Source: an uncultured Victivallaceae bacterium
GTDB taxonomy: Bacteria > Verrucomicrobiota > Lentisphaeria > Victivallales > Victivallaceae
Direction: 5' to 3'
DNA length: 64,000 nucleotides
Assembly: GCA_944392655.1 (NCBI GenBank)
Contig: CALXXL010000003.1
Coordinates: 124,001 to 188,000 of the forward strand
Positions 1 to 64,000 of this stretch are shown one piece after another; within the stretch, counting starts at the first letter, position 1; the number at the start of each line of letters is the position of its first letter. The notes under the pieces are model-generated. The model saw only the letters and a program-made list of their open reading frames with translations, made no database searches and had not been told where the DNA came from. Position numbers and translations under genes: made by a program.

Positions 1-327
1 AGCGTAAAGGTTGTAAGCACCGGCACCTCTGCTGGAGAAAACCATGGTGGTGTAGTTGAACAGATCATGCATGAAATCGAACTTGTTGGTAAAGCTCAGG
101 ATATGCCTGAAATGGTTGAAGTGGATGTAACGGATCTTGATCTTGGTCAGAGCATCATGGTCAAAGACGTTAAGCTGCCGGCCGGAGTAAGCTCGAAGAA
201 CGATCCTGAAGCGGTAATCTTCCATGTAGTTCATGCTGATGAAGAGATTGAAGTTGCAGCTCCTGCAGAAGGTGGAGAATCCGCCGAACCTCAGGTTCTG
301 ACTGAACGCAAGCGTGATGAAGAGTAA
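1..327 (+). CDS. rplY: 50S ribosomal protein L25 (Ctc/TL5 form), 3' part
   Basis: The frame is open from the first base, so the gene starts outside the window. What remains is the C-terminal beta domain of the long CTC/TL5 form of L25, which binds 5S rRNA through its missing N-terminal domain. Visible markers are VEVDVTDLDLGQSI and VKDVKLPAGV, typical of this domain. The protein ends in an acidic, low-complexity tail. It lies 20 bases upstream of pth, the usual rplY-pth pairing, so the two are probably one operon. Confidence 0.9.
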   Translation, partial: SVKVVSTGTSAGENHGGVVEQIMHEIELVGKAQDMPEMVEVDVTDLDLGQSIMVKDVKLPAGVSSKNDPEAVIFHVVHADEEIEVAAPAEGGESAEPQVLTERKRDEE

Positions 328-347
328 AATTTTCTGACATTTGAATT

Positions 348-1010
348 ATGGAACATGCCCGCAGTCAAATATCGCTGATCGTCGGTCTGGGGAATCCTGG
401 CTTGGAGTATGCGTTTACCCGTCACAACATGGGTTTCATGACGGTGGGCAGGCTGTTGAATAAACTGAATAACGGGTTTGAATCGTATTCCCGTTATAAC
501 AGTGAGATATTCAGTGGCCGTTACCGTGGTCGCCGTTTACTGTTGCAGTTGCCGCAAACATACATGAACTGCAGTGGTGAAGCGGTCCGGAGATTGATGG
601 CGGTGGAGGAGCTGCTGCCGGAGAATTTGCTGGTTGTCTATGATGACCTGGACATACCGTTTGGCCGCTTGCGGTTAAGGGCAGGCGGTTCTAGTGGTGG
701 GCACCGTGGGATGGAGTCGATAATAAGCGAGCTTGGCTCGGAATCGTTCATTCGTCTGCGTGTAGGGATAGGCCATCCTGGTAAGGGTGGAGTATCTGAT
801 TATGTTTTGTCCGGCTTTGCTGAAGAAGAGCGTGAAAAGCTGGAAAAGGTAACGGACATGGCGGCTGAAGCGGTAAAGAGTGTATTACTGCGTGGTTTAT
901 CTGCGGCGATGAATCAGTACAACAAATGGAATTTTGATGAAGAAATGAAAAAAGAGCAGGCACAGGATGTAGAGTTCAAAGAATCCGGGTCTGCCGCAAA
1001 GAACAGTTAG
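348..1010 (+). CDS. pth: peptidyl-tRNA hydrolase
   Basis: Cytoplasmic esterase that releases tRNA from peptidyl-tRNA dropped by stalled ribosomes. The 220-residue product begins with the family signature VGLGNPGLEY followed by RHNMG; Asn16 and His26 are the expected active-site residues, and VYDDLDIPFG follows near residue 100. In the usual GGHNG loop this protein reads GGHRG, so the Asn that contacts substrate in the E. coli enzyme is Arg. The C-terminal tail is long and charged. It sits between rplY and rpsF. Confidence 0.95.
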   Translation: MEHARSQISLIVGLGNPGLEYAFTRHNMGFMTVGRLLNKLNNGFESYSRYNSEIFSGRYRGRRLLLQLPQTYMNCSGEAVRRLMAVEELLPENLLVVYDDLDIPFGRLRLRAGGSSGGHRGMESIISELGSESFIRLRVGIGHPGKGGVSDYVLSGFAEEEREKLEKVTDMAAEAVKSVLLRGLSAAMNQYNKWNFDEEMKKEQAQDVEFKESGSAAKNS

Positions 1011-1029
1011 TTGTTCGGAGGAAATTATT

Positions 1030-1395
1030 TTGAAAAAATATGAATCAATTTTTATTCTGGACATCCGCAAAGTAGAGGATGAAGGAGTAGCGTTTACCAA
1101 CGAAATCACATCTTATATTGAATCGTTGGGTGGTAAGATGGTATCGGTAGAAGCGATGGGACGTCTTCAGTTCTCGTATGAGATCAAGAAGCGTAAAGCC
1201 GGCATCTATTACGACTATGTATTTGAGCTTGATGAAGCCAAGGTGATTGAGCTGAAGCAGAAATACCGTCTGGATGAGCGTGTATTGCGCAACATGGTAT
1301 TGGTGTACGACCGTCCGGAAAAGATCAGTGGCAAGGTCAAAGATCTTAAGGACATAGCACCGCAGGCGCAGGAAACTGCTGACAAAGCTGAATAA
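1030..1395 (+). CDS. rpsF: 30S ribosomal protein S6
   Basis: Small-subunit protein that pairs with S18 on the central domain of 16S rRNA. MKKYESIFIL is the family's usual N-terminus, which fixes the start at a TTG codon. A GGAGG Shine-Dalgarno at 1017-1021 lies 8 bases upstream and supports it. The 121-residue length includes an Ala/Glu-rich tail after the globular domain. It opens the rpsF-ssb-rpsR-rplI cluster. Confidence 0.95.
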   Translation: MKKYESIFILDIRKVEDEGVAFTNEITSYIESLGGKMVSVEAMGRLQFSYEIKKRKAGIYYDYVFELDEAKVIELKQKYRLDERVLRNMVLVYDRPEKISGKVKDLKDIAPQAQETADKAE

Positions 1396-1453
1396 CATTC
1401 ATAATTCGGGCTTAATGTATCAAAGAGAGTAAACGAAAAAGGGGGATGGAGCA

Positions 1454-1978
1454 ATGGCGGCATCATTCAACAAAGTATTGCTTATGGGCAATCTGACCCG
1501 CAATCCCGAGTTGCGCCAGATTCCTGGCGGCTCTTCGGTATGTGAATTTGGTTTAGCGATCAACCGTCGTTACAGTGTAAATGGCAATGACCGTGAAGAG
1601 ACCACATTTGTTGACATAATAGTATGGGGTCGTACGGCGGAAAGCTGCAGTCGTTTTCTCCAGAAGGGTTCTTCTGTATTTGTGGAAGGGCGTCTTCAGT
1701 TGGATCAATGGGAAGATCAGGCAGGAGGCAAGCGCAGTCGTCTTAGAGTGGTAGCAGAGAATGTTCAATTCATTGGTTCCCGCCGTGAAAATGGAGGGAT
1801 GGAAGGGGAATACTCTGGTAACTACCAGCAGAATTCCGGCTATCGTCAGGGTGATGGCTATCAGCAACGTCAGGCTGGCCCGGGCGGATACGTACCACGT
1901 GGGGGTAACAGCAATCCTCCGATACCGGATGAAGCGTTCAATGTTGGGGACGATGTAGAGGACGACATTCCGTTTTAA
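1454..1978 (+). CDS. ssb: single-stranded DNA-binding protein
   Basis: Tetrameric OB-fold protein that coats single-stranded DNA during replication and repair. The N-terminal ~110 residues hold the OB fold (KVLLMGNLTRNPELR, then TTFVDIIVWGR). A Gly/Gln/Asn/Tyr-rich flexible linker follows. The protein ends in the acidic tip EDDIPF used to recruit partner proteins. It lies between rpsF and rpsR, its standard place. Confidence 0.96.
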   Translation: MAASFNKVLLMGNLTRNPELRQIPGGSSVCEFGLAINRRYSVNGNDREETTFVDIIVWGRTAESCSRFLQKGSSVFVEGRLQLDQWEDQAGGKRSRLRVVAENVQFIGSRRENGGMEGEYSGNYQQNSGYRQGDGYQQRQAGPGGYVPRGGNSNPPIPDEAFNVGDDVEDDIPF

Positions 1979-2045
1979 GCCCGTATCAAGCACTTATAAA
2001 CAAGTAACAAAACGCATAAGTTAAAAAATATAGAAAGGTGATTTT

Positions 2046-2273
2046 ATGCAGAAAAAGACATCCCGCCGGAGACAGGCGCCGAAACCGAAAATTTGCCGGT
2101 TTTGCGAAGGTCAGGTAAACTACATTGACTTCAAAGACGCTGAAACTCTGCGCAAATTCCAGACAGAAAAGGGGAAAATCCTTCCCCGTCGTATTACCGG
2201 CACATGCCTCAACCACCAGAAGATGCTGGCCAGCGCGATCAAGCGTGCCCGGATCATCGCCTTGGTCTACTGA
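2046..2273 (+). CDS. rpsR: 30S ribosomal protein S18
   Basis: A 75-residue primary partner of S6 on the 30S platform. It is recognised by KPKICRFCEG near the N-terminus and LPRRITGTC followed by a basic helix. The CxxC pair plus a third Cys suggests the zinc-binding form of the protein. The Shine-Dalgarno is AGAAAGGTG, 6 bases before the ATG. Confidence 0.96.
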   Translation: MQKKTSRRRQAPKPKICRFCEGQVNYIDFKDAETLRKFQTEKGKILPRRITGTCLNHQKMLASAIKRARIIALVY

Positions 2274-2293
2274 TTTGATGGGAGGGAATAATA

Positions 2294-2749
2294 ATGGCAC
2301 ATGTAAAATTGGTATTGCTTGAAGACGTGGAACATGTTGGTCTGGCAGGCGACGAAGTATCGGTAGCGCCCGGTTATGCCCGTAACTATCTGATTCCCCG
2401 TGGATTGGCGATGAAATCGACTCCTGCCACTGCGCGAATCCTTGAAGCCCGTAAAGCTAAGATTGAGCAGCAGCGTGCGGCGGAACTTGCTGCGGCGCGT
2501 GAACTTGCCGGCAAGCTGGCGGAACTCACATTGTCGTTTGCGATGCAGGCCTCTGATGACGATCAGCTGTTTGGTTCGGTATCTGCGCGTGCGATTTCCG
2601 ACAAGCTGAAAGCTGACTTTGGCATGGACATTGACCACACCAAGATCAAGCTGGAAGACAACATCAAGGCGCTTGGCACCTATGTTGTTGACGTAAAACT
2701 TCATTCAGAAGTAGTAGCGCAGCTCTCTATCGTAGTGGTGCGTTCATAA
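2294..2749 (+). CDS. rplI: 50S ribosomal protein L9
   Basis: Two-domain 23S rRNA-binding protein at the base of the L1 stalk. The N-terminal domain shows VAPGYARNYLIPRGLA at residues 27-42, then a long Ala/Glu/Arg helix and the C-terminal alpha/beta domain. The length of 151 is typical. A GGGAGGGA Shine-Dalgarno precedes it, and its stop is followed after one base by dnaB, so translation is probably coupled. Confidence 0.96.
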   Translation: MAHVKLVLLEDVEHVGLAGDEVSVAPGYARNYLIPRGLAMKSTPATARILEARKAKIEQQRAAELAAARELAGKLAELTLSFAMQASDDDQLFGSVSARAISDKLKADFGMDIDHTKIKLEDNIKALGTYVVDVKLHSEVVAQLSIVVVRS

Positions 2750-2750
2750 T

Positions 2751-4184
2751 ATGGCCATGATGCCGGACTCTGCAAACGGGAGCCGTGTGCGCGGTGAATC
2801 TGCGCTGACGGAGCGTCCTCAGCCTCACAATCTTGAGGCTGAGCGTTCCGTACTGTCGGCGATGTTGCGAGATCCGGATATCAATGTGGATGTAGTGATC
2901 GAGCATCTCGGGGAAAATCCTGAGATGTTCTATTCACATATTCACCGTGAAATATTTGAAGCGATTTTGACGCTGAAGCGTGAGCGTACGATTGCGTGTG
3001 ATCTGGTAGGGGTTGCGCATCAGCTGCAATTAAAGGGATCGCTGGAGAAGATAGGTGGAGACGCCTATTTGGCGGAGCTGTACTCTTATGTAGCGACGTC
3101 GGTAAATCTGGAATCGTGGTGTACGCTTCTCAGGGACAATTTTGCGTTGCGTAAGATGATCGGGGTCTGTACTGAAGCGCTGATCAAGTGTTACGATGCT
3201 GATTGTGCGCCGAATCAGGTAGTTGATCAGATTGAAAAGAGTGTATTTGACGTCCGCAACTCGACCGAGCGTTCACAGATGGTGCACATCAAACAGAGCC
3301 TGTTTGATGAATTCCGCAACATTCAGGCGATCATCAACAAAGAGATCAACCCGGGGATCCTTACGGGGTATCACAAGCTGGACGAGCTTACTGGCGGGTT
3401 AAAGCCTGGGGAAATGTTTGTACTTGCGGCGCGTCCTTCGATAGGCAAGACGGCGATGGCGCTGAATATCATCCGCAATATCACATTATGCAAAGAGCGC
3501 TACCGGGTGCTGTTTTTCTCGCTGGAAATGAGTGCTGGGCAGATTACGCGCCGCCTGATTTGTACGGAGGCCAACGTTCCGGAGTCGACATTCACACAGA
3601 ATTTTAACAACAGTGACATGACAAAGCTCACAGGAGCGGTTACAGTATTAAAAGAGGCTAATCTTTTCATTGACCCGACTCCGGCGTTGAGTATTGGAGC
3701 GTTGCAGGCGCGGGCGCGCCGGATGAAGATGCTGGAAAACATTGATTTGGTAGTAATCGACTATCTTCAGCTGATGAAAGCCGGGGCGCGGGCAGAGTCG
3801 CGTCAAACAGAGGTAGCGGAGATTTCGAGTGGAATCAAACAGTTGGCGAAAGACCTCAACATACCGGTTTTAGTGCTGGCGCAGTTGAACCGTGATGTGG
3901 AAAAGGGAGCGAATCCGAATGCCCTGCCCAAGCTGAGTCATCTGCGTGAATCCGGGGCGATAGAGCAGGATGCAGACGTAGTGACCTTTCTGCATCGTGA
4001 CCGTGACAGTTCGAAAGACCTGACGCCGGAGAAAGCGGCGATGGGAGTTGATGCCAAGCTGATAGTGGAAAAGAACCGTAATGGACAAACCGGTATTGTG
4101 AATTTGAAATTCTACCCGCGGCGTATGCTGTTCGGGGTGGAGGGTCACTATACGGCGGATGACCGTCCGGCGGATCTGGATTAA
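2751..4184 (+). CDS. dnaB: replicative DNA helicase DnaB
   Basis: Hexameric 5'-3' helicase that unwinds DNA at the replication fork. The N-terminal primase-interaction domain is seen at PHNLEAERSVLSAML. The RecA-like motor has Walker A ARPSIGKT at about 227-234 and Walker B LVVIDYLQLM, followed by KQLAKDLNIPVLVLAQLNR and SGAIEQDADVV. No intein interrupts it. Its start one base after rplI argues for coupling in the ribosomal protein operon, a common bacterial arrangement. Confidence 0.96.
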   Translation: MAMMPDSANGSRVRGESALTERPQPHNLEAERSVLSAMLRDPDINVDVVIEHLGENPEMFYSHIHREIFEAILTLKRERTIACDLVGVAHQLQLKGSLEKIGGDAYLAELYSYVATSVNLESWCTLLRDNFALRKMIGVCTEALIKCYDADCAPNQVVDQIEKSVFDVRNSTERSQMVHIKQSLFDEFRNIQAIINKEINPGILTGYHKLDELTGGLKPGEMFVLAARPSIGKTAMALNIIRNITLCKERYRVLFFSLEMSAGQITRRLICTEANVPESTFTQNFNNSDMTKLTGAVTVLKEANLFIDPTPALSIGALQARARRMKMLENIDLVVIDYLQLMKAGARAESRQTEVAEISSGIKQLAKDLNIPVLVLAQLNRDVEKGANPNALPKLSHLRESGAIEQDADVVTFLHRDRDSSKDLTPEKAAMGVDAKLIVEKNRNGQTGIVNLKFYPRRMLFGVEGHYTADDRPADLD

Positions 4185-4239
4185 ACCGGCCCTGCTTCCT
4201 GAAACGGGGCCTTAATATATAAAGTGTAGGAGCGCATTA

Positions 4240-6552
4240 ATGAAAAAGAGATACTTGCTGATTGCCGCCGGGGTAATGCTGTCGGCCGGGAGTCTGTTTG
4301 CCGAAGTAATTTCGGAATTAAAATTCGAGCAGTTCGGCGGCAATCCGGTAGCTGAGGAGCAGTTGCTGTTCCAGGTGCAGCAGCGTCCTGGTTCGGAGTT
4401 CAATCCGCAGATAACGGCGGAAGATGTCAAGCGGCTCTATAATACCGGCTTGGCGAACAATGTCAGTTACACGGTAAGCCGAAATGATGATGGTGGGCTG
4501 GTGCTTACGTTCAAAGTAAACCTGAAGCCGCTGGTGCGTTCGATAAAATTTGAAGGCAATGAAAAGTACACGGAGCGTGAGCTGCTGAATCTGCTTATGG
4601 AGGCGGATTTTTATGCGAACGAGCCGTTGAACGATGCGAAGCTGACAGCTAGTGCGAACAAGCTGCGTGAATTTTATTTTGGCGAAGGTTACTATCAGGC
4701 GACGGTGGTACCGGTTGTGCAGGCGGATGAAGATGGAGCGCTCAATGTAATATTCCGGATCAACGAACATCTGCGGGAAAAGCTGGACAAGGTATCTTTT
4801 GAGAACAACACGGTATTTTCGGACTGGACGCTGCGTTACAGTATTGCTAATCAGCCGTGGCCGGTAGTCAGCCGTCTGTTTGACATTGGTCTGTACAATG
4901 AAGCGGAACTGGAAGCGGATGAAGCGCGTCTGCGTGCGTTGTACTGGCAGAAGGGTTATCTGGACTTCAAGGTGGAAGAGATAAAAGCGGCTCCGCAGGC
5001 GGATGATCCTGAATATGTTGATCTTACATTTGTATTATTTGAAGGTAATCCGTATCAGTTCACCGGTTATAATTTCAAAGGGAACACCAAGTTTGATGCG
5101 GCAACGCTGGCGCCATTGATTGCGTTGAAAGAGGGAGAGGTATTCAACAGTGATCTTGAGAGTGCGTCGATTCAGAACATAATGGATTTCTACGGTACAT
5201 TCGGCTATGCGGATGTGGATGTCCAGGCGGTGCGCCGGGCGAACTTTGCGGACAACACGGTACAGGTTGACTTCGAAATTACCGAAGGGCGCAAATACCG
5301 GGTTGAAGAGATCAACATCACGGGCAACAAGATCACGAAAGAGAAGGTGATTCTGCGTGAGCTGGCGATAATGGAAGGCGATCCACTTGACACCAACCGT
5401 GTAGAGGTAAGCCGTCAGCGTCTTCTTGGCATGGGTTACTTCAACCGTGTGGATGCGACGATGCAGGCGGGAGAACGTGCTGATTCGCGCCGGGTGGTAT
5501 TTGATGTGGAAGAGAAGGATCCGTACACCTTCCGTATTGGCGGTGGTTTTTCGGATTCGGACAGTCTTGCCGGTATGGTAGAGTTCTCGAACAACAACTT
5601 TGACATAACCAATCCGGGCAATCTCTTCCGTGGCGGCGGCCAGCGTTTCCGGGTGCAGGCGATTGTGGGATTGGAGCGTTACAACTTCAATGTTGACTTC
5701 ACGGAGCCGTGGCTGTTTGACATACCGTTGCGTTTTGACCTTTCCGGATACGGCAACTATGTGGAATACGACCACTGGGATGAACAGCGTATCGGGGTAA
5801 AAACGTCGCTGACCAAACGGATACTGCAGAATATTGACGAATTCAACACTGCGACAGTTGGTTATAAATTTGAATATGTAGAGGTTGACAATGTCAGCCG
5901 GCACAGCAGTGAATACTTGCGCAGTCTGCAAACGCACGATCTGGTCAGCCAGTTCTCGCTGTTGCTGAACCGCGACACGCGGGACAATCTGCTTGAACCG
6001 ACAAGCGGCTATCAGGTAAGCGTGCTTGGTGCGGTATCACCGCGAATTGCGGGATCTTCGGAAGATTTTTACCGTACAGAAGCGCGTGGAAGCTACTACT
6101 ATTCATTCTGGGATAAAGCGATCATCTGGCATGTTGGTGCGCACATTGGGGTAGTAGACAACTTTGGCGGCGGCGAAGTGCCGTTGTATGAACGCTACTT
6201 CCTTGGTGGTGGTGAAACGTTGCGTGGTTTCCCGTACCGGAGGGTATCTCCGGTGGATGAAAACGGGGACAATGTCGGGGGCGCGTCGATGTTCCTGGCA
6301 ACGACGGAGATCAGCCATCCGATCTGGCGATTCATCCGCGGGGCGGTTTTCTGTGATGTGGGCAGTGTCTGGGAAAAATCCTACCGTTTCAATCCCGGGG
6401 ATCTGAATGTGGGTGTCGGTTACGGTCTGCGGATCAAGGTACCGGTGCTGAATGCGCCGATCAAATTGGATCTGGCCTATCCGGTGCTGAACAATCAGGA
6501 TGATCTGTCGAGCAAACTGCGTTTCCACTTCAACATGGGCTTCACGTGGTAA
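4240..6552 (+). CDS. bamA: outer membrane protein assembly factor BamA
   Basis: Core of the BAM complex that folds and inserts beta-barrel proteins into the outer membrane. A signal peptide (residues 1-21) ends in SLFA. Five POTRA-like repeats run to about residue 420, and a C-terminal 16-strand barrel starts with the glycine-rich RIGGGFSDSD region. The conserved barrel loop is LRGF in GGGETLRGFPYRR near residue 660. The protein ends in FNMGFTW, an aromatic C-terminal beta-signal. It starts a unit with the downstream lipoprotein. Confidence 0.95.
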   Translation: MKKRYLLIAAGVMLSAGSLFAEVISELKFEQFGGNPVAEEQLLFQVQQRPGSEFNPQITAEDVKRLYNTGLANNVSYTVSRNDDGGLVLTFKVNLKPLVRSIKFEGNEKYTERELLNLLMEADFYANEPLNDAKLTASANKLREFYFGEGYYQATVVPVVQADEDGALNVIFRINEHLREKLDKVSFENNTVFSDWTLRYSIANQPWPVVSRLFDIGLYNEAELEADEARLRALYWQKGYLDFKVEEIKAAPQADDPEYVDLTFVLFEGNPYQFTGYNFKGNTKFDAATLAPLIALKEGEVFNSDLESASIQNIMDFYGTFGYADVDVQAVRRANFADNTVQVDFEITEGRKYRVEEINITGNKITKEKVILRELAIMEGDPLDTNRVEVSRQRLLGMGYFNRVDATMQAGERADSRRVVFDVEEKDPYTFRIGGGFSDSDSLAGMVEFSNNNFDITNPGNLFRGGGQRFRVQAIVGLERYNFNVDFTEPWLFDIPLRFDLSGYGNYVEYDHWDEQRIGVKTSLTKRILQNIDEFNTATVGYKFEYVEVDNVSRHSSEYLRSLQTHDLVSQFSLLLNRDTRDNLLEPTSGYQVSVLGAVSPRIAGSSEDFYRTEARGSYYYSFWDKAIIWHVGAHIGVVDNFGGGEVPLYERYFLGGGETLRGFPYRRVSPVDENGDNVGGASMFLATTEISHPIWRFIRGAVFCDVGSVWEKSYRFNPGDLNVGVGYGLRIKVPVLNAPIKLDLAYPVLNNQDDLSSKLRFHFNMGFTW

Positions 6553-6557
6553 GAGCG

Positions 6558-8171
6558 ATGTTATTTAAAGCAGTACCTGGTTTTCTGCTGATACTCCTTC
6601 TGCTTGGTGGGTGTGCAACGAACGAGGTTGCCGAACTGGAGTACCTGGCGAACCGCGGTGATGCGGAGTCGCGCTATCGGCTGGGTGAGATGGCGGTCAC
6701 AACCGGCATAGACAATGGCCGGCTGGATTATAATAAAGGGCTGGAATACCTTAAACTGTCGAACACGCCTCAGGCGCGGCTGCTGTTGCGCGAGCTGTGG
6801 CTGACTGGAGTCTATCCTGATAGCGGCGAAGCGTGTCCGGAGTTGCGTGATACCGACATTGCGGCGGTAAAGATGGCATGGGAGAGTGAGCGTGATCCGG
6901 AGTCCGGCTATCTGCTGGGCTGTATAGAATTTGAATCCGGCCGCCGGGAAAATGCACTGGAGCTGTGGGAAGAGACAAAGAACCGCTTCTATTATCCTGC
7001 GAGCATCAAACTGGCTGAGCTTGGTTTAGCGGAGGCAAAAGACCAACATGAAGCCAATCCTCATATTCTTGCATTGCGCCGGGCATCCCGCTGGGGTTAT
7101 ATTTATGCTGATTACCTGCTGTACAGCTACTATGCTGAAACTGATCAAAAAACGGCGCAACATTACTTATCTCTGGCGGCGGAACGCGGCGAAGCGCACG
7201 CTCTGCTGGAACGCGGAAAAATAAATGATGATATATCAGAGATAGCCAAAGCGGCCGCCGCCGGTTTGCGTGAAGCGCAGTATGAACTGGCGAAAAGATT
7301 GCCGAATGATGATCTCACCCGGGAAGATTGGCTGCGCAAGGCGGTCAACCGCGGGGATAAAAATGCGGCGAAACTGCTGGCGGAATCGCTGGCGGAACGC
7401 GGCCGCTATGGTGAATCGCTGTTATTAAAGATCACGCTTACGGAAAATCCGGTTGAGCGGCTGTTCAGCGAACCGTCGGCAGTTCCGGCGTACTCGCTGG
7501 AAGAGCGTGCCTTATGGCTTCCGGCGTGTTATGTCTACCCGGCTGGAATCGACTGCAGTGAAGCACTGCGACTGAACCGCGGTGCCATATTTGAAGGAGG
7601 CGAAGAGTTCTACCGTGCTGGCTTCAATCCGGCTGGAAGTTATTGCAATCTGGACTGGTACTGGCTGTTAAAAGAGCGGCGGACTTCTTCGTGGCAGGAA
7701 ATTTTCTGGAATGGAATAGCAGAATACTCATCAGAACCGGGCTACTGGCTCTCTTACGCATTGGCGGCCTCGCTGGCCGGTCAGGGGGAGAGTGCGGTTT
7801 ACGGAGCCTGGAAACTGCGCAGTTTCGACGATGCGGTATTGCAGGATCTGGCGTTGCTGGTGGAGGTCAATGGTCTTCTGTTGCTTGGCATGGATGATGC
7901 AGCGTGGAATAAATTCGGCAATTATAAATTTCAAACTCCCGGGTTGCCGGAAAACATATTGGATTTAATTACTGTATTCATGCCGGAACTGCTTATCAAA
8001 GCTCCGGAAGATTACCGTGCATTGCTGCCGTCAAGCGCGCTGGCGGTGGAGATCGAGCCGCAAACGTTCTACGATGCGGCGCTGGGTCGTGCAGTCGATA
8101 CGGAAAATGTAATTTACACGGCACCGGTAACGCCGGTTGAACCTCCGCCGCCGCCACTGGTGCTGGAATGA
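6558..8171 (+). CDS. Sel1-repeat-like lipoprotein, function unknown
   Basis: A 537-residue secreted lipoprotein. The signal peptide ends in the lipobox LLGGC, so Cys is probably acylated at about residue 19. The region after it has TPR/Sel1-like helical repeats, seen in GDAESRYRLGEMA, ARLLLRELWL, AAAGLREAQYELAKRL and NRGDKNAAKLLAESLA. The C-terminus is proline-rich. An ATG at 6558 was preferred to a GTG at 6546 that overlaps bamA. Location directly after bamA suggests an envelope role, but no Bam subunit could be assigned. Confidence 0.7.
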   Translation: MLFKAVPGFLLILLLLGGCATNEVAELEYLANRGDAESRYRLGEMAVTTGIDNGRLDYNKGLEYLKLSNTPQARLLLRELWLTGVYPDSGEACPELRDTDIAAVKMAWESERDPESGYLLGCIEFESGRRENALELWEETKNRFYYPASIKLAELGLAEAKDQHEANPHILALRRASRWGYIYADYLLYSYYAETDQKTAQHYLSLAAERGEAHALLERGKINDDISEIAKAAAAGLREAQYELAKRLPNDDLTREDWLRKAVNRGDKNAAKLLAESLAERGRYGESLLLKITLTENPVERLFSEPSAVPAYSLEERALWLPACYVYPAGIDCSEALRLNRGAIFEGGEEFYRAGFNPAGSYCNLDWYWLLKERRTSSWQEIFWNGIAEYSSEPGYWLSYALAASLAGQGESAVYGAWKLRSFDDAVLQDLALLVEVNGLLLLGMDDAAWNKFGNYKFQTPGLPENILDLITVFMPELLIKAPEDYRALLPSSALAVEIEPQTFYDAALGRAVDTENVIYTAPVTPVEPPPPPLVLE

Positions 8172-8188
8172 TGCATAATGGAGGCACA

Positions 8189-8602
8189 ATGGATTATATA
8201 GAAAAGTTTGAAGAATTAATAAATGGATCTGACTGCTGTTTTATTTCTTATATAGATCAATTCAGTTATCCAGTAACCAAAGCTATGCTAATGCCACGGG
8301 AGCGAGATGGAGTAAAGACGATAATTTTTTCGACCAACACATCGTCTAACAAAGTCAAATCTTTCCGGAAAAATCCCAGAGCAAGCATATATTTTATGGA
8401 TCGCATTGGCTATCGTGGTCTCTGTTTATCCGGCCATATTGCTGTAGATGAAACGCCGGAAATGCGCAAGCGCATCTGGCGCAATGGGGACGAGCTTTAC
8501 TATAAATCAGGAATAATGGATCCAGATTACTGCGTTCTGATATTCACTGCGGAACGCGGAAGATACTACAGTAATTTTCAGTCGGTTGATTTTGATCTGT
8601 AA
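8189..8602 (+). CDS. pyridoxamine 5'-phosphate oxidase-like FMN-binding protein
   Basis: A 137-residue split-barrel protein of the PNPOx-like family (general stress protein 26 type), which usually binds FMN or F420. Visible features are SYIDQFSYPVTKAML, IIFSTNTSSNKVKSFRKNP (the segment that packs against the cofactor phosphate) and ASIYFMD. The start at 8189 is set by a GGAGG at 8180-8184; frame-compatible ATGs at 8168 and 8171 lack such a site. The substrate cannot be inferred. Confidence 0.75.
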   Translation: MDYIEKFEELINGSDCCFISYIDQFSYPVTKAMLMPRERDGVKTIIFSTNTSSNKVKSFRKNPRASIYFMDRIGYRGLCLSGHIAVDETPEMRKRIWRNGDELYYKSGIMDPDYCVLIFTAERGRYYSNFQSVDFDL

Positions 8603-8639
8603 CATTCTGACAACTCCTCAAAAACCTTGCTATTCTGGA

Positions 8640-9476
8640 ATGAAAAGATTTGTAGATTTCTGGCATAAAAACGCAGACCGTTTTGATGCGCTGTTTATGG
8701 ATATTGACGGCACCCTGATTTCCGGCCGTAACGCCCTGCCCGGGGCGGTGGAGCTGTTGACGGAACTCCGGGAAAGCGGAAAGCCCTTTCTTTTGCTGAC
8801 CAACGACTCGAACCACTCGCTGGAGGAGAAGAGTGCCATCATAAGACGTACCGGTTTGGATGTTTCGCCTGCGGAGATAATTTCGCCCGGCTCGGTATTA
8901 AAGCCTTGGGTGGAAGAGCATGGAGAAACTGGGAACCTCTATTATATTATGGGCGGACTCGGGAATCCCTGTTTTGCGCGGACTGCCGGACTGAGGACGA
9001 CGACGGATGCGGAGGAGTTGGACAACTGTGCCGGAGTGCTGGTTGGCGAGAACCGTTACGACTGGCAGTTTGTCTTTTACGCGGTGTTCAACTTTTTTCT
9101 GCGTCATCCGGAGAGGAGTTTAATTTCGCCGAGTCCGGACATCTGCTGGGCCGGCTGGCGCAAAGGCGGTTTCGGGATAGGAGCCGGAGGAGTGGCGGAA
9201 GCGCTGAAATTATGGCTGAAGGCGCAGGATGTTGAAATTCCGGTAATCTATTTTGGCAAACCCTATCCGACGCTGTTTGAATACGGCTTAAAGCATGTAA
9301 AAGTCTCCACTCCGGAACGGGTACTGATGCTGGGTGACTCATTGCGCGGCGACATTAAAGGAGCGAATAATGCGGGGTTGAAATCCGGCCTGATGCTCAC
9401 CGGTATCAGCACAATAGAATCTGCGGCCAAGGCGTCCGCCGCCGCATCTCCGGATTACATTTTTGATACGCTTTAA
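8640..9476 (+). CDS. HAD-superfamily hydrolase, class IIA (NagD-like)
   Basis: A 278-residue phosphatase-type enzyme. Motif I is DALFMDIDGTL with the nucleophile and acid Asp pair, motif II is FLLLTNDSN, the C2 cap is in the middle, and motifs III/IV are YFGKPYPTLF and MLGDSLRGDIKGANNAG. This order is typical of NagD/4-nitrophenylphosphatase-like enzymes. The substrate is unknown. ATG 8640 places motif I about 20 residues in. No clear operon partner. Confidence 0.85.
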   Translation: MKRFVDFWHKNADRFDALFMDIDGTLISGRNALPGAVELLTELRESGKPFLLLTNDSNHSLEEKSAIIRRTGLDVSPAEIISPGSVLKPWVEEHGETGNLYYIMGGLGNPCFARTAGLRTTTDAEELDNCAGVLVGENRYDWQFVFYAVFNFFLRHPERSLISPSPDICWAGWRKGGFGIGAGGVAEALKLWLKAQDVEIPVIYFGKPYPTLFEYGLKHVKVSTPERVLMLGDSLRGDIKGANNAGLKSGLMLTGISTIESAAKASAAASPDYIFDTL

Positions 9477-9605
9477 AACCCCATTCCGCCGGGCATTGTT
9501 CTCATAAAATTAATGGTGTAAACTGGTAAAAAATCCGCATTCAGTGTATATTATTATTTATCAAAAAAACAAATACAAACAGCGAAAAAGAGAGAGTATT
9601 CCATT

Positions 9606-11312
9606 ATGCTGATAGCTGAGATAGCCGGTAGTGTATCGCCCGGGGTATTAATGATCCTTGGTCTTGGAGTTTTCGGAGGCATGGCCGGGGCGTGGTTTTT
9701 CCAGAAGATCCATTTTCCGCAGGTAGTGGGTTATATAGTAATCGGGCTGCTTCTTGGCGAAACCGGTTTTGGGCTGGTGCATCCGGCGGATGTGGAGAAT
9801 CTGCGGTTACTGAATTTATTTGCATTGGGGATCATCGGCTTTCTGGTGGGTGGAGAGTTAAAGCTGGAGATGTTCCGGAAATACGCGAAAGAGTTCATCA
9901 CCATTCTTCTCGGGGAAGGTATTGCGGCGTTTTTCCTGGTGGCGTTGGCCTCGTGGGGGATCATATACGCGATTACCGGAGAGATGGCGGCGAGTCTGGC
10001 CGGGGGGGTAATTTTCGGTGCGATAGCCTCGGCCACAGATCCGGCGAGTACAATAGATGTTATCTGGGAATACCGTGCGAATGGTGTAATGACGACGGCG
10101 ATTATTGCGATAGTCGCGTTGGACGACGCCCTGGCATTAACGCTTTACGGGATAGGCACGAGTTCGGCGCAGCTTCTGACATCGCACAGTGGTTCGGTCT
10201 GGAACTCATTGCAAACAGTGGGCATAGAGTTGTTCGGGGCGCTTGGTCTCGGTGCGGCGTTTGCGGTGATACTGATCGGCTTTCTGCGTTACCAGGCGCA
10301 GTCGGACCGGGCGGTGGCGTTATCGGTGGGGGTAATCCTTCTGGTAATTGGTTTTGCGGCCTATTATAATCTGGATGTGATACTGGCGGCGATGATGGTA
10401 GGATTTATATTAATCAACTTTGCGCCGCGCCGGAGTGAAGAGATATTCAAGCTGCTGCGCAGTTTTGCGATCCCCATATATGTATTGTTCTTTGTTTTTG
10501 TAGGTGCGCGGCTGAGTGTCTGGAATATGCCGGGCTGGTTATGGGGCATAGTAGCGGTCTATGTTATTGGCCGCAGTCTGGGCAAATGGGGAGGCTCGTG
10601 GCTGGGGGCAAAGCTGGCAGGGAGTGCTGACTCGGTGCGTAAATATCTCGGATTTGGAATTTTTGCGCAGGGAGGGGTAGCGATCGGGTTGAGTATTGTA
10701 GCGGCGGAGAATCTCAAATTTGTCAAAATAACCGACACGCTGAATCTTGGTGACATGATTGTCTATGTAGTAACGGCGACCACTCTAGTGGTACAGCTTC
10801 TCGGGCCATACATGGTCAAGGTAGCGTTAAAGCGTTCCGGGGAAGCGGGGCGTGACATTACGGAAGTAGATATAATCAACTCATTCACGGTATCTGATGT
10901 AATGACGCATACGCGGGAGATACTGCATGAAAACATGCCGTTATCTTGTGCGTTTGAAAAATTCCGTGAAATGGATTACATGCTCTATCCGGTAGTTGAT
11001 GAGAATGACCGTGTTACAGGGGTGCTGACCTTTGAAGCGTTAAAGAATGTAGCGGCTGATTACGCGGTATGGGACTGGATGCTGGTGGCGGATGCGATGC
11101 AGCCATTAACGCTCTTTGCGCAGCCGGATCAGCCGTTGAAGAGTGTAGTGGATACGATGCAGGCGGAGCGGATCTACCAGATGGTAGTGGTAGACAATGG
11201 GCAGAATCTGAAGAGTGTTGGACTGCTTGACCGTCGTGTTATCCACTTGAAGATACAGAATGAGCTTGTATTACGGACAAGCGACATGGAAAAGAAGGAG
11301 GCAAGTGCGTGA
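9606..11312 (+). CDS. CPA2-family cation:proton antiporter with CBS domains
   Basis: Inner-membrane monovalent cation/H+ antiporter. About 12 hydrophobic segments fill residues 10-410, with GYIVIGLLLGETGFG near the N-terminus and the Asp-containing GAIASATDPASTIDVI and IIAIVALDDALAL typical of Na+/H+ exchangers. Residues 440-560 hold a pair of CBS motifs (VSDVMTHTREIL and VADAMQPLTLF) likely to sense nucleotide or ionic strength. Its TGA overlaps the GTG start of hisH by four bases. Confidence 0.88.
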   Translation: MLIAEIAGSVSPGVLMILGLGVFGGMAGAWFFQKIHFPQVVGYIVIGLLLGETGFGLVHPADVENLRLLNLFALGIIGFLVGGELKLEMFRKYAKEFITILLGEGIAAFFLVALASWGIIYAITGEMAASLAGGVIFGAIASATDPASTIDVIWEYRANGVMTTAIIAIVALDDALALTLYGIGTSSAQLLTSHSGSVWNSLQTVGIELFGALGLGAAFAVILIGFLRYQAQSDRAVALSVGVILLVIGFAAYYNLDVILAAMMVGFILINFAPRRSEEIFKLLRSFAIPIYVLFFVFVGARLSVWNMPGWLWGIVAVYVIGRSLGKWGGSWLGAKLAGSADSVRKYLGFGIFAQGGVAIGLSIVAAENLKFVKITDTLNLGDMIVYVVTATTLVVQLLGPYMVKVALKRSGEAGRDITEVDIINSFTVSDVMTHTREILHENMPLSCAFEKFREMDYMLYPVVDENDRVTGVLTFEALKNVAADYAVWDWMLVADAMQPLTLFAQPDQPLKSVVDTMQAERIYQMVVVDNGQNLKSVGLLDRRVIHLKIQNELVLRTSDMEKKEASA

Positions 11313-11923
11313 TAGCGCTGATCGACTATAATATGGGGAATCTCTTCAGTGTAACGCAAGCGTTCAAATATTGCGGGGAGACGCCCCGTATAGTTACGGA
11401 TGCTGCGGAGCTGATGAAATTTGATGCTGCGGTGCTGCCCGGGGTTGGCAATTTTGGTGAAGGTATGCTGCGGCTGCGTGAGAGCGGTCTGGCGGAAAAA
11501 GTCATAGAGTTTGCGGGGACCGGCCGTCCGCTGCTGGGGATCTGCCTTGGCATGCAGATGCTGCTGGGTGAAAGTGATGAAGCTCCCGGGGCAACCGGCC
11601 TGAATCTGATTCCTGGGAAAGTGCGCCGTTTTCCGGAAATGGGCTTAAAGGTTCCCCAGATAGGTTGGAATGACGTTGCATTCAAGCAGGCATCCGTCCC
11701 GTTGCTCGCCGGGTTGGAAGACAAAAATTTCTTTTACTTTGTGCACTCCTATTATGTCTGTCCTGATGATGCCGGTGCGGTGATTGGGGAGACGGAATAC
11801 GGGGTACGTTATGCCTCAATAATCGGGCGTGACAATATTTACGGCTGTCAATTCCATCCGGAAAAGAGTCAGAACTGCGGATTGCAGATCGTCAAAAACT
11901 TCATAACGCTCTCCCGGGGATAA
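11309..11923 (+). CDS. hisH: imidazole glycerol phosphate synthase glutaminase subunit HisH
   Basis: Class I glutaminase that feeds ammonia to HisF in histidine synthesis. The N-terminus is IALIDYNMGNLFSV, the nucleophile Cys is in GICLGMQML near residue 77, and His/Glu of the triad are in QFHPEKSQ near 183. Full length at 204 residues. The GTG start overlaps the antiporter stop (GTGA), indicating coupling. No other his gene is nearby, so HisF must be encoded elsewhere. Confidence 0.93.
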   Translation: MIALIDYNMGNLFSVTQAFKYCGETPRIVTDAAELMKFDAAVLPGVGNFGEGMLRLRESGLAEKVIEFAGTGRPLLGICLGMQMLLGESDEAPGATGLNLIPGKVRRFPEMGLKVPQIGWNDVAFKQASVPLLAGLEDKNFFYFVHSYYVCPDDAGAVIGETEYGVRYASIIGRDNIYGCQFHPEKSQNCGLQIVKNFITLSRG

Positions 11924-11929
11924 ATAGGG

Positions 11930-12571
11930 ATGAACAATAGCAAACGGTCGCAGAAACTTTTAGAGATTTACCGTCGGCTGTTCGGACTTTACGGAGAAGT
12001 CGAGTGCCCGCTGCGCCACGATGGAGCGTTTCAGTTACTGGTAGCGGTGGTATTATCGGCGCAGACGACAGATGTCCGGGTAAATATGGTAACGGAAGAG
12101 TTGTTCCGTAAATTCGGTGATGTGGAGCGTTTTGCGGCTGCGTCTCCGGAAGAGGTGGGCGAGATTATCCGTTCAGTTGGTCTGTACCGGAGTAAAAGTG
12201 TCAATCTCTGTGCAACGGCGAAGAAATTGCGGGATGAGTTCAATGGAACAGTACCGCATACGATGGAAGAGTTAACCTCGCTGCCCGGAGTTGGGCGTAA
12301 GAGTGCGAATGTTATATTGGGCAATGCCTTCGGGATTCCCGGTTTTCCGGCGGACACGCATGTGCAGCGTCTGCTGATGCGTCTTGGTATCATAAAGAAG
12401 CGTGATCCGGAGGTTGCGGAGGCGACGGTCTGCGGATCGCTGCCGGCGGAATACTGGACGAATTTCTCACATCTATTGATACAGCACGGGCGGAATATCT
12501 GCTTTGCCCGCACTCCAAAATGTGCGGAGTGTGTGCTGAAAGAACTCTGTCCGTCGGCGGAGGAGGAGTAG
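11930..12571 (+). CDS. nth: endonuclease III (DNA glycosylase/AP lyase)
   Basis: Base excision repair enzyme that removes oxidised pyrimidines. The helix-hairpin-helix with catalytic Lys is LPGVGRKSANVIL near residue 122, and the catalytic Asp is in ADTHVQRL. The C-terminus carries the 4Fe-4S loop C-x6-C-x2-C-x5-C at CFARTPKCAECVLKELC. Length of 213 is normal. It follows hisH by 6 bases and precedes the acyltransferase-like gene by one base. Confidence 0.95.
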   Translation: MNNSKRSQKLLEIYRRLFGLYGEVECPLRHDGAFQLLVAVVLSAQTTDVRVNMVTEELFRKFGDVERFAAASPEEVGEIIRSVGLYRSKSVNLCATAKKLRDEFNGTVPHTMEELTSLPGVGRKSANVILGNAFGIPGFPADTHVQRLLMRLGIIKKRDPEVAEATVCGSLPAEYWTNFSHLLIQHGRNICFARTPKCAECVLKELCPSAEEE

Positions 12572-12572
12572 C

Positions 12573-13235
12573 ATGGGGATATTGAAAAAGAAGTTCCGCA
12601 GCATCAAAAAACTTCCTGACTGGATCTATATTTTTCCTGAACTTCTGGTGCGTTTATGGAAATCCACCTGCCGGGTCAAGATTCACGACCCATACAATCA
12701 CATCGAATCCACTGAGGGGCTGATAGTGCTTTTATGGCACAACCGGCTGTTGTTTTTCCCGTTGCTTTTCCCGTTGGCCACCCGTAAACGTACGGTGGCG
12801 TTGATCAGTCCTTCGCGGGATGGTCAGTATATAGCGGACTTTGCCGGGCGCTTCGGAGTGCGTGCGCTGCGCGGTTCGTCAAACAAGCGTGGAGCGCTGG
12901 CGCAGCGGGCGGCGGTGCACGAACTGGAGAATGGTTATAATGTGGTATTCACGCCGGATGGTCCACGCGGTCCCAAATACCGTTTAAGCCGCGGTCCGGT
13001 GCATCTGGCGATGCTCACGGGGCACCGGATAATTCCGGTAGCGGTAAACTGTTCGCGTTACTGGCAGTTGAAATCGTGGGACAACTTTCAATTACCCAAA
13101 CCGTTCTGTAGAATAGATCTTACTCTTGGTCAGGCTGTTACGATACCATCCGGCTTAAGTGATGAAGAGTTGGAAAACGAGCGTCTCCGGGTGGAAAAGC
13201 TGTTGACAGAAGTAACGCGGGATCGGGATTTGTAA
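12573..13235 (+). CDS. DUF374 lysophospholipid/lipid A acyltransferase-like protein (LpxJ type)
   Basis: A 220-residue protein with an N-terminal membrane-associated segment. The LPLAT-type motifs are LLWHNRLLFFP, RGSSNKRGALAQRAA, FTPDGPRGPKY and HRIIPVAVNCSRYW. This pattern matches DUF374 proteins, some of which (LpxJ in epsilonproteobacteria) are late acyltransferases of lipid A. With Kdo and Lpt genes further on, transfer of an acyl chain to lipid A is a reasonable inference, not shown by sequence alone. Confidence 0.75.
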   Translation: MGILKKKFRSIKKLPDWIYIFPELLVRLWKSTCRVKIHDPYNHIESTEGLIVLLWHNRLLFFPLLFPLATRKRTVALISPSRDGQYIADFAGRFGVRALRGSSNKRGALAQRAAVHELENGYNVVFTPDGPRGPKYRLSRGPVHLAMLTGHRIIPVAVNCSRYWQLKSWDNFQLPKPFCRIDLTLGQAVTIPSGLSDEELENERLRVEKLLTEVTRDRDL

Positions 13236-13250
13236 TAATTTATTTTGGCA

Positions 13251-13278
13251 TTACATTATGGATAATGCGTTTTATAAT
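13251..13278 (+). promoter_or_regulatory. candidate promoter with inverted repeat upstream of purM
   Basis: TTACAT at 13251-13256 and a consensus TATAAT at 13273-13278 are spaced by 16 bases. GCATTA (13248-13253) and TAATGC (13263-13268) form an inverted repeat over the -35 and spacer that could be an operator. Position suits purM, whose ATG is at 13307. Confidence 0.4.
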
Positions 13279-13306
13279 TAAATAATATATAAAAAGTGGA
13301 GAATAT

Positions 13307-14341
13307 ATGGCAAAGAGCGACTTGTACAAGGCGGCCGGAGTGGATATAGATTTGGCGCATACGCTGTTGGACCGGGTAAAGAAGAGCATAGCGGCGACGC
13401 GTCGTCCGGAGATGCTGGCGCCAATAGGAGGTTTTGGCGGACTGTTTCAGATAGACCTGAGCAAATACCGTCAGCCGGTAATGGTATCGAGCATCGATGG
13501 GGTTGGCACGAAGCTGATGATTGCGATGATGATGGAGAAGTACGACACGGTTGGTCACGACATAGTGAACCACTGTGTAAACGACATCTCGGTACAGGGC
13601 GCGGAGCCGGTGTACTTTATGGATTACATTGGCATTGGGGTATTGCGTTCTCCGCTTTATGAAGAGGTTCTTGGCGGGATAGCCGAAGCGTGCGGCAAGG
13701 TAAACTGCGCGGTACTTGGAGGAGAAACGGCGGAAATGCCGGGAATGTACGGCAATGACTTTGACCTGGTCGGGGTGATAACCGGGATGGTGGAAAAGGA
13801 TAAGATCATCACCGGGGAAAAGATCCGTCCCGGCTATGCGGCGATTGGCATCAAGTCGAACGGTCTGCATACGAACGGTTACAGTCTGGCGCGTAAAATT
13901 GTGTTTGATGAGTGCAAACTCGGGGTTCACGATGTAGTACCTGAGCTTGGGGAATCGATTGGTGAAGCGTTGCTGAAGCCGCACATCTGCTACTGGCCGG
14001 CGATCCGTCAGGCATTGGCGGATGGCATTTCACTGGATGGCATAGCTCACATCACCGGCGGCGGCTTGTATGACAATGTTCCGCGGATACTGCCCGGTGA
14101 TGTGGATGTAGTATTTGAATCCTCAGAGATCAGTGCGCCGCCGATCTTCAAATTCCTGGTGGAAAAAGGTAATGTTGGCAAAGAAGAGGCGTTCCGTGTC
14201 TTCAACATGGGAGTAGGCATGGTCTGGTTTGTGCCGTCCGGAGAGGCCTCCAAGGCGGTTGATTTAATCAACAGCTGCGGTTACGAAAGCCGGGTAATCG
14301 GTGAAGTTGTCTCCGGCAGTGGCAAGGTGCATGTGAACTGA
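13307..14341 (+). CDS. purM: phosphoribosylformylglycinamidine cyclo-ligase
   Basis: AIR synthetase: ATP-dependent ring closure in de novo purine synthesis. It begins with YKAAGVDID, then GGFGGLFQID, SSIDGVGTKLMIA, DIVNHCVNDISVQGAEP (ATP/metal loop), CAVLGGETAEMPGMY and GIKSNGLHTNGYSLARK. Length of 344 matches the family. It has its own likely promoter and a GGAG Shine-Dalgarno 8 bases upstream. Confidence 0.96.
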   Translation: MAKSDLYKAAGVDIDLAHTLLDRVKKSIAATRRPEMLAPIGGFGGLFQIDLSKYRQPVMVSSIDGVGTKLMIAMMMEKYDTVGHDIVNHCVNDISVQGAEPVYFMDYIGIGVLRSPLYEEVLGGIAEACGKVNCAVLGGETAEMPGMYGNDFDLVGVITGMVEKDKIITGEKIRPGYAAIGIKSNGLHTNGYSLARKIVFDECKLGVHDVVPELGESIGEALLKPHICYWPAIRQALADGISLDGIAHITGGGLYDNVPRILPGDVDVVFESSEISAPPIFKFLVEKGNVGKEEAFRVFNMGVGMVWFVPSGEASKAVDLINSCGYESRVIGEVVSGSGKVHVN

Positions 14342-14393
14342 TATTCCCGGCGACGCCGCCGGAGAGTACAACTTTGCGCAGGAGGATTCAGCC

Positions 14394-16244
14394 ATGAAAT
14401 TAGAGAAGGTAAAAGGTTTTCTTAACCGTCAGTTAAGGCAAACCTTCTCGCGGGTTATAGATTTCATTCAGCTGGACACGGCGGAGCCCGGCCATAAGGA
14501 TCGGGCGCTGCTGGCGATGATGAAATGGGCGCTGATGAAAGGCGGTCATATACCGGAGGAAGCGCTGTCGGAGCTGCGTCAGCTTCTTGCGAAGCGTGCG
14601 GAAACGGGGGCGGAAATTTCGGAGCTGGTGGAATTTCTGCGGAGTTGTACGCCGATGCCGCCGTCGGAGGGAGCGATCTACTTCCAGGATGTTCCGGAGG
14701 AAGAGAAGCGCCAGACGGTAACGGCGCTGATAACTCTGTCTATTGCGGCTGGCAGTTATGATGCCGAGCACCGTGAAGAGATAATCCTTCTTGCCAAAGA
14801 GCTTGATGTTCCGTTGGCGCTGGTTGAAGCGCATGAGCGTTCGCTGGAGGAGGAGAACCGGCGTCGGATCAAGCTGATGCGTTCTGGGACCGGACTTCTG
14901 GTGGCGTTTATTGTGCTGGTGGTATTTGTTCTTACGGCGACACTGCTGCGTTCAGTTATTTTTGGTCTGATACTTGCTTATATCTGTCTGCCGCTGGAAA
15001 AATTTCTGGAACGGAAGATGCTCAAAGCGTCGCCGTTTACGGGGGAGCTGAAACCGCGCAAGGTATCGTTTGTAAAGAAGATAGTGCGTCGGATCAAGCG
15101 TTTTATCGGCAATGAGGAGCCGTTGGAGGCTACGGTGGATGATCCTGAGACGCACCACCGTACAAGTCTGGTAACTCGGGCTTCTACGCTGACGGTAGCG
15201 TTGGTCACAGTACTGCTTATTTTTGTATCGGTGGTGCTTATAGTTTTAAGTATCAACTATGTATCGGGGATTGGGCACACGGTCAAAAACTGGACTTCGG
15301 AGCATGCGGCGGCGGTTGCGGCGGCGGATACGCCGAGTGATTCCGCTATGGGTGATGAAGTTGTAGCGCCGGAGCCTGATCCTGCGGGATTAAACGATGA
15401 CTTAACCTATCAAATCAGCGTGAAGTTGGATCAGCTGAAACACAATTTCCAGCGGATTCCGTGGGTAAGCCGCGGGATTGATCAAATTTCGCAGATGCTG
15501 AATGATCCAGACAGTCAGCAGAAGTTCTGGAGTGCGGTGCTTCAGCGTTCCGGAGGGCTCCTGCAATTGTCGCTGGGGACGTTGTCCGGTATAGCTGCGA
15601 TACTGGTGGACATACTTCTGACGATCTTCTTTTTCTCGCTGTTTCTGCGTACGATAGCGTTGAATACCGACAGTCGCGGCAAGGGTCAGAGTTTAAGCAG
15701 TTACTTAGTGCGGACGGTCTTCAACGGCAGCTGGCTGCCTGAAGCGAAGGAGGAGACGCTGGCGGAAGGAGAGCGTATTATAGGCGGAGTGGTATTCAAG
15801 CTGAAGGCCTGGCTTCGCGGTTATATAATACTGGTATCAATAGATACGATAGTCTACTCTACGGTTTTCTATTTACTTGGGGTGCCTTATGCTCCGATAC
15901 TTGGTTTTCTGGCGGGCTGCGGACTGCTTCTGCCGTATATTGGGCCGATAGCCAGTGCGTTATTGACGATACTTGTCACGCTGGCGATCGGGGGAGACAC
16001 GGTATCTGGGCTTCAGATTGCCGGAATAATCGGGATATATTTATTCCACAATGGAATAGTTGAACAATTTTTCCTCTATCCTGCGGTGATAGGTGAAGCG
16101 TTGGGATTGACGACGCTGGAGACGATCATCGTGGTATTGCTTGGGGCGATATTTGCGGGGATAACAGGTATGATATTTGCGATGCCTGCGGCAGCGGTGA
16201 TCAAATATCTGGTGCCGCAGTTCTATCGTACGGTGCGGCGTTAA
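14394..16244 (+). CDS. AI-2E-family permease with N-terminal TerB-like extension
   Basis: A 616-residue membrane protein. Residues 1-160 are soluble, helical and acidic (DRALLAMMKWALMKG, ITLSIAAGSYDAEHREEI, ELDVPLALVEAHE), which resembles a TerB-like helical domain. From about 165 onward there are hydrophobic segments with the AI-2E/PerM layout, ending in a C-terminal block (YLLGVPYAPILGFLAG, LLPYIGPIASALL, AIFAGITGMIFAMP). A large soluble insert lies between segments. Family substrates are varied or unknown. GGAGGA precedes the ATG. Confidence 0.75.
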   Translation: MKLEKVKGFLNRQLRQTFSRVIDFIQLDTAEPGHKDRALLAMMKWALMKGGHIPEEALSELRQLLAKRAETGAEISELVEFLRSCTPMPPSEGAIYFQDVPEEEKRQTVTALITLSIAAGSYDAEHREEIILLAKELDVPLALVEAHERSLEEENRRRIKLMRSGTGLLVAFIVLVVFVLTATLLRSVIFGLILAYICLPLEKFLERKMLKASPFTGELKPRKVSFVKKIVRRIKRFIGNEEPLEATVDDPETHHRTSLVTRASTLTVALVTVLLIFVSVVLIVLSINYVSGIGHTVKNWTSEHAAAVAAADTPSDSAMGDEVVAPEPDPAGLNDDLTYQISVKLDQLKHNFQRIPWVSRGIDQISQMLNDPDSQQKFWSAVLQRSGGLLQLSLGTLSGIAAILVDILLTIFFFSLFLRTIALNTDSRGKGQSLSSYLVRTVFNGSWLPEAKEETLAEGERIIGGVVFKLKAWLRGYIILVSIDTIVYSTVFYLLGVPYAPILGFLAGCGLLLPYIGPIASALLTILVTLAIGGDTVSGLQIAGIIGIYLFHNGIVEQFFLYPAVIGEALGLTTLETIIVVLLGAIFAGITGMIFAMPAAAVIKYLVPQFYRTVRR

Positions 16245-16255
16245 AGGAGATAATT

Positions 16256-16714
16256 ATGAAGCGGGATATGATGACAGCCAGGTTCAAGCGCGACTATGTT
16301 GCGTGCATGGCGGTGGTATTATTTTTTGCGATAATAGTAGCGGAGGTATCGATAGCGGTATGGATACCTTTGCAGATGCGGCATGACAGTTTATGGGCGG
16401 AGCAGATAGTGCGGTTGCGTCTTCTGTCGCGGTTTGACTGGATGCGGCTGAGCACGTCGAGCTTCAAATCCGACGATGCGCTGACGATGAGTGAAGCTGA
16501 AGCGATAGAAGCACAGTTAAATCTGATTGCGGTTTATTTAAACAACAACAATCAGGGTCGGGACTTAAGTCCGGAGCAGATATTGGAGTTGAAAGAGGTT
16601 CTGGATGAGATAGACCGCCAGTGGGCGAAGATCAAGCGTGGCAATCCTTACGGGAAAGCGCTGAAACTGAATACAGATCAATACATAAAAAATATAGCTG
16701 AAGGTTCGATATGA
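16256..16714 (+). CDS. membrane-anchored protein of unknown function
   Basis: Not recognised. The 152-residue product has one hydrophobic segment (VACMAVVLFFAIIVAEVSIAV, about 15-35) after a basic N-terminus, so it is probably anchored with its C-terminus outside the cytoplasm. The rest is helical and charged (SEAEAIEAQLNLIAVYL, SPEQILELKEVLDEID). It has an AAGGAGA Shine-Dalgarno. Its TGA overlaps the ATG of hldA (ATGA), which ties it to the lipopolysaccharide operon. Confidence 0.65.
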   Translation: MKRDMMTARFKRDYVACMAVVLFFAIIVAEVSIAVWIPLQMRHDSLWAEQIVRLRLLSRFDWMRLSTSSFKSDDALTMSEAEAIEAQLNLIAVYLNNNNQGRDLSPEQILELKEVLDEIDRQWAKIKRGNPYGKALKLNTDQYIKNIAEGSI

Positions 16715-17742
16715 GAGATGAAGAGATCACTCTGCCGCAGGTGGTGGAATCCTTTGCCGGCAAAAAGATAGCGGTAATAGGCGATTTAATGATGGACGCC
16801 TACATCTGGGGTACGGCGCGCCGTATATCTCCGGAAGCTCCGGTTCCGGTAGTGGAAACGGAGGAAGAGAGCTGGTGTTTAGGCGGAGCCGGCAATGTAA
16901 TGCGCAACATAGTAACGTTGGGAGGCAATGCGTCGGCGTACGGGGTACTTGGAGACGATGCCGATTCAGCCATAGTGCGTGAAATGCTGGCGGGTTACGG
17001 GATTGACCACAGCATGGTTCTGGCGGATTCGAGCCGTCGTACGACGCGCAAGCAGCGTGTACTGGCGGGAGGGCAGCAGCTGTTGCGTATTGATTATGAA
17101 GACACGAAGCCTTTGGCGGAAGATTTCCGCTTAGCCTTGCAGGCCAGACTGATGGATGATATAGAAAACCGCCGTGTTGATGCGATAATATTTGAAGATT
17201 ACGCCAAGGGAGTGCTTTCGCACGATCTGGTGCAGACACTGGTGAATGCGGCGCGTGCAAACGGTATAATAACGGCGCTGGATCCCAAGCCCGGCAATCT
17301 GCATGCGGTAAAGGGTATAACGGTAATGAAGCCTAACCGTCAGGAAGCGTTTGCGTTAGCTGGGCGTAAATTTTCGCCGCCGGACTGTCCGGTCACTGAA
17401 GATGCGGCGTTAAGAGAAGTTGCGGACATAATATCAGCGGAGTGGCAGGTAGAGCAGCTGCTGATCTCGCTGGCGGCGCAAGGCATGGCGTTATTCCGTG
17501 AAGGTGAGGATCCGGTGGTCATACCTACGCATGCGCGTGAGGTATTTGATGTTTCGGGGGCTGGAGACACAGTTATCGGCACCTACACATTGGCATTGGC
17601 GGCTGGTGCTGATCCGATTTCAGCTGCGGTGACGGCGAACTATGCGGCAGGTGTTGTAGTAGGAAAAGTCGGCACGGTAGCGGTAACGAAGGAAGAGTTA
17701 TTGGAAGCGTTGGCGGAGGATTTTGGTAAAGATGAGTGTTAA
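16711..17742 (+). CDS. hldA: D-glycero-beta-D-manno-heptose 7-phosphate kinase
   Basis: PfkB/ribokinase-family kinase that adds the 1-phosphate in ADP-heptose synthesis for the LPS core. It matches the N-terminal half of E. coli HldE: KIAVIGDLMMDAYIWG, RISPEAPVPVVE, GGAGNVMRNI, FEDYAKGVLS, DPKPGN, and the PfkB signature DVSGAGDTVIGTY. The adenylyltransferase half is absent; it is a separate gene at 52155. It overlaps its neighbours on both sides, so it is coupled within the operon. Confidence 0.93.
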   Translation: MRDEEITLPQVVESFAGKKIAVIGDLMMDAYIWGTARRISPEAPVPVVETEEESWCLGGAGNVMRNIVTLGGNASAYGVLGDDADSAIVREMLAGYGIDHSMVLADSSRRTTRKQRVLAGGQQLLRIDYEDTKPLAEDFRLALQARLMDDIENRRVDAIIFEDYAKGVLSHDLVQTLVNAARANGIITALDPKPGNLHAVKGITVMKPNRQEAFALAGRKFSPPDCPVTEDAALREVADIISAEWQVEQLLISLAAQGMALFREGEDPVVIPTHAREVFDVSGAGDTVIGTYTLALAAGADPISAAVTANYAAGVVVGKVGTVAVTKEELLEALAEDFGKDEC

Positions 17743-18469
17743 AAGTATTTGTGTGATACCTGCGCGTTACGGGAGCAGTCGTTTTCCGGGGAAAGTGCTG
17801 GCGGATCTGCTTGGCAAACCGGTAATTCAGCATGTATATGAAAAAGCGGCCGGCTCGAAAGCGGACGCGGTACTGATAGCGGCAGATGATGAACGGGTGA
17901 TAGCGGCGGTAAACGGGTTTGGCGGCAAAGCGGTTATGACTTCGCCCAGCCATAATTCCGGAACGGACCGCATTTATGAAGCGGTTGCTGATGAGGATTA
18001 CGATATCATCATCAACGTACAGGGAGACGAACCGTTGCTTCCGAGCAAAGTTATTGATGAATTGATTGATCTTATGAAGTCGCACCCGGAATACGAGATG
18101 GCCACGGTAGCGGTTCCGGCAAAGCGTGAAGAGGTCTCGGATCCGAACCGTGTAAAGGTGGTATTCAATGCATCCGGCAGGGCGTTATACTTCAGCCGTT
18201 CGGTAATTCCTTATTTGCGTGAAGGCGGGGAAGAGGCCGGGGTGTACCGTCACTGGGGGATCTACGCCTACCGCAAGGATGTGCTGTCGCGTTTTGTGCA
18301 GTTGCCTGGGAGCAGTCTGGAGAACTGCGAAAAGCTGGAACAATTGCGTGCGTTGGAAAATGGCATCAGCATACACGTTATGGTGGTGGATGAGTTGGAA
18401 AGTCTCGGGGTAGACACGCCTGAGGATCTGAAACTGGTGGAAAAGACGCTGAGGGAAAAATGCCGGTAA
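17732..18469 (+). CDS. kdsB: 3-deoxy-manno-octulosonate cytidylyltransferase
   Basis: Activates Kdo as CMP-Kdo for lipid A inner-core assembly. Family motifs are CVIPARYGSSRFPGK (nucleotide-binding loop), SHNSGTDRIYEA, NVQGDEPLLPSKVID and YRHWGIYAYRKDVL. The ATG at 17732 was chosen over a TTG at 17723 because the upstream GGAGGA (17715-17720) is correctly spaced only for the ATG. It overlaps hldA by 11 bases and kdsA by 10. Confidence 0.96.
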   Translation: MSVKSICVIPARYGSSRFPGKVLADLLGKPVIQHVYEKAAGSKADAVLIAADDERVIAAVNGFGGKAVMTSPSHNSGTDRIYEAVADEDYDIIINVQGDEPLLPSKVIDELIDLMKSHPEYEMATVAVPAKREEVSDPNRVKVVFNASGRALYFSRSVIPYLREGGEEAGVYRHWGIYAYRKDVLSRFVQLPGSSLENCEKLEQLRALENGISIHVMVVDELESLGVDTPEDLKLVEKTLREKCR

Positions 18470-19281
18470 AAATCACAGATAAGATTACAATTGGCGGTGG
18501 TGATCTGGTAATCATAGCCGGGCCGTGCATGGCGGAAAATCTGGAAATCTGCATGGAAACGGGGCGTTTTTTAAAATCGCTCTGTGAAGAGCTTGGTCTG
18601 GGTTACATATTCAAATCGTCGTATGACAAAGCGAACCGTTCGAGTGAATCGACGGTGCGCGGTCCCGGCCGCATGGTTGGTCTTGGCATACTTCAGGAGG
18701 TAAAGAACGAGCTGAAAGTTCCGGTAATAACCGACGTGCATGAAGTTCGTGAGGTAGCGGATGCGGCGAATGTAGCAGATGTGCTGCAAATTCCGGCCTT
18801 TCTGTGCCGTCAGACGGATCTCTTGCATGCGGCAGGAGAAACGGGTAAAGCAGTAAACATTAAAAAAGGGCAATTCATGGCGCCGGAGGACATGCGCGGT
18901 GCGGTGGAAAAGGTTCGGGCGACGGGTAATGACCGGGTGATGCTGTGTGAACGCGGGACCAGTTTCGGCTATCACAATCTGGTGGTGGACATGCGTTCGC
19001 TGGTAATCATGCGTGAACTTGGAGTTCCGGTGGTATTTGACGGTACGCACTCGGTGCAGCTGCCTGGAGGTGGCGGCAACTGTTCCGGTGGTTGCCGTGA
19101 ATATGTGCGTCCGCTGGTGCGTGCGGCGGTGGGAGTTGGTATAGATGCCCTGTTTATAGAGGTGCATCCGGATCCTGACCATGCGTTGTCTGACGGTCCC
19201 AACTCGTTGAATTTCAAATTAGCAGAAACGGTAATAAAAGAGGCGAAGGCGCTGTATGAATTTGGCCGAAAGATGCAGTAA
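18460..19281 (+). CDS. kdsA: 2-dehydro-3-deoxyphosphooctonate aldolase
   Basis: Condenses phosphoenolpyruvate and arabinose 5-phosphate to Kdo 8-phosphate. Motifs: IIAGPCMAENLEICME, FKSSYDKANRSS, TDVHEVREV, DVLQIPAFLCRQTDLL, NIKKGQFMAPEDM, CERGTSFGYHNLVVDM and FDGTHSVQLPG. The Cys in the PCMAEN motif (metal-dependent KdsA enzymes have Cys here) suggests the metal-dependent class. It overlaps both kdsB and kdsC. Confidence 0.96.
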   Translation: MPVKITDKITIGGGDLVIIAGPCMAENLEICMETGRFLKSLCEELGLGYIFKSSYDKANRSSESTVRGPGRMVGLGILQEVKNELKVPVITDVHEVREVADAANVADVLQIPAFLCRQTDLLHAAGETGKAVNIKKGQFMAPEDMRGAVEKVRATGNDRVMLCERGTSFGYHNLVVDMRSLVIMRELGVPVVFDGTHSVQLPGGGGNCSGGCREYVRPLVRAAVGVGIDALFIEVHPDPDHALSDGPNSLNFKLAETVIKEAKALYEFGRKMQ

Positions 19282-19783
19282 CATCCGTGCGGTAGTGCTG
19301 GATATAGACGGGGTTCTGACCGATGGCCGTATTGGCTACGGCGGCTCCGGAGGCAGTGAAGAGATAAAATTCTTCCATGTGCGTGACGGTCATGGTATTA
19401 TGATGGCGCGCCGTGCGGGGTTGAAAGTGGGGATACTTTCCGGACGCAGTTCATCAGCGAATGCGGTTCGTGCGGCGGAGCTGAAGCTGGACTTTGTCTA
19501 TCAGGGGGAATTGAATAAAAAAGATGGCTTTGCCAGGCTGCTGAAAGAGCAGAATCTCAAAGCGGAGGAGTGCCTGTACATTGGGGACGATGTAGTGGAT
19601 ATTCCGCCGTTCAAGCAGGCTGGGTTGGCGGTATGTGTAAATGATGCCCCGTCATATCTGGACAGTTATGTGCATTACCGTACAGCGGCTCGAGGGGGCT
19701 GTGGTGCGGTGCGTGAAGCGATAGAGCTTGTGCTGCGTGAAAGCGGTTTATGGGTAAAACTTATGGAGCGTTACACATCGTGA
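19256..19783 (+). CDS. kdsC: 3-deoxy-manno-octulosonate-8-phosphate phosphatase
   Basis: HAD phosphatase releasing free Kdo from Kdo 8-phosphate. Motif I is VVLDIDGVLTDGRI, followed by FHVRDGHGIMMA and GILSGRSS, then GDDVVDIPPFKQAGLA near residue 107. Length of 175 is standard for the tetrameric cap-less class. It overlaps kdsA by 26 bases and the LptA-like gene by 4, so the Kdo genes run as one coupled unit. Confidence 0.95.
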   Translation: MNLAERCSNIRAVVLDIDGVLTDGRIGYGGSGGSEEIKFFHVRDGHGIMMARRAGLKVGILSGRSSSANAVRAAELKLDFVYQGELNKKDGFARLLKEQNLKAEECLYIGDDVVDIPPFKQAGLAVCVNDAPSYLDSYVHYRTAARGGCGAVREAIELVLRESGLWVKLMERYTS

Positions 19784-22206
19784 AATTGTGGATAAAGAGG
19801 TTACTGATATTCGGTTTGGCGGGTTTTGGACCGTTGCTGACCTACGGGCAGTTCACCACGGATCTGCGGAACATGAATGCGAGCAACATCCGTATGCCGC
19901 TGTACAATGGGGATGAAGTACGTTTTCTGATTACGGCGAACAGTATAATTCCGGTGGAAACGGAGTTGAAAGCCAGCGATGCGATGATAGACATTCTGCG
20001 TAAGAATGTGGATGTTGACACGATAAAATTCCGTACGGATGACATCTATGTAATTGATGCCGGCATATTAAAGATCGTCAACTTCTGGATAACGCGGACA
20101 GGTAGTGAGGGGGTAATTTCCACTCCGCTTGCGATGATCAACGTGAATCAGCAGACGGCGAGCGGTTCGGACATCGTGCAGGTACGCACGCCGTTGATGG
20201 ACATAGACGGGGTTGGTTTCATAGCGAATTACGGTACGCAGGAGGTCTGGATCAAGCAGAATGTGCACATCCGGCTCAGGCTGTCCGGTTCAGCGCTGGA
20301 TGAAGTGATAGAAGGGAATACCACGCCGGTCAACACGTTGGAAGATGCGGAAAAGCTGGCGAAATTTGCCGATGTCTGGTCGGACACAATGTACATCAAT
20401 TTTGAAACCAAAGATGTGCTGCTGGAAGGCAATGTAAGGATGGATGACGGGGCAAACGAGATCACCTGCCGCCGCACGGCGCTGAAACTTGGCGGGGATA
20501 AAAAGAGCGATTCATCCGGTAGTCTGGACAGCGGGATAAGCGGAGTATCTTTGGTTGAATTTTTTGATGATGTGGTAATGAAGCGCAAAGGGTCTGCAGC
20601 TGATGCGCAGCAGACGGTAAATTGTGCTTATGCCAGCTACGATGTTGAAAAAGATTTAATTACATTGACCGGTTCTCCGTCAATCATGGCGGATGGAACC
20701 ACGCTCTCCGGGAAGACGATCACGTTTGACCAGGTTACACAGCTGCTTACGGTCACGGGTGATTGCCGTCTGGAAACGGTACTTGAAGGAGAGGGTTCCG
20801 GAACTGCCACGGTTGAATCGGAAAAGATGGTAATGAACATGGAGTCGAATCAGGCGGAAGCCACGGGCAATGTCCGGGTCAAAGATGGGCGCGGGGTATT
20901 GTTGTCGCAGCGTCTGGTAATTGACTTTGAAAGTACAGGAAGCGCAGATTCCGGTCTGGATTCAAGCGAATCGATAGGATTGGTTGGAGCCGATGCCTTG
21001 AATTTCAGCTCCGGATCGAAAGAGGTAAAATACATCCGCTGTCTTGATGGAGTCGCCTTTCAGGGGAACAACGGGGAGAATGGTCAGGCGCGGGAAGTGG
21101 ATTACGACTACCGCAGCGGTCTGATAACACTTTTGGGGGACAATCCGTGGATCCGTCAGGGAGGCAACCGTTTAAGCGGCGACAAGATTGAGTTGGCGCA
21201 AGCGACGAATCACCTGAAAGTTTACGGCAATGCAAAAGTGGTGATGGAGCGTCAGGAGCGCGGAGGGGTTGGCGGACTGGTCAACTCGGTAGCGACGTCT
21301 GACTTTATGGACTTTGATTATCCGAATAACTTCGGGTTACTGGAGGGCAATGTCCGGATCAATGATGCGCTGGCGAGTGCTGAATGCGACAAAATGGAGA
21401 TCTATTTAGCCGATGCGCATCCTGGAGAAACCGCGAAGAAAGAGGCGGAGATATCCGGGCAGAAGTTAGATATGGATAAGACGCTGAACAAGGTAATTGG
21501 CATAGGCAATGTCAAGGCGAGCGATCCGAAAGGCAAGCTGAATTGCGACCGTCTGGTATTACATTTTATGGAAGGCAAAGCCGGTACTGAGATATCGCGG
21601 GTGGAGCCATCCGGCAATGTGGTAGTAAAGACGAAGGGCTCGGCGATGGCGGATGCGCTTGATCGCGGAACGGAAGTCAAAGACCAGAGCAAGGAGACAG
21701 TATTAAAGGCGGATCAGGGCTATATTGACCTGGTGGACAACTTTGCCGAATTCACCGGTAATGTGCAGGTAATAGACGAACAGATGCAGATTTCGTCGAA
21801 CCGTTTCAATGCCTATATGACGAATTACGATCCTGCGGCTCCGGTTACAACAGCGCCGCCGGAATCTCCGGAGCTGGCGTTTGAGCATGCAGTAGAGTCG
21901 GAGATACCTGAACAGATAAGCATCGGAGATGCGAAGAGTCTGGATAGGATTGTATTTCTGGAGAATGTGCTGATAACAGGCAAAGACGAATCCGGCACGG
22001 AATTTTCTGCGCGTGGGGAAGACGGCACCTACTATGTAACGAAGCGCCTGCTGCAAATGACCACGCGTGACGGGATCAAGCCGCTTCTGAGTCAGGGCGG
22101 CACTGTAACGGAGAACGAGTATGTTGAGGTGGATGTCAGCAAAGATCTGCCGATTCCGCGTGGTACGAATTCAAAGATAATATCATTTTCACCCGACTGG
22201 CAATAA
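19780..22206 (+). CDS. large LptA/OstA-like periplasmic protein
   Basis: An 808-residue exported protein placed between kdsC and lptB where lptC and lptA normally lie. After a signal peptide (WIKRLLIFGLAGFGPLLTYG) come many short beta repeats of the OstA/LptA type, for example VLLEGNVRMDDGANEITCRR, FQGNNGENGQAREVDYDY, LLEGNVRINDALASAECDKM, IGIGNVKASDPKGKLNCDRL and FTGNVQVIDEQMQISSNRF. These fit the beta-jellyroll bridge that carries LPS across the periplasm. The start is GTG at 19780, overlapping the kdsC stop (GTGA). LptA is usually under 200 residues. Confidence 0.75.
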   Translation: MKLWIKRLLIFGLAGFGPLLTYGQFTTDLRNMNASNIRMPLYNGDEVRFLITANSIIPVETELKASDAMIDILRKNVDVDTIKFRTDDIYVIDAGILKIVNFWITRTGSEGVISTPLAMINVNQQTASGSDIVQVRTPLMDIDGVGFIANYGTQEVWIKQNVHIRLRLSGSALDEVIEGNTTPVNTLEDAEKLAKFADVWSDTMYINFETKDVLLEGNVRMDDGANEITCRRTALKLGGDKKSDSSGSLDSGISGVSLVEFFDDVVMKRKGSAADAQQTVNCAYASYDVEKDLITLTGSPSIMADGTTLSGKTITFDQVTQLLTVTGDCRLETVLEGEGSGTATVESEKMVMNMESNQAEATGNVRVKDGRGVLLSQRLVIDFESTGSADSGLDSSESIGLVGADALNFSSGSKEVKYIRCLDGVAFQGNNGENGQAREVDYDYRSGLITLLGDNPWIRQGGNRLSGDKIELAQATNHLKVYGNAKVVMERQERGGVGGLVNSVATSDFMDFDYPNNFGLLEGNVRINDALASAECDKMEIYLADAHPGETAKKEAEISGQKLDMDKTLNKVIGIGNVKASDPKGKLNCDRLVLHFMEGKAGTEISRVEPSGNVVVKTKGSAMADALDRGTEVKDQSKETVLKADQGYIDLVDNFAEFTGNVQVIDEQMQISSNRFNAYMTNYDPAAPVTTAPPESPELAFEHAVESEIPEQISIGDAKSLDRIVFLENVLITGKDESGTEFSARGEDGTYYVTKRLLQMTTRDGIKPLLSQGGTVTENEYVEVDVSKDLPIPRGTNSKIISFSPDWQ

Positions 22207-22277
22207 AAAGCGGTTGAGAAGAGTTATAATGGATAAAGGATGCGAAAAAATAGTGAAGAAATAGTACTGCGGCGGAC

Positions 22278-22305
22278 TTGCTTGTCATAAAGCGTGTGTT
22301 ATAGT
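22278..22305 (+). promoter_or_regulatory. candidate promoter for lptB-hpf
   Basis: TTGCTT at 22278-22283 and TATAGT at 22300-22305 are separated by 16 bases, in a 125-base gap before lptB. It suggests that lptB and hpf can be expressed apart from the upstream LPS genes. Confidence 0.4.
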
Positions 22306-22331
22306 AGTCGATGTATTAAGGAAGGAATCGT

Positions 22332-23066
22332 ATGACAGAAGATAGCATTCTTTGTAAAGCTGAAGGCTTGCGCAAGAGTTACCATGGCCGCTGTGTGGTG
22401 AATGATGCGACGTTGTATGTTCGTCCCGGGGAAGTGGTAGGTCTTTTAGGTCCTAACGGGGCGGGCAAGACGACGAGCTTTTATATGATAATGGGATTGA
22501 TCAAACCGGATCAGGGAAAGCTGACATTCCGGGGGATGGATATAACGCATATGCCGATGTACCAGCGGGCGCGTTTAGGTATGGGTTATCTGGCCCAGGA
22601 GCCGTCGATTTTCCGCAAGCTGACGGTAGAACAGAACATCATGGCGATCCTTGAGACGCTGGCGATCTCGCGTCAGGAGCGTAAAACGCGGCTGAAGCAG
22701 CTGCTGGATGAATTGGAGTTATCGCATTTAGCGAAGCAGAAAGCGATGACGCTGTCCGGAGGGGAGCGCCGTCGTCTGGAGATAACGCGTGCGCTGGTAA
22801 CTAATCCGATGTTCATCCTGCTGGACGAGCCGTTCAGCGGGGTGGATCCGATAGCGGTATATGATGTGCAGCAGATAATCCGCCAGCTGCAACAGCGTGG
22901 ACTGGGGATATTGATAACGGACCACAATGTCCGGGAGACGCTGTCAGTGGTTGACCGGGCATATTTAATGTGTCAGGGAGAAATTTTATTGGAAGGGAGC
23001 AGTGATTTTCTTGTAAATGACGAAAAGGCCAAGGAGGTCTATTTAGGCCCCCGCTTCAACATGTAA
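22332..23066 (+). CDS. lptB: LPS export ABC transporter ATP-binding protein
   Basis: ATPase that powers LPS extraction from the inner membrane with LptF/LptG. Walker A is GPNGAGKTTSFYMI, the Q-loop region is YLAQEPSIFRKL, the signature is LSGGERRRLEITRAL, Walker B is PMFILLDEPFSGVDP and the switch His is in ITDHNVRETL. The YLAQEPSIFRKLTVEQN context is diagnostic of LptB within ABC ATPases. An AAGGAAGG Shine-Dalgarno lies before the ATG. Confidence 0.96.
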   Translation: MTEDSILCKAEGLRKSYHGRCVVNDATLYVRPGEVVGLLGPNGAGKTTSFYMIMGLIKPDQGKLTFRGMDITHMPMYQRARLGMGYLAQEPSIFRKLTVEQNIMAILETLAISRQERKTRLKQLLDELELSHLAKQKAMTLSGGERRRLEITRALVTNPMFILLDEPFSGVDPIAVYDVQQIIRQLQQRGLGILITDHNVRETLSVVDRAYLMCQGEILLEGSSDFLVNDEKAKEVYLGPRFNM

Positions 23067-23126
23067 GAAAAAAACTTTCCGTGCCGTAATGGCATGGGGG
23101 ATAAAACCAAGAAAGGAGAGCGGCCT

Positions 23127-23471
23127 ATGCAGGTTCTGATTACTGGAAAACATCTTGAAATAACTGACTTGATGAAGCAGCACATAGAGAAGAGCTTCAG
23201 CGGGATATTTGCGGATAAGACCTTAAAAGTTAGCACGATCCGGGTTATAATTGAGTTTGAAAAGACCCGTTCCAACTTCCATGTCAGTGCGAATGTAAGC
23301 ATGAAGAACCGCGATGTAACGACGCAGGTGGACAACCATGACATGTACAAAGCGGTAGCTGATGCGGTGGAAAAGATCCGCAGCCAGGTGGAAAAATACC
23401 TGGACAAGGTACAGGATCACAGCCACGAACCGCTGCGCAATCTTGAACCGAAGCAGGATCTTGAAGCCTGA
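23127..23471 (+). CDS. hpf: ribosome hibernation-promoting factor
   Basis: Binds the 30S decoding region and stabilises inactive ribosomes in stationary phase. The 114-residue protein has the HPF/YfiA fold (VLITGKHLEITDLMKQHIE, NFHVSANVSMKNRDVTTQV, DMYKAVADAVEKIRSQVEKY). It lacks the long-form C-terminal dimerisation domain, so it is the short type with a small tail. ATG 23127 is set by AGGAGAG at 23115-23121. It follows lptB; rpoN, often between them, is missing. Confidence 0.92.
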   Translation: MQVLITGKHLEITDLMKQHIEKSFSGIFADKTLKVSTIRVIIEFEKTRSNFHVSANVSMKNRDVTTQVDNHDMYKAVADAVEKIRSQVEKYLDKVQDHSHEPLRNLEPKQDLEA

Positions 23472-23485
23472 TAGAGACTAACACC

Positions 23486-23513
23486 AATCCCCACTTTTCA
23501 GTGGGGATTTTTT
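23486..23513 (+). terminator. Rho-independent terminator after hpf
   Basis: A 9-bp perfect stem AATCCCCAC / GTGGGGATT with loop TTTTCA is followed by a T-run. It lies 15 bases past the hpf stop and closes the LPS/lptB/hpf unit. Confidence 0.9.
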
Positions 23514-23530
23514 ATTCATGGGGAATAGAG

Positions 23531-24310
23531 ATGGAGATAAACCGCGCATTTGCGCTGTATTTCAGTCCTACGGGGACGACCAAACACATATCGTCAATAA
23601 TATCGTGCGGTCTGCCGTTACCGGTGGAGAAGATAGATTTAACTCCGGCGAGTTTTGCCTATAATCCTGGCAGTTTCGGAGATAAAGACCTGGTTATCTT
23701 CTCGGTACCGGTATACGGTGGCCGGGTACCTGATGTTGCTTTATCCAGGATAAAGGAGTTCAGTGGCAATCGTACGCCGGCATTGATAACGGTAGTATAC
23801 GGCAACCGTGATTACGACGATGCATTGCTTGAGTTGCGGGATACGGTCATTAAGCAGGGCTTCATACCGATAGCCGGAGGAGCGTTTATTGCGGAGCATT
23901 CGATCTTCCGGGCAGTAGCTTCAGGCCGTCCGGATGCGGCGGATATATCGGCGATCAACGACTTCACAGAGAAGGCCTGGAATAAACTTGCCGGCTTGGA
24001 AGATATATCCGGGGAAACTCTGACAGTAAAGGGCAAAACGCCATATATTGTTTATAATGGTGTCCCATTCAAGCCTGCGGCAGGCAATGATTGTATCAAA
24101 TGCGGCCGTTGTGCGGACAACTGTCCGGCAGGAGCGATTCCGGCTGACCGTCCGAACCATACGGATGAGAAACAGTGCATTACCTGTATGCGTTGTATCA
24201 AGATTTGCCCGCAGCGGGCGAGAAAACTTCCGGATATGGTCTACACTGAGCTTGCGCCGTTATTTGTCAAAAAGTGTACTCCGCGGCGTGAAGCAGAAAT
24301 ATTTCTATAA
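23531..24310 (+). CDS. flavodoxin-ferredoxin fusion, EFR1 type
   Basis: A 259-residue electron-transfer protein. Residues 1-150 resemble flavodoxin (YFSPTGTTKHI phosphate loop, FSVPVYGGRVP, ITVVYGNRDYDDAL). The C-terminal part has two 4Fe-4S motifs, CIKCGRCADNCP and CITCMRCIKICP. This order matches EFR1-type ferrodoxins of anaerobes, which fits an anaerobic or fermentative host. Partner enzymes are not visible. It converges with the next gene with only 5 bases between them. Confidence 0.85.
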   Translation: MEINRAFALYFSPTGTTKHISSIISCGLPLPVEKIDLTPASFAYNPGSFGDKDLVIFSVPVYGGRVPDVALSRIKEFSGNRTPALITVVYGNRDYDDALLELRDTVIKQGFIPIAGGAFIAEHSIFRAVASGRPDAADISAINDFTEKAWNKLAGLEDISGETLTVKGKTPYIVYNGVPFKPAAGNDCIKCGRCADNCPAGAIPADRPNHTDEKQCITCMRCIKICPQRARKLPDMVYTELAPLFVKKCTPRREAEIFL

Positions 24311-24315
24311 TCGGC

Positions 24316-25395
24316 TCAATAATCTTCAATAGCACATTGCAAAGCGTCGATAAACGCCCTGCACTCATCCATGGATGACTGTGGAGCGAAGCTGACTCTT
24401 ATGCCCTCGTATGCGGCCTCGCCTCGTATTCCCATAGCGTTAAGAGCGCGGCTTGGGCCGCCAGCCTCAGCCTGACATGCGCTGGATGCGGATATCATTA
24501 TACCTGAGTTGGAGAGCATTCTGGCGATGATTGCGCCCTGTTTTCCGATGGTGCGTAAATGGAGAATATACGGTGAAGCCTGCTGTAACGGCACGGTAGC
24601 GATAACGCCGTATGGCAGATGTTCACGGATAAATATATTAAGCCTTTCAACGTGCTTCATATTCTGTTCCAGGTAATGAATTCTGTCGGCGATTAATTTT
24701 GCCATTGCGATCACCGGCACCGGCTCCTGGCGGCCGACAAAATAGTTTATTGATCGCACACTGTTCCAGTCGAGTTTCACCTTTGACTCCGGATTAACCA
24801 GCAAAGCGGCGCCGCCGGCGGCACCCAGCTTATGCCCGGAGAAGATGATCATATCCGGCAGAACAGGCATTTTCAGTTTGCCGGCAGACTGCACACAATC
24901 GGCAGCGATAACGGCGTGGGGAGCAATCTGCCGAATCTCCCGGCACATAGCATCAATATCGGCAATTATGCCGACTTCACTTTGAACATGGGTCAGAAAG
25001 ATCAGCCTGGTTTGCCCGGAAATTCCCCGATACAAATCCTCTTTATTCTTGAAATATGCAATCTTTTTTGGAGTCAATCCGGAGTGTTTAACAAACGCCT
25101 CGACAGCTGGGTGCTCCATAGCGGAAAACAGTGCTTCTCCGGGTTGGAAATTGACTGCGCGGATAAGGTTAATCGCATCGGTTCCGGAAGCGGTGAATAG
25201 AGCGTGTCCACACTTCCATTCAGGAGTCATGGCCGAGATCAGCTCCTTTTCAGCCATTGCGACAGCGTCGCGGGTCTGGCGTCCCATAAGGTGAACGGAT
25301 TCGGAATTAACCAGCGGTAAAGCGGCGGTTTGATTAAAAAAAGCCATATACTCCGGCACGACCGGAGAAGCGGCAGCATAGTCGAGATAGATCAT
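24316..25395 (-). CDS. class V aminotransferase / cysteine desulfurase-like protein
   Basis: PLP enzyme of 359 residues related to NifS/IscS. It begins MIYLDYAAASPV, has LFTASGTDAINL, IFLTHVQSEVGIIADI, VIAADCVQSAGKL, and the PLP-binding Lys in FSGHKLGAAGGAALL. A candidate catalytic Cys lies in ISASSACQAEAGGPSRAL near residue 305. A GGAG 7 bases upstream sets the start at 25395. No IscU or tRNA-thiolation partner is adjacent, so the sulfur acceptor is unknown and another aminotransferase activity is possible. Confidence 0.82.
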   Translation of the reverse strand: MIYLDYAAASPVVPEYMAFFNQTAALPLVNSESVHLMGRQTRDAVAMAEKELISAMTPEWKCGHALFTASGTDAINLIRAVNFQPGEALFSAMEHPAVEAFVKHSGLTPKKIAYFKNKEDLYRGISGQTRLIFLTHVQSEVGIIADIDAMCREIRQIAPHAVIAADCVQSAGKLKMPVLPDMIIFSGHKLGAAGGAALLVNPESKVKLDWNSVRSINYFVGRQEPVPVIAMAKLIADRIHYLEQNMKHVERLNIFIREHLPYGVIATVPLQQASPYILHLRTIGKQGAIIARMLSNSGIMISASSACQAEAGGPSRALNAMGIRGEAAYEGIRVSFAPQSSMDECRAFIDALQCAIEDY

Positions 25396-25450
25396 ATAAA
25401 AACTCCATTGCAATAAAGATAGTTCAATTTTTGCAAAGCGCAAATATTCT

Positions 25451-25474
25451 TTGACAATAATAAGATATTGTCAA
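25451..25474. promoter_or_regulatory. palindrome upstream of the class V aminotransferase
   Basis: TTGACAATA (25451-25459) and TATTGTCAA (25466-25474) form a perfect 9-bp inverted repeat with a 6-base centre, 56 bases before the aminotransferase start. Each arm carries a -35-like TTGACA. It may be an operator for a dimeric regulator. Confidence 0.4.
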
Positions 25475-25576
25475 TCATCCGCCATCATTTCTGCTTTATT
25501 ATACCGCCTAAATTATGCTCGTCCTCAATCCGTTTTATCCGATATAACAGTTAACAGAAGCCGTAGTTAACCGACA

Positions 25577-25607
25577 TAAAAAAAGCCGCCTCAAGAGAGG
25601 CGGCTTT
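25577..25607 (-). terminator. strong terminator after rpsS
   Basis: On the minus strand an 11-bp stem AAAGCCGCCTC / GAGGCGGCTTT with a 4-base loop is followed by a run of T. It lies 20 bases after the rpsS stop and ends the ribosomal operon. The stem also gives a T-rich end on the plus strand, but only a short one. Confidence 0.93.
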
Positions 25608-25626
25608 GCCGAATTCAAAGCAAGAA

Positions 25627-25899
25627 TTACTTCTTACCGGAAACGACCCCGTGTTCACGGAATGCGCGGGTAAGAACGAACTCGCCCAAGCGGTGACCTA
25701 CCATGTTTTCGGTAACGAAAACGGGCTGGAAGGTTTTTCCGTTGTGAACATTAAAGGTATGTCCTACGAAATCCGGAATAATCATTGAACGGCGGGACCA
25801 GGTTTTGATAGGCTCCTTTTTGCCGCTCTTATCCATTTTTTCGACCTTATCGAGAAGATGCTGATCAATAAACGGACCTTTTTTAATAGATCTGGCCAT
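25627..25899 (-). CDS. rpsS: 30S ribosomal protein S19
   Basis: A 90-residue protein of the 30S head that contacts S13. It begins [15 protein letters not shown] and contains [19 protein letters not shown] and [20 protein letters not shown]. Its ATG shares one base with the rplB stop. It is the last gene of this operon; rplV, rpsC and the rest of the S10 operon do not follow. Confidence 0.97.
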
Positions 25900-26726
25900 T
25901 ATTTCTTCCTCCGTTCAACGATGAACTTGCTAGAGGTCTTCTTCGGGCTGCGGGTTCTGTAACCCTTAGCGAGCTGACCCCACGGTGAAACCGGATGACC
26001 GCCGCCTGAAGTACGACCTTCACCACCACCCATCGGGTGGTCTACCGGGTTCATAACAACGCCGCGGACGTGCGGGCGTTTACCGAGATAGCGTTTTTTA
26101 CCGGCTTTGCCGAGTTTAACATTCATATGTTCAGCGTTGCTGACTTCGCCGATGGTGGCGCGGCATTCAACGTTGATCATGCGGACTTCGCCGGATGGCA
26201 ACTTAATCTGAGCATAATCACCGTCTTTGCCGCGGAGTACAGCGTACTGACCTGCGGAACGTACGAGTTTAGCGCCTCTTCCGGCGATCATTTCGATATT
26301 ATGGATGCTGACGCCGACGGGTATATCCTTAATTTTAAGGCAGTTACCTGGCTTGAGTTCAGCCTTGGCGCCGTTCATAATAACATCGCCGACATTAAGT
26401 CCGTTGGGGAGAAGGATATAAGCCTTTTCTCCGTCGGCATAGCATATAAGGGCGATATATGCGGTACGGTTGGGGTCGTATTCGATAGACTTAACCGTAG
26501 CCGGTACATTATCCTTATTGCGTTTAAAGTCGACCAAACGGTAGCTGCGTTTATTAGCGCCTCCGCGGAAGCGTGTAGTAACGCGGCCGTAATTATTGCG
26601 ACCGCCGGAGCTTTTCTTACCAACGGTAAGGCTCTTTTCGGGCTTATCGGTAGTAAGGATGCTGTAATCGGCCGCGGTCATATTTCTGCGGCTGGGAGTA
26701 ACCGGATTATAACTTTTCAATGCCAT
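25899..26726 (-). CDS. rplB: 50S ribosomal protein L2
   Basis: Core 23S rRNA-binding protein near the peptidyl transferase centre. Markers are [40 protein letters not shown], and the conserved [18 protein letters not shown] with the functionally important His. At 275 residues it is complete. Confidence 0.97.
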
Positions 26727-26744
26727 AGTGTATTACCTTTCCGA

Positions 26745-27026
26745 TCAGAAGAGCTCGATAGAGCCTTCCTGCAATGTAACAATAGCTTTCTTCCAATCCG
26801 GCCGGCGCCCCATTTTAACAGAGCGTCCCATGCGTTTGGCCTTACCGGCGACATTGATAACGTTAACGGATTTAACCTTAACGTTAAAGAGCTGTTCAAC
26901 GGCGCGGCCGATTTCGATCTTTTCGCTTTTGGAATCTACTTTAAAGACGTACTTGCCCTGAGTGGCGAAGACCTGACTTTTTTCGCTGATAACCGGAGCG
27001 ATGATAATGCTGTAAGCGTTTTTCAT
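26745..27026 (-). CDS. rplW: 50S ribosomal protein L23
   Basis: Tunnel-exit protein that docks trigger factor and SRP. The 93-residue sequence has IIIAPVISEKSQV, YVFKVDSKSEKIEIGRAVEQ and VKVKSVNVINVAGKAKRMG. It lies between rplD and rplB in the canonical order. Confidence 0.96.
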   Translation of the reverse strand: MKNAYSIIIAPVISEKSQVFATQGKYVFKVDSKSEKIEIGRAVEQLFNVKVKSVNVINVAGKAKRMGRSVKMGRRPDWKKAIVTLQEGSIELF

Positions 27027-27041
27027 ATTGAGAATCTCCTT

Positions 27042-27671
27042 TTACCGGCTCAAGCGTGCGACGAAAGCGTCGAGCGCGTCTTTAGTGAACAAGAGCCGAC
27101 CGAAGCGCAACAGTTCATAAACGTTAACGCTGTCGGACTTGCGGATAACCACATCCGGGATATTACCGGTAGCGCAGAGAGCGCTGGCTTCATATTCCGG
27201 AACGGCCAACAACAGAGAGTCATCGATATTGAGAGCCTTGAAGATAGCGACAGCGCTCTTGGTTTTGTGATCGGGGAGATCGAAATTATCGATAACGATC
27301 ACGCTGCCGTCGACCACGCGTTCACTGAAAGCGCGGCGGAGAGCGAGCTTAGCCACTTTCTTATTGACTTTCTTGCTGAAATCGCGGGGTTGCGGTCCGA
27401 AGATGGTACCGCCGCCGACCCATACTGGGGAACGGCTGGAACCGGCGCGTGCGCGGCCGAGTCCTTTCTGACGGAAAGGTTTAGCGCCGCCGCCGGAAAC
27501 GAGTCCGCGGGTTTTAGTTGAAGCAGTACCGGCGCGCTGACCGGCCATAAATGCAACGATGACATCATGAACGGCCTGTTCGCCCTTTTCGAGTTCGATG
27601 ATTTCATCGGGCAGAACATATTCGCCGACGCGGGCGCCCTGGCAATTTAAAATATCCAATTTCTTTGACAT
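27042..27671 (-). CDS. rplD: 50S ribosomal protein L4
   Basis: Exit-tunnel protein of 209 residues. Motifs include AGTASTKTRGLVSGGGAKPF, KGLGRARAGSSRSPVWVGGG and KLALRRAFSERV. ATG 27671 with AGGTGA upstream was chosen; an in-frame GTG at 27680 is possible. In other bacteria L4 represses its own operon by binding a leader RNA, relevant to the leader before rplC here. Confidence 0.95.
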   Translation of the reverse strand: MSKKLDILNCQGARVGEYVLPDEIIELEKGEQAVHDVIVAFMAGQRAGTASTKTRGLVSGGGAKPFRQKGLGRARAGSSRSPVWVGGGTIFGPQPRDFSKKVNKKVAKLALRRAFSERVVDGSVIVIDNFDLPDHKTKSAVAIFKALNIDDSLLLAVPEYEASALCATGNIPDVVIRKSDSVNVYELLRFGRLLFTKDALDAFVARLSR

Positions 27672-27688
27672 ATCATTCACCTATCGCC

Positions 27689-28321
27689 CTACTTCTTAAT
27701 CGCCTTGCGGAGGAGAAGGATGCCGCCGTTAGCGCCGGGGACGGCGCCTTTAACGAGGATGACATTATCTTCCGCCATTACCCGGACAATCTGCAGGTTC
27801 TGGATTGTCCGCCGAACATTGCCCATATGTCCCGGCATGCGTTTGCCGAGCCAGACGCGGCCGGGGAATTCGCACATACCGATAGAACCGGTACGGCGGG
27901 TCCAAGCGCCGCCGTGGCTGGCGCGACCGCCGCCGAAGTTATAGCGTTTAACTACGCCCTGGAATCCGCGGCCCTTGATAGTGCCGGTAACATCCAGATA
28001 ATCATTTTCTGCGAAAACGTCCGCCTTGAGTTCGGTCCCGATAGCGATATCCGCGTCGTCGCAGGTACGGAATTCGCGCAGATGGGTCGGGGCGGAGGTT
28101 TTGTAACCGGCCTTGGCGCAGTGGCCGAGAACTGCCTTGGAGACGTTCTTAGCCTTTTTAGCTCCGAAGCCGAGCTGGACCGCGGAGTAACCGTCGCGGT
28201 CGCGGGTTTTGACGTCGACTACAACGCAGGGACCGGCCTGAATCACCGTAACGGGAACGATACGGCCCTGTTCGTCGTAAATCTGAGTCATGCCCAGTTT
28301 TTTACCGATTAAGTTCTTCAT
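27689..28321 (-). CDS. rplC: 50S ribosomal protein L3
   Basis: Early assembly protein near the 3' end of 23S rRNA. It begins KNLIGKKLGMTQIYDEQG and contains GRGFQGVVKRYNFGGGRASH and GRVWLGKRMPGHMGN, the loop reaching the peptidyl transferase centre. AAAGGAGC 4 bases upstream sets the ATG at 28321; an upstream in-frame codon at 28348 lacks support. A 270-base gap separates it from rpsJ. Confidence 0.96.
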   Translation of the reverse strand: MKNLIGKKLGMTQIYDEQGRIVPVTVIQAGPCVVVDVKTRDRDGYSAVQLGFGAKKAKNVSKAVLGHCAKAGYKTSAPTHLREFRTCDDADIAIGTELKADVFAENDYLDVTGTIKGRGFQGVVKRYNFGGGRASHGGAWTRRTGSIGMCEFPGRVWLGKRMPGHMGNVRRTIQNLQIVRVMAEDNVILVKGAVPGANGGILLLRKAIKK

Positions 28322-28404
28322 TTTGCTCCTTTGGATACATACGTTCAATCGGTCGAACGCATTGGTATCGCGCGTTATGACGGATAAACCGTCGTTCCAA
28401 TAGA

Positions 28405-28468
28405 GAAACCGTCCAACTCAAACGGTTTCGCTTTATAATTTATCATCCCGAAAAAAATGGATCGGGAT
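28405..28468 (-). promoter_or_regulatory. structured leader of rplC with two hairpins
   Basis: Minus-strand hairpins form from ATCCCGA / TCGGGAT (28445-28468, loop of 10) and GAAACCGT / ACGGTTTC (28405-28429, loop of 9). They lie between a candidate promoter and the rplC start. By analogy with S10-operon leaders elsewhere this may be a feedback site, perhaps for L4. The analogy is by position only. Confidence 0.4.
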
Positions 28469-28475
28469 AAAACCA

Positions 28476-28504
28476 TTTATACTAGCCGTTCAGGATTTTG
28501 AAAC
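28476..28504 (-). promoter_or_regulatory. candidate promoter for rplC-rplD-rplW-rplB-rpsS
   Basis: Reading the minus strand, TATAAA (28476-28481) preceded by TAG is spaced 17 bases from a weak GTTTCA -35 (28499-28504). Transcription would start near 28469 and run into the hairpin leader. The -10 is good, the -35 poor. Confidence 0.35.
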
Positions 28505-28510
28505 GGCATA

Positions 28511-28582
28511 ACCGGCTTTATGTATTGCCCATTTACGGGTAATCATTCAAGCCGGTTTGGCCTCTCCCGCAAAAGGAGAGGC
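28511..28582 (-). other. tandem hairpins after rpsJ
   Basis: On the minus strand GCCTCTCC / GGAGAGGC (28560-28582) is followed by a longer stem ACCGGCTT / AAGCCGGT (28511-28556) that encloses a smaller hairpin around GGG...CCC. Neither has a T-run, so this may be a processing or mRNA-stability element, or a Rho-dependent end, rather than a standard terminator. Confidence 0.4.
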
Positions 28583-28594
28583 GCAATCATTTAC

Positions 28595-28909
28595 TCAGCC
28601 GATTTTGACGGAGATATCGACCCCGGCCGGCAGATTGAGTTTTTTGAGCTCATCTACGGTTTTGCTGGTAGGATTGATAATATCCATCATGCGTTTATGA
28701 GTACGCATTTCGAACTGCTCCATTGACTTTTTGTTAACGTGCGGGGAGCGGTTCACGGTAAAGCGTTCGATGCGAGTCGGGAGCGGCACGGGGCCGGCGA
28801 CCATCGAACCGGTACGTTTGGCGGTGCCAACGATTTCCGCGACCGACTGGTCGAGGATGCGGCTTTCGTAAGCCTGCAACCGAATCCGGATCTTCTGTGA
28901 ATTACTCAT
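28595..28909 (-). CDS. rpsJ: 30S ribosomal protein S10
   Basis: 30S head protein that also serves in transcription antitermination with NusB. The 104 residues include [31 protein letters not shown] and [18 protein letters not shown]. It follows fusA after 2 bases, so it belongs to the str operon here and is apart from the rest of the S10 genes. Confidence 0.97.
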
Positions 28910-28911
28910 AA

Positions 28912-31026
28912 TTATTTCTTTTCAGTTACTTTATCTTGAATTTGTTTTGGTACACGTTCGAAATGCGAGGGTTCCATTGAGTAGCTGGCGCGTCCGCGGG
29001 TAAGAGAGCGGATAGCTGTAGCGTAGCCGAAGAGTTCGGCGAGCGGAATATTCGCATTAATCTTGGTAAAGTTGGACAGACTGGAAGAATCGAGTTCAGC
29101 GATAGTTCCGCGGCGGCTGGTAATGTCGCCGATAACGTCGCCCATATTTTCGTCCGGGGTGGTAATTTCGACCTTCATAATTGGTTCGAGGAGCGAAACG
29201 CCGGCTTTCTTGGCCGCTTCTTTAAGGGCCATGGAGCCTGCCACCTTAAACGCCATTTCGGAGGAGTCTACCGGGTGGTAAGAACCGTCAAGAATATTGA
29301 CATGGATATCGATCAGAGGATATCCTGCGAGTACGCCGCTCTGAGCAGCTTCGCGGATACCGCTTTCGACCGGTTTGATATATTCTTTGGGGATGTTACC
29401 GCCGACGACTTTATTTTCGATAACGATACCGGAACCTGGTTCACCGGGTTCGATATCGATGATAACGTGACCATACTGACCGCGGCCGCCGGACTGGCGG
29501 ACGAATTTGGAGTTGGCATCGCCCTTACCGTTGATAGCTTCGCGGTAAGCGACCTGCGGAGCGCCGGTATTGGCTTCAACTTTAAATTCGCGGATCAAGC
29601 GGTCGAGAATAATTTCCAGATGGAGTTCGCCCATACCGCTGATAATGGTCTGACCGGTTTCCTCATCGCTGCGGACCTGGAATGTCGGATCTTCTTCGGA
29701 AAGAGCGCCGAGGCCTTTGTAAAGTTTGTCGCGTTCAGCGGATGTTTTGGGTTCGACTGCGATAGAGATAACCGGATCGGGGAATGTCATGGATTCGAGA
29801 GCGATGGGGTTATCAACCGCGCAGAGGGTATCCCCGGTAGTAACGTTGCGCAGGCCTACAACAGCGGCAATATCGCCAGAGAAGATCTCGTCGCGTTCTT
29901 CGCGGCTGTTGGCGTGCATCTGGAGCAGGCGGCCGAGGCGTTCAGTCTTACCGGTTCTCGGGTTCAGAACGGTCATACCGCGCTGAGCAACGCCGGAGTA
30001 GATACGGAAGAAGGTCAGCTTACCGACGAACGGGTCGGACATAATCTTGAAAGCGAGAGCGGAGAACGGCTGCATATCGCCGACGTGTCTGGTTTTCGGC
30101 TCGCCGCTCTGCGGATCGGTACCGTTGATATCCCAGATATCGACAGGTGACGGCAGATAGTTAACCACGGAGTCGAGCAGCGGCTGAACGCCCTTGTTTT
30201 TGAAAGCGGTACCGCAGCATACAGGAACGACATGGCATGCCAGAGTAGCGCGGCGGAGTCCGGCGCGCACCTGATCGACAGTCGGGGTGGAGTCAGCGAG
30301 GAAGATCTCCATAATTTCTTCATCAGATTCGGCGAGGCATTCGATCAGATGATTATAAGCCTCATCGCGAGCCTGCTTCATATCGGCGGGGACATCCTCT
30401 TCGCGCATTTTGGCGCCGTTTTCGTCGCCGTCGAAGAATACAGCCTTATTGCCGATAACGTCGATTACGCCCTGGAAATTTGCTTCAGCGCCGATAGGCA
30501 GCATAATTGGCACAGCGCATGCGCCGAGTTTGAATTTAATCTGGCTGACAACGTTTTCGAAGTTAGCGCCGGTGCGGTCCATTTTGTTAACGAACGCTAT
30601 AATTGGCACTTTATATTTCTGAGCCTGACGCCACACCGTTTCGGACTGGGGCTGAACGCCGCCGACGGAGCAGAATACTGCGACCGCGCCGTCGAGTACG
30701 CGCAGAGAGCGTTCTACTTCAGCGGTAAAGTCCACGTGTCCGGGGGTATCGATAAGATTGATACGATGACCTTTCCAGAAGCATGTGGTAGCGGCGCTGG
30801 TAATAGTGATACCGCGTTCCTGTTCCTGAACCATCCAGTCCATGGTAGCGGTACCTTCGTGAACTTCGCCGAGTTTATGACTCAAACCGCAATAGAAGAG
30901 GATACGTTCCGAAAGGGTAGTCTTACCGGCGTCGATATGTGCCATAATCCCGATATTACGGGTATTAGCGAGGGAGACCTTACGATTCGGGGACTCCTTA
31001 AAAACTTTTTCTTTTTCAGCAACCAT
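28912..31026 (-). CDS. fusA: elongation factor G
   Basis: GTPase that drives translocation on the ribosome. The G1 loop is [16 protein letters not shown], followed by [28 protein letters not shown] and [11 protein letters not shown]. At 704 residues all five domains are present. ATG 31026 was chosen; a TTG at 31035 in frame overlaps rpsG. The Shine-Dalgarno is poor, so translation may be coupled to rpsG. Confidence 0.97.
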
Positions 31027-31028
31027 AA

Positions 31029-31499
31029 TTACCAACGATAGTGAGCGAAGGCCTTGTTAGCCTGAGCCATTTTGAAAGTATCTTCTTTTTTCTTAACGGA
31101 GGCGCCGGTATTTTCGAAGGCGTCCAAAAGTTCCGTAGCGAGTGATTCAGTCATGCTTTTGCCTTTGCGGCCGCGTGAGTAGGTAGTGATCCAGCGCATA
31201 GCGAGGGCGACCTGACGTTCCTGGCTGACTTCGACCGGAACCTGATAGGTAGCGCCGCCTACGCGACGGCTTTTAACTTCGAGCTTCGGCTTAACGTTTT
31301 CGAGGGCCTGGTTAAAGACCTCCATAACGTCCATATCTTTTTTCTTCTGAGCGATGATATCGAGAGCGCCGTAAACGATCTTCTGAGCCACGGATTTTTT
31401 ACCGCGGGTCATAATAGTATTGATGAGGCGTGCGATATTCATTGAGCTGTATTTGACATCCGGGGTAAGTTCCCGTTTTTCTGGTCTGCGTCTTCTCAT
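31029..31499 (-). CDS. rpsG: 30S ribosomal protein S7
   Basis: Primary head-assembly protein and repressor of the str operon in E. coli. The 156 residues have [51 protein letters not shown] and [13 protein letters not shown]. It sits 14 bases after rpsL. Confidence 0.97.
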
Positions 31500-31513
31500 T
31501 TTCTAAAATGCTC

Positions 31514-31888
31514 CTACTTCTTGGTGCGTTTTGCGCCGTATTTGGACCGGCCCTGCATACGTTTGGCTACGCCGAGGCTGTCGAGAGCTCCGCGTACGAT
31601 ATGATAACGAACCCCTGGCAAGTCGCGTACACGACCGCCTTTAACGAGAACTACGGAGTGTTCCTGAAGGTTATGACCTTCGCCGCCAACGTAGGCGGTA
31701 ACTTCCTGACCGTTGGTCAGACGTACGCGGGCGATTTTGCGCAACGCGGAGTTAGGTTTCTTTGGGGAGCGGGTAGTCACCTGCAGACATACGCCGCGGC
31801 GCTGCGGGCAAGCGCTCAAAGCGCGAGACTTGCTCTTGCTGACTTTTTTCTGCCGGCCGAACCGGACCAATTGATTGATTGTTGGCAT
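31514..31888 (-). CDS. rpsL: 30S ribosomal protein S12
   Basis: Decoding-centre protein of 124 residues: [52 protein letters not shown]. The first streptomycin-linked Lys (in PKKPN) is present. At the second one, usually GGRVKDLPG, this protein reads GGRVRDLPG; the codon is CGC, Arg. The Asp that RimO methylthiolates in other bacteria is kept. Confidence 0.97.
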
Positions 31889-31950
31889 TCCTTACACCTT
31901 TTTCTTAACACATATAAATAAAATAATTCATATAAAAAAACACAAATATC

Positions 31951-32097
31951 GAGACTTTTAAAATACTCTTTTTTTTCAAAAAAACAAATCCATTTAACTG
32001 ATTTGCCTAAAATTTCTTCAAAAAAAGGCCTTAAAAGTCTCTTTTTTTCGGTTTTTCGGCTACTGAACGCCGATCTTTATTTCATTAAAGACCGGCG
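31951..32097 (-). other. inverted repeat and hairpin between rpoC and rpsL
   Basis: The 256-base gap holds an 11-base inverted pair, GAGACTTTTAA (31951-31961) and TTAAAAGTCTC (32031-32041), and a 12-bp hairpin with one G-U pair on the minus strand (32068-32097, loop of 6). The region is A/T-rich with several T-runs. It could form a terminator-like or regulatory leader for rpsL; no clear promoter was seen. Confidence 0.35.
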
Positions 32098-32144
32098 CTG
32101 GTGTTCGGTTACAGCGCCGATTCGTATTTATGGGAAAGGACTGT

Positions 32145-35100
32145 TCAGTTGTCGCCCAGCACAGCGTCGGACTCAACAGTTTCCTCTTCCTGTTTTTCTT
32201 CCAGTTCCGGTATTTCCGGAGCGAGTTCCTCACCGAGGTATTTGAGTCTGATGGACTGCAAATGTTCGGTGCCGGTACCGGCCGGGATAAGATGGCCGGT
32301 GATAACGTTTTCCTTGAATCCCTTGAGTTCGTCCTCTTTCCCCAGGGTCGCGGCTTCGGTAAGGATACGGGTGGTATCCTGGAAGGAAGCGGCGGAGATA
32401 AAGGACTCGGTTTCGAGGGATGCCTTGGTAATACCGAGCAGCATGGGTTCGGCCTGAGCGGGTTCGCCGCCGCGTGCGGCGATTGCGCGGTTGGTGCGGT
32501 CGAACTCGGCGCGGTCGATCTGTTCACCCGGGAGGTAACCGGAGTCGCCCGGCTCGGTTACGCGAACCTTCTGCATCATCTGGCGGATGATGATTTCGAT
32601 ATGTTTATCGTTAATTTCCACACCCTGTGCGCGATATACCAGCTGAATTTCGTCGACCAGATAGCGCTGCAGTTCATGCGGTCCGCAGATTTCGAGCAAT
32701 GCGTGCGGAACAACGGAACCTTCGGTCAGTTTCTGCCCTTTGCGCACCATATCGCCGCGGCTGACGGTCAAATGCTTGTTAGCCGGGATATTGGTATGTT
32801 CTTCGCGCTGTTCTGATTCGGGGTCAACGATAACGAGGGTACGGCGTCCGCGGGTAGTCTTTTCGACTTCGACAATACCGTCGATACGCGCGATTTCAGC
32901 GACGTCTTTCGGGATACGTGCTTCAAACAGCTCGGAGATACGGGGCAGACCACCTGTGATGTCCTTGTTCTTCTGTGACTGACGCGGCACACGTGCAACG
33001 ACCATACCTTTTTTGACCTTTGCGCCTGGTCTGGTCATCAGGAATGCGCCGGAAGGCAGAGGATAGTTCTGCAGGAATTCGCCGTCGGCATCCTTGATAA
33101 CGATCTGCGGATGGAGGTCCTCGCGGTGTTCCATAACGGTGATTTCCTCTACACCGCCGCGGCGCTGTTTATTCAGGGTAACGCCTTCAACCAGGTCGTG
33201 CAGTTCCACGATACCGCTTTCTTCGACGATGATCGGCACGTGGTATGGATCCCAGTGAGCGAACTGCTGATCAGCGGCGACGGTATCGCCGTCCTTGAGT
33301 TCGAGCACGGCGCCGGTTTCGATTTCGTAGCGGTCGAGTTCGGACTCTTTAAGAGCGTCGCTCCAGTAGTCATAATCCTTGTTATAGTAGCTGCCGATGG
33401 CCTCAGCTTCGAGCTGGGCGCGCTTACGGGCGATGCTTTCGCGTTCCTTGGCCTCTTCGGCGTCGAATATGATAACATAACCGTTTTTATTGACCACTAC
33501 AGTTTCGCCTTTTTCGTTCTGTACGGTACGGACGTTCATCATCTTAATGGTACCGGCCTGGCGTGCAGTCAGGCGCGGTTCGCGCAGCCCCTTGGTGGAA
33601 GCGGTACCGCCGATATGGAATGTACGCATGGTAAGCTGGGTACCGGGTTCCCCGATGGACTGTGCGGCGATGATGCCGAGTGCGTCGCCGACTTTGGCGA
33701 GTCGGTCGCTGGCGAGGTTGCGCCCATAGCATTTGACGCACACGCCGTGTTCAGTTTCGCATGTAAGGGTCGAACGGATCAGAACGCTGGTAATACCGCG
33801 CTGAGTGATCAGGTCGGCGATTTGCGGAGTGAACTCTTCGCCGGCGGCGATAAGGAGACGACCGTCGGAGAAGGCGGGGTCTTTGATATCGGCAGCGGCA
33901 AAGCGGCCGATAATGCGGTCGCGCAGCGGCATAATGACTTCATCACCGTCGATAATGCCGGAGACGCGTACGCCCTTGATGGTGCCGCAATCTTCGCAGC
34001 GGCAGATAATATCCTGCGCCACGTCGACGAGTTTACGGGTCATGTAACCTGAGTCAGCGGTCTTAAGCGCGGTATCGGCGAGCCCCTTACGTGCGCCGTG
34101 AGTACTGATAAAGTATTCAAGAACGCTCAAACCTTCACGGAAGTTTGCGGTAATCGGCTGTTCGATAATATCGCCTGACGGTTTAGCCATCAATCCGCGC
34201 ATCCCTGCGAGCTGACGGATCTGGTCGCGGCTGCCTCGCGCTCCGGAATCGAGCATGGCGTAAACCGGGTTGATTTCGCCGCGTTCGGAATCGGATTCCA
34301 GGCGTTTAAACAGTTCGTTTGCCACATCGTTACTGGTTTTAGTCCAGATATCGATAATCTTGTTATGACGTTCGCCCTCGGTGATCACGCCGTTGTGATA
34401 CTGTTCCATAACCACGTTGATCTGCTTGTTGGCAGCGGCGATAAGCTCATCCTTGCGATCGGGGACCTTAAGGTCGGTGATCGAGATGGAGAGTCCGGCG
34501 AGGGTTGAGTATTTATACCCCAGAGCCTTCAGGTCGTCCAGCAGCTGGATAGTGGCGCTGTGACCGGCGATCTTGTAAGATGCGCTGATGAGTTCGCCGA
34601 GCTGTTTCTTTTTGGTGACCTTGTTGTAGAAACCGAGACGCGGATCCCATATTTCGTTAAAGAGACAGCGTCCTGCGCTGGTAGTGATATACTTGCTTTC
34701 CTTGTCGCCGTATACAGTATCTTTGCCGAAGTCGGGGTTCGGGATGCGTACAGCGTCATGAATTTTGATAAACTTGCAGCTGTATGCATAGAGCACTTCA
34801 AAGGTATCGCGATAGAGTTTAGCGCGGTCTTTGTTGCGCGGTTCAAAGGTAAGGTAGTAAGCGCCGAGGGTAATATCGTGCGTCGGCGAAGTAATCGGCT
34901 TACCGTTGGCCGGCGAGAAGATATTGTTCGGGGCGAGCATCAGGAGCTTGGTTTCCATCTGCGCTTCGTTGGAAAGCGGCACATGAACCGCCATCTGGTC
35001 GCCGTCGAAGTCGGCGTTGTAAGCGGTACATACCAACGGATGCAGACGCAGAGCCGAACCTTCAATCAGCACGGGGTCGAAAGCCTGGATACTCAAGCGG

Positions 35101-36395
35101 TGCAGAGTAGGCGCGCGGTTGAGCATTACCGGATGTCCGGTAGTAACCTCTTCGAGGATATCCCATACGATCGGTTCTCCGCGTTCGATCATCTTCTTTG
35201 CGCCGCGCACGGTGTGGGCGTATCCGCGTCCTTTCAGGTGGCGGATGATAAACGGTTCAAAGAGGACAAGGGCCATCTTTTTGGGGAGACCGCACTGCCA
35301 TATTTTCAATTCCGGGCCGACAACGATTACGGAACGGCCGGAGTAGTCAACTCGTTTACCGAGCAAGTTCTGACGGAAGCGTCCCTGCTTACCTTTAAGC
35401 ATATCGGAGAGGGACTTGAGCGCACGGTTGCCGGCGCCGGTCACGGCGCGTCCGTGACGGCCGTTGTCGAGCAGAGCGTCGACCGCCTCCTGCAACATGC
35501 GTTTTTCGTTACGGATGATCACATCCGGGGTGCAGAGCTGCAACAGGTGTTTCAACCGGTTGTTACGGTTGATCACGCGGCGGTAGAGGTCGTTCAGGTC
35601 GCTGGTGGCGAAACGGCCGCCTTCGAGCGGAACGAGCGGGCGCAAATCCGGCGGAATAACCGGCAACACGGTAAGGATCATCCACTCCGGTCTGGAGTTG
35701 CTGTTGATGAATCCTTCGACGAGCCGGAGCCGTTTGGACCATTTTTTGCGTACAGCCTTATTTTTGGTGGTCAGGAGCAGTGCTTCGAGTTCGCTCTTAA
35801 GAGAATGCAGATCGATCTGTTCGAGCAGAGTCTTGAGAGCGGGAGCGCCCATATCGGCGATAAACCCGTCGCCGTACACTTCGCGGGCCTGGCGATAGTC
35901 GAGATCGCTGAGGGTCTGACCGAGTTTAAGCGGGGTATCGCCCGGGTCGGTAACCACCCATTCTTCGTAATATACTACGCGTTCGAGGATTTTAGCCGGC
36001 ATATCGAGCATAAGGCCGATACGGCTCGGTGTGCACTTGAAGAACCAGATATGGCTGACCGGCACAGCGAGTTCGATATGACCCATGCGTTCGCGGCGAA
36101 CCTTGGCCTGGGTAACTTCTACGCCGCAGCGGTCGCACACGGTATTTTTGTGTTTTACGCGTTTGTACTTACCGCAGTTGCACTCCCAGTCGCGGGTCGG
36201 GCCGAAGATGCGTTCGCAGAAGAGGCCGCCCTTTTCGGGTTTAAAGCTGCGGTAGTTAATGGTTTCGGGGTTTTTGACCTCGCCGTGGCTCCATGAGCGG
36301 ATCACATCGGGAGATGCCACCTTAATTGAAACCTTGCCGAACTGATTGGAGCTTTTACCAAAGAGATCGGAATATGCAAAAGAGTTGTCTATCAA
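32145..36395 (-). CDS. rpoC: RNA polymerase beta' subunit
   Basis: Catalytic subunit of RNA polymerase, 1416 residues. The N-terminal zinc site is [20 protein letters not shown], the Mg-binding loop is [17 protein letters not shown], and the trigger-loop region is followed by a second zinc cluster (CRCEDCG ... [13 protein letters not shown]). No split or large intein is seen. It follows rpoB by 14 bases. Confidence 0.98.
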
Positions 36396-36409
36396 AATAC
36401 ACCTCCAAA

Positions 36410-39400
36410 TTATTTATCATCCTGCGAAGCGGGGAGTGCGCGGATATCGAGTCCCAAGCTCTGCATTTCTTTCAACAACACATTGAACGATTCGGGGCGT
36501 CCTGCGTTAAGCACGTTATGCCCTTTAACGATGGATTCATATATGCGTGCGCGTCCGGCCACGTCGTCGCTCTTAACGGTAAGCATTTCCTGCAGGTTGT
36601 AAGCGGCGCCGTATGCTTCGAGGGCCCACACTTCCATTTCCCCGAAGCGCTGACCGCCGTGCTGAGCCTTACCGCCGAGCGGCTGCTGAGTAACGAGTGA
36701 GTAAGGACCGACGGCGCGGGCGTGAATCTTGTTAGCGACGAGGTGGTCGAGTTTAAGCATATAGATCTGGCCGACCATTACGCGCTGATCGAAGAGGTCG
36801 CCGGTGCGTCCGTCATAAACATCGGTCTTACCGTCATATTCCCATTCGCCCTTATCGTTCTTGAAGAAGCCCCAATGGTAGTTGCGTCCGACTCTGGCGG
36901 CCTCGACTTCGTTGGCCTCCTTCATCATTTCGACGATCTGTTCTTCGGTGATACCGTCGAACACCGGTGTAGCAACTTTGATGCCGAGCATCTTGGCGGC
37001 CCAACCCAGATGGGTTTCGAGCACCTGTCCGACGTTCATTCGGGACGGTACGCCGAGCGGATTGAGTACGATATCTACCGGAGTACCGTCTTCGAGGAAC
37101 GGCATATCTTCGACCGGAACGATCTTGGAAACGATACCCTTGTTACCGTGACGGCCGGCCATCTTATCGCCGACCTGGAGCTTGCGTTTGCAACCGACAT
37201 ATACTTTAACGCGTTTAATCACGCCGCTGTCGGAATTTTCCAGCTCTTCGAGGTTCATCATCGATTCGGAGCGCAGAGATTCGATCGCGTCGAACTGGAT
37301 TTTGAAGCCGTCGATAACATCGGCGATTGTCTGTTTAAGTTCGCAATCTTCCATATCCCACGAGTCATACTTGGCGGCGAGTTTCTGAATTGCGCTGCGT
37401 GTGACTTTGCGGTTGGAGCTGATGAGTACAGCGGTATCATCGGAAGAAGATACGTCGAGAATCGGGAATGGCAGCTTCTGACCGAGCATGATATCGCAGA
37501 GTCGTTCAGTAAGGTCTTCCACGATTTCGCTGTAAGCCTGGCGGTAGCTGTCCTTAACCTGCTTGGTCTGGCGGCGCTGTTCTGATTTGGAGATACCGCC
37601 GTTGGGCCGGTTGGGATCCTTGGCGTATTCGATTCTCAAATCCATAACGATACCGCCCTTGCCGCTGGAGACTACCAGACTGGAGTCTTTAACGTCGGCG
37701 GCTTTTTCGCCGAAGATGGCGCGCAGGAGGCGTTCTTCCGGAGCGAGTTCAGTTTCGCTCTTCGGGGTAATTTTACCTACGAGGATATCGCCGGGCTTAA
37801 CTTCGGCGCCGGGAACGATAACACCGTTCATCGCGAGGTTGCGCAGAGCGTCTTCGCTTACGTTCGGGATATCGCGGGTAATCTCTTCGGGTCCGAGTTT
37901 GGTTTCTCGGCTGGTGATCTCAAATTCCTCGACGTGAACGGAGGTATAAACGTCCTCTTTCACGAGGCGTTCGCTGACGATAATCGCGTCTTCGAAGTTG
38001 TAACCGCACCACGGCATGAAAGCGACGAGTACGTTGCGTCCGAGAGCGAGTTCGCCGTCCTCGGTTGCGGCGCCGTCGGCGATAACATCGCCGGCTTCGA
38101 GTTTAGTACCGCGCACGATGGTCGGGCGCTGATTGACGCAGGTACCGGCGTTGCTGCGCAGGAACTTGTAAAGTTTGTATACCTGCACCTTATCGGGATA
38201 AGCGGTCTCTTCCGGCATCAAGCCGTCGGCGGTAATGATGATATGGTCGCCGGTAACTTCGGCGGCGATACCGGCTTCTTTGGCAACGACGACTGCTCTG
38301 GAGTCGACGGCGATTCTGGCTTCGAGGCCGGTACCGACGAGCGGGGCCTGCGGTTTAAGCAGCGGCACCGCCTGACGCTGCATGTTTGATCCCATCAAAG
38401 CGCGGTTGGCGTCGTCGTGTTCCAGGAACGGGATGATCCCGGCAGCTGCGCTGACGAGCTGTTTCGGGGATACGTCCATATACTGAACTTTTTCGCGCGG
38501 CTGCAATTCTGACTCACCGCGGTAGCGGCACATAACGCGTTCGCGGACGAATGCTTTATTTTCGTCGAGCAGTGCGTTGGCCTGGGCGATAACGAACTGT
38601 TCTTCCTTATCGGCGGTCAGGTAGTCGATCTTGTCGGTCACTTTGCCGTCTTCGACTCTGCGGTACGGAGTTTCGAGGAAACCGTACTTATCGATCACGG
38701 CGTAAAGAGACATAGAGGAGATAAGACCGATGTTCGGGCCTTCCGGTGTTTCGATCGGGCAAATACGTCCATAGTGAGAAGAGTGAACGTCGCGCACTTC
38801 GAAACCGGCGCGGTCGCGGCTCAAGCCGCCGGGACCGAGAGCGGAGAGACGGCGTTTATTGGTCAATTCGCTCAACGGGTTGGTCTGATCCATGAACTGA
38901 GAGAGCTGGTTTCTGGCGAAGAAGTCGCGGATAACGCTGCTGAACGCCTTGGTATTGATAAGTTTGCTCGGGCTGTCCTCCGGAGTGCTCATAGTCATGC
39001 GCTCGCGGATCAGCCGTTCAGTGCGCAAAAGACCGATACGGCAGTGGTTCTGCAAGAGTTCGCCGACGGTTCTCACGCGGCGGCTGCCGAGGTGGTCGAT
39101 ATCGTCGACGTCGCCGCCGGTATGACGGAGGCGGATCAGTTCTTTGGTAGCGACCATCAGATCGTTGGGGAGCAGAGTCCGTTCGGTGAGTTCAGTATTC
39201 AGGCCGAGGCGTTCATTAATTTTGAAACGTCCGACGGTACCGAGGTCATAGCGTTTAATATCGAAGAAGAGGCGCTTGATCAGCTGCTTGGCGTTTTTAA
39301 CGTCAGGCGGATCACCCGGGCGCATCTTCTTGTAAATTTCCTTCAAAGCCTCTTCGCTGGTACGTTCGATACCGCTGCGGAGGCAGTTGATAAGGTAGTT

Positions 39401-40234
39401 ATCGCCATCGGGGATATATGCTAGTTCGAGTTTCTTGATATTGGCTTGCTGAACCTGTTCGAGGGCGGATTCAGAGAGCTGGGTAAGTTCTTCGAGAACG
39501 ACCACATCATTTTCATCGATGACGTCGTCCACAGTATAATATTTGGAAAGATCCGGCTGTTTAAGCAGCTGAGCCACAGTAAAAGATTTTACTTCATAAA
39601 CGCCGCCCAGAATATCGCGGTTGGTCTCATAGCCGATAGCGCGGAGGAAGGTAGTGATAACGAATTTTCTCCGGCGTCTGCGGCGGTCGAGATAGATATA
39701 GATTTTATCGTTGATATCGAACTGAACCTCCATCCATGACCCGCGGTCAGGAATAATGCGGAAGGAGTAGAGGGTACGTCCGCTGGCGTGACGGTTTTTC
39801 TCAAAGCAGATACCGGGTGAGCGGTGGAGCTGACTGATGATAACGCGTTCAGCGCCGTTGATAACGAAGGTACCGCGATCGGTCATCATGGGTATTTCGC
39901 CCATAAAGACGCGTTCATTGATTTCGGTACCGTTGTGCTTAACGAGGAAGTCCACATAGAGCGGAGCGCCGTAGCTGTGGCCGTCCTTAATGCAGTCGAC
40001 CACTTCGCCCTTGGGTTCGCCGATGGTATAGGAGATAAATTCGACCGACATCTGCTTATCAAAGCTTTCGATCGGGAAGACTTCGTTAAAAATCTCCTGC
40101 AACCCCTGATTCTTGCGTTTTTCCGCCGGGACGTCGGCCTGGAGGAAATCGCGGAAAGAATCGAGCTGAAGCCCGATCAGATCGGGAATCTCCAACACAT
40201 CCTGCAATTTTCCGTAATTGATGCGTTTCGTCAT
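36410..40234 (-). CDS. rpoB: RNA polymerase beta subunit
   Basis: Catalytic subunit of RNA polymerase, 1274 residues. The rifampicin region is visible in [20 protein letters not shown] followed by [13 protein letters not shown]-like sequence (here [13 protein letters not shown], with Asn where E. coli has His). [20 protein letters not shown] and [12 protein letters not shown] are conserved. The Asn for His at the position of E. coli His526 is a site where changes can give rifampicin resistance, so its effect here is uncertain. Confidence 0.98.
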
Positions 40235-40392
40235 GTCTCACCTTTGATTAGTTATATAAAAAAAGCTAAAAACCGTTATAAAAAATATATTGCTGAGGTC
40301 AAACTCAAACAATTTAAAAACAACACAAGCCTCCGGATGGGCATTTTGGATTAAAAATGCCAGTCAGGAAGCTTAAAATTGTAAAATTTCCG

Positions 40393-40416
40393 AAAAAAAA
40401 TCGCAAAAAACTGCGA
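40393..40416 (-). terminator. short attenuator-like hairpin upstream of rpoB
   Basis: On the minus strand a 5-bp stem TCGCA / TGCGA with a 6-base loop is followed directly by eight T. The stem is short, so it is at best a partial terminator. It lies 160 bases before the rpoB start. Confidence 0.35.
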
Positions 40417-40440
40417 AAATTTTTAATGATATTCCGCGAA

Positions 40441-40491
40441 CCAAAAAACCACAATTAGCGGTCACATTGTCAGCGGAGGCCAAAAAACCAC
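40441..40491. repeat. 12-base direct repeat in the rpoB leader
   Basis: CCAAAAAACCAC occurs at 40441-40452 and again at 40480-40491, an exact copy 39 bases apart. On the rpoB strand it reads GTGGTTTTTTGG. No known element was recognised. Confidence 0.5.
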
Positions 40492-40870
40492 GATCTCCGC
40501 CCCGGTCTCTTTTTTTGAGACCTGAAAAAACTCATCTATTCTCAAATTGTTACGCCATTGCATTTTGTGGCCGTCCATTCTCCGTCCACCTGTTTCCGGA
40601 AAAATTTCTATTTTTCAGGATCACTCATCTTTCCGGAGTTATTATCACTTTCAACAGCCTGATAGCGATTTACATATCTAAGGAGCTATTGGAGATCCAG
40701 TCTTATCACCTTGTTCTCCGGACATCTTCCTGTGGCTGTATTCAGTTATATTTTCATGCAGCTATATCGTAACAGCTTAAAGAATTTTGCATCAACCCGC
40801 CCGTTATTACGGGCATTACGAACTAAAAAAGTGAGTTTTTTCTAAACCATCCCATCTATCGGGATGTAAA

Positions 40871-40915
40871 TTGAAAAATCCGGCGGGATCCCTGTCAAAC
40901 AGATTTCCCGCCGGG
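40871..40915 (-). terminator. terminator/attenuator after rplL
   Basis: A minus-strand stem CCGGCGGGA / TCCCGCCGG (arms 40906-40914 and 40880-40888) with a 17-base loop is followed by ATTTTT. It lies 30 bases after the rplL stop. In E. coli a partial terminator at this place sets the ratio of L7/L12 to RNA polymerase; the same role is likely. Confidence 0.75.
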
Positions 40916-40944
40916 AATGGCATTAAAAGTTCAAGTAACAGATA

Positions 40945-41352
40945 TTACTTAACTTCAACCTTGGCGCCGGCGGCTTCGAGCTGTTTCTTAATCTTTTCAG
41001 CTTCGTCCTTGGCAACGCCTTCCTTAACAGCCTTCGGAGCGCCTTCAACGAGGTCTTTAGCTTCCTTCAGGCCGAGACCGGTGATAGCGCGTACTTCCTT
41101 GATAACGCCGACTTTATTATCGCCGAAAGCGGCGAGGATAACATCGAATTCGGTCTTTTCTTCTTCAGCAGCGGCAGCGCCGGCAGCCGGAGCGGCAACA
41201 GCGGCAACAGCCACCGGAGCGGCAGCGCTGACGCCGAGGCGTTCTTCGAGAGCCTTAACCAGTTTGGAAAGATCCAGAACGGTCATGTTTTCGATGTAGG
41301 AAATGAACTTTTCCATTTCAGCAGAAACTTCAACTTTGGTTTCTTCAGACAT
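40945..41352 (-). CDS. rplL: 50S ribosomal protein L7/L12
   Basis: Multicopy stalk protein that recruits translation GTPases. It has the N-terminal dimer region, an Ala-rich hinge and the C-terminal domain [34 protein letters not shown]. The ATG at 41352 is chosen because GGAGG (41360-41364) is 7 bases away; the in-frame ATG at 41358 would leave only one base. Confidence 0.97.
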
Positions 41353-41378
41353 TTTCATGCCTCCATATTTTTGGTTTA

Positions 41379-41903
41379 TTAATTATTAGAATCAAGTTTA
41401 TCTTTATAGGCGTTAAGCACATTCAAGATGCTTGCAGCCTTGTTGTTGAGCAGGGAAGCCAGATTGCGAGCCGGGCCCTGGAGTACGCTGAGCAACTGAG
41501 AGCGCAGAGCGTCTTTGGAAGGCAGGTCGGCAATAGCGGCGACGTCGCTGACGGAGAGCAAAGCACCTTCCATCAAGCCGCCCTTGGCTTTAACCTGTTC
41601 ATGCGTCTTACCGAATTCGGAAATGACCTTTGCGACGGTGGAGGCATCGCCCTTACCGCAAACGAGGGCAGTTCCTTCGGTAAGCTTAAGATCCTTCATA
41701 GCGGTAACGTCGTTAAGTTCGGCGGCCTTGCTGATCAAAGCGTTTTTAAGCACATGGCAACCGGCGCCGACTTCGCTCAACTTGTTACGCAGTTCGGAAA
41801 CATCCTTTACCGTCATACCCTGGAAAGAGATGAAGTAAACGTAGTCAGAATCCTTCAACAGCGATCCGATGAAGCTGACTAAATGAAATTTTTCACTTCT
41901 CAT
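41379..41903 (-). CDS. rplJ: 50S ribosomal protein L10
   Basis: Stalk base that carries L7/L12 dimers. The 174 residues include [28 protein letters not shown] and [21 protein letters not shown]. Its ATG overlaps the rplA stop by 4 bases, so the leader that L10 binds in E. coli cannot exist in the same form here. Confidence 0.95.
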
Positions 41904-42598
41904 TTCTGCCTCGCTGTATCTTTAACGACCACCTTTACACCAGGACTCATAGTAGAAGAGACGGTGCAACTCAAAATATAAGCTCCTTTAGCTGAAGCCG
42001 GTTTAGCCTTCATAAGGGCGTCGATAACCACATCGTAGTTACCGCAGAGAGCTTCAGTAGAGAAAGAGAGCTTTCCGATTGGCACATGTACACATGCGCC
42101 GCGATCGGCGCGGAATTCAGCGCGACCGGCCTTAGCCTCCTTAACCGCATTCCCGACCTGTTCGGTAACGGTACCGGTTTTGGGGTTAGGCATCAAGCCG
42201 CGTGGACCGAGCTGACGACCGAGCGGGCGAACGAGTTTCATAGCCTCGCCGGTAGCGATAAGGATATCGAAATCGAGCCAACCGTCCTTAATTTTTGCGA
42301 CGATATCGTCATAACCGACGATATCAGCGCCGGCGGCCTTGGCGTCTTCAGCCTGAGCGCCGTCAGCGACAACGCAAACGCGGACGGTCTTACCAGTTCC
42401 GTACGGCAGAGCAACCGCTCCGCGAACGTTCTGGTCGGACTTTCTCGGGTCGATACCGAGTTTAAGAGCCAAATCAACGGTTTCATCGAATTTGACATGA
42501 GGCATGGACTTCAAAAGTTCGACAGCCTGAGCAAATTCGTAACGCGTATTGCGGTCGTAGAGCGCTGACTGAGCTTTATGCAGTTTACTTCTATGCAT
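41900..42598 (-). CDS. rplA: 50S ribosomal protein L1
   Basis: L1-stalk protein, 232 residues, and in many bacteria the repressor of the rplK-rplA operon. It shows [56 protein letters not shown]. It overlaps rplK by 8 bases and rplJ by 4. Confidence 0.97.
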
Positions 42599-43019
42599 CT
42601 ACCACCTCAATTCCCATACTCCGGGCGGTTCCGGCAATAATAGCCGCAGCGGCTTCAACGTCTCTGGCGTTCAAGTCAGCTTTTTTAATCTGAGCGATTT
42701 CAAGGATCTGAGCCTTGGTTACCTTACCCACATAACCGTATCCTGGCTTCTGGGCGGCGGAAGCGAGTCCGGCAGCCTTTTTAAGCAGGACAGCGGCGGG
42801 TGGGGATTTGCAGATAAAGCTGAACGAACGGTCCTGGTAAACGGTGATAACCACCGGAATAACCATACCGCTCTGAGCCTGAGTGGCGGCGTTGAATTGC
42901 TTACAGAACTCCATAATGTTACAGCCTGCCTGACCTAAGGCCGGACCGATCGGGGGCGAAGGATTCGCCGCGCCGGCCGGAATCTGCAACCGGATATAGC
43001 CCGTAATTTTCTTTGCCAT
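42591..43019 (-). CDS. rplK: 50S ribosomal protein L11
   Basis: GTPase-centre protein of 142 residues, needed for factor binding and RelA activation. It starts [19 protein letters not shown], then [20 protein letters not shown], and has the typical thiopeptide-binding proline helix. A 175-base leader separates it from nusG. Confidence 0.97.
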
Positions 43020-43044
43020 TTTATCACTCCATTCTTCCATCCGA

Positions 43045-43076
43045 TGTGGTAGGAAACGACAGAAATTTCTCCCACA
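43045..43076 (-). promoter_or_regulatory. candidate L1-binding leader of rplK
   Basis: On the minus strand TGTGGGAG and CTACCACA face each other with a 5-bp TGTGG / CCACA stem and purine-rich internal loops. L1 sites in rRNA and mRNA share a GTGGGAG-type strand in such a bulged stem. The site is 25-57 bases before the rplK ATG. A separate TGCCGGA / TCCGGCA hairpin lies at 43108-43125. Confidence 0.35.
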
Positions 43077-43194
43077 CACGGATACTGCACTTGTTTTTCA
43101 AACTTCCTGCCGGAGATATCCGGCACTCTGTCGAAGTATAATCTTTAAAATAAAATCAGAAAAAAAAATTAAAAGCCGGAGCTTCAAATCCAGC

Positions 43195-43758
43195 TTAAAT
43201 TTCGCGATCGACCTGCCAGAATTCGAGTTCCACCGGGGTGGAGCGTCCGAAAATGGAGACCATAAGTTTAAGTTTACCGCGTTCATTATCGACTTCGTCG
43301 ATGGTACCTTCAAAGTTTTCGAAGGCGCCGGATTTAATCCGCACAACTTCACCGACTTCATAAGCGATTTTAGGTTTAATCTGTTCTTCGCTGCCGCTCT
43401 GGCGGAAGAGATCAGCCACTTCGGCATCGGAAAGCGGAGTCGGGTTATCGCTCCCGCCGACGAAACCGATCACGCCCTGGATATTGCGGATAAAGTACCA
43501 GACATTGTCATCGATGCAGTCATTTTCATCATAAAGCGCCATATTAATTAAAATATAGCCGGGAAAAAGCTTCCGCATAGTAACAGTTTTCTTGCCGTTT
43601 CGCACTTCGGAGACCTTCTCCGTTGGGATTTCGACCTCGAAAACCGGTATGGAGTCACTGAGCTGCAGCTGACTGAGAATTGCCTCGCGGACCTTTTTTT
43701 CCTGATTGGACAGGGTTTGAACAACAAACCACTGTTTTTTGCCCATATTATTGCTCAT
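43195..43758 (-). CDS. nusG: transcription termination/antitermination protein NusG
   Basis: Binds RNA polymerase and couples it to Rho or ribosomes. The NGN domain starts QWFVVQTLSNQEKKV and includes RKLFPGYILINMALYDEN and FVGGSDNPTPLS; the KOW domain is VGEVVRIKSGAFENFEGTID. AGGAG upstream sets the start at 43758; 187 residues is normal. Confidence 0.96.
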   Translation of the reverse strand: MSNNMGKKQWFVVQTLSNQEKKVREAILSQLQLSDSIPVFEVEIPTEKVSEVRNGKKTVTMRKLFPGYILINMALYDENDCIDDNVWYFIRNIQGVIGFVGGSDNPTPLSDAEVADLFRQSGSEEQIKPKIAYEVGEVVRIKSGAFENFEGTIDEVDNERGKLKLMVSIFGRSTPVELEFWQVDREI

Positions 43759-43774
43759 TGAAACTCCTGTAAAA

Positions 43775-43975
43775 TTAAGCGCCGCCGATGACACTGGTAA
43801 TAAGTTTACCGCTCACAGTGTCGACCAGCATAATAAATAAAGCCAATATAACAATAACCACGATAACCAGAACAGTTGATTCCAGAAGTTCCTGACGTCC
43901 TGGCCATACACAACGGCGCATTTCGCTCCATGTATCGCTGAAAAACTTTTTAATCTTATTAATTACGGCTCTCAT
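43775..43975 (-). CDS. secE: preprotein translocase subunit SecE
   Basis: Single-span SecE of 66 residues, the essential partner of SecY. The cytoplasmic helix is INKIKKFFSDTWSEMRRCVWP, including the W-P-motif (WPGRQELLEST), followed by one hydrophobic segment VIVVIVILALFIMLVD. It precedes nusG by 16 bases, the standard pairing. Confidence 0.94.
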   Translation of the reverse strand: MRAVINKIKKFFSDTWSEMRRCVWPGRQELLESTVLVIVVIVILALFIMLVDTVSGKLITSVIGGA

Positions 43976-44009
43976 TATATCAACGGCTTTACAAGTTAAA
44001 TTAAAAAAA

Positions 44010-44085
44010 TGGCAGGAGCGGAGGGGTTCGAACTCTCGACCTGCGGTTTTGGAGACCGCTGCTCTTCCAACTGAGCTACACTCCT
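44010..44085 (-). tRNA. trnW: tRNA-Trp (CCA anticodon)
   Basis: A 76-base cloverleaf with encoded 3' CCA. The acceptor stem is AGGAGTG / CGCTCCT, the T-arm has GTTCGAACC and the anticodon loop CTCCAAA reads CCA. It lies between rpmG and secE, where tRNA-Trp is often found. Confidence 0.96.
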
Positions 44086-44109
44086 GCGACAAAACCCGGA
44101 AAGGAACTC

Positions 44110-44259
44110 TTAGCGAACTTCCTTATGAACGGTATGTTTGCGCTCAAATTTGCAATATTTTTTCTTCTCGATGCGTTCCGGAGTATTACGCTTTTCCTTC
44201 ATAGAAGTATAGTTACGGCGCTTGCACTCGGTGCATTCCAAAATGATATTTTCGCGCAT
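44110..44259 (-). CDS. rpmG: 50S ribosomal protein L33
   Basis: A 49-residue 50S protein: [45 protein letters not shown]. It has one CxxC and a further Cys near the C-terminus, followed by His residues, so it retains part of a zinc site. It lies between tuf and tRNA-Trp, as in many bacteria. Confidence 0.95.
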
Positions 44260-44280
44260 TGGATTATCCTTGTGATTAAT

Positions 44281-44316
44281 AATCCCGACCGATAACCGAC
44301 ATTACCGGCCGGGATT
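44281..44316 (-). other. hairpin after tuf
   Basis: A 7-bp AATCCCG / CGGGATT stem, extended inward with CCG / CGG, lies between the tuf stop and rpmG. There is no T-run after it, so it is more likely a processing or stability hairpin than a terminator. Confidence 0.35.
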
Positions 44317-44343
44317 CGATTTCAACTTACAACTGAAAAATTA

Positions 44344-45543
44344 TTACTTAATAATTTCAGCAACACGACCGGAGGCAACGGTACGTCCGCCTTCGCGGAT
44401 AGCGAAACGGAGACCTTTTTCCATAGCGATCGGGGCGATAAGCTCAACCTTAATGGAAACGTTGTCGCCAGGCATAACCATCTGAACGCCTTCCGGCAGA
44501 GTAATGATACCGGTAACGTCGGTGGTACGGAAATAGAACTGCGGACGATAGTTGGTCATAAACGGAGTATGACGTCCACCTTCTTCTTTGCTCAGCACGT
44601 AGATTTCAGCGGTGAATTCAGTGTGCGGAGTAATGGTACCCGGTTTAGCGAGAACCTGACCGCGTTCAACGTCGCTCTTCTTGGTACCGCGGAGCAAGCA
44701 ACCGATATTATCGCCAGCCTGACCGACTTCGAGCAGTTTACGGAACATTTCGATACCGGTAACGGTGGTCTTGGTGGTCGGACGGATACCGACGATTTCG
44801 ACTTCATCGTTAACCTTGATGGTACCGCGTTCAACACGACCGGTAACCACAGTACCGCGGCCTTCGATAGAGAACACGTCTTCGATCGGCATCAGGAAGG
44901 GCAGATCGACGTCGCGAGCCGGCTGCGGGATATAGGAGTCAACCGCGTCCATAAGTTCAAGGATCGGAGCGCAGGCGGGATTGTTGGGATCGCCTTCGCA
45001 TTCAACAGCCTGAAGAGCGGAACCTTTGATAATCGGAATTTCGTCGCCCGGGAAGTCGTAGGAGCTGAGGAGCTCGCGGATTTCCATTTCGACGAGTTCG
45101 AGGAGTTCCGGGTCATCGAGCTGGTCAACTTTATTCATGAAAACGACGATCGCGGGAACGCCTACCTGACGAGCCAGGAGGACGTGTTCGCGGGTCTGAG
45201 CCATCGGGCCGTCGGAAGCAGCGATAACGAGGATCGCGCCGTCCATCTGAGCAGCACCGGTAATCATGTTCTTAACATAGTCAGCGTGTCCGGGGCAGTC
45301 AACGTGAGCGTAGTGACGCTTTTCAGTTTCATACTCAACGTGAGAGGTATTGATGGTAATACCGCGTTCGCGTTCTTCCGGAGCGTTGTCGATCTGGTCA
45401 TATTTACGGACTTCGCCGAGGCCGTATTTCTTGTTAAGGACCATAGTGATCGCAGCAGTCAGTGTTGTCTTGCCGTGGTCAACGTGACCAATGGTACCAA
45501 TGTTCACGTGCGGCTTTGTACGTTCGAATTTTTCTTTAGCCAT
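44344..45543 (-). CDS. tuf: elongation factor Tu
   Basis: GTPase that delivers aminoacyl-tRNA to the ribosome; 399 residues. G1 is [16 protein letters not shown]3 is [16 protein letters not shown]4 is NKVDQLDD. The start [16 protein letters not shown] fixes ATG 45543, with CAGGAGACAAG upstream. It follows tRNA-Thr, the tufB-type context. Only this copy is in the window; fusA here is not followed by a second tuf. Confidence 0.98.
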
Positions 45544-45643
45544 CTTTCTTGTCTCCTGTTTATTACTAATCGATGCGTTAAATTCTCTATAAAAATTAGC
45601 TAACACCGCCATTAGCATTACACTCAGTAGTGTAAAGAAAAAA

Positions 45644-45719
<76 letters not shown>

Positions 45720-45854
45720 GACATATCTTTAGCACTCATACAAGCCGACGGCTATTAACACGCAACGTCATACGCCGCCTGCCCGGCTTTTATATTGCCA
45801 GCATTCAAAGAGTCTGCATACTTTTTACTCTCTGCCGGAGCATTGAATAAAAAG

Positions 45855-45939
45855 TGGTACTCGAGGGGGGATTTGAACCCCCAAGGATTACTCCATATGG
45901 ACCTCAACCATACGCGTCTGCCAATTCCGCCACCCGAGC
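45855..45939 (-). tRNA. trnL: tRNA-Leu (GAG anticodon)
   Basis: An 85-base tRNA with a long variable arm typical of Leu and an encoded CCA. The anticodon stem TATGG / CCATA encloses loop TTGAGGT, reading GAG. It is the first gene of the tRNA-tuf unit. Confidence 0.93.
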
Positions 45940-45971
45940 AACAAGTTCTCTGTGATACTTGACAAGTTCTT

Positions 45972-45999
45972 AATTTAACTGCTTTTGTTCTTTTTGCAA
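45972..45999 (-). promoter_or_regulatory. candidate promoter of the tRNA-Leu/tRNA-Thr/tuf unit
   Basis: On the minus strand TTGCAA (45994-45999) and TAAATT (45972-45977) are spaced by 16 bases and end 32 bases before tRNA-Leu. The match to consensus is partial. Confidence 0.35.
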
Positions 46000-46063
46000 A
46001 TCCATTTCAAGCAAAAAAGAACTTTTTTTGTAAAAAAATATTCTTTCTCCTGTGTATACGGCT

Positions 46064-46810
46064 CTATTTGCGATGCAGTTTAAAACCTGCCGCCTCGCCT
46101 GAATGGCGCAGCAGCAGGCGTCCTTCTCCGGGGGAATTCTCCGGCAGAACGATCTTGAGTACGGCCAGATTGGTTCCCGGATTAAAGGCGAACACGGCTG
46201 AGCGGTGAAATCCTCCTCCGGAGATCATATCCGCGGAGTCGCATGTCAGGATAAGTTTACCATTGAGATAAAGTTTAGCGATACAATTTCCGGAAAAGTA
46301 GAAGTTGAATTCTTCAGTTTTTTCGCTCTGCAATACGATCTCCGCGCCGAGATAAACCACGCGGTCGCGCCCCACTTCCGGAAGAAGATTTTTCACAGTA
46401 AAACCGCTGCCTTCCACATACAGAGCGGTATTGGTGATTTCCCCATCGAATGAATTCCGGTCGAACATGCTGTCCGGGTCGTCATCCAGTTCGGCATGTA
46501 AGGCAGATTCGATCCCGTATCTTGCGTATCTGGCGCTTTCGACGTCATACTCTCCTATAACGGCCATCCTTGTAAGGTAATTAAGGTGGAACGAGTCGGA
46601 TGGTTCAAGGATCCACACTGGCAGGGCATCGGTAATCTCCAACGCCTTGCGCTCTTCCGCGGCAACAGTTTTCTCTTTTATGCCGACCTCATGCCGTGCC
46701 ACTGGCGGCACAAGATCGGCGGCGCTGATTTCCGGTGGCGGCGGCGGTTCCTGAACACATCCGGCCAATACGGCCAATGCGGCGACAGTCAACTGGTATC
46801 TATATCTCAC
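46064..46810 (-). CDS. lipoprotein of unknown function
   Basis: A 248-residue exported protein. The signal peptide ends with the lipobox VLAGC, followed by a short proline stretch (QEPPPPPE). The C-terminal ~130 residues look like an all-beta sandwich (VVYLGAEIVLQSEKTEEFNF, YFSGNCIAKLYLNGKLILTC), resembling carbohydrate-binding or PA14-like folds; the family is not certain. The GTG start at 46810 overlaps the thyX stop (GTGA), so it is coupled to thyX. Confidence 0.65.
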   Translation of the reverse strand: MRYRYQLTVAALAVLAGCVQEPPPPPEISAADLVPPVARHEVGIKEKTVAAEERKALEITDALPVWILEPSDSFHLNYLTRMAVIGEYDVESARYARYGIESALHAELDDDPDSMFDRNSFDGEITNTALYVEGSGFTVKNLLPEVGRDRVVYLGAEIVLQSEKTEEFNFYFSGNCIAKLYLNGKLILTCDSADMISGGGFHRSAVFAFNPGTNLAVLKIVLPENSPGEGRLLLRHSGEAAGFKLHRK

Positions 46811-47502
46811 CAAATCTGCCCCTGCCGTTCAAAATATTCCGCGACATGAGGTACTATCGGGCGGATAAGTTTTTTCATTGCGACAGCATATTCGCGAATC
46901 TCCCACTGGGCATGATCGCTGTCGCGCAGTTCAAAAAACTTCAAAAGGTTGTTAAGGTCGACAGTTCCCCAGAATGTCACCATCATATTCTGCGGCAGAA
47001 CTCCTCTGGCCTGTTCGCGGCATACGCCTGCGTCGAGGAGAGCGTTATACAGTTCCATGGACTTCAGATTATGCTGACGTATAAGTTCGATCTCCTTATG
47101 ATCGTCGAAATCGGGAGCAGCGACAGATGCCTGACGGTTATTCTCGGCCTGTCTGCGCAGTTTTTCCGGGGTATAGCATTCGATATCGACCTCGGTATAC
47201 CGGCGTGAAATCTCGTTATAGCTCCATGTGCGGTGGCGGTGCCACTGTCCGCGGACGAAGAGCGGGCAATGGATACTGAAAGTGAACACCATATGTTCGA
47301 GCGGGCTGGTGTGATGATTTGCGATGAGATATTCGAGCAGTTTAATGTCGCGTTCATCCATCTCCTGTTTAATTTTGCCGAAAGAGACTCTGGCGGCGTT
47401 GACTATGGTAGTTTCGCTGCCCAAATGGTCGATCAACCCGACCCATCCCTGTCCACCCAGTACCTTGACATGGTTGGCGGGCGGAATATTCACATGCTCC
47501 AT
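46807..47502 (-). CDS. thyX: flavin-dependent thymidylate synthase
   Basis: Makes dTMP from dUMP using FAD and methylenetetrahydrofolate. The ThyX motif RHRxxSxNExSxR is seen as RHRTWSYNEISRR near residues 88-100, with HTSPLEHMVFTF ahead of it and CREQARGVLPQNM later. The length of 231 is typical. GGAG 8 bases before the ATG supports the start. Confidence 0.96.
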   Translation of the reverse strand: MEHVNIPPANHVKVLGGQGWVGLIDHLGSETTIVNAARVSFGKIKQEMDERDIKLLEYLIANHHTSPLEHMVFTFSIHCPLFVRGQWHRHRTWSYNEISRRYTEVDIECYTPEKLRRQAENNRQASVAAPDFDDHKEIELIRQHNLKSMELYNALLDAGVCREQARGVLPQNMMVTFWGTVDLNNLLKFFELRDSDHAQWEIREYAVAMKKLIRPIVPHVAEYFERQGQIW

Positions 47503-47523
47503 GGTAATATCTCCATATATAAT

Positions 47524-47552
47524 ATTATTGTATTAACTGTTCAGAATAACAA
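47524..47552 (-). promoter_or_regulatory. candidate promoter for thyX
   Basis: Minus-strand TTGTTA (47547-47552) and AATAAT (47524-47529) are spaced by 17 bases, about 20 bases before the thyX start. The surrounding AATATTATTGT / ACAATATAATATT is partly palindromic. Confidence 0.35.
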
Positions 47553-47594
47553 TATAATATTCCAGAAGCCAAAAGTCAATCTTCACCGGCACAT

Positions 47595-48944
47595 TTATTT
47601 ACCGATACAAAAACGGCTGAAGATATTATCGAGCACGTCGACTCCGGCATTTTCTCCGGTAATTTCGCCGAGGGCCTCAACTGCGCTGCGGATCTGAACG
47701 GCGGCGAGCTCCCAATTTTCCGTCTCTATTTCGGGGATTGTGGCGGCGAGAGCGGTCATTGCGTTTCCGATCAGCTCATTCTGACGTTCGTTGACGGCGA
47801 CGTCAGCCTTTCCTGCGGAGGAGCCGTGCCACACCGTCTCTTCGAAGAGATTGAGTAAAGCCGGAAGATTTTCGCCGGTTTTAGCCGACACACATACAGT
47901 TGGGAATCCCGTATCCGGAAGATTTTTTCCGGGGACGGAATCGATTTTGTTCCAGACGGCGATAACCGGTGCGGAAGAGTTTTCGAGTTCCTCCTTCATC
48001 TGCGTCAGCTGCTGAGTAAGGTCTTCTGCGGCGGCGTCCAGCACCCAGAAGATTATTTCGGATGCGGAGAGACTCTGTTTACTTCTGGCGATCCCCAGCG
48101 CCTCGATGCCGTCGGCATCGGCGCGGATTCCGGCGGTATCGGTAATTTTCACAGGGATATTACGGATAACGGCATACTCTTCAAGGGTATCTCTGGTGGT
48201 TCCCGGGATATCGCTTACGATTGCGCGGTCGCGTCCGAGAATGGCATTGAGCAGACTTGATTTGCCGACGTTTGGACGTCCGGCGAGGGTCAATTGAACG
48301 CCGTCGCGGTAACACTTTCCGGTTTCGAGAGTATCGGCGAGTTTGCCTAGTTCGAGCATAGCGTCGCCGATTTTACGGTTAATGGCGTCCGGCTCCTCCC
48401 ATGCGATATGTTCTTCGGGGAAATCGAGTCTGGACTCAAGATCGCCGAGGATATCGGTCAGAATCCGGCGGATATCCTGAATTTTTGAACTCAATGCCCC
48501 GGAGAGCTGTTTTTCTGCCAGAGCGAGAGCCATGCCTGATCCGGCGCTGATAATATCGCTCACAGCCTCAGCCTGAGTCAGATCCATTTTGCCGTTAACG
48601 AAAGCGCGAAAGGTAAATTCTCCCGGTTCAGCCATTCTGGCGCCGGCGTGAATCAGGAGTTCGATGGTCCTGCGGCTGACGAGGGTCCCTCCATGGCATT
48701 GAATTTCGACGATATCGTCACCGGTATAGCTATGTGGTCCCGGCATATATACAGCGAGTGCGTCGTCGCCGATCTCGCGTATTTTTCCGAGGATCATTTT
48801 TCTTGCGCAGCTGCGGGCGAGCGGTTGTTTAGCCGACCAGACCCGGTTGGCGACCTCGAGGGCGTTTTTTCCGGAAACGCGGACGATAGCGATAGCGCCG
48901 CCCGCGCCGGATGAAATTGCGCAGATTGTATCAATAGTATTCAT
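47595..48944 (-). CDS. mnmE: tRNA modification GTPase MnmE
   Basis: With MnmG it forms the 5-carboxymethylaminomethyl group at U34 of tRNA. The N-terminal folate-binding domain has ICAISSGAGGAIAIVRVSG and GEFTFRAFVNGKMDLTQAEA. The G domain has GRPNVGKSSLLNAIL, DIPGTTRDTLEE, DTAGIR and NKID. The C-terminal FCIGK motif closes the 449-residue protein. Confidence 0.96.
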   Translation of the reverse strand: MNTIDTICAISSGAGGAIAIVRVSGKNALEVANRVWSAKQPLARSCARKMILGKIREIGDDALAVYMPGPHSYTGDDIVEIQCHGGTLVSRRTIELLIHAGARMAEPGEFTFRAFVNGKMDLTQAEAVSDIISAGSGMALALAEKQLSGALSSKIQDIRRILTDILGDLESRLDFPEEHIAWEEPDAINRKIGDAMLELGKLADTLETGKCYRDGVQLTLAGRPNVGKSSLLNAILGRDRAIVSDIPGTTRDTLEEYAVIRNIPVKITDTAGIRADADGIEALGIARSKQSLSASEIIFWVLDAAAEDLTQQLTQMKEELENSSAPVIAVWNKIDSVPGKNLPDTGFPTVCVSAKTGENLPALLNLFEETVWHGSSAGKADVAVNERQNELIGNAMTALAATIPEIETENWELAAVQIRSAVEALGEITGENAGVDVLDNIFSRFCIGK

Positions 48945-49015
48945 AAAAACTTGCCTGTCGGATAATATATCAATATTAATAATATAGCCGATATTGACAA
49001 AAAATAAAATTCATC

Positions 49016-49044
49016 TTGAAAAATCGTTTGAGGGATAGTATTTT
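49016..49044 (+). promoter_or_regulatory. promoter for leuS
   Basis: TTGAAA (49016-49021), 17-base spacer, TATTTT (49039-49044). The start would be near 49051, giving a leader of about 60 bases before the leuS ATG. A second TTGACA lies upstream at about 48994. Confidence 0.45.
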
Positions 49045-49108
49045 AACAGGACACATAAATTTGTAATATATAATACAATAATATATAAATACAGGAGGCT
49101 TCGCCGTT

Positions 49109-51676
49109 ATGAGCGCAGTAGAGTATGATTTTGCCGCGATAGAGAAGAAGTGGCAGAACTATTGGGATGAACACAAAACCTTTAAAGCGGTGGACAACTC
49201 CGCCAAGCCGAAATTCTATTGTCTGGATATGTTTCCCTATCCATCGGCGGCCGGACTGCATGTAGGTCATCCGGAAGGCTACACTGCCACGGACATCATC
49301 TGCCGTTACCGCCGCATGAAGGGTTACAATGTGCTGCATCCGATGGGCTGGGATGCGTTTGGTCTGCCGGCGGAGCAGTTTGCGATCAACACCGGGACGC
49401 ATCCTGAAATAACGACGAAGAAGAACGTGGACAACTTCCGCCGCCAGATCAAGTCCCTGGGTTTCAGCTATGACTGGGATCGTGAAATCAACACCACCTC
49501 ACCGGACTATTTCAAATGGACGCAGTGGATATTCATGCAGCTGTTCAAGCGCGGTCTGGCGTACATTGCGGAGGTACCGGTGAACTGGTGTCCGGCGCTG
49601 GGAACAGTTTTAGCGAATGAAGAGGTAATCAACGGCCGCAGTGAACGCGGCAACCATCCGGTGGTTCGCCGTCCGATGCGTCAGTGGATGCTGAAGATCA
49701 CGGAATACGCGGAGCGTCTTTTAAAAGATCTTGATGATCTTGACTGGCCGGAAAGCATAAAAGAGATGCAGCGCAACTGGATTGGCAAATCCACCGGGGC
49801 GGAGGTAACGTTCAAGATTTCGGGCAGTGACAAAGAGGTGACGGTCTACACCACCCGTCCGGACACGCTTTTTGGAGCGACCTATATGGTGCTGGCGCCG
49901 GAACACCCGATGGTAAAATCGATTACGACTCCGGATCAGCTGAGTGCGGTGGAAACCTATATAGAGGAGACCTCGCGCAAGAGCGATCTGGACCGTACAG
50001 CGGACACTGCGACTAAAAAGACCGGGGCATTTACCGGGGCCTATGCCGTAAACCCGTTAAACGGCAATCTTCTGCCGATCTGGATAGCGGACTATGTGCT
50101 GGTGAGCTACGGTACTGGAGCGATCATGGCGGTACCTGCGCACGACACCCGTGACTTTGAATTTGCGCAGACCTTTAATTTGCCGGTCAAATGTATTATC
50201 CGTCCGGATGCGGCTCAGGCGGCGGCGGAGAATGTGGATGTGGAAGCGGTGCTGTCCGGCAAGGCGTGCTGGACAGGTGATGGCGAACTGATCAACTCGG
50301 CGAATGCGGATGGCCTGTCGCTGAACGGGCTGGATGTTGAACTGGCGAAGCAGAAGGTGATCGACTTTCTGGCGGCCAAAGGCCAGGGCAAAGCGAGTGT
50401 CAAATATAAATTGCGCGACTGGCTGTTCAGCCGTCAGCGTTACTGGGGTGAGCCGTTCCCGGTAATTCACTATGAAGACGGTTCGATTGAACTGGTGGAT
50501 GAGGATGAACTTCCGGTTGGTCTGCCGGAGATGGCGGATTTCAAGCCGACGGACAATGGGGAACCGCCTCTGTCGAAGGCGTTTGACTGGGTGGAATACA
50601 CCTGTCCCCGCACCGGACGCAAAGGCCGTCGTGAAACCAATACGATGCCGCAGTGGGCCGGTTCGTGCTGGTACTATCTGCGCTATATTGACCCGCACAA
50701 TCCGGATGCGGGCTGGGATATTACGAAGGAGCGTTACTGGATGCCGGTAGACCTCTATGTAGGTGGGGCGGAACATGCGGTACTGCACTTATTGTATGCG
50801 CGTTTCTGGCACAAAGTGCTGTACGATGCGGGCTTTGTCTCGACCAGGGAGCCGTTCCGGAAGCTGATAAATCAGGGTATGATTCTGGGAATTTCGTATA
50901 AGAACGAACGTGGAGTAATCATACCTAACGACCAGGTTGAGCTTACAGAAGCCGGTCCGCGGGACAAATCCACTGGAGAACCGCTGACCGAGTTTGTAGC
51001 GAAGATGTCGAAATCTCTGCGTAACGTGGTAAATCCGGACGATGTAATCCGTGATTACGGAGCCGACTCAATGCGTATGTACGAGATGTTCATGGGGCCG
51101 TTGGAAGCGGTAAAGCCGTGGAATACCAAAGGTGTTGAAGGTGTCTACCGTTTCCTGAAGCGCTCCTGGCGTATGATTACCGGAGCGGCGATAGTTGACC
51201 GTGAACTGACGGCGGATGAAGCGCGTTCATTGCATACTGCGATCAAGAAGGTAACTGAGGATCTGGAAAGTTTCGGCTTCAACACGGCGATCAGTGCGAT
51301 GATGGTATTGCTGAATGACTTCATCACCAAAGAGGAGCTGCCGCGTGAATTTGCGGAAAACTATGTAAAACTGCTGTCGGTATTTGCGCCGCACATTGGT
51401 GAAGAGTTGTGGCAGCTGCTGGGGCACAATGATACGATTGCCTATGAAAAGTGGCCGGAATATAATGAAGATCTGATCACGGTCAAAGAAATTGAGATAC
51501 TGGTACAGCTCTGCGGCAAGCCGCGGGTGCGTTTAATGGTTCCTGCGGATGCGGACAGTGAAACGCAGCAGAAGATTGCGCTGGACAATGCTGATGTGCA
51601 AGCGTTGATCTCCGGCAAGACGGTGCGCAAAGTCATCTGTGTTCCGGGCCGTCTGGTAAACATTGTGGCGAACTGA
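49109..51676 (+). CDS. leuS: leucyl-tRNA synthetase
   Basis: Class I synthetase of 855 residues that charges tRNA-Leu. The HIGH-type motif is [18 protein letters not shown], the CP1 editing domain has [19 protein letters not shown] and [16 protein letters not shown], the catalytic core has [12 protein letters not shown], and KMSKS is [20 protein letters not shown] (49092-49097) precedes the ATG. It heads a plus-strand unit with dCMP deaminase and hldC. Confidence 0.97.
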
Positions 51677-51696
51677 TAAGAGAGAGAGCGGGGAAA

Positions 51697-52158
51697 ATGG
51701 AACGTCCGGGCTGGGATGATTATTTTATGGCGATAGCTGACATGGCGGCCAGGCGGAGCAACTGCTGCCGCCGTCAGGTAGCGGCGGTGATAGTGCGTGA
51801 TCATCAGATTATCTCGACCGGCTACAACGGTACGCCGCGCGGCATCACCAACTGCTGTGATGGCGGCTGTCCCCGCTGTAATTCGGATGTTCCCTCGGGC
51901 AGTAACCTGGGGGAATGTCTGTGCAGTCATGCCGAGGAGAATGCGATCGTGCAGGCGGCCTATCATGGGATAGCGGTTGCGGGGGCGGTACTGTATACAA
52001 CGTTCAGTCCCTGTTTACTGTGTGCAAAAATGATCATCAACAGCGGCATATCGGAAGTGATCTACCGGGCGCGTTATTCCATAGATGACACCTCAATGCG
52101 TCTTCTGGCGGAAGCCGGGGTAAAGGTGCGCCCGCTGAATGAGGGGGGAGAGAGATGA
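51697..52158 (+). CDS. dCMP deaminase
   Basis: Zinc enzyme converting dCMP to dUMP, the ThyX substrate. The 153-residue protein has WDDYFMAIADMAARRS, the zinc motifs CSHAEENAIVQAA and PCLLCAKMIINSG, and a Cys-rich insert (CCDGGCPRCNSD) common in this family that may hold a second zinc. GAGAGAGCGGGG precedes the ATG. Its TGA overlaps the hldC ATG (ATGA). Confidence 0.92.
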   Translation: MERPGWDDYFMAIADMAARRSNCCRRQVAAVIVRDHQIISTGYNGTPRGITNCCDGGCPRCNSDVPSGSNLGECLCSHAEENAIVQAAYHGIAVAGAVLYTTFSPCLLCAKMIINSGISEVIYRARYSIDDTSMRLLAEAGVKVRPLNEGGER

Positions 52159-52649
52159 ATCGCAATCCGGCGGAAAAGATCCGCAGTTTATCTGCGGCGG
52201 TGGAGTGGCGTGAAAGCCTGCGCAAATCGGGGCGTAAGCTGGTAATAACCAATGGCTGTTTTGACATTCTGCACCGTGGTCATGCGGAATATCTGTATGA
52301 AAGCCGTGCTCTGGGAGATGCGCTTTTGATACTGATCAATTCAGATCGTGCGGTACAGGAGTTAAAGGGGCCGACGCGCCCGATCATTCCTGAAGAGCAC
52401 CGTGCTTATATGATTGGTGCACTGGAGTCGGTGGATGCGGTGGTAGTTTTTGACTCGCAGCGGTGCGACAAAGAGCTGCGTGCATTGTCTCCGGACATTT
52501 ACGTCAAGGGAGGGGACTACACGCTGGACAAACTGGATGCATCTGAGCGCGCCGCCCTGCTGGAGAGCGGCGCGGAGATTGTCTTCAAGCCGTTTATCGA
52601 AGGCTTTTCCACGACCAATATTGTCAACCGTATTAAATCGACGCTATAA
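52155..52649 (+). CDS. hldC: D-glycero-beta-D-manno-heptose 1-phosphate adenylyltransferase
   Basis: Nucleotidyltransferase that makes ADP-heptose, equal to the C-terminal half of HldE (also called RfaE domain II). The 164 residues carry TNGCFDILHRGHAEYL (HxGH), NSDRAVQELKGPTRPI, YVKGGDYTLDKL and EGFSTTNIVNRI. It acts with the kinase HldA at 16711, 35 kb away. Its end overlaps the convergent SGNH gene by 17 bases. Confidence 0.93.
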   Translation: MNRNPAEKIRSLSAAVEWRESLRKSGRKLVITNGCFDILHRGHAEYLYESRALGDALLILINSDRAVQELKGPTRPIIPEEHRAYMIGALESVDAVVVFDSQRCDKELRALSPDIYVKGGDYTLDKLDASERAALLESGAEIVFKPFIEGFSTTNIVNRIKSTL

Positions 52650-53271
52650 CGTCGCCGGTTGCCTTGCGCCATGCATTGGCGAGCCGTTGATGTCCGGCGT
52701 AGGATGGGTGGATACCGTCAACGAACCAGTAACTTCCCGGAGCCTCCTGTTCGGCGTCGTCGAGCCACTTGGCGGAAACGAGCATAGTATTGAACTCATC
52801 GGAGAGCTCCTTAACCATTTGCTGACGTTGTTTCAAATCGTCGAGCCACTCAACAGTAACGATATCGCTCAAAGCGGCGAAAGGTTCAATAAGTACAATT
52901 TTCGTTTCGGGCAGAACCTCTCTGGTCCAGGTAATCAGTTCGCGGTATATTCTCAGGAAGCGTGGAGGTTCTACTCCGTTGCCGCAATCGAGTTCATGCC
53001 ATATATCGTTAATCCCGATAAGGATGGAAAGCAGATCCGGTTTAAGGTTAAGCGCGTCTATTTTCCATCTGGCATATAGATCGACCACGCGGTTTCCGCC
53101 GACGCCGCGGTTATACACCTCAATATTTTTACTGGGAAATTGAGCGAGCAGCTGAGCGGCGAGCAGAGCCACATATCCATTTCCGAGCAAGGTATTTGGC
53201 ATTTTAACGGAAAAATCCCGTCCGGCGTCGGTCACGGAATCGCCCTGAAAAACGATGGTATATTTATTCAT
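52633..53271 (-). CDS. SGNH/GDSL-family hydrolase
   Basis: A 212-residue esterase-like enzyme without a clear signal peptide. Block I is IVFQGDSVTDAGRDF with the nucleophile Ser, block II has RGVGGNRVVDLYARW, block III is LIGINDIWHEL, and block V is DGIHPSYAGHQRLANAW with the Asp/His pair. The architecture fits carbohydrate or lipid esterases. The substrate is not known. It overlaps the hldC 3' end. Confidence 0.88.
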   Translation of the reverse strand: MNKYTIVFQGDSVTDAGRDFSVKMPNTLLGNGYVALLAAQLLAQFPSKNIEVYNRGVGGNRVVDLYARWKIDALNLKPDLLSILIGINDIWHELDCGNGVEPPRFLRIYRELITWTREVLPETKIVLIEPFAALSDIVTVEWLDDLKQRQQMVKELSDEFNTMLVSAKWLDDAEQEAPGSYWFVDGIHPSYAGHQRLANAWRKATGDVIASI

Positions 53272-53338
53272 AGTGCTTTATGCTCCTGAAATATATGGTT
53301 TACAGATATATTTAAGTTAGCATAGAGCTGTTTTATTT

Positions 53339-53662
53339 TCAATCATTTCTCTGGCAATGAATCGTGAGAAAGTCCTCTTTTTTAGCTTTAACGATGCGCT
53401 TGGCGGCCGGATAATTGCGGATACTGCGGATAAGTCTGGCATTAATAACTTCGCTGAAGAGATTCCCCGCCTCGCCGGCATCAAAGTGCAGCAGTTCACA
53501 TATCATAGCCAATTGAGCGAGGCTGAACTGTATCTCCTCTTTTTTTGCCTGTGATACGGCGGAAGGTGAAACGCCGAGCCATCGGGCCAGATCTCTCTGA
53601 GCCAGATTTCTGTTGCGCAATCCCTGTTGAATTGACGTCCATCCGTTGATATGATACTTCAT
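53339..53662 (-). CDS. XRE-type helix-turn-helix regulator
   Basis: A 107-residue protein. The HTH is in residues 20-50: LAQRDLARWLGVSPSAVSQAKKE. The remainder is helical with a basic C-terminus (PAAKRIVKAKKED). The start at 53662 has GGAGAGAGC upstream; longer reading of the frame has no site. It lies divergent to another small XRE gene and probably shares its control region. Confidence 0.75.
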   Translation of the reverse strand: MKYHINGWTSIQQGLRNRNLAQRDLARWLGVSPSAVSQAKKEEIQFSLAQLAMICELLHFDAGEAGNLFSEVINARLIRSIRNYPAAKRIVKAKKEDFLTIHCQRND

Positions 53663-53715
53663 AATGCTCTCTCCGCTTAACTTTTTTATTAATTCAGCCG
53701 GTTGCAGATTACAAA

Positions 53716-53826
53716 TACTTAACTCATTATAAAAAATAATACACTTTATACTTAACTTCAAGATTTTTTTGACACTTTTTGCAAAAATCGTTTTGCAATT
53801 GCTTTTTATTTTCCTATATTTAAGTA
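53716..53826. promoter_or_regulatory. three TACTTAA boxes and a palindrome between divergent XRE genes
   Basis: TACTTAA occurs at 53716-53722 and 53749-53755 and inverted (TTAAGTA) at 53820-53826; all share ATACTTAA with A or C then T. A separate inverted repeat, TGCAAAA / TTTTGCA with ATCG between, spans 53780-53797. Together they flank the start regions of both regulators and are likely operator sites. Confidence 0.5.
53793..53820 (+). promoter_or_regulatory. candidate promoter for the small XRE gene
   Basis: TTGCAA (53793-53798) and TATATT (53815-53820), 16-base spacer. The -35 overlaps the TGCAAAA/TTTTGCA palindrome and the -10 abuts the inverted TACTTAA box, as expected for a repressed promoter. 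Confidence 0.45.
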
Positions 53827-53866
53827 TTCTCTGAACACGAATAAAAAACACGAGGTAGTAAAAAAG

Positions 53867-54046
53867 ATGAATATGCTAGCGAAGATAATCAAGGGGCGCG
53901 GCTTAAGCCAGCGTGAACTTGCTGAACAGCTAGGTGTAACGCCGGCAGCTGTTTCACAACAGGTCAAACATGGTATAAAGAGCATCCGTGTAGCAAAAAA
54001 GTATGCCCGGATTTTGAACTGCAATCCACTATTTCTGCTGGATTAA
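53867..54046 (+). CDS. small XRE-type helix-turn-helix protein
   Basis: A 59-residue protein that is almost only an HTH: LAKIIKGRGLSQRELAEQLG, then VTPAAVSQQVKHG, followed by a basic helix and FLLLD. CGAGGTAG 10 bases upstream is a usable ribosome-binding site. Its size suggests a Cro-like DNA-binding dimer. It diverges from the gene at 53662 and is followed by the Cys-rich HTH gene at 54105. Confidence 0.7.
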   Translation: MNMLAKIIKGRGLSQRELAEQLGVTPAAVSQQVKHGIKSIRVAKKYARILNCNPLFLLD

Positions 54047-54104
54047 TTAAGTAAAAGCTTAAAAAAATACTGGCAAAAAAGGTAAAAAGAAAGGGAGAAA
54101 AAAA

Positions 54105-54716
54105 ATGCATTGTTATGGCAGCTATAAACCGGACAATGCCGAATGCCGCAATTGCAATCTTGCATCTTACTGTATGGAAGCCGGTAATCCGGTATTGTTA
54201 AGCGACTCTATGCCGAGTTATAATGATGGGATCAAAACGATCATGTCGCGTTCAATTGATTTCCGGGATGATGACGAAGAAATTACCATGTCTCCGAGTT
54301 ACAGTCGTGGCGATTTGCTGGAAGTAATTTCATTTATGCTGTCGCTGGACCAGCGTACGCTGGATTACCTGGATGAATTTATCAAAACGCCGGGGATAAC
54401 CTTTCAGGGGTTAGCGGACAAGCGTAATATTTCGCGTCAGGCCGTACATAAGTATTTAAAGAAACAGTGCCGTAAGGTACCTGAAATATCCGCGCTGCTG
54501 AAAATCGGGGAACGGCGGCGTGTTTACACCCCCAATCGAACCTTCAAGGAGGAAGTATGCAGAATTCGCAAAAAGATGTCCGAGTTGCGCTTGAGCAAAC
54601 CAAAGAGAGACTCTCTGTGCTGGAAGAGATTGATCTGCTCGACGCAGAGTTCCGGCTTATTCAGCACGAATATACTCAAAGGAAGCGCTCTCTGGAAGAG
54701 CGGCTTGAAGCGATAA
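54105..54716 (+). CDS. Cys-rich helix-turn-helix protein, unrecognised
   Basis: Not recognised as a named family. The N-terminus has four Cys (positions 3, 14, 17, 23) that could bind zinc. Residues 68-126 look like a DNA-binding domain: SLDQRTLDYLDEFIK, then the HTH ITFQGLADKRNISRQAVHKY. GGGAG precedes the ATG. The last ~50 codons overlap a second gene in another frame and look like non-selected sequence, so the functional protein may effectively end near residue 150. Confidence 0.6.
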   Translation: MHCYGSYKPDNAECRNCNLASYCMEAGNPVLLSDSMPSYNDGIKTIMSRSIDFRDDDEEITMSPSYSRGDLLEVISFMLSLDQRTLDYLDEFIKTPGITFQGLADKRNISRQAVHKYLKKQCRKVPEISALLKIGERRRVYTPNRTFKEEVCRIRKKMSELRLSKPKRDSLCWKRLICSTQSSGLFSTNILKGSALWKSGLKR

Positions 54717-54736
54717 GCAAAGACGCCGTCAATTAG
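54557..54736 (+). CDS. small coiled-coil protein nested in the 3' end of the HTH gene
   Basis: A 59-residue frame with an AAGGAGG Shine-Dalgarno (54546-54552) 4 bases before ATG. The product is a near-continuous amphipathic helix (VALEQTKERLSVLEEIDLLD, then FRLIQHEYTQRKRSLEERLE), so a coiled coil is likely. It overlaps the upstream gene by 160 bases in another frame and ends just before a hairpin. The function is unknown. Confidence 0.6.
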   Translation: MQNSQKDVRVALEQTKERLSVLEEIDLLDAEFRLIQHEYTQRKRSLEERLEAISKDAVN

Positions 54737-54743
54737 GCCTCCC

Positions 54744-54774
54744 AAGGACAGAATAGCTATTATATTCTGTCCTT
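54744..54774 (+). terminator. hairpin terminator after the coiled-coil gene
   Basis: A 12-bp perfect stem AAGGACAGAATA / TATTCTGTCCTT with a 7-base loop is followed by ATTTCATTT. The stem is strong but the T-tract is weak. Confidence 0.6.
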
Positions 54775-54851
54775 ATTTCATTTACAGTCACGATTTTCCG
54801 TCTTATTGGAAAAAAAATGCAAAAAATATTCTTAAAGGCGCAAAAACTCTA

Positions 54852-54879
54852 TTGACTTTTAAAAACGTATTATTATATT
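54852..54879 (+). promoter_or_regulatory. candidate promoter of the RRM gene
   Basis: TTGACT (54852-54857), 16-base spacer, TATATT (54874-54879). It is the best promoter-like match between the hairpin at 54744 and the gene at 55280. Confidence 0.45.
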
Positions 54880-55212
54880 AGCGGAGAAAAGAAAACATTA
54901 TATGCATCTATCTTGAACCATATTAGGATATTCCAGTTTATCACAGACATTGGTTGAAAAGTTAATATGAGCTCTGTTAAGAGTTTCGGAGCGGCATAGG
55001 CGGAATATTTCCGGTGTTTATGGTTTGATAGTTGCGTGGCAAATCTTCAAATTACCTCCCGGTTGGTCTGTATCAACAAACGCTTTCCTGCCTTAAGATT
55101 ATTATCACAATATCGCTGACTTCTGTGTATAAAGAAATGGTTTTCTGATATGTTTTCAGTTGCTGAAAGACAACCGGAAGTGTTGTACCGTTTTATATTC
55201 TGCGGTGCATTG

Positions 55213-55255
55213 CTGCCGGAAAAATAAAACCCTCCGGCAGAGGAAAGCTGCCGGA
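55213..55255 (+). promoter_or_regulatory. mutually exclusive hairpins before the RRM gene
   Basis: TCCGGCAG (55233-55240) can pair perfectly with CTGCCGGA at 55213-55220 (12-base loop) or with an identical CTGCCGGA at 55248-55255 (7-base loop). Only one pairing can exist at a time. The second hairpin ends about 10 bases before the Shine-Dalgarno AAGAAGGA, so choice of hairpin could alter start-site access. Confidence 0.5.
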
Positions 55256-55279
55256 ACAAAGAAAAAAGAAGGATGAGTT

Positions 55280-55582
55280 ATGAACATCTATGTTGGGAAT
55301 CTTGCGTATGCGATGAAAGATGACGAGCTGGCCGCGGTATTTGGAGAGTACGGTAAAGTTGACGCAGCGCGTATAATCATGGATCGTGAAACCGGGCGTA
55401 GCAAAGGATTCGGTTTTGTAGAGATGAGTGATGCGTCGGAAGCCAATGCTGCGATTGAAGCGTTGAATGGCAAAGAGCTCAATGGACGCAAGGTTGTGGT
55501 AAATGAAGCACGCCCGAAAGAAGCTCGTCCTCCGCGTCGTGACGGTGGATTCCGCGGCAATCGTGGTGGCTATAACGATTAA
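55280..55582 (+). CDS. RNA-binding protein with one RRM domain
   Basis: A 100-residue RNA-recognition-motif protein like the cyanobacterial Rbp family. RNP2 is IYVGNL (residues 3-8) and RNP1 is KGFGFVEM near 43; the C-terminus is a short Gly/Arg tail (GGFRGNRGGYND). Such proteins bind single-stranded RNA and are often cold-induced. A long structured leader precedes it and a terminator follows, so it is a single-gene unit. Confidence 0.92.
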   Translation: MNIYVGNLAYAMKDDELAAVFGEYGKVDAARIIMDRETGRSKGFGFVEMSDASEANAAIEALNGKELNGRKVVVNEARPKEARPPRRDGGFRGNRGGYND

Positions 55583-55654
55583 TCTGCATTCACTGGCTGC
55601 TGCAACTGGAATTATTCTTTAACGGATATGCGGTCTGCGTAGTATTCAGGATGT

Positions 55655-55696
55655 AAAAAAACTCCTTCCATTCTTCGGTTTGGGAGGAGTTTTTTG
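55655..55696 (+). terminator. terminator after the RRM gene
   Basis: A 14-bp stem with one G-U pair (55655-55668 with 55682-55695, around AAACTCC / GGAGTTT) is followed by further T residues. It lies about 70 bases after the stop. Confidence 0.85.
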
Positions 55697-55820
55697 TATC
55701 TGATTATGTTTTTGAGTTGAAAAAATTGTTTTTCGTTATAGATTTAGCTATTGAAAGTTAAGATTAAGATGTTATTTTAAATTGTCATACAACCATAAAC
55801 CCAAACAGGAGTTGAAAAAA

Positions 55821-56933
55821 ATGGCGGACAAAAGTATTGGAACCCAGTCGTTGTCGCTGGATGGAGACAAGAAGAAATTTTCGGGCAAAAAATTCCGTAT
55901 TGGCATAATCGGCTGCGGCGGGATCTGCCAGACTCACATGGAAGCGTACTCAAACATTCCGCAGGCAGAAATTGTTGCCTGCTGTGATATTCTTCCCGAA
56001 CGTCTGGAACGCATGAAAGAAAAATGGGGAATAGAAAAAGGCTATCTTGACTGGAAAGATATGCTGAAGAAGGAAAAGCTGGATGCGGTAGACGTCTGCA
56101 CACCGAACGGTGTACACTGTGCACCGGTAGTAGATGCCTGCAACATGGGACTGCATGCCATGGTTGAAAAGCCGATGGCGATGAATCCGGCTGAATGTGA
56201 AAAGATGATTGCTGCGGCTAAGAAGAACAACGTGCAGCTGGCGGTTGGTTTCCAGTACCGTTATCATCCGAACACGGATTTCCTGATCCGCACGCGTGAA
56301 AAGGGTATTTTGGGAGACATTATGTTTGTGAAGTGCCAGGCGCTGCGTCGCCGTGGCATTCCGAACTGGGGTGTATTTGGTCAGAAAGAGCTTCAGGGTG
56401 GTGGCCCGATGATCGACATTGGTGTGCACATTCTTGAAACTGCGCACTATATGATGGGCGAACCGAAACCTGTCGCGGCCTCCGGCAATGTGTGGACCTA
56501 TTTTGGCAACAAGAAATCGAACGTTGTATGTGCGTGGCCGAACTGGGATTACAAGACCTACACGGTAGAAGACCTTGCGATTGGCCAGATTCGTTTTGAA
56601 AATGGAGCGATTCTTCAGATAGAAGCCTCGTTTGTAGCGTTTATTGAAAAAGAAATCATGAACTTCCAGGTAATGGGAACTAAGGGTGGTTGCTCCTGGA
56701 TGCCGCCGATGGTATTTGAAGACCGTGCCGGCACGATGATCAATTACACACCGGCCTATCTGCCTGAGCCGACCTGGACGAGTGGTTTTGTATCAAAATT
56801 GCAGAACTGGATCAACGCGTGCACCAAGGGTACGCCGATGACGGCTCCCGGTACTGAAGGTATGGCGGTACAGAAGATGCTGGATGGTATTTACCGTTCG
56901 GCAGAAGTTGGTCATGAAGTAACGATCGACTGA
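55821..56933 (+). CDS. Gfo/Idh/MocA-family oxidoreductase
   Basis: A 370-residue NAD(P)-dependent sugar or inositol dehydrogenase-like enzyme. The Rossmann motif is RIGIIGCGGICQTHMEAY, followed by VCTPNGVHCAPVV and the catalytic EKP region MVEKPMAMNP. GGPMIDIGVHILETAHYMMG lies in the C-terminal substrate domain. AGGAG 9 bases upstream sets ATG 55821; an earlier in-frame codon at 55782 is not supported. The substrate cannot be named. It is flanked by its own terminator. Confidence 0.92.
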   Translation: MADKSIGTQSLSLDGDKKKFSGKKFRIGIIGCGGICQTHMEAYSNIPQAEIVACCDILPERLERMKEKWGIEKGYLDWKDMLKKEKLDAVDVCTPNGVHCAPVVDACNMGLHAMVEKPMAMNPAECEKMIAAAKKNNVQLAVGFQYRYHPNTDFLIRTREKGILGDIMFVKCQALRRRGIPNWGVFGQKELQGGGPMIDIGVHILETAHYMMGEPKPVAASGNVWTYFGNKKSNVVCAWPNWDYKTYTVEDLAIGQIRFENGAILQIEASFVAFIEKEIMNFQVMGTKGGCSWMPPMVFEDRAGTMINYTPAYLPEPTWTSGFVSKLQNWINACTKGTPMTAPGTEGMAVQKMLDGIYRSAEVGHEVTID

Positions 56934-56956
56934 TAAATATATTTATTTTCCGGTTC

Positions 56957-56989
56957 AAAGCCGCTCCGTTACCGGGGCGGCTTTTTTTT
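56957..56989 (+). terminator. terminator after the Gfo/Idh/MocA gene
   Basis: An 11-bp stem AAAGCCGCTCC / GGGGCGGCTTT with one G-U pair and a 6-base loop, then a run of T. Confidence 0.92.
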
Positions 56990-57077
56990 GCCGGTAAAAT
57001 TTCTTGATTTTCCTTATAAAGGGGTTATATTATATACCCGTAAAAATAAAAATGCGCAGTTCTCATATTTGCTGGGG

Positions 57078-57106
57078 TTGACTGATTCAATTAAGGGTTG
57101 AATAGT
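57078..57106 (+). promoter_or_regulatory. candidate promoter for the 29-residue gene
   Basis: TTGACT (57078-57083), 17-base spacer, AATAGT (57101-57106), 54 bases before the ATG. ATTCAA (57085-57090) and TTGAAT (57098-57103) form an inverted repeat inside the promoter. An alternative lies upstream, TTGATT (57004) with TATATT (57026). Confidence 0.4.
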
Positions 57107-57160
57107 ATCACTGGGAAAATTTGAGAATTACGTTTTGACTATTATAAGGAGGTGTTTATT

Positions 57161-57250
57161 ATGGTAGGCAAAGGCAGTGCCCGTCGTCCGGGAGATGAAA
57201 AGAAGTACCGTGAAAACTGGGAAAAAATTTTCGGACATAAGACGAAGTAA
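57161..57250 (+). CDS. 29-residue basic protein, unknown function
   Basis: ATG is preceded at an ideal distance by TAAGGAGGTG, close to a full Shine-Dalgarno. The product is VGKGSARRPGDEKKY followed by RENWEKIFGHKTK. It has promoter-like sequence before it and a terminator after it, so it is an isolated unit. I recall similar short frames with the pattern GKGSxxRP ... IFG in phage genomes; this was not checked. High predicted expression makes it probably a real gene. Confidence 0.65.
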   Translation: MVGKGSARRPGDEKKYRENWEKIFGHKTK

Positions 57251-57279
57251 AAATCTCTGAATTTCGTTATCAAGTTGGG

Positions 57280-57312
57280 AGGCCGGGGTTAAAAAATCCG
57301 GCCTTTTTATTT
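57280..57312 (+). terminator. terminator after the 29-residue gene
   Basis: A 7-bp AGGCCGG / CCGGCCT stem with an 11-base A-rich loop, then TTTTATTTTT. Confidence 0.85.
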
Positions 57313-57381
57313 TTGAACATTTGCTTTTCATAAAAAAAGAACTATTATAAGTTCAATATAGACAATATGAAGGGATGATAT

Positions 57382-57540
57382 ATGAAAAAGATAAAGTACC
57401 GTATGCCTTCGCTGTTGCCATTTGAAGGATGGGAAACATTGGCTGCCGCTTACGAGGGGGAAAGTTTTCTGCCTCCTGATCCTGGTTGTTTTCTGCCGGG
57501 GTTGGAAAGCGACTGTGAGGAAACCGGAGCGATCGCTTAA
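57382..57540 (+). CDS. 52-residue peptide, candidate RiPP precursor
   Basis: A small frame 18 bases upstream of a radical SAM/SPASM gene, with AAGGGATG before the ATG. The N-terminus is basic (MKKIKYRMPSLLP), then EGWETLAAAYEG, and the C-terminal part is Pro/Gly-rich with two Cys and acidic residues (FLPPDPGCFLPGLESDCEE). Leader then core layout and the neighbouring enzyme suggest a ribosomally made, modified peptide. No known precursor family was recognised, and the assignment is inference from context. Confidence 0.55.
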   Translation: MKKIKYRMPSLLPFEGWETLAAAYEGESFLPPDPGCFLPGLESDCEETGAIA

Positions 57541-57558
57541 TATTGAGCGTGCGTAATT

Positions 57559-58671
57559 ATGCTTCTGCATCAGCTTGCTGCTCCGGCGAAGATCTATATA
57601 GACATCACGGCGAAGTGTAATTTACGTTGCATATATTGTTATCATTTTGACAGTCCATCGGCGGTACTGAAAGATTGCAGTACGGCTGAATGGACTTCTT
57701 TTATTGAAGAAGCCTCCCGTGCCGGGGTAATGAGTTTCAACATTTCCGGAGGGGAAGCGCTTCTGCGTCCTGATTTATTTGAAATCCTGGAGACAATTGG
57801 CCGCAACCGTATCCGTTACGAGCTGGTGACCAACGGGCTGCTGCTGACGGCGGATCATGCGGCGAAGCTGGCGGCCGGCCGGCGTTGTGATTTTGTACAG
57901 ATTTCTCTGGATGGACCGGAAGCAGTGCATGATGCGGCGCGTGGTCGTGGCAGTTATGCCGGTGCGGTGCGTGCGATCAATCACCTGCGGGAACATGGAG
58001 TTCCGGTTCGGATAAGAGCGACCATAGGCAAGCACAATCTTGGGGTGCTGGAAGAGACTGCGTCGCTGTTTTTTGATGAACTTGGTTTAAAATCCTTCAC
58101 CACCAATTGCGTAGCGATAGAGGGTCTGTGCCACAAGGAGGCGCGGAATCTGGAATTATCGCTGGACGATCTATTATATTCCATTGAAGAGCACCGCAGG
58201 GTGCTTGAGCGTTATCCGGGGCGACTATTGAGTTCGACAGGACCCTGGGGATTATATTTGAAGTGGCGTGCGCTATATCAGGCCTGGAAATCGAAGAGCA
58301 GCCGTGGCTGTTATGCTGGACATCTTGGTGGTTGCGGAGCGGTATTCAAGCAGATGGGAGTACGGGCAGATGGAGTGATGGTGCCCTGCGTACAGCTGCC
58401 TGAGTATGAGATGGGGCGGATAAATGAGACGCCATTGCTTGAAGCGTGGAATACCAGTTTAAATATGGTGCGGATCCGCCGCCGCCGGGAAGTGGAATTG
58501 AGTATTTTCCCTGAGTGCCGAGATTGTGAATATATGGGCTATTGTTTTGGTGGCTGTCCTGCGAACAGTGCGGTAGACGAACATGATAGAGGGAAAAAGG
58601 TGTGTAAATTCTGTTTAAAGGACATTGCAAACCACCTTGGTTCTGCCGAACTCAAACATTTTCTCGCCTGA
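57559..58671 (+). CDS. radical SAM/SPASM-domain protein
   Basis: A 370-residue enzyme that splits S-adenosylmethionine to a radical. The 4Fe-4S motif CNLRCIYC (CxxxCxxC) starts at residue 20, with NISGGEALLRPDLFEI and DFVQISLDGPEAVHD behind it. The C-terminal SPASM domain shows C-x7-GGC, DGVMVPCVQLPEYEMG, and CRDCEYMGYCFGGC (C-x2-C-x5-C-x3-C), then a last CKFC, for auxiliary clusters. No RRE domain is visible. Such enzymes commonly modify peptides; the 52-residue peptide is the likely substrate. Cofactor maturation (PqqE-like or AhbD-like) is an alternative. Confidence 0.85.
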   Translation: MLLHQLAAPAKIYIDITAKCNLRCIYCYHFDSPSAVLKDCSTAEWTSFIEEASRAGVMSFNISGGEALLRPDLFEILETIGRNRIRYELVTNGLLLTADHAAKLAAGRRCDFVQISLDGPEAVHDAARGRGSYAGAVRAINHLREHGVPVRIRATIGKHNLGVLEETASLFFDELGLKSFTTNCVAIEGLCHKEARNLELSLDDLLYSIEEHRRVLERYPGRLLSSTGPWGLYLKWRALYQAWKSKSSRGCYAGHLGGCGAVFKQMGVRADGVMVPCVQLPEYEMGRINETPLLEAWNTSLNMVRIRRRREVELSIFPECRDCEYMGYCFGGCPANSAVDEHDRGKKVCKFCLKDIANHLGSAELKHFLA

Positions 58672-58800
58672 TCCTGCTCTCGCAATTATTTCTATATTTT
58701 CACCAATCTATTAGTATTGATTCGTTATTGAAATTTATAAATTTAATGTTATATTTATTATACAAGCTAGAAAAAAATAGACGTAGCAAGGCAAACCAAC

Positions 58801-59109
58801 ATGACTAAAACAGAAAATAAAAGCTATTTACAATGTATTATCCTTGCTTATATGTGTAAATATAAATTAATCGAGAAGCAAACTGAGCAGAAATTAGGCG
58901 TTTGTGATACAGCGTTAACCACATAGCCAATCTACTATGGACTGGCATTACATGTAAAAAAAGCAGCAAGAATCAAATTTATTTATGCTGAAACGTTGCC
59001 GGAAATCACTCATGGCAACCATAGTAAATCCGCTATTCATAAAGGCTATAATAAAATACAAAACAATCTGAATAATGTTTTACTTATAAGACAAAGCCAA
59101 ACATCATGA
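58801..59109 (+). pseudogene. decayed small gene with in-frame TAG
   Basis: A single frame of 102 codons is broken by TAG at codon 42 (58924-58926) and otherwise open to TGA at 59107. AAGG lies before the ATG. The first part (LIEKQTEQKLGVCDTALTT) looks like a helix-turn-helix, the second is basic (LALHVKKAARIKF). It is much more AT-rich than the housekeeping genes. It fits a degraded regulator or mobile-element gene. No family was recognised. Confidence 0.4.
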
Positions 59110-59235
59110 CCAGGTATATGTCGGAATTAATCTCTACCACGATTGCTGATAGATATAAATTTCTATGCAAAAACAGGTTTTATAAATAATTGATTAGTTT
59201 GAACTAAAATTATATAATAGGAAAGCAAAGGAATA

Positions 59236-60069
59236 ATGAAAACTAGTTGTCCATGTTGCGGAGAGATCTATTACGATATACCTGATAAGTGGTTAGGTCA
59301 AAAAGCCCGTTGTGAACATTGCGGCAAAGAGTTTACCGTTCAGATCTATTATCCACCGCCACCCGAACCGGTAAAACCGGAGTTTTTTATAGAGGTGACC
59401 TGTCCTATTTGCAAAAATAAATTTGATGTATCCGAATCATCTATAGGAAAATCGTATACCTGTCCAAAATGCGGCAACAATTTCCTCTCTTTCTGTGAAA
59501 TACCCCAAAATGTGGTTTCATTTACTTGTACCTATTGTCACAAACAACAAACAATTCCCAAAGAAAAAGCCTCGCGTAATAATGGTGGAATTATTAGTTG
59601 TGCATATTGTAAAGAAATATATTCAGGTAATAAGTTCTCTTTAATCAAAATTCCTTTAAAACCTTCCAGATCATCTAAACGGACCTCTCAACCTGCAACT
59701 ACACATTCTGTAAATCATCAATCTGTGCCGTCTCCGTCTGGTTCCATCTCCTATTCACGCGATCCGGGAATATATATTCTACTTGCTCTCTTGTTTGGTG
59801 GCCTTGGCGCGCACAATCTTTACGCAAAGGAAAATAGCAAGTTTGTATTTAAGTTAATAATGAGTGGTTTGACTCTCGTTTGCTCTATTGCGGCAATAGC
59901 TAATCAGCCTTCGGTGGAATATAACAGATATACCTATTCTGTAACCACTCATACGCCTGGGGCCTATCCTATTTGTATGTTTTTTATTTTCCTGTGCGCT
60001 GTAATAAATCTCATTGCGATTTTCGCCGACATTATAAACGCCGATGCAAACTGCAAAGGTCATTTATGA
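59236..60069 (+). CDS. zinc-ribbon and TM2-domain membrane protein
   Basis: A 277-residue protein. The N-terminal half has four CxxC-pair modules (CPCCGEIYYD ... CEHCGKEF; CPICKNKF ... CPKCGNNF; CTYCHKQQ; CAYCKEIY), of the MJ0042-type zinc ribbon. A Ser/Thr-rich linker leads to two membrane segments with a TM2-type layout (YILLALLFGGLGAHNLYAKE and a later LVCSIAAIA / FFIFLCAVINLIAIFA). This pairing is common in PVC bacteria. The function is unknown. Confidence 0.75.
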   Translation: MKTSCPCCGEIYYDIPDKWLGQKARCEHCGKEFTVQIYYPPPPEPVKPEFFIEVTCPICKNKFDVSESSIGKSYTCPKCGNNFLSFCEIPQNVVSFTCTYCHKQQTIPKEKASRNNGGIISCAYCKEIYSGNKFSLIKIPLKPSRSSKRTSQPATTHSVNHQSVPSPSGSISYSRDPGIYILLALLFGGLGAHNLYAKENSKFVFKLIMSGLTLVCSIAAIANQPSVEYNRYTYSVTTHTPGAYPICMFFIFLCAVINLIAIFADIINADANCKGHL

Positions 60070-60310
60070 AATATCTTATTTACGCGGGGATTCCGAAACG
60101 CGCCCCATTCAGCGAAGGGAAATGCCTATCGATATGCATCTGAAATACTGTCGCCGCTATATTGGCTGATAGGAAAAACTGCCAGGCCACACATCGTTAA
60201 GAAATTACATCCGAAAACGCCTGTCTTCAATCATTTTAAATATGAATAATAGATAACAAATTATTCTTAACAGAAGTATTATCGGCGGAAGTTCGGCTAA
60301 TTGTGATAAA

Positions 60311-60386
60311 TGGCATCCCCACAGGGATTCGAACCCTGGTTGCCGGGATGAAAACCCGGTGTCCTAGGCCTCTAGACGATAGGGAC
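60311..60386 (-). tRNA. trnE: tRNA-Glu (TTC anticodon)
   Basis: A 76-base cloverleaf with encoded CCA. The acceptor stem GTCCCTA / TGGGGAT carries a G-T first pair; T-arm GTTCGAATC; anticodon stem CCGGG / CCCGG encloses TTTTCAT, reading TTC. Confidence 0.95.
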
Positions 60387-60453
60387 GCTTGACAGGGATA
60401 TAATATAACGCCTGACCGGCGTTTGTCAAGCTCAAAAAGAGTAAAAAATGGAA

Positions 60454-61074
60454 TTAACTGTTTAATTTCTGCAAACCGAGCCGTAACAGATTGCTGGAAT
60501 TGATCTCCTCCGGCGGTACAGTTGCGGCGATCTCATGAAGGGCGGCAGTAGCGGCATCCTGCTTATATCCGAGCCGAACCAGGGCGAGGACGGCATCCGA
60601 TATGGCGTTGGCGTCAACGCCGTCGGGCAGTTTGGGAGCGGAGGAGGATGGCAGACCGGCCACGGCTGACACCGCTTCAAGTTTACCATTCAGCTCCACT
60701 ACAATTCTCTCGGCGGTACGTTTGCCGATGCCGCTGATTTTGCTTAATGCTGCGATATTCTTTTCGGCGACGGCGCGGCAGAAGTTGTCGACTGGCAATC
60801 CGGACAGGATACTCAAAGCGAGTTTGCCGCCTACGCCGCTCACGCCCAACAGAGCTTCAAAGAGCCGTTTCTCCTGAATGGACGCAAACCCGAACAAAGT
60901 TATTGCGTCCTCTCTGACCTGGGTATAGACATAGATATCGACGTTATCGCCCTCGCCGCCAAGCTGGTCATATGTACTCATGGGGATAAGCAGTTCATAT
61001 CCGACGCCATGAACATTGACAACCAGTCGTGAAAACTCTTTCTCCCAGATTTCGCCCTGTAATCTTGCGATCAT
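60454..61074 (-). CDS. ruvA: Holliday junction branch migration subunit RuvA
   Basis: Binds four-way junctions and loads RuvB. The N-terminal OB domain is MIARLQGEIWEKEF with VNVHGVGYELLIP, the tandem helix-hairpin-helix motifs are LLGVSGVGGKLALSIL and LSKISGIGKRTAERIVVEL, and a C-terminal RuvB-contact helix bundle ends the 206 residues. It starts one base over the nadC stop. ruvB and ruvC are not adjacent. Confidence 0.95.
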   Translation of the reverse strand: MIARLQGEIWEKEFSRLVVNVHGVGYELLIPMSTYDQLGGEGDNVDIYVYTQVREDAITLFGFASIQEKRLFEALLGVSGVGGKLALSILSGLPVDNFCRAVAEKNIAALSKISGIGKRTAERIVVELNGKLEAVSAVAGLPSSSAPKLPDGVDANAISDAVLALVRLGYKQDAATAALHEIAATVPPEEINSSNLLRLGLQKLNS

Positions 61075-61949
61075 TATGCGTTGCTCTCTTCCGGGAGGAT
61101 ATCCATGGAGATATCAGCGGCCTTAACCGAATGAGTCAAAGCTCCCGCTGAGACGAAATCGACGCCTATTTTTCCGATGCGCGGCAATCTTTCCAGGGTG
61201 ATACCGCCGGACGCCTCCAATTTAGCGCGTCGGTTATTCATTTTCACCGCCTCAGCCATCATCTCATCGGACATATTGTCGAGGAGGATATAATCAGCGT
61301 TGGCTTCGAGAGCCTCCGCCACTTCGCTAAGGTTATCCGCCTCCACTTCCACTTCGAGCTGTGGATACATCTCTCTGGCTCTGGCCACGCTGCGTGCGAT
61401 ACCGCCAGCGCCTTCGAGTCCTGCGAGTTCGCGGTGGTTATCTTTAATCATGATGCGGTCAAAGAGGCCGATTCTATGGTTGGTAGCGCCCCCCACAGCC
61501 ACGGCATATTTTTCCAGATTACGATATCCGGGGGTAGTTTTTCTGGTATCGAGGATTTTGGTATTGGTTCCGCTGAGAGCCTGAGCGTACTTATGCGCGG
61601 TAGTTGCCACGCCGCACAATCTCTGCAGGAAATTCAAAGCGGTTCTCTCCGCGGCGAGCAGAGCTCTTGCGGGGCCGGATATTCTGGCCATAACGGTACC
61701 TGGCTGACAGAGATCGCCCTCATTAACCATTGCGTTAAAAGTAATGCTGCGGTCGAGTTTAGCGAACACTCTTGCTGCCACCGGCAAACCTGCGCACACG
61801 CACTCCTCCTTGGCTTTCAGGACAGCCACAGCGGCCATACCTGCGGGGATAACAGCCTGAGTAGTAGTATCGCCCAAATCGCCCAAATCCTCACTTATTG
61901 CCAAAGCTATAAGTTCATCAACCCGTTCAAAATTAATTTCAGGAATCAT
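61074..61949 (-). CDS. nadC: nicotinate-nucleotide pyrophosphorylase (carboxylating)
   Basis: Quinolinate phosphoribosyltransferase in NAD synthesis, 291 residues. Motifs: AISEDLGDLGDTTTQAVIP, AERTALNFLQRLCGVAT, ILDTRKTTPGYRNLEKYAV, GLFDRIMIKDNH and LEASGGITLERL. GAGG 8 bases before ATG 61949 fixes the start. It is coupled to ruvA. Confidence 0.96.
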   Translation of the reverse strand: MIPEINFERVDELIALAISEDLGDLGDTTTQAVIPAGMAAVAVLKAKEECVCAGLPVAARVFAKLDRSITFNAMVNEGDLCQPGTVMARISGPARALLAAERTALNFLQRLCGVATTAHKYAQALSGTNTKILDTRKTTPGYRNLEKYAVAVGGATNHRIGLFDRIMIKDNHRELAGLEGAGGIARSVARAREMYPQLEVEVEADNLSEVAEALEANADYILLDNMSDEMMAEAVKMNNRRAKLEASGGITLERLPRIGKIGVDFVSAGALTHSVKAADISMDILPEESNA

Positions 61950-61959
61950 ATGTTTTGCC

Positions 61960-62367
61960 TCACTTCTTCTCCGGGAGCCACTGTGACTGCCAAATATATT
62001 CACAAAAAGTAGTATCGTTAAAATAGTTGCCGTAATCGAATCCGAGAGAAATAATATCGGTGATGCCGGAAAACGCGCGCATAACGGTAAGACCGCTGCC
62101 GATAACGGCGCCATTGATAAATCCCCAGAAAGGCATTTCGCTGTTGCAATATATCAACCCGCGTGGGATTTCGACAAAGCAAGTTCCGATATTAATCAAC
62201 CCTCTGCCCATATTTTCGAAGTTGCTGTTGCCCTGATTTCCGGTCTGGGCGGTAGCAGCAGCGGACTCACTTTCCACTGCCGGGGCAACATTGTCCTCAT
62301 CCGCGGCGAAACACAAACCATTATGCAGGATAACACCTGTAATCACAAGCAATAAAAATTTTTTCAT
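61960..62367 (-). CDS. TIGR04073-type exosortase-associated secreted protein
   Basis: A 135-residue exported protein with a cleavable signal peptide ending in CFAADE. The mature part has MGRGLINIGTCFVEIPRGLI, then FWGFINGAVIGSGLTVMRAF and a C-terminal aromatic stretch. The RGLxNI ... E-P-RG pattern matches the family that InterPro calls exosortase system-associated, TIGR04073. Its exact role is unknown. No exosortase gene is in the window. Confidence 0.7.
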   Translation of the reverse strand: MKKFLLLVITGVILHNGLCFAADEDNVAPAVESESAAATAQTGNQGNSNFENMGRGLINIGTCFVEIPRGLIYCNSEMPFWGFINGAVIGSGLTVMRAFSGITDIISLGFDYGNYFNDTTFCEYIWQSQWLPEKK

Positions 62368-62370
62368 CTA

Positions 62371-63051
62371 TTATTCTCCTGTAATAATATTTTCGAAATC
62401 GCACCTCTGCGCCTGCCATATAAACTTACCGGTCTCGGTTTTATCGAGTTCTCCGTTTGAATCTTTAAGCAGAGTACATGCATCAACGCCGAACGGCTTA
62501 ACGGTTTTCACTGCCTGAATAACATTTTCCGCACTCAATCTGCCGCTGAGAATCACCGGCAGCGGGGAGTGCTGCACATAGTTTCCGCCCGCCTCCCATG
62601 CGTAACACTTGTTCTGCGATTCCACGCCGACGATATCATTTGCCAGATTATAGCAGTCAAGATTAACCGCATCTATCAGCGGGATTAAATTAGCCATTTC
62701 CAGGTCATCCATCAAATGGTGGACATATTCGGTATAAATAATTTTCCCGGTTCTGGGCAATTTATCTTTCAATTTTATCAACTCATCAAACGGGCAGTTA
62801 TTAATCTGGACAGAATATATTTCGGTATTAGCCATTACTTCATATATTGCCTCGGCGGAATTAAGGTTGGTAACCAGTACCGGGGTAATATATACGGGCA
62901 GAGCCTCTGCGAGTCTTCTGGCGGTGCTTGGCAGGATAAAATTCTTACCGGGGAAAAGCTGACCTACCTGAAATCCCACGGCATCGGCGCCGCACTCCAC
63001 GGCGCATTGAAGTTCCGTCTCATTTTTTATTCCGCAAACTTTAACTCTCAT
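62371..63051 (-). CDS. TrpF-like protein (phosphoribosylanthranilate isomerase), divergent
   Basis: A 226-residue TIM-barrel protein with the TrpF start VKVCGIKNETEL (catalytic Cys expected here) and the C-terminal LSGRLSAENVIQAV. The usual VQLHG is VQINN and the GVD(V)SSGVE phosphate-loop motif is GVDACTLLKDSNG, both off the consensus. It may be a true but divergent TrpF or a relative with another substrate. It overlaps coaX by 4 bases and has no other trp gene nearby. Confidence 0.7.
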   Translation of the reverse strand: MRVKVCGIKNETELQCAVECGADAVGFQVGQLFPGKNFILPSTARRLAEALPVYITPVLVTNLNSAEAIYEVMANTEIYSVQINNCPFDELIKLKDKLPRTGKIIYTEYVHHLMDDLEMANLIPLIDAVNLDCYNLANDIVGVESQNKCYAWEAGGNYVQHSPLPVILSGRLSAENVIQAVKTVKPFGVDACTLLKDSNGELDKTETGKFIWQAQRCDFENIITGE

Positions 63052-63770
63052 ATATCACCATTAAATTCCCATGCGCGCAGGATCCCCCGTAAAGTAAAAT
63101 CCCATCCGCCGTCAATCATGTTATCGATGTATCTTTTAAAGAATCCGAAATCTCCTCCGGTTCCGATAATGGCAGGGGTACTGCCTTCAATTGTATTAAG
63201 GATTGACTCCAGAACGCACTTAACGCTGCCAATAACACCCCGGTCAACGCCGAGTAAAATTGCCTCTCTGGTATTCCGTCCGATCTCCGGGATGCAGCTT
63301 TCGCCGCATGCGATCAGCGGCAGCTGAGCGGTACCGGCATTCAATGCCTTTCTAAGCAGAGCTCTTCCCGGCATTATTGCCCCTCCGGCGAATCTCCGTT
63401 TGGCGTCGACGACTTCAAAAGTAATCGCGGTGCCGAAATCGATTACAATAACAGGCAGATTACCATATTCCATTGCGGCGACTGCATTAGCCAACCGGTC
63501 AGCGCCTACGGTAGAAGAATCAATTCTGGATAAATCCATACCGCCGCAATGTTCCGGATCGACCAGAAAAGCCCCCTTCTTCCGCAGGACATCGCTCCAT
63601 TGCGGAACAACGCTTGCCGCGGCAATTTTCTTTTCTGTCTTAATCACCATTTCCGGATCGGCGTCTCCTGTGGGTATACTTTTCACCCCATCAGCTTCTG
63701 CGATTTGGATATGGGTATTGCCTACGTTCAGCAGAGTAAGGCCTTCCGGAATCATCAAAGATTTGTGCAT
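63048..63770 (-). CDS. coaX: type III pantothenate kinase
   Basis: First step of coenzyme A synthesis. Motif 2 is VGADRLANAVAA and motif 3 is VIDFGTAITFEVVD (catalytic Asp present). A later FAGGAIMPGRALLRKAL is typical. Motif 1, usually DxGNT, reads NVGNT here, so the Asp that binds ATP and metal is Asn. The start could also be the ATG at 63755. The gene overlaps trpF-like by 4 bases. Confidence 0.85.
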   Translation of the reverse strand: MHKSLMIPEGLTLLNVGNTHIQIAEADGVKSIPTGDADPEMVIKTEKKIAAASVVPQWSDVLRKKGAFLVDPEHCGGMDLSRIDSSTVGADRLANAVAAMEYGNLPVIVIDFGTAITFEVVDAKRRFAGGAIMPGRALLRKALNAGTAQLPLIACGESCIPEIGRNTREAILLGVDRGVIGSVKCVLESILNTIEGSTPAIIGTGGDFGFFKRYIDNMIDGGWDFTLRGILRAWEFNGDI

Positions 63771-63774
63771 AATC

Positions 63775-64000
63775 TCAAAGGAACTTTTTAAATTCAGGAT
63801 TTTTATTCAACTCCTGAACCAGCTCTTTAACCCGTTGAGCGGACTGTTCTGCGCATACCAGAGTAGCATCATCGGTATGAACGATAATAAGGTTGCGGAC
63901 ATCGATAGCCGCCACGAGGTGGTTTGGGCTTGACACAATCATTGAATCAGTGGTATCCAGACAAGCCACCAATCCGCGGATGATATTGTTATCAGCGTTT
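63775..64000 (-). CDS. mannose-1-phosphate guanylyltransferase, 3' part
   Basis: The frame continues beyond the window on its 5' side. The visible 74 residues are the C-terminus of a GDP-mannose pyrophosphorylase (ManC/RfbM type): VAAIDVRNLIIVHTDDATLV, then CAEQSAQRVKELVQELNK. In this family the LIVVDT-DALLV strand follows the nucleotidyltransferase core. GDP-mannose made here would feed sugar-nucleotide or LPS pathways. Confidence 0.8.
   Translation of the reverse strand, partial: NADNNIIRGLVACLDTTDSMIVSSPNHLVAAIDVRNLIIVHTDDATLVCAEQSAQRVKELVQELNKNPEFKKFL

Follow-up and report, generated by a model that had tools for sequence, protein, structure and literature searches.

A conserved small peptide gene beside an ScmE-like radical SAM/SPASM enzyme forms a probable minimal RiPP pair in Victivallaceae

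Results

In this study, we analysed a 64,000-nt stretch of DNA (the window; contig CALXXL010000003.1, positions 124,001 to 188,000) from assembly GCA_944392655.1 of an uncultured Victivallaceae bacterium. Reading of its open reading frames revealed a 52-aa ORF at 57382–57540 (stop codon included) and, after a gap of 18 nt, a 370-aa ORF at 57559–58671; these genes and all their features described below lie on the forward strand. A ribosome-binding-site-like sequence, AAGGGATG, can be read at 57370–57377, upstream of the ATG of the smaller gene. The encoded peptide, MKKIKYRMPSLLPFEGWETLAAAYEGESFLPPDPGCFLPGLESDCEETGAIA, begins with a putative leader of residues 1–28 (57382–57465), which carries Y6-x-x-P9-x-L11 and a G-E-S motif at its end, as recognized from alignments of 9 and 19 precursors. 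We infer that the leader/core boundary lies after residue 28; the predicted core, residues 29–52 (FLPPDPGCFLPGLESDCEETGAIA, 57466–57537), contains Cys36 and Cys45, and its assignment draws on identity with a related genome and on covariation of Cys with the enzyme. A 29-aa ORF (MVGKGSARRPGDEKKYRENWEKIFGHKTK) lies upstream of the pair at 57161–57250 and has a 50% identical match in an uncultured phage record. Downstream, the region 58801–60300 is sparse in long ORFs, and 59236–60069 encodes a 277-aa protein that has zinc-ribbon-like CxxC repeats and, towards its C-terminus, hydrophobic stretches.

The same order of 29-aa ORF, peptide and enzyme is found in Victivallaceae bacterium STD2_119 (G001), a second species of the genus, in which the 29-aa counterpart (L033) is located about 330 nt 5′ of the enzyme gene. 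The syntenic peptide of G001 is 51 aa long and 58% identical to that of the window, and a 12-residue core stretch, PPDPGCFLPGLE, is unchanged between the two. Base changes between the two peptide genes fall at codon positions one, two and three in the proportion 15/11/35, favouring the third position, and 21 of the 50 codons carry synonymous changes. A profile built from the first eight peptides matched, in this genome, the window peptide and four others (E values 3e-18 to 4e-11), two of these four being absent from the profile. At the level of sequence, these data confirm that the 52-aa ORF is more than a chance ORF and mark the two genes as a genuine, if predicted, precursor–maturase pair. 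An earlier note on this DNA had proposed that the small gene and the SPASM enzyme are substrate and enzyme, and had set beforehand that loss of the peptide in close relatives would speak against this. The proposal is supported, given that the peptide stays beside the enzyme in G001 and at further loci, as expected of a RiPP system with a conserved precursor next to its maturase.

The 370-aa protein matches the radical SAM (PF04055, 1.4e-21) and SPASM (PF13186, 5.2e-10) domains and has all ten expected cluster cysteines. Three form the CxxxCxxC of the radical SAM cluster (C20, C24 and C27; 57616–57639), which is invariant in the enzyme alignment, and seven, also invariant, lie in the SPASM region of the auxiliary Fe–S clusters (C259, C277, C320, C323, C329, C333 and C352; 58333–58614). 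Only 19 residues precede the CxxxCxxC, and the enzyme therefore has no recognition domain of its own. Its best NCBIfam match is ScmE (TIGR04250) with 327.3 bits, below the curated cut-off of 400 bits, and the runner-up scores 111; other ScmE-like genes show similar family scores. The models for AhbD (100.7 bits, cut-off 500), PqqE (93.9 bits, cut-off 381) and PapB (89 bits, cut-off 340) were all below threshold. An AlphaFold model (mean pLDDT 88.5) has, among its best solved Foldseek neighbours, anSME, SkfB, CteB, SuiB and PqqE; SkfB and CteB are thioether synthases, and EpeE is a further structural neighbour. A maximum-likelihood tree unites the ScmE proteins of full cassettes in one clade (support 99/99). 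The window enzyme falls outside it, as sister to its G001 ortholog (100/100); several orphan branches are long, so that their order in the tree is unsure.

In total, 37 precursors were gathered by profiles, hand-read loci and one regular-expression pass. They are marked by a Y-x-x-P-x-[LI] leader, after which G-x-[S/T] almost always follows. Across the 19 aligned precursors, Y, P and G do not vary, every sequence has G-x-[S/T], and W, F or Y is common in the leader-proximal part; a few precursors found later deviate slightly from the G-x-[S/T] spacing of these 19. Paralogous precursor–enzyme pairs occur on contigs C6 and C1 of this genome and in G001 (contig C2), G019, G059 and G033. Apart from G033, the peptides upstream of these ScmE-like genes are 36–48 aa long with the same leader, the layout being Y-x-K-P-x-[LI], an aromatic pair, G-x-[S/T] and a Pro/Gly/Asp-rich tail with Cys. 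A first family profile revealed further copies elsewhere in the order, and the matches of a later profile run against 388 genomes of the phylum were confined to 12 Victivallaceae genomes of five genera.

Other members of the family vary in their cysteines. Two precursors of this genome (C3:62658, L061 4659–4772; C9, L148 9773–9889) lack a core Cys and end in PGDQPW[SA], one lying immediately 5′ of an ScmC–ScmD pair and the other immediately 3′ of a giant protein gene (see below); they constitute a second precursor subtype. In G027 (C5, L154) and G040 (C19, L155), tandem three-Cys precursors (S-C-Y-[IV]-D-C … I-C-P/A) lie 3′ of a giant gene, with the maturation genes on a different contig.

The earlier note had also looked to conservation of the C-terminal cysteines, and this holds for the enzyme-linked precursors: a core Cys is present in 11/11 precursors with an adjacent ScmE-like gene. 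Across all loci, 24 of 29 in ScmE-bearing genomes have a core Cys versus 0 of 8 in ScmE-less genomes (Fisher p 3e-5), counts that are not phylogenetically independent and come from incomplete MAGs. G019 and G033 hold both Cys and Cys-less precursors, and every enzyme-adjacent copy has Cys. Precursors with Cys and no adjacent enzyme were found on C2 of this genome and C1 of G033. An acidic residue occurs at +5 or +6 of Cys in 20 of 23 cases versus 14.2 expected (p 0.005, shuffling), and the excess is not significant in a reduced subset of 13 precursors (p 0.11). PapB joins Cys to Asp/Glu across 0–6 residues (PMC9413430); since the excess was not upheld in the subset, a PapB-like Cys–Asp/Glu link is no more than a lead.

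Three PqqD-family genes, i.e. candidate recognition elements of the kind a RiPP system needs, are present in this genome. The one on C10, on the reverse strand at L059:5005–5274, adjoins a 603-aa ABC exporter, and its best specific model is ScmD (78.8 bits, cut-off 100); those on C14 and C3 (63 kb) each lie 3′ of an HprK-like gene as ScmC–ScmD pairs, the HprK-like gene on C3 scoring 59.3 bits with the ScmC model (cut-off 125). C4 carries a C39-peptidase ABC and HlyD pair. This arrangement fits the expectation of the earlier note that recognition and export would be provided by unlinked genes: PqqD/ScmD with an ABC exporter on C10, ScmC–ScmD on C3 and C14, and C39-ABC with HlyD on C4. Among 137 genomes of the order, ScmD is present in 13/13 genomes with a precursor versus 33/124 others (p 2e-7). 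In relatives the parts are joined: operons on C3 and C4 of G033 combine giant, precursor, ScmE, ScmC and ScmD, and one on C23 of G027 contains C39-ABC, HlyD, ScmD, a 201-aa protein, ScmE and ScmC. By eye, this 201-aa protein appears to resemble S26 peptidases. On C13 of G001 (L134 6376–7357), an ScmE-like gene broken by a frame change lies 4.4 kb from a giant–precursor pair.

Of the 37 precursors, 21 have a giant repetitive protein encoded directly upstream, on the same strand and mostly at a distance of 8–91 nt. The giants are roughly 500–3200 aa long and homologous to one another; they gave no significant Pfam match, matches on the repeats being insignificant, and inspection by eye revealed no obvious N-terminal signal peptide. 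In the four genomes searched there are 2 to about 16 giants per genome, which excludes chance placement; the binomial p is about 1e-32 at a 1% background, for related loci that are not independent. The remaining 16 of 37 loci, that of the window among them, gave no giant directly upstream, although some of them lie close to a contig end or hold the second precursor of a tandem. In the window, the unit takes a minimal, giant-less form; as with the C6 copy, the giant was lost or never present. Giant-then-YxxPxL-precursor arrangements with SCM-type genes, the radical SAM enzyme being present or absent, were seen in G033 (C3, L044 5484–14000) at L050, L046, L130, L132 and L139, and in this genome at L145, L148 and L150. 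On C1 of this genome (L032 1856–11903), the giant–precursor–enzyme unit is tandemly duplicated; the second copy keeps the precursor with one residue changed, and the ORF after it consists of the enzyme start only.

Discussion

The nearest known system is the SynChlorMet (SCM) cassette, defined by NCBIfam models TIGR04248–TIGR04252 for the ScmA precursor, ScmC, ScmD, ScmE and ScmF. Full cassettes occur in the same order, in Desulfobacterales, in Aminicenantes and in others, with ScmE above its cut-off where tested or with consecutive ScmD–ScmE–ScmF; their precursors have a KYxKPxL leader and Cys-rich cores of repeated CxxGxxA, and some are picked up weakly by the ScmA model. The window enzyme is nearest to ScmE, ScmD- and ScmC-like genes are present in the genome, and a YxKPxL-type leader and core Cys are common to both precursor sets. 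However, ScmE, ScmD and ScmC of this genome all score below the model cut-offs, ScmF was not found in the genome (the sole cross-match, 95 bits, is the ScmE-like gene itself) and the window peptide matched no NCBIfam model, ScmA included. Moreover, the precursor carries one or two core Cys where those of the cassettes have many CxxGxxA repeats, and the genes are scattered here and tied to giant proteins in relatives. A full cassette was thus excluded on the missing ScmF, the low scores and the unlinked ScmC and ScmD. The pair is filed near SynChlorMet but falls outside its models, its related kind being known yet uncharacterized. Our literature search found no mention of SynChlorMet, nor of ScmE alongside radical SAM and RiPP. 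The earlier note had called the locus a candidate for an undescribed system; this stands for the Victivallaceae precursor–enzyme family, which is previously unremarked, but not for the broader type, as NCBIfam already has the related SynChlorMet models.

Lasso peptides share the YxxPxL leader, and the ScmD-like proteins also match lasso PqqD models (discrete B1/E-type RRE). Nevertheless, the lasso B2 leader peptidase (PF13471) had no match in this genome, a radical SAM enzyme stands in its place, and a lasso peptide was dismissed. With ranthipeptides and sactipeptides (PapB, CteB, SkfB, AlbA), the pair has in common a SPASM maturase and a precursor with core Cys; it differs in that the enzyme has no fused RRE and scores far below the PapB cut-off, and in that the thioether here is inferred.

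Taken together, the window pair is quite probably a minimal RiPP system, in which PqqD-type leader recognition, modification of core Cys by the ScmE-like enzyme, most likely to a thioether, and unlinked export would be combined. The small gene would encode a precursor with a YxxPxL leader. Lasso RREs have been characterized as recognizing the sequence YxxP, while PqqD and the sactipeptide RRE StsC cluster together with RREs whose motifs, W/Y/LxxP/L/I, are related (PMC12710340). On this basis, ScmD is the likely binder of the leader. A discrete PqqD-type protein encoded elsewhere, most likely the ScmD-like one on C10, may thus bind the leader and present the peptide to the adjacently encoded enzyme. 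The enzyme would then modify the C-terminal core at Cys, with one or two intramolecular thioether cross-links as the most likely outcome. Processing and export of the product might fall to ABC exporters encoded elsewhere, on C10 or, as the C39-peptidase ABC with HlyD, on C4.

Since core Cys tracks the presence of ScmE, Cys is the likely target of the enzyme; the Cys precursors without an adjacent enzyme count against this explanation. SPASM maturases are well known to convert Cys to thioethers, and by this analogy the enzyme probably forms a Cys thioether in the core. SPASM enzymes are, however, chemically diverse, and the structural neighbours include SuiB (C–C), EpeE (an epimerase) and PqqE. 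The pair could therefore be a RiPP pair with another modification, such as a C–C cross-link at a leader-proximal Trp/Phe, as the frequent W/F/Y near the leader might suggest, an epimerization or a decarboxylation. We consider this unlikely, given that the aromatic position persists in several precursors that lack both Cys and ScmE, whereas it is the core Cys that follows ScmE. That the enzyme instead serves cofactor synthesis or protein maturation, as radical SAM enzymes of the AhbD, PqqE or anSME type do, and that the peptide is incidental, is highly improbable: anSME ranks first by fold in the structure search, but ScmE scores 327 bits against at most 111 for other families, the enzyme is repeatedly linked to the peptide family and the canonical ScmE clade sits beside the ScmE-like enzymes of this kind in the tree. 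An AhbD/PqqE-type cofactor enzyme, one of the two outcomes that the earlier note had set as refuting its proposal, was dismissed on the family scores (101 and 94 bits). Kinase-like genes of the ScmC type are also present in the family at large, so the Cys chemistry may not be the sole modification. Precursors without ScmE often retain ScmC and ScmD (G024, G028), and a second, kinase-type modification may accordingly exist. HprK-like kinases accompany lasso systems too, and HPr-like kinases phosphorylate a C-terminal Ser of lasso precursors (PMC7533575).

The giants are probably secreted, and the position of many precursors behind them suggests a cell-surface function of the product. It is possible, if somewhat doubtful, that the peptide serves chiefly as a modified accessory of the giants, helping their secretion or acting as their anchor or cap, rather than as a released RiPP; the window copy would then act in trans. 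The 21 precursors 3′ of a giant gene, the common operons of giants, precursors, ScmC and ScmD, the apparent want of signal peptides on the giants, and the HlyD/ABC export genes that accompany maturation genes in relatives are consistent with such a role. On the other hand, the association is one of gene proximity only, 16 loci including the window show no giant directly upstream, and many giants have no detected precursor alongside. As a tentative extension, the RiPP-type machinery of Victivallaceae (leader-bearing peptide, radical SAM or kinase-like maturases, PqqD, HlyD/C39-ABC) might work specifically for giant secreted repeat proteins, with the cross-linked peptide made and exported together with a giant surface protein as its anchor, cap or cargo. 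The minimal RiPP pair is still our preferred reading of the locus.

In summary, the uncharacterized ScmE family gains a putative substrate that is small and amenable to testing, its one or two Cys contrasting with the repetitive Cys-rich cassette precursors. The RiPP parts are scattered over the genome, and cluster-based mining would consequently miss such a system. The link to giant proteins is more surprising than the window pair itself and lies outside the window; if it is functional, peptide cross-linking would contribute to the construction or loading of the cell surface in some Gram-negative bacteria.
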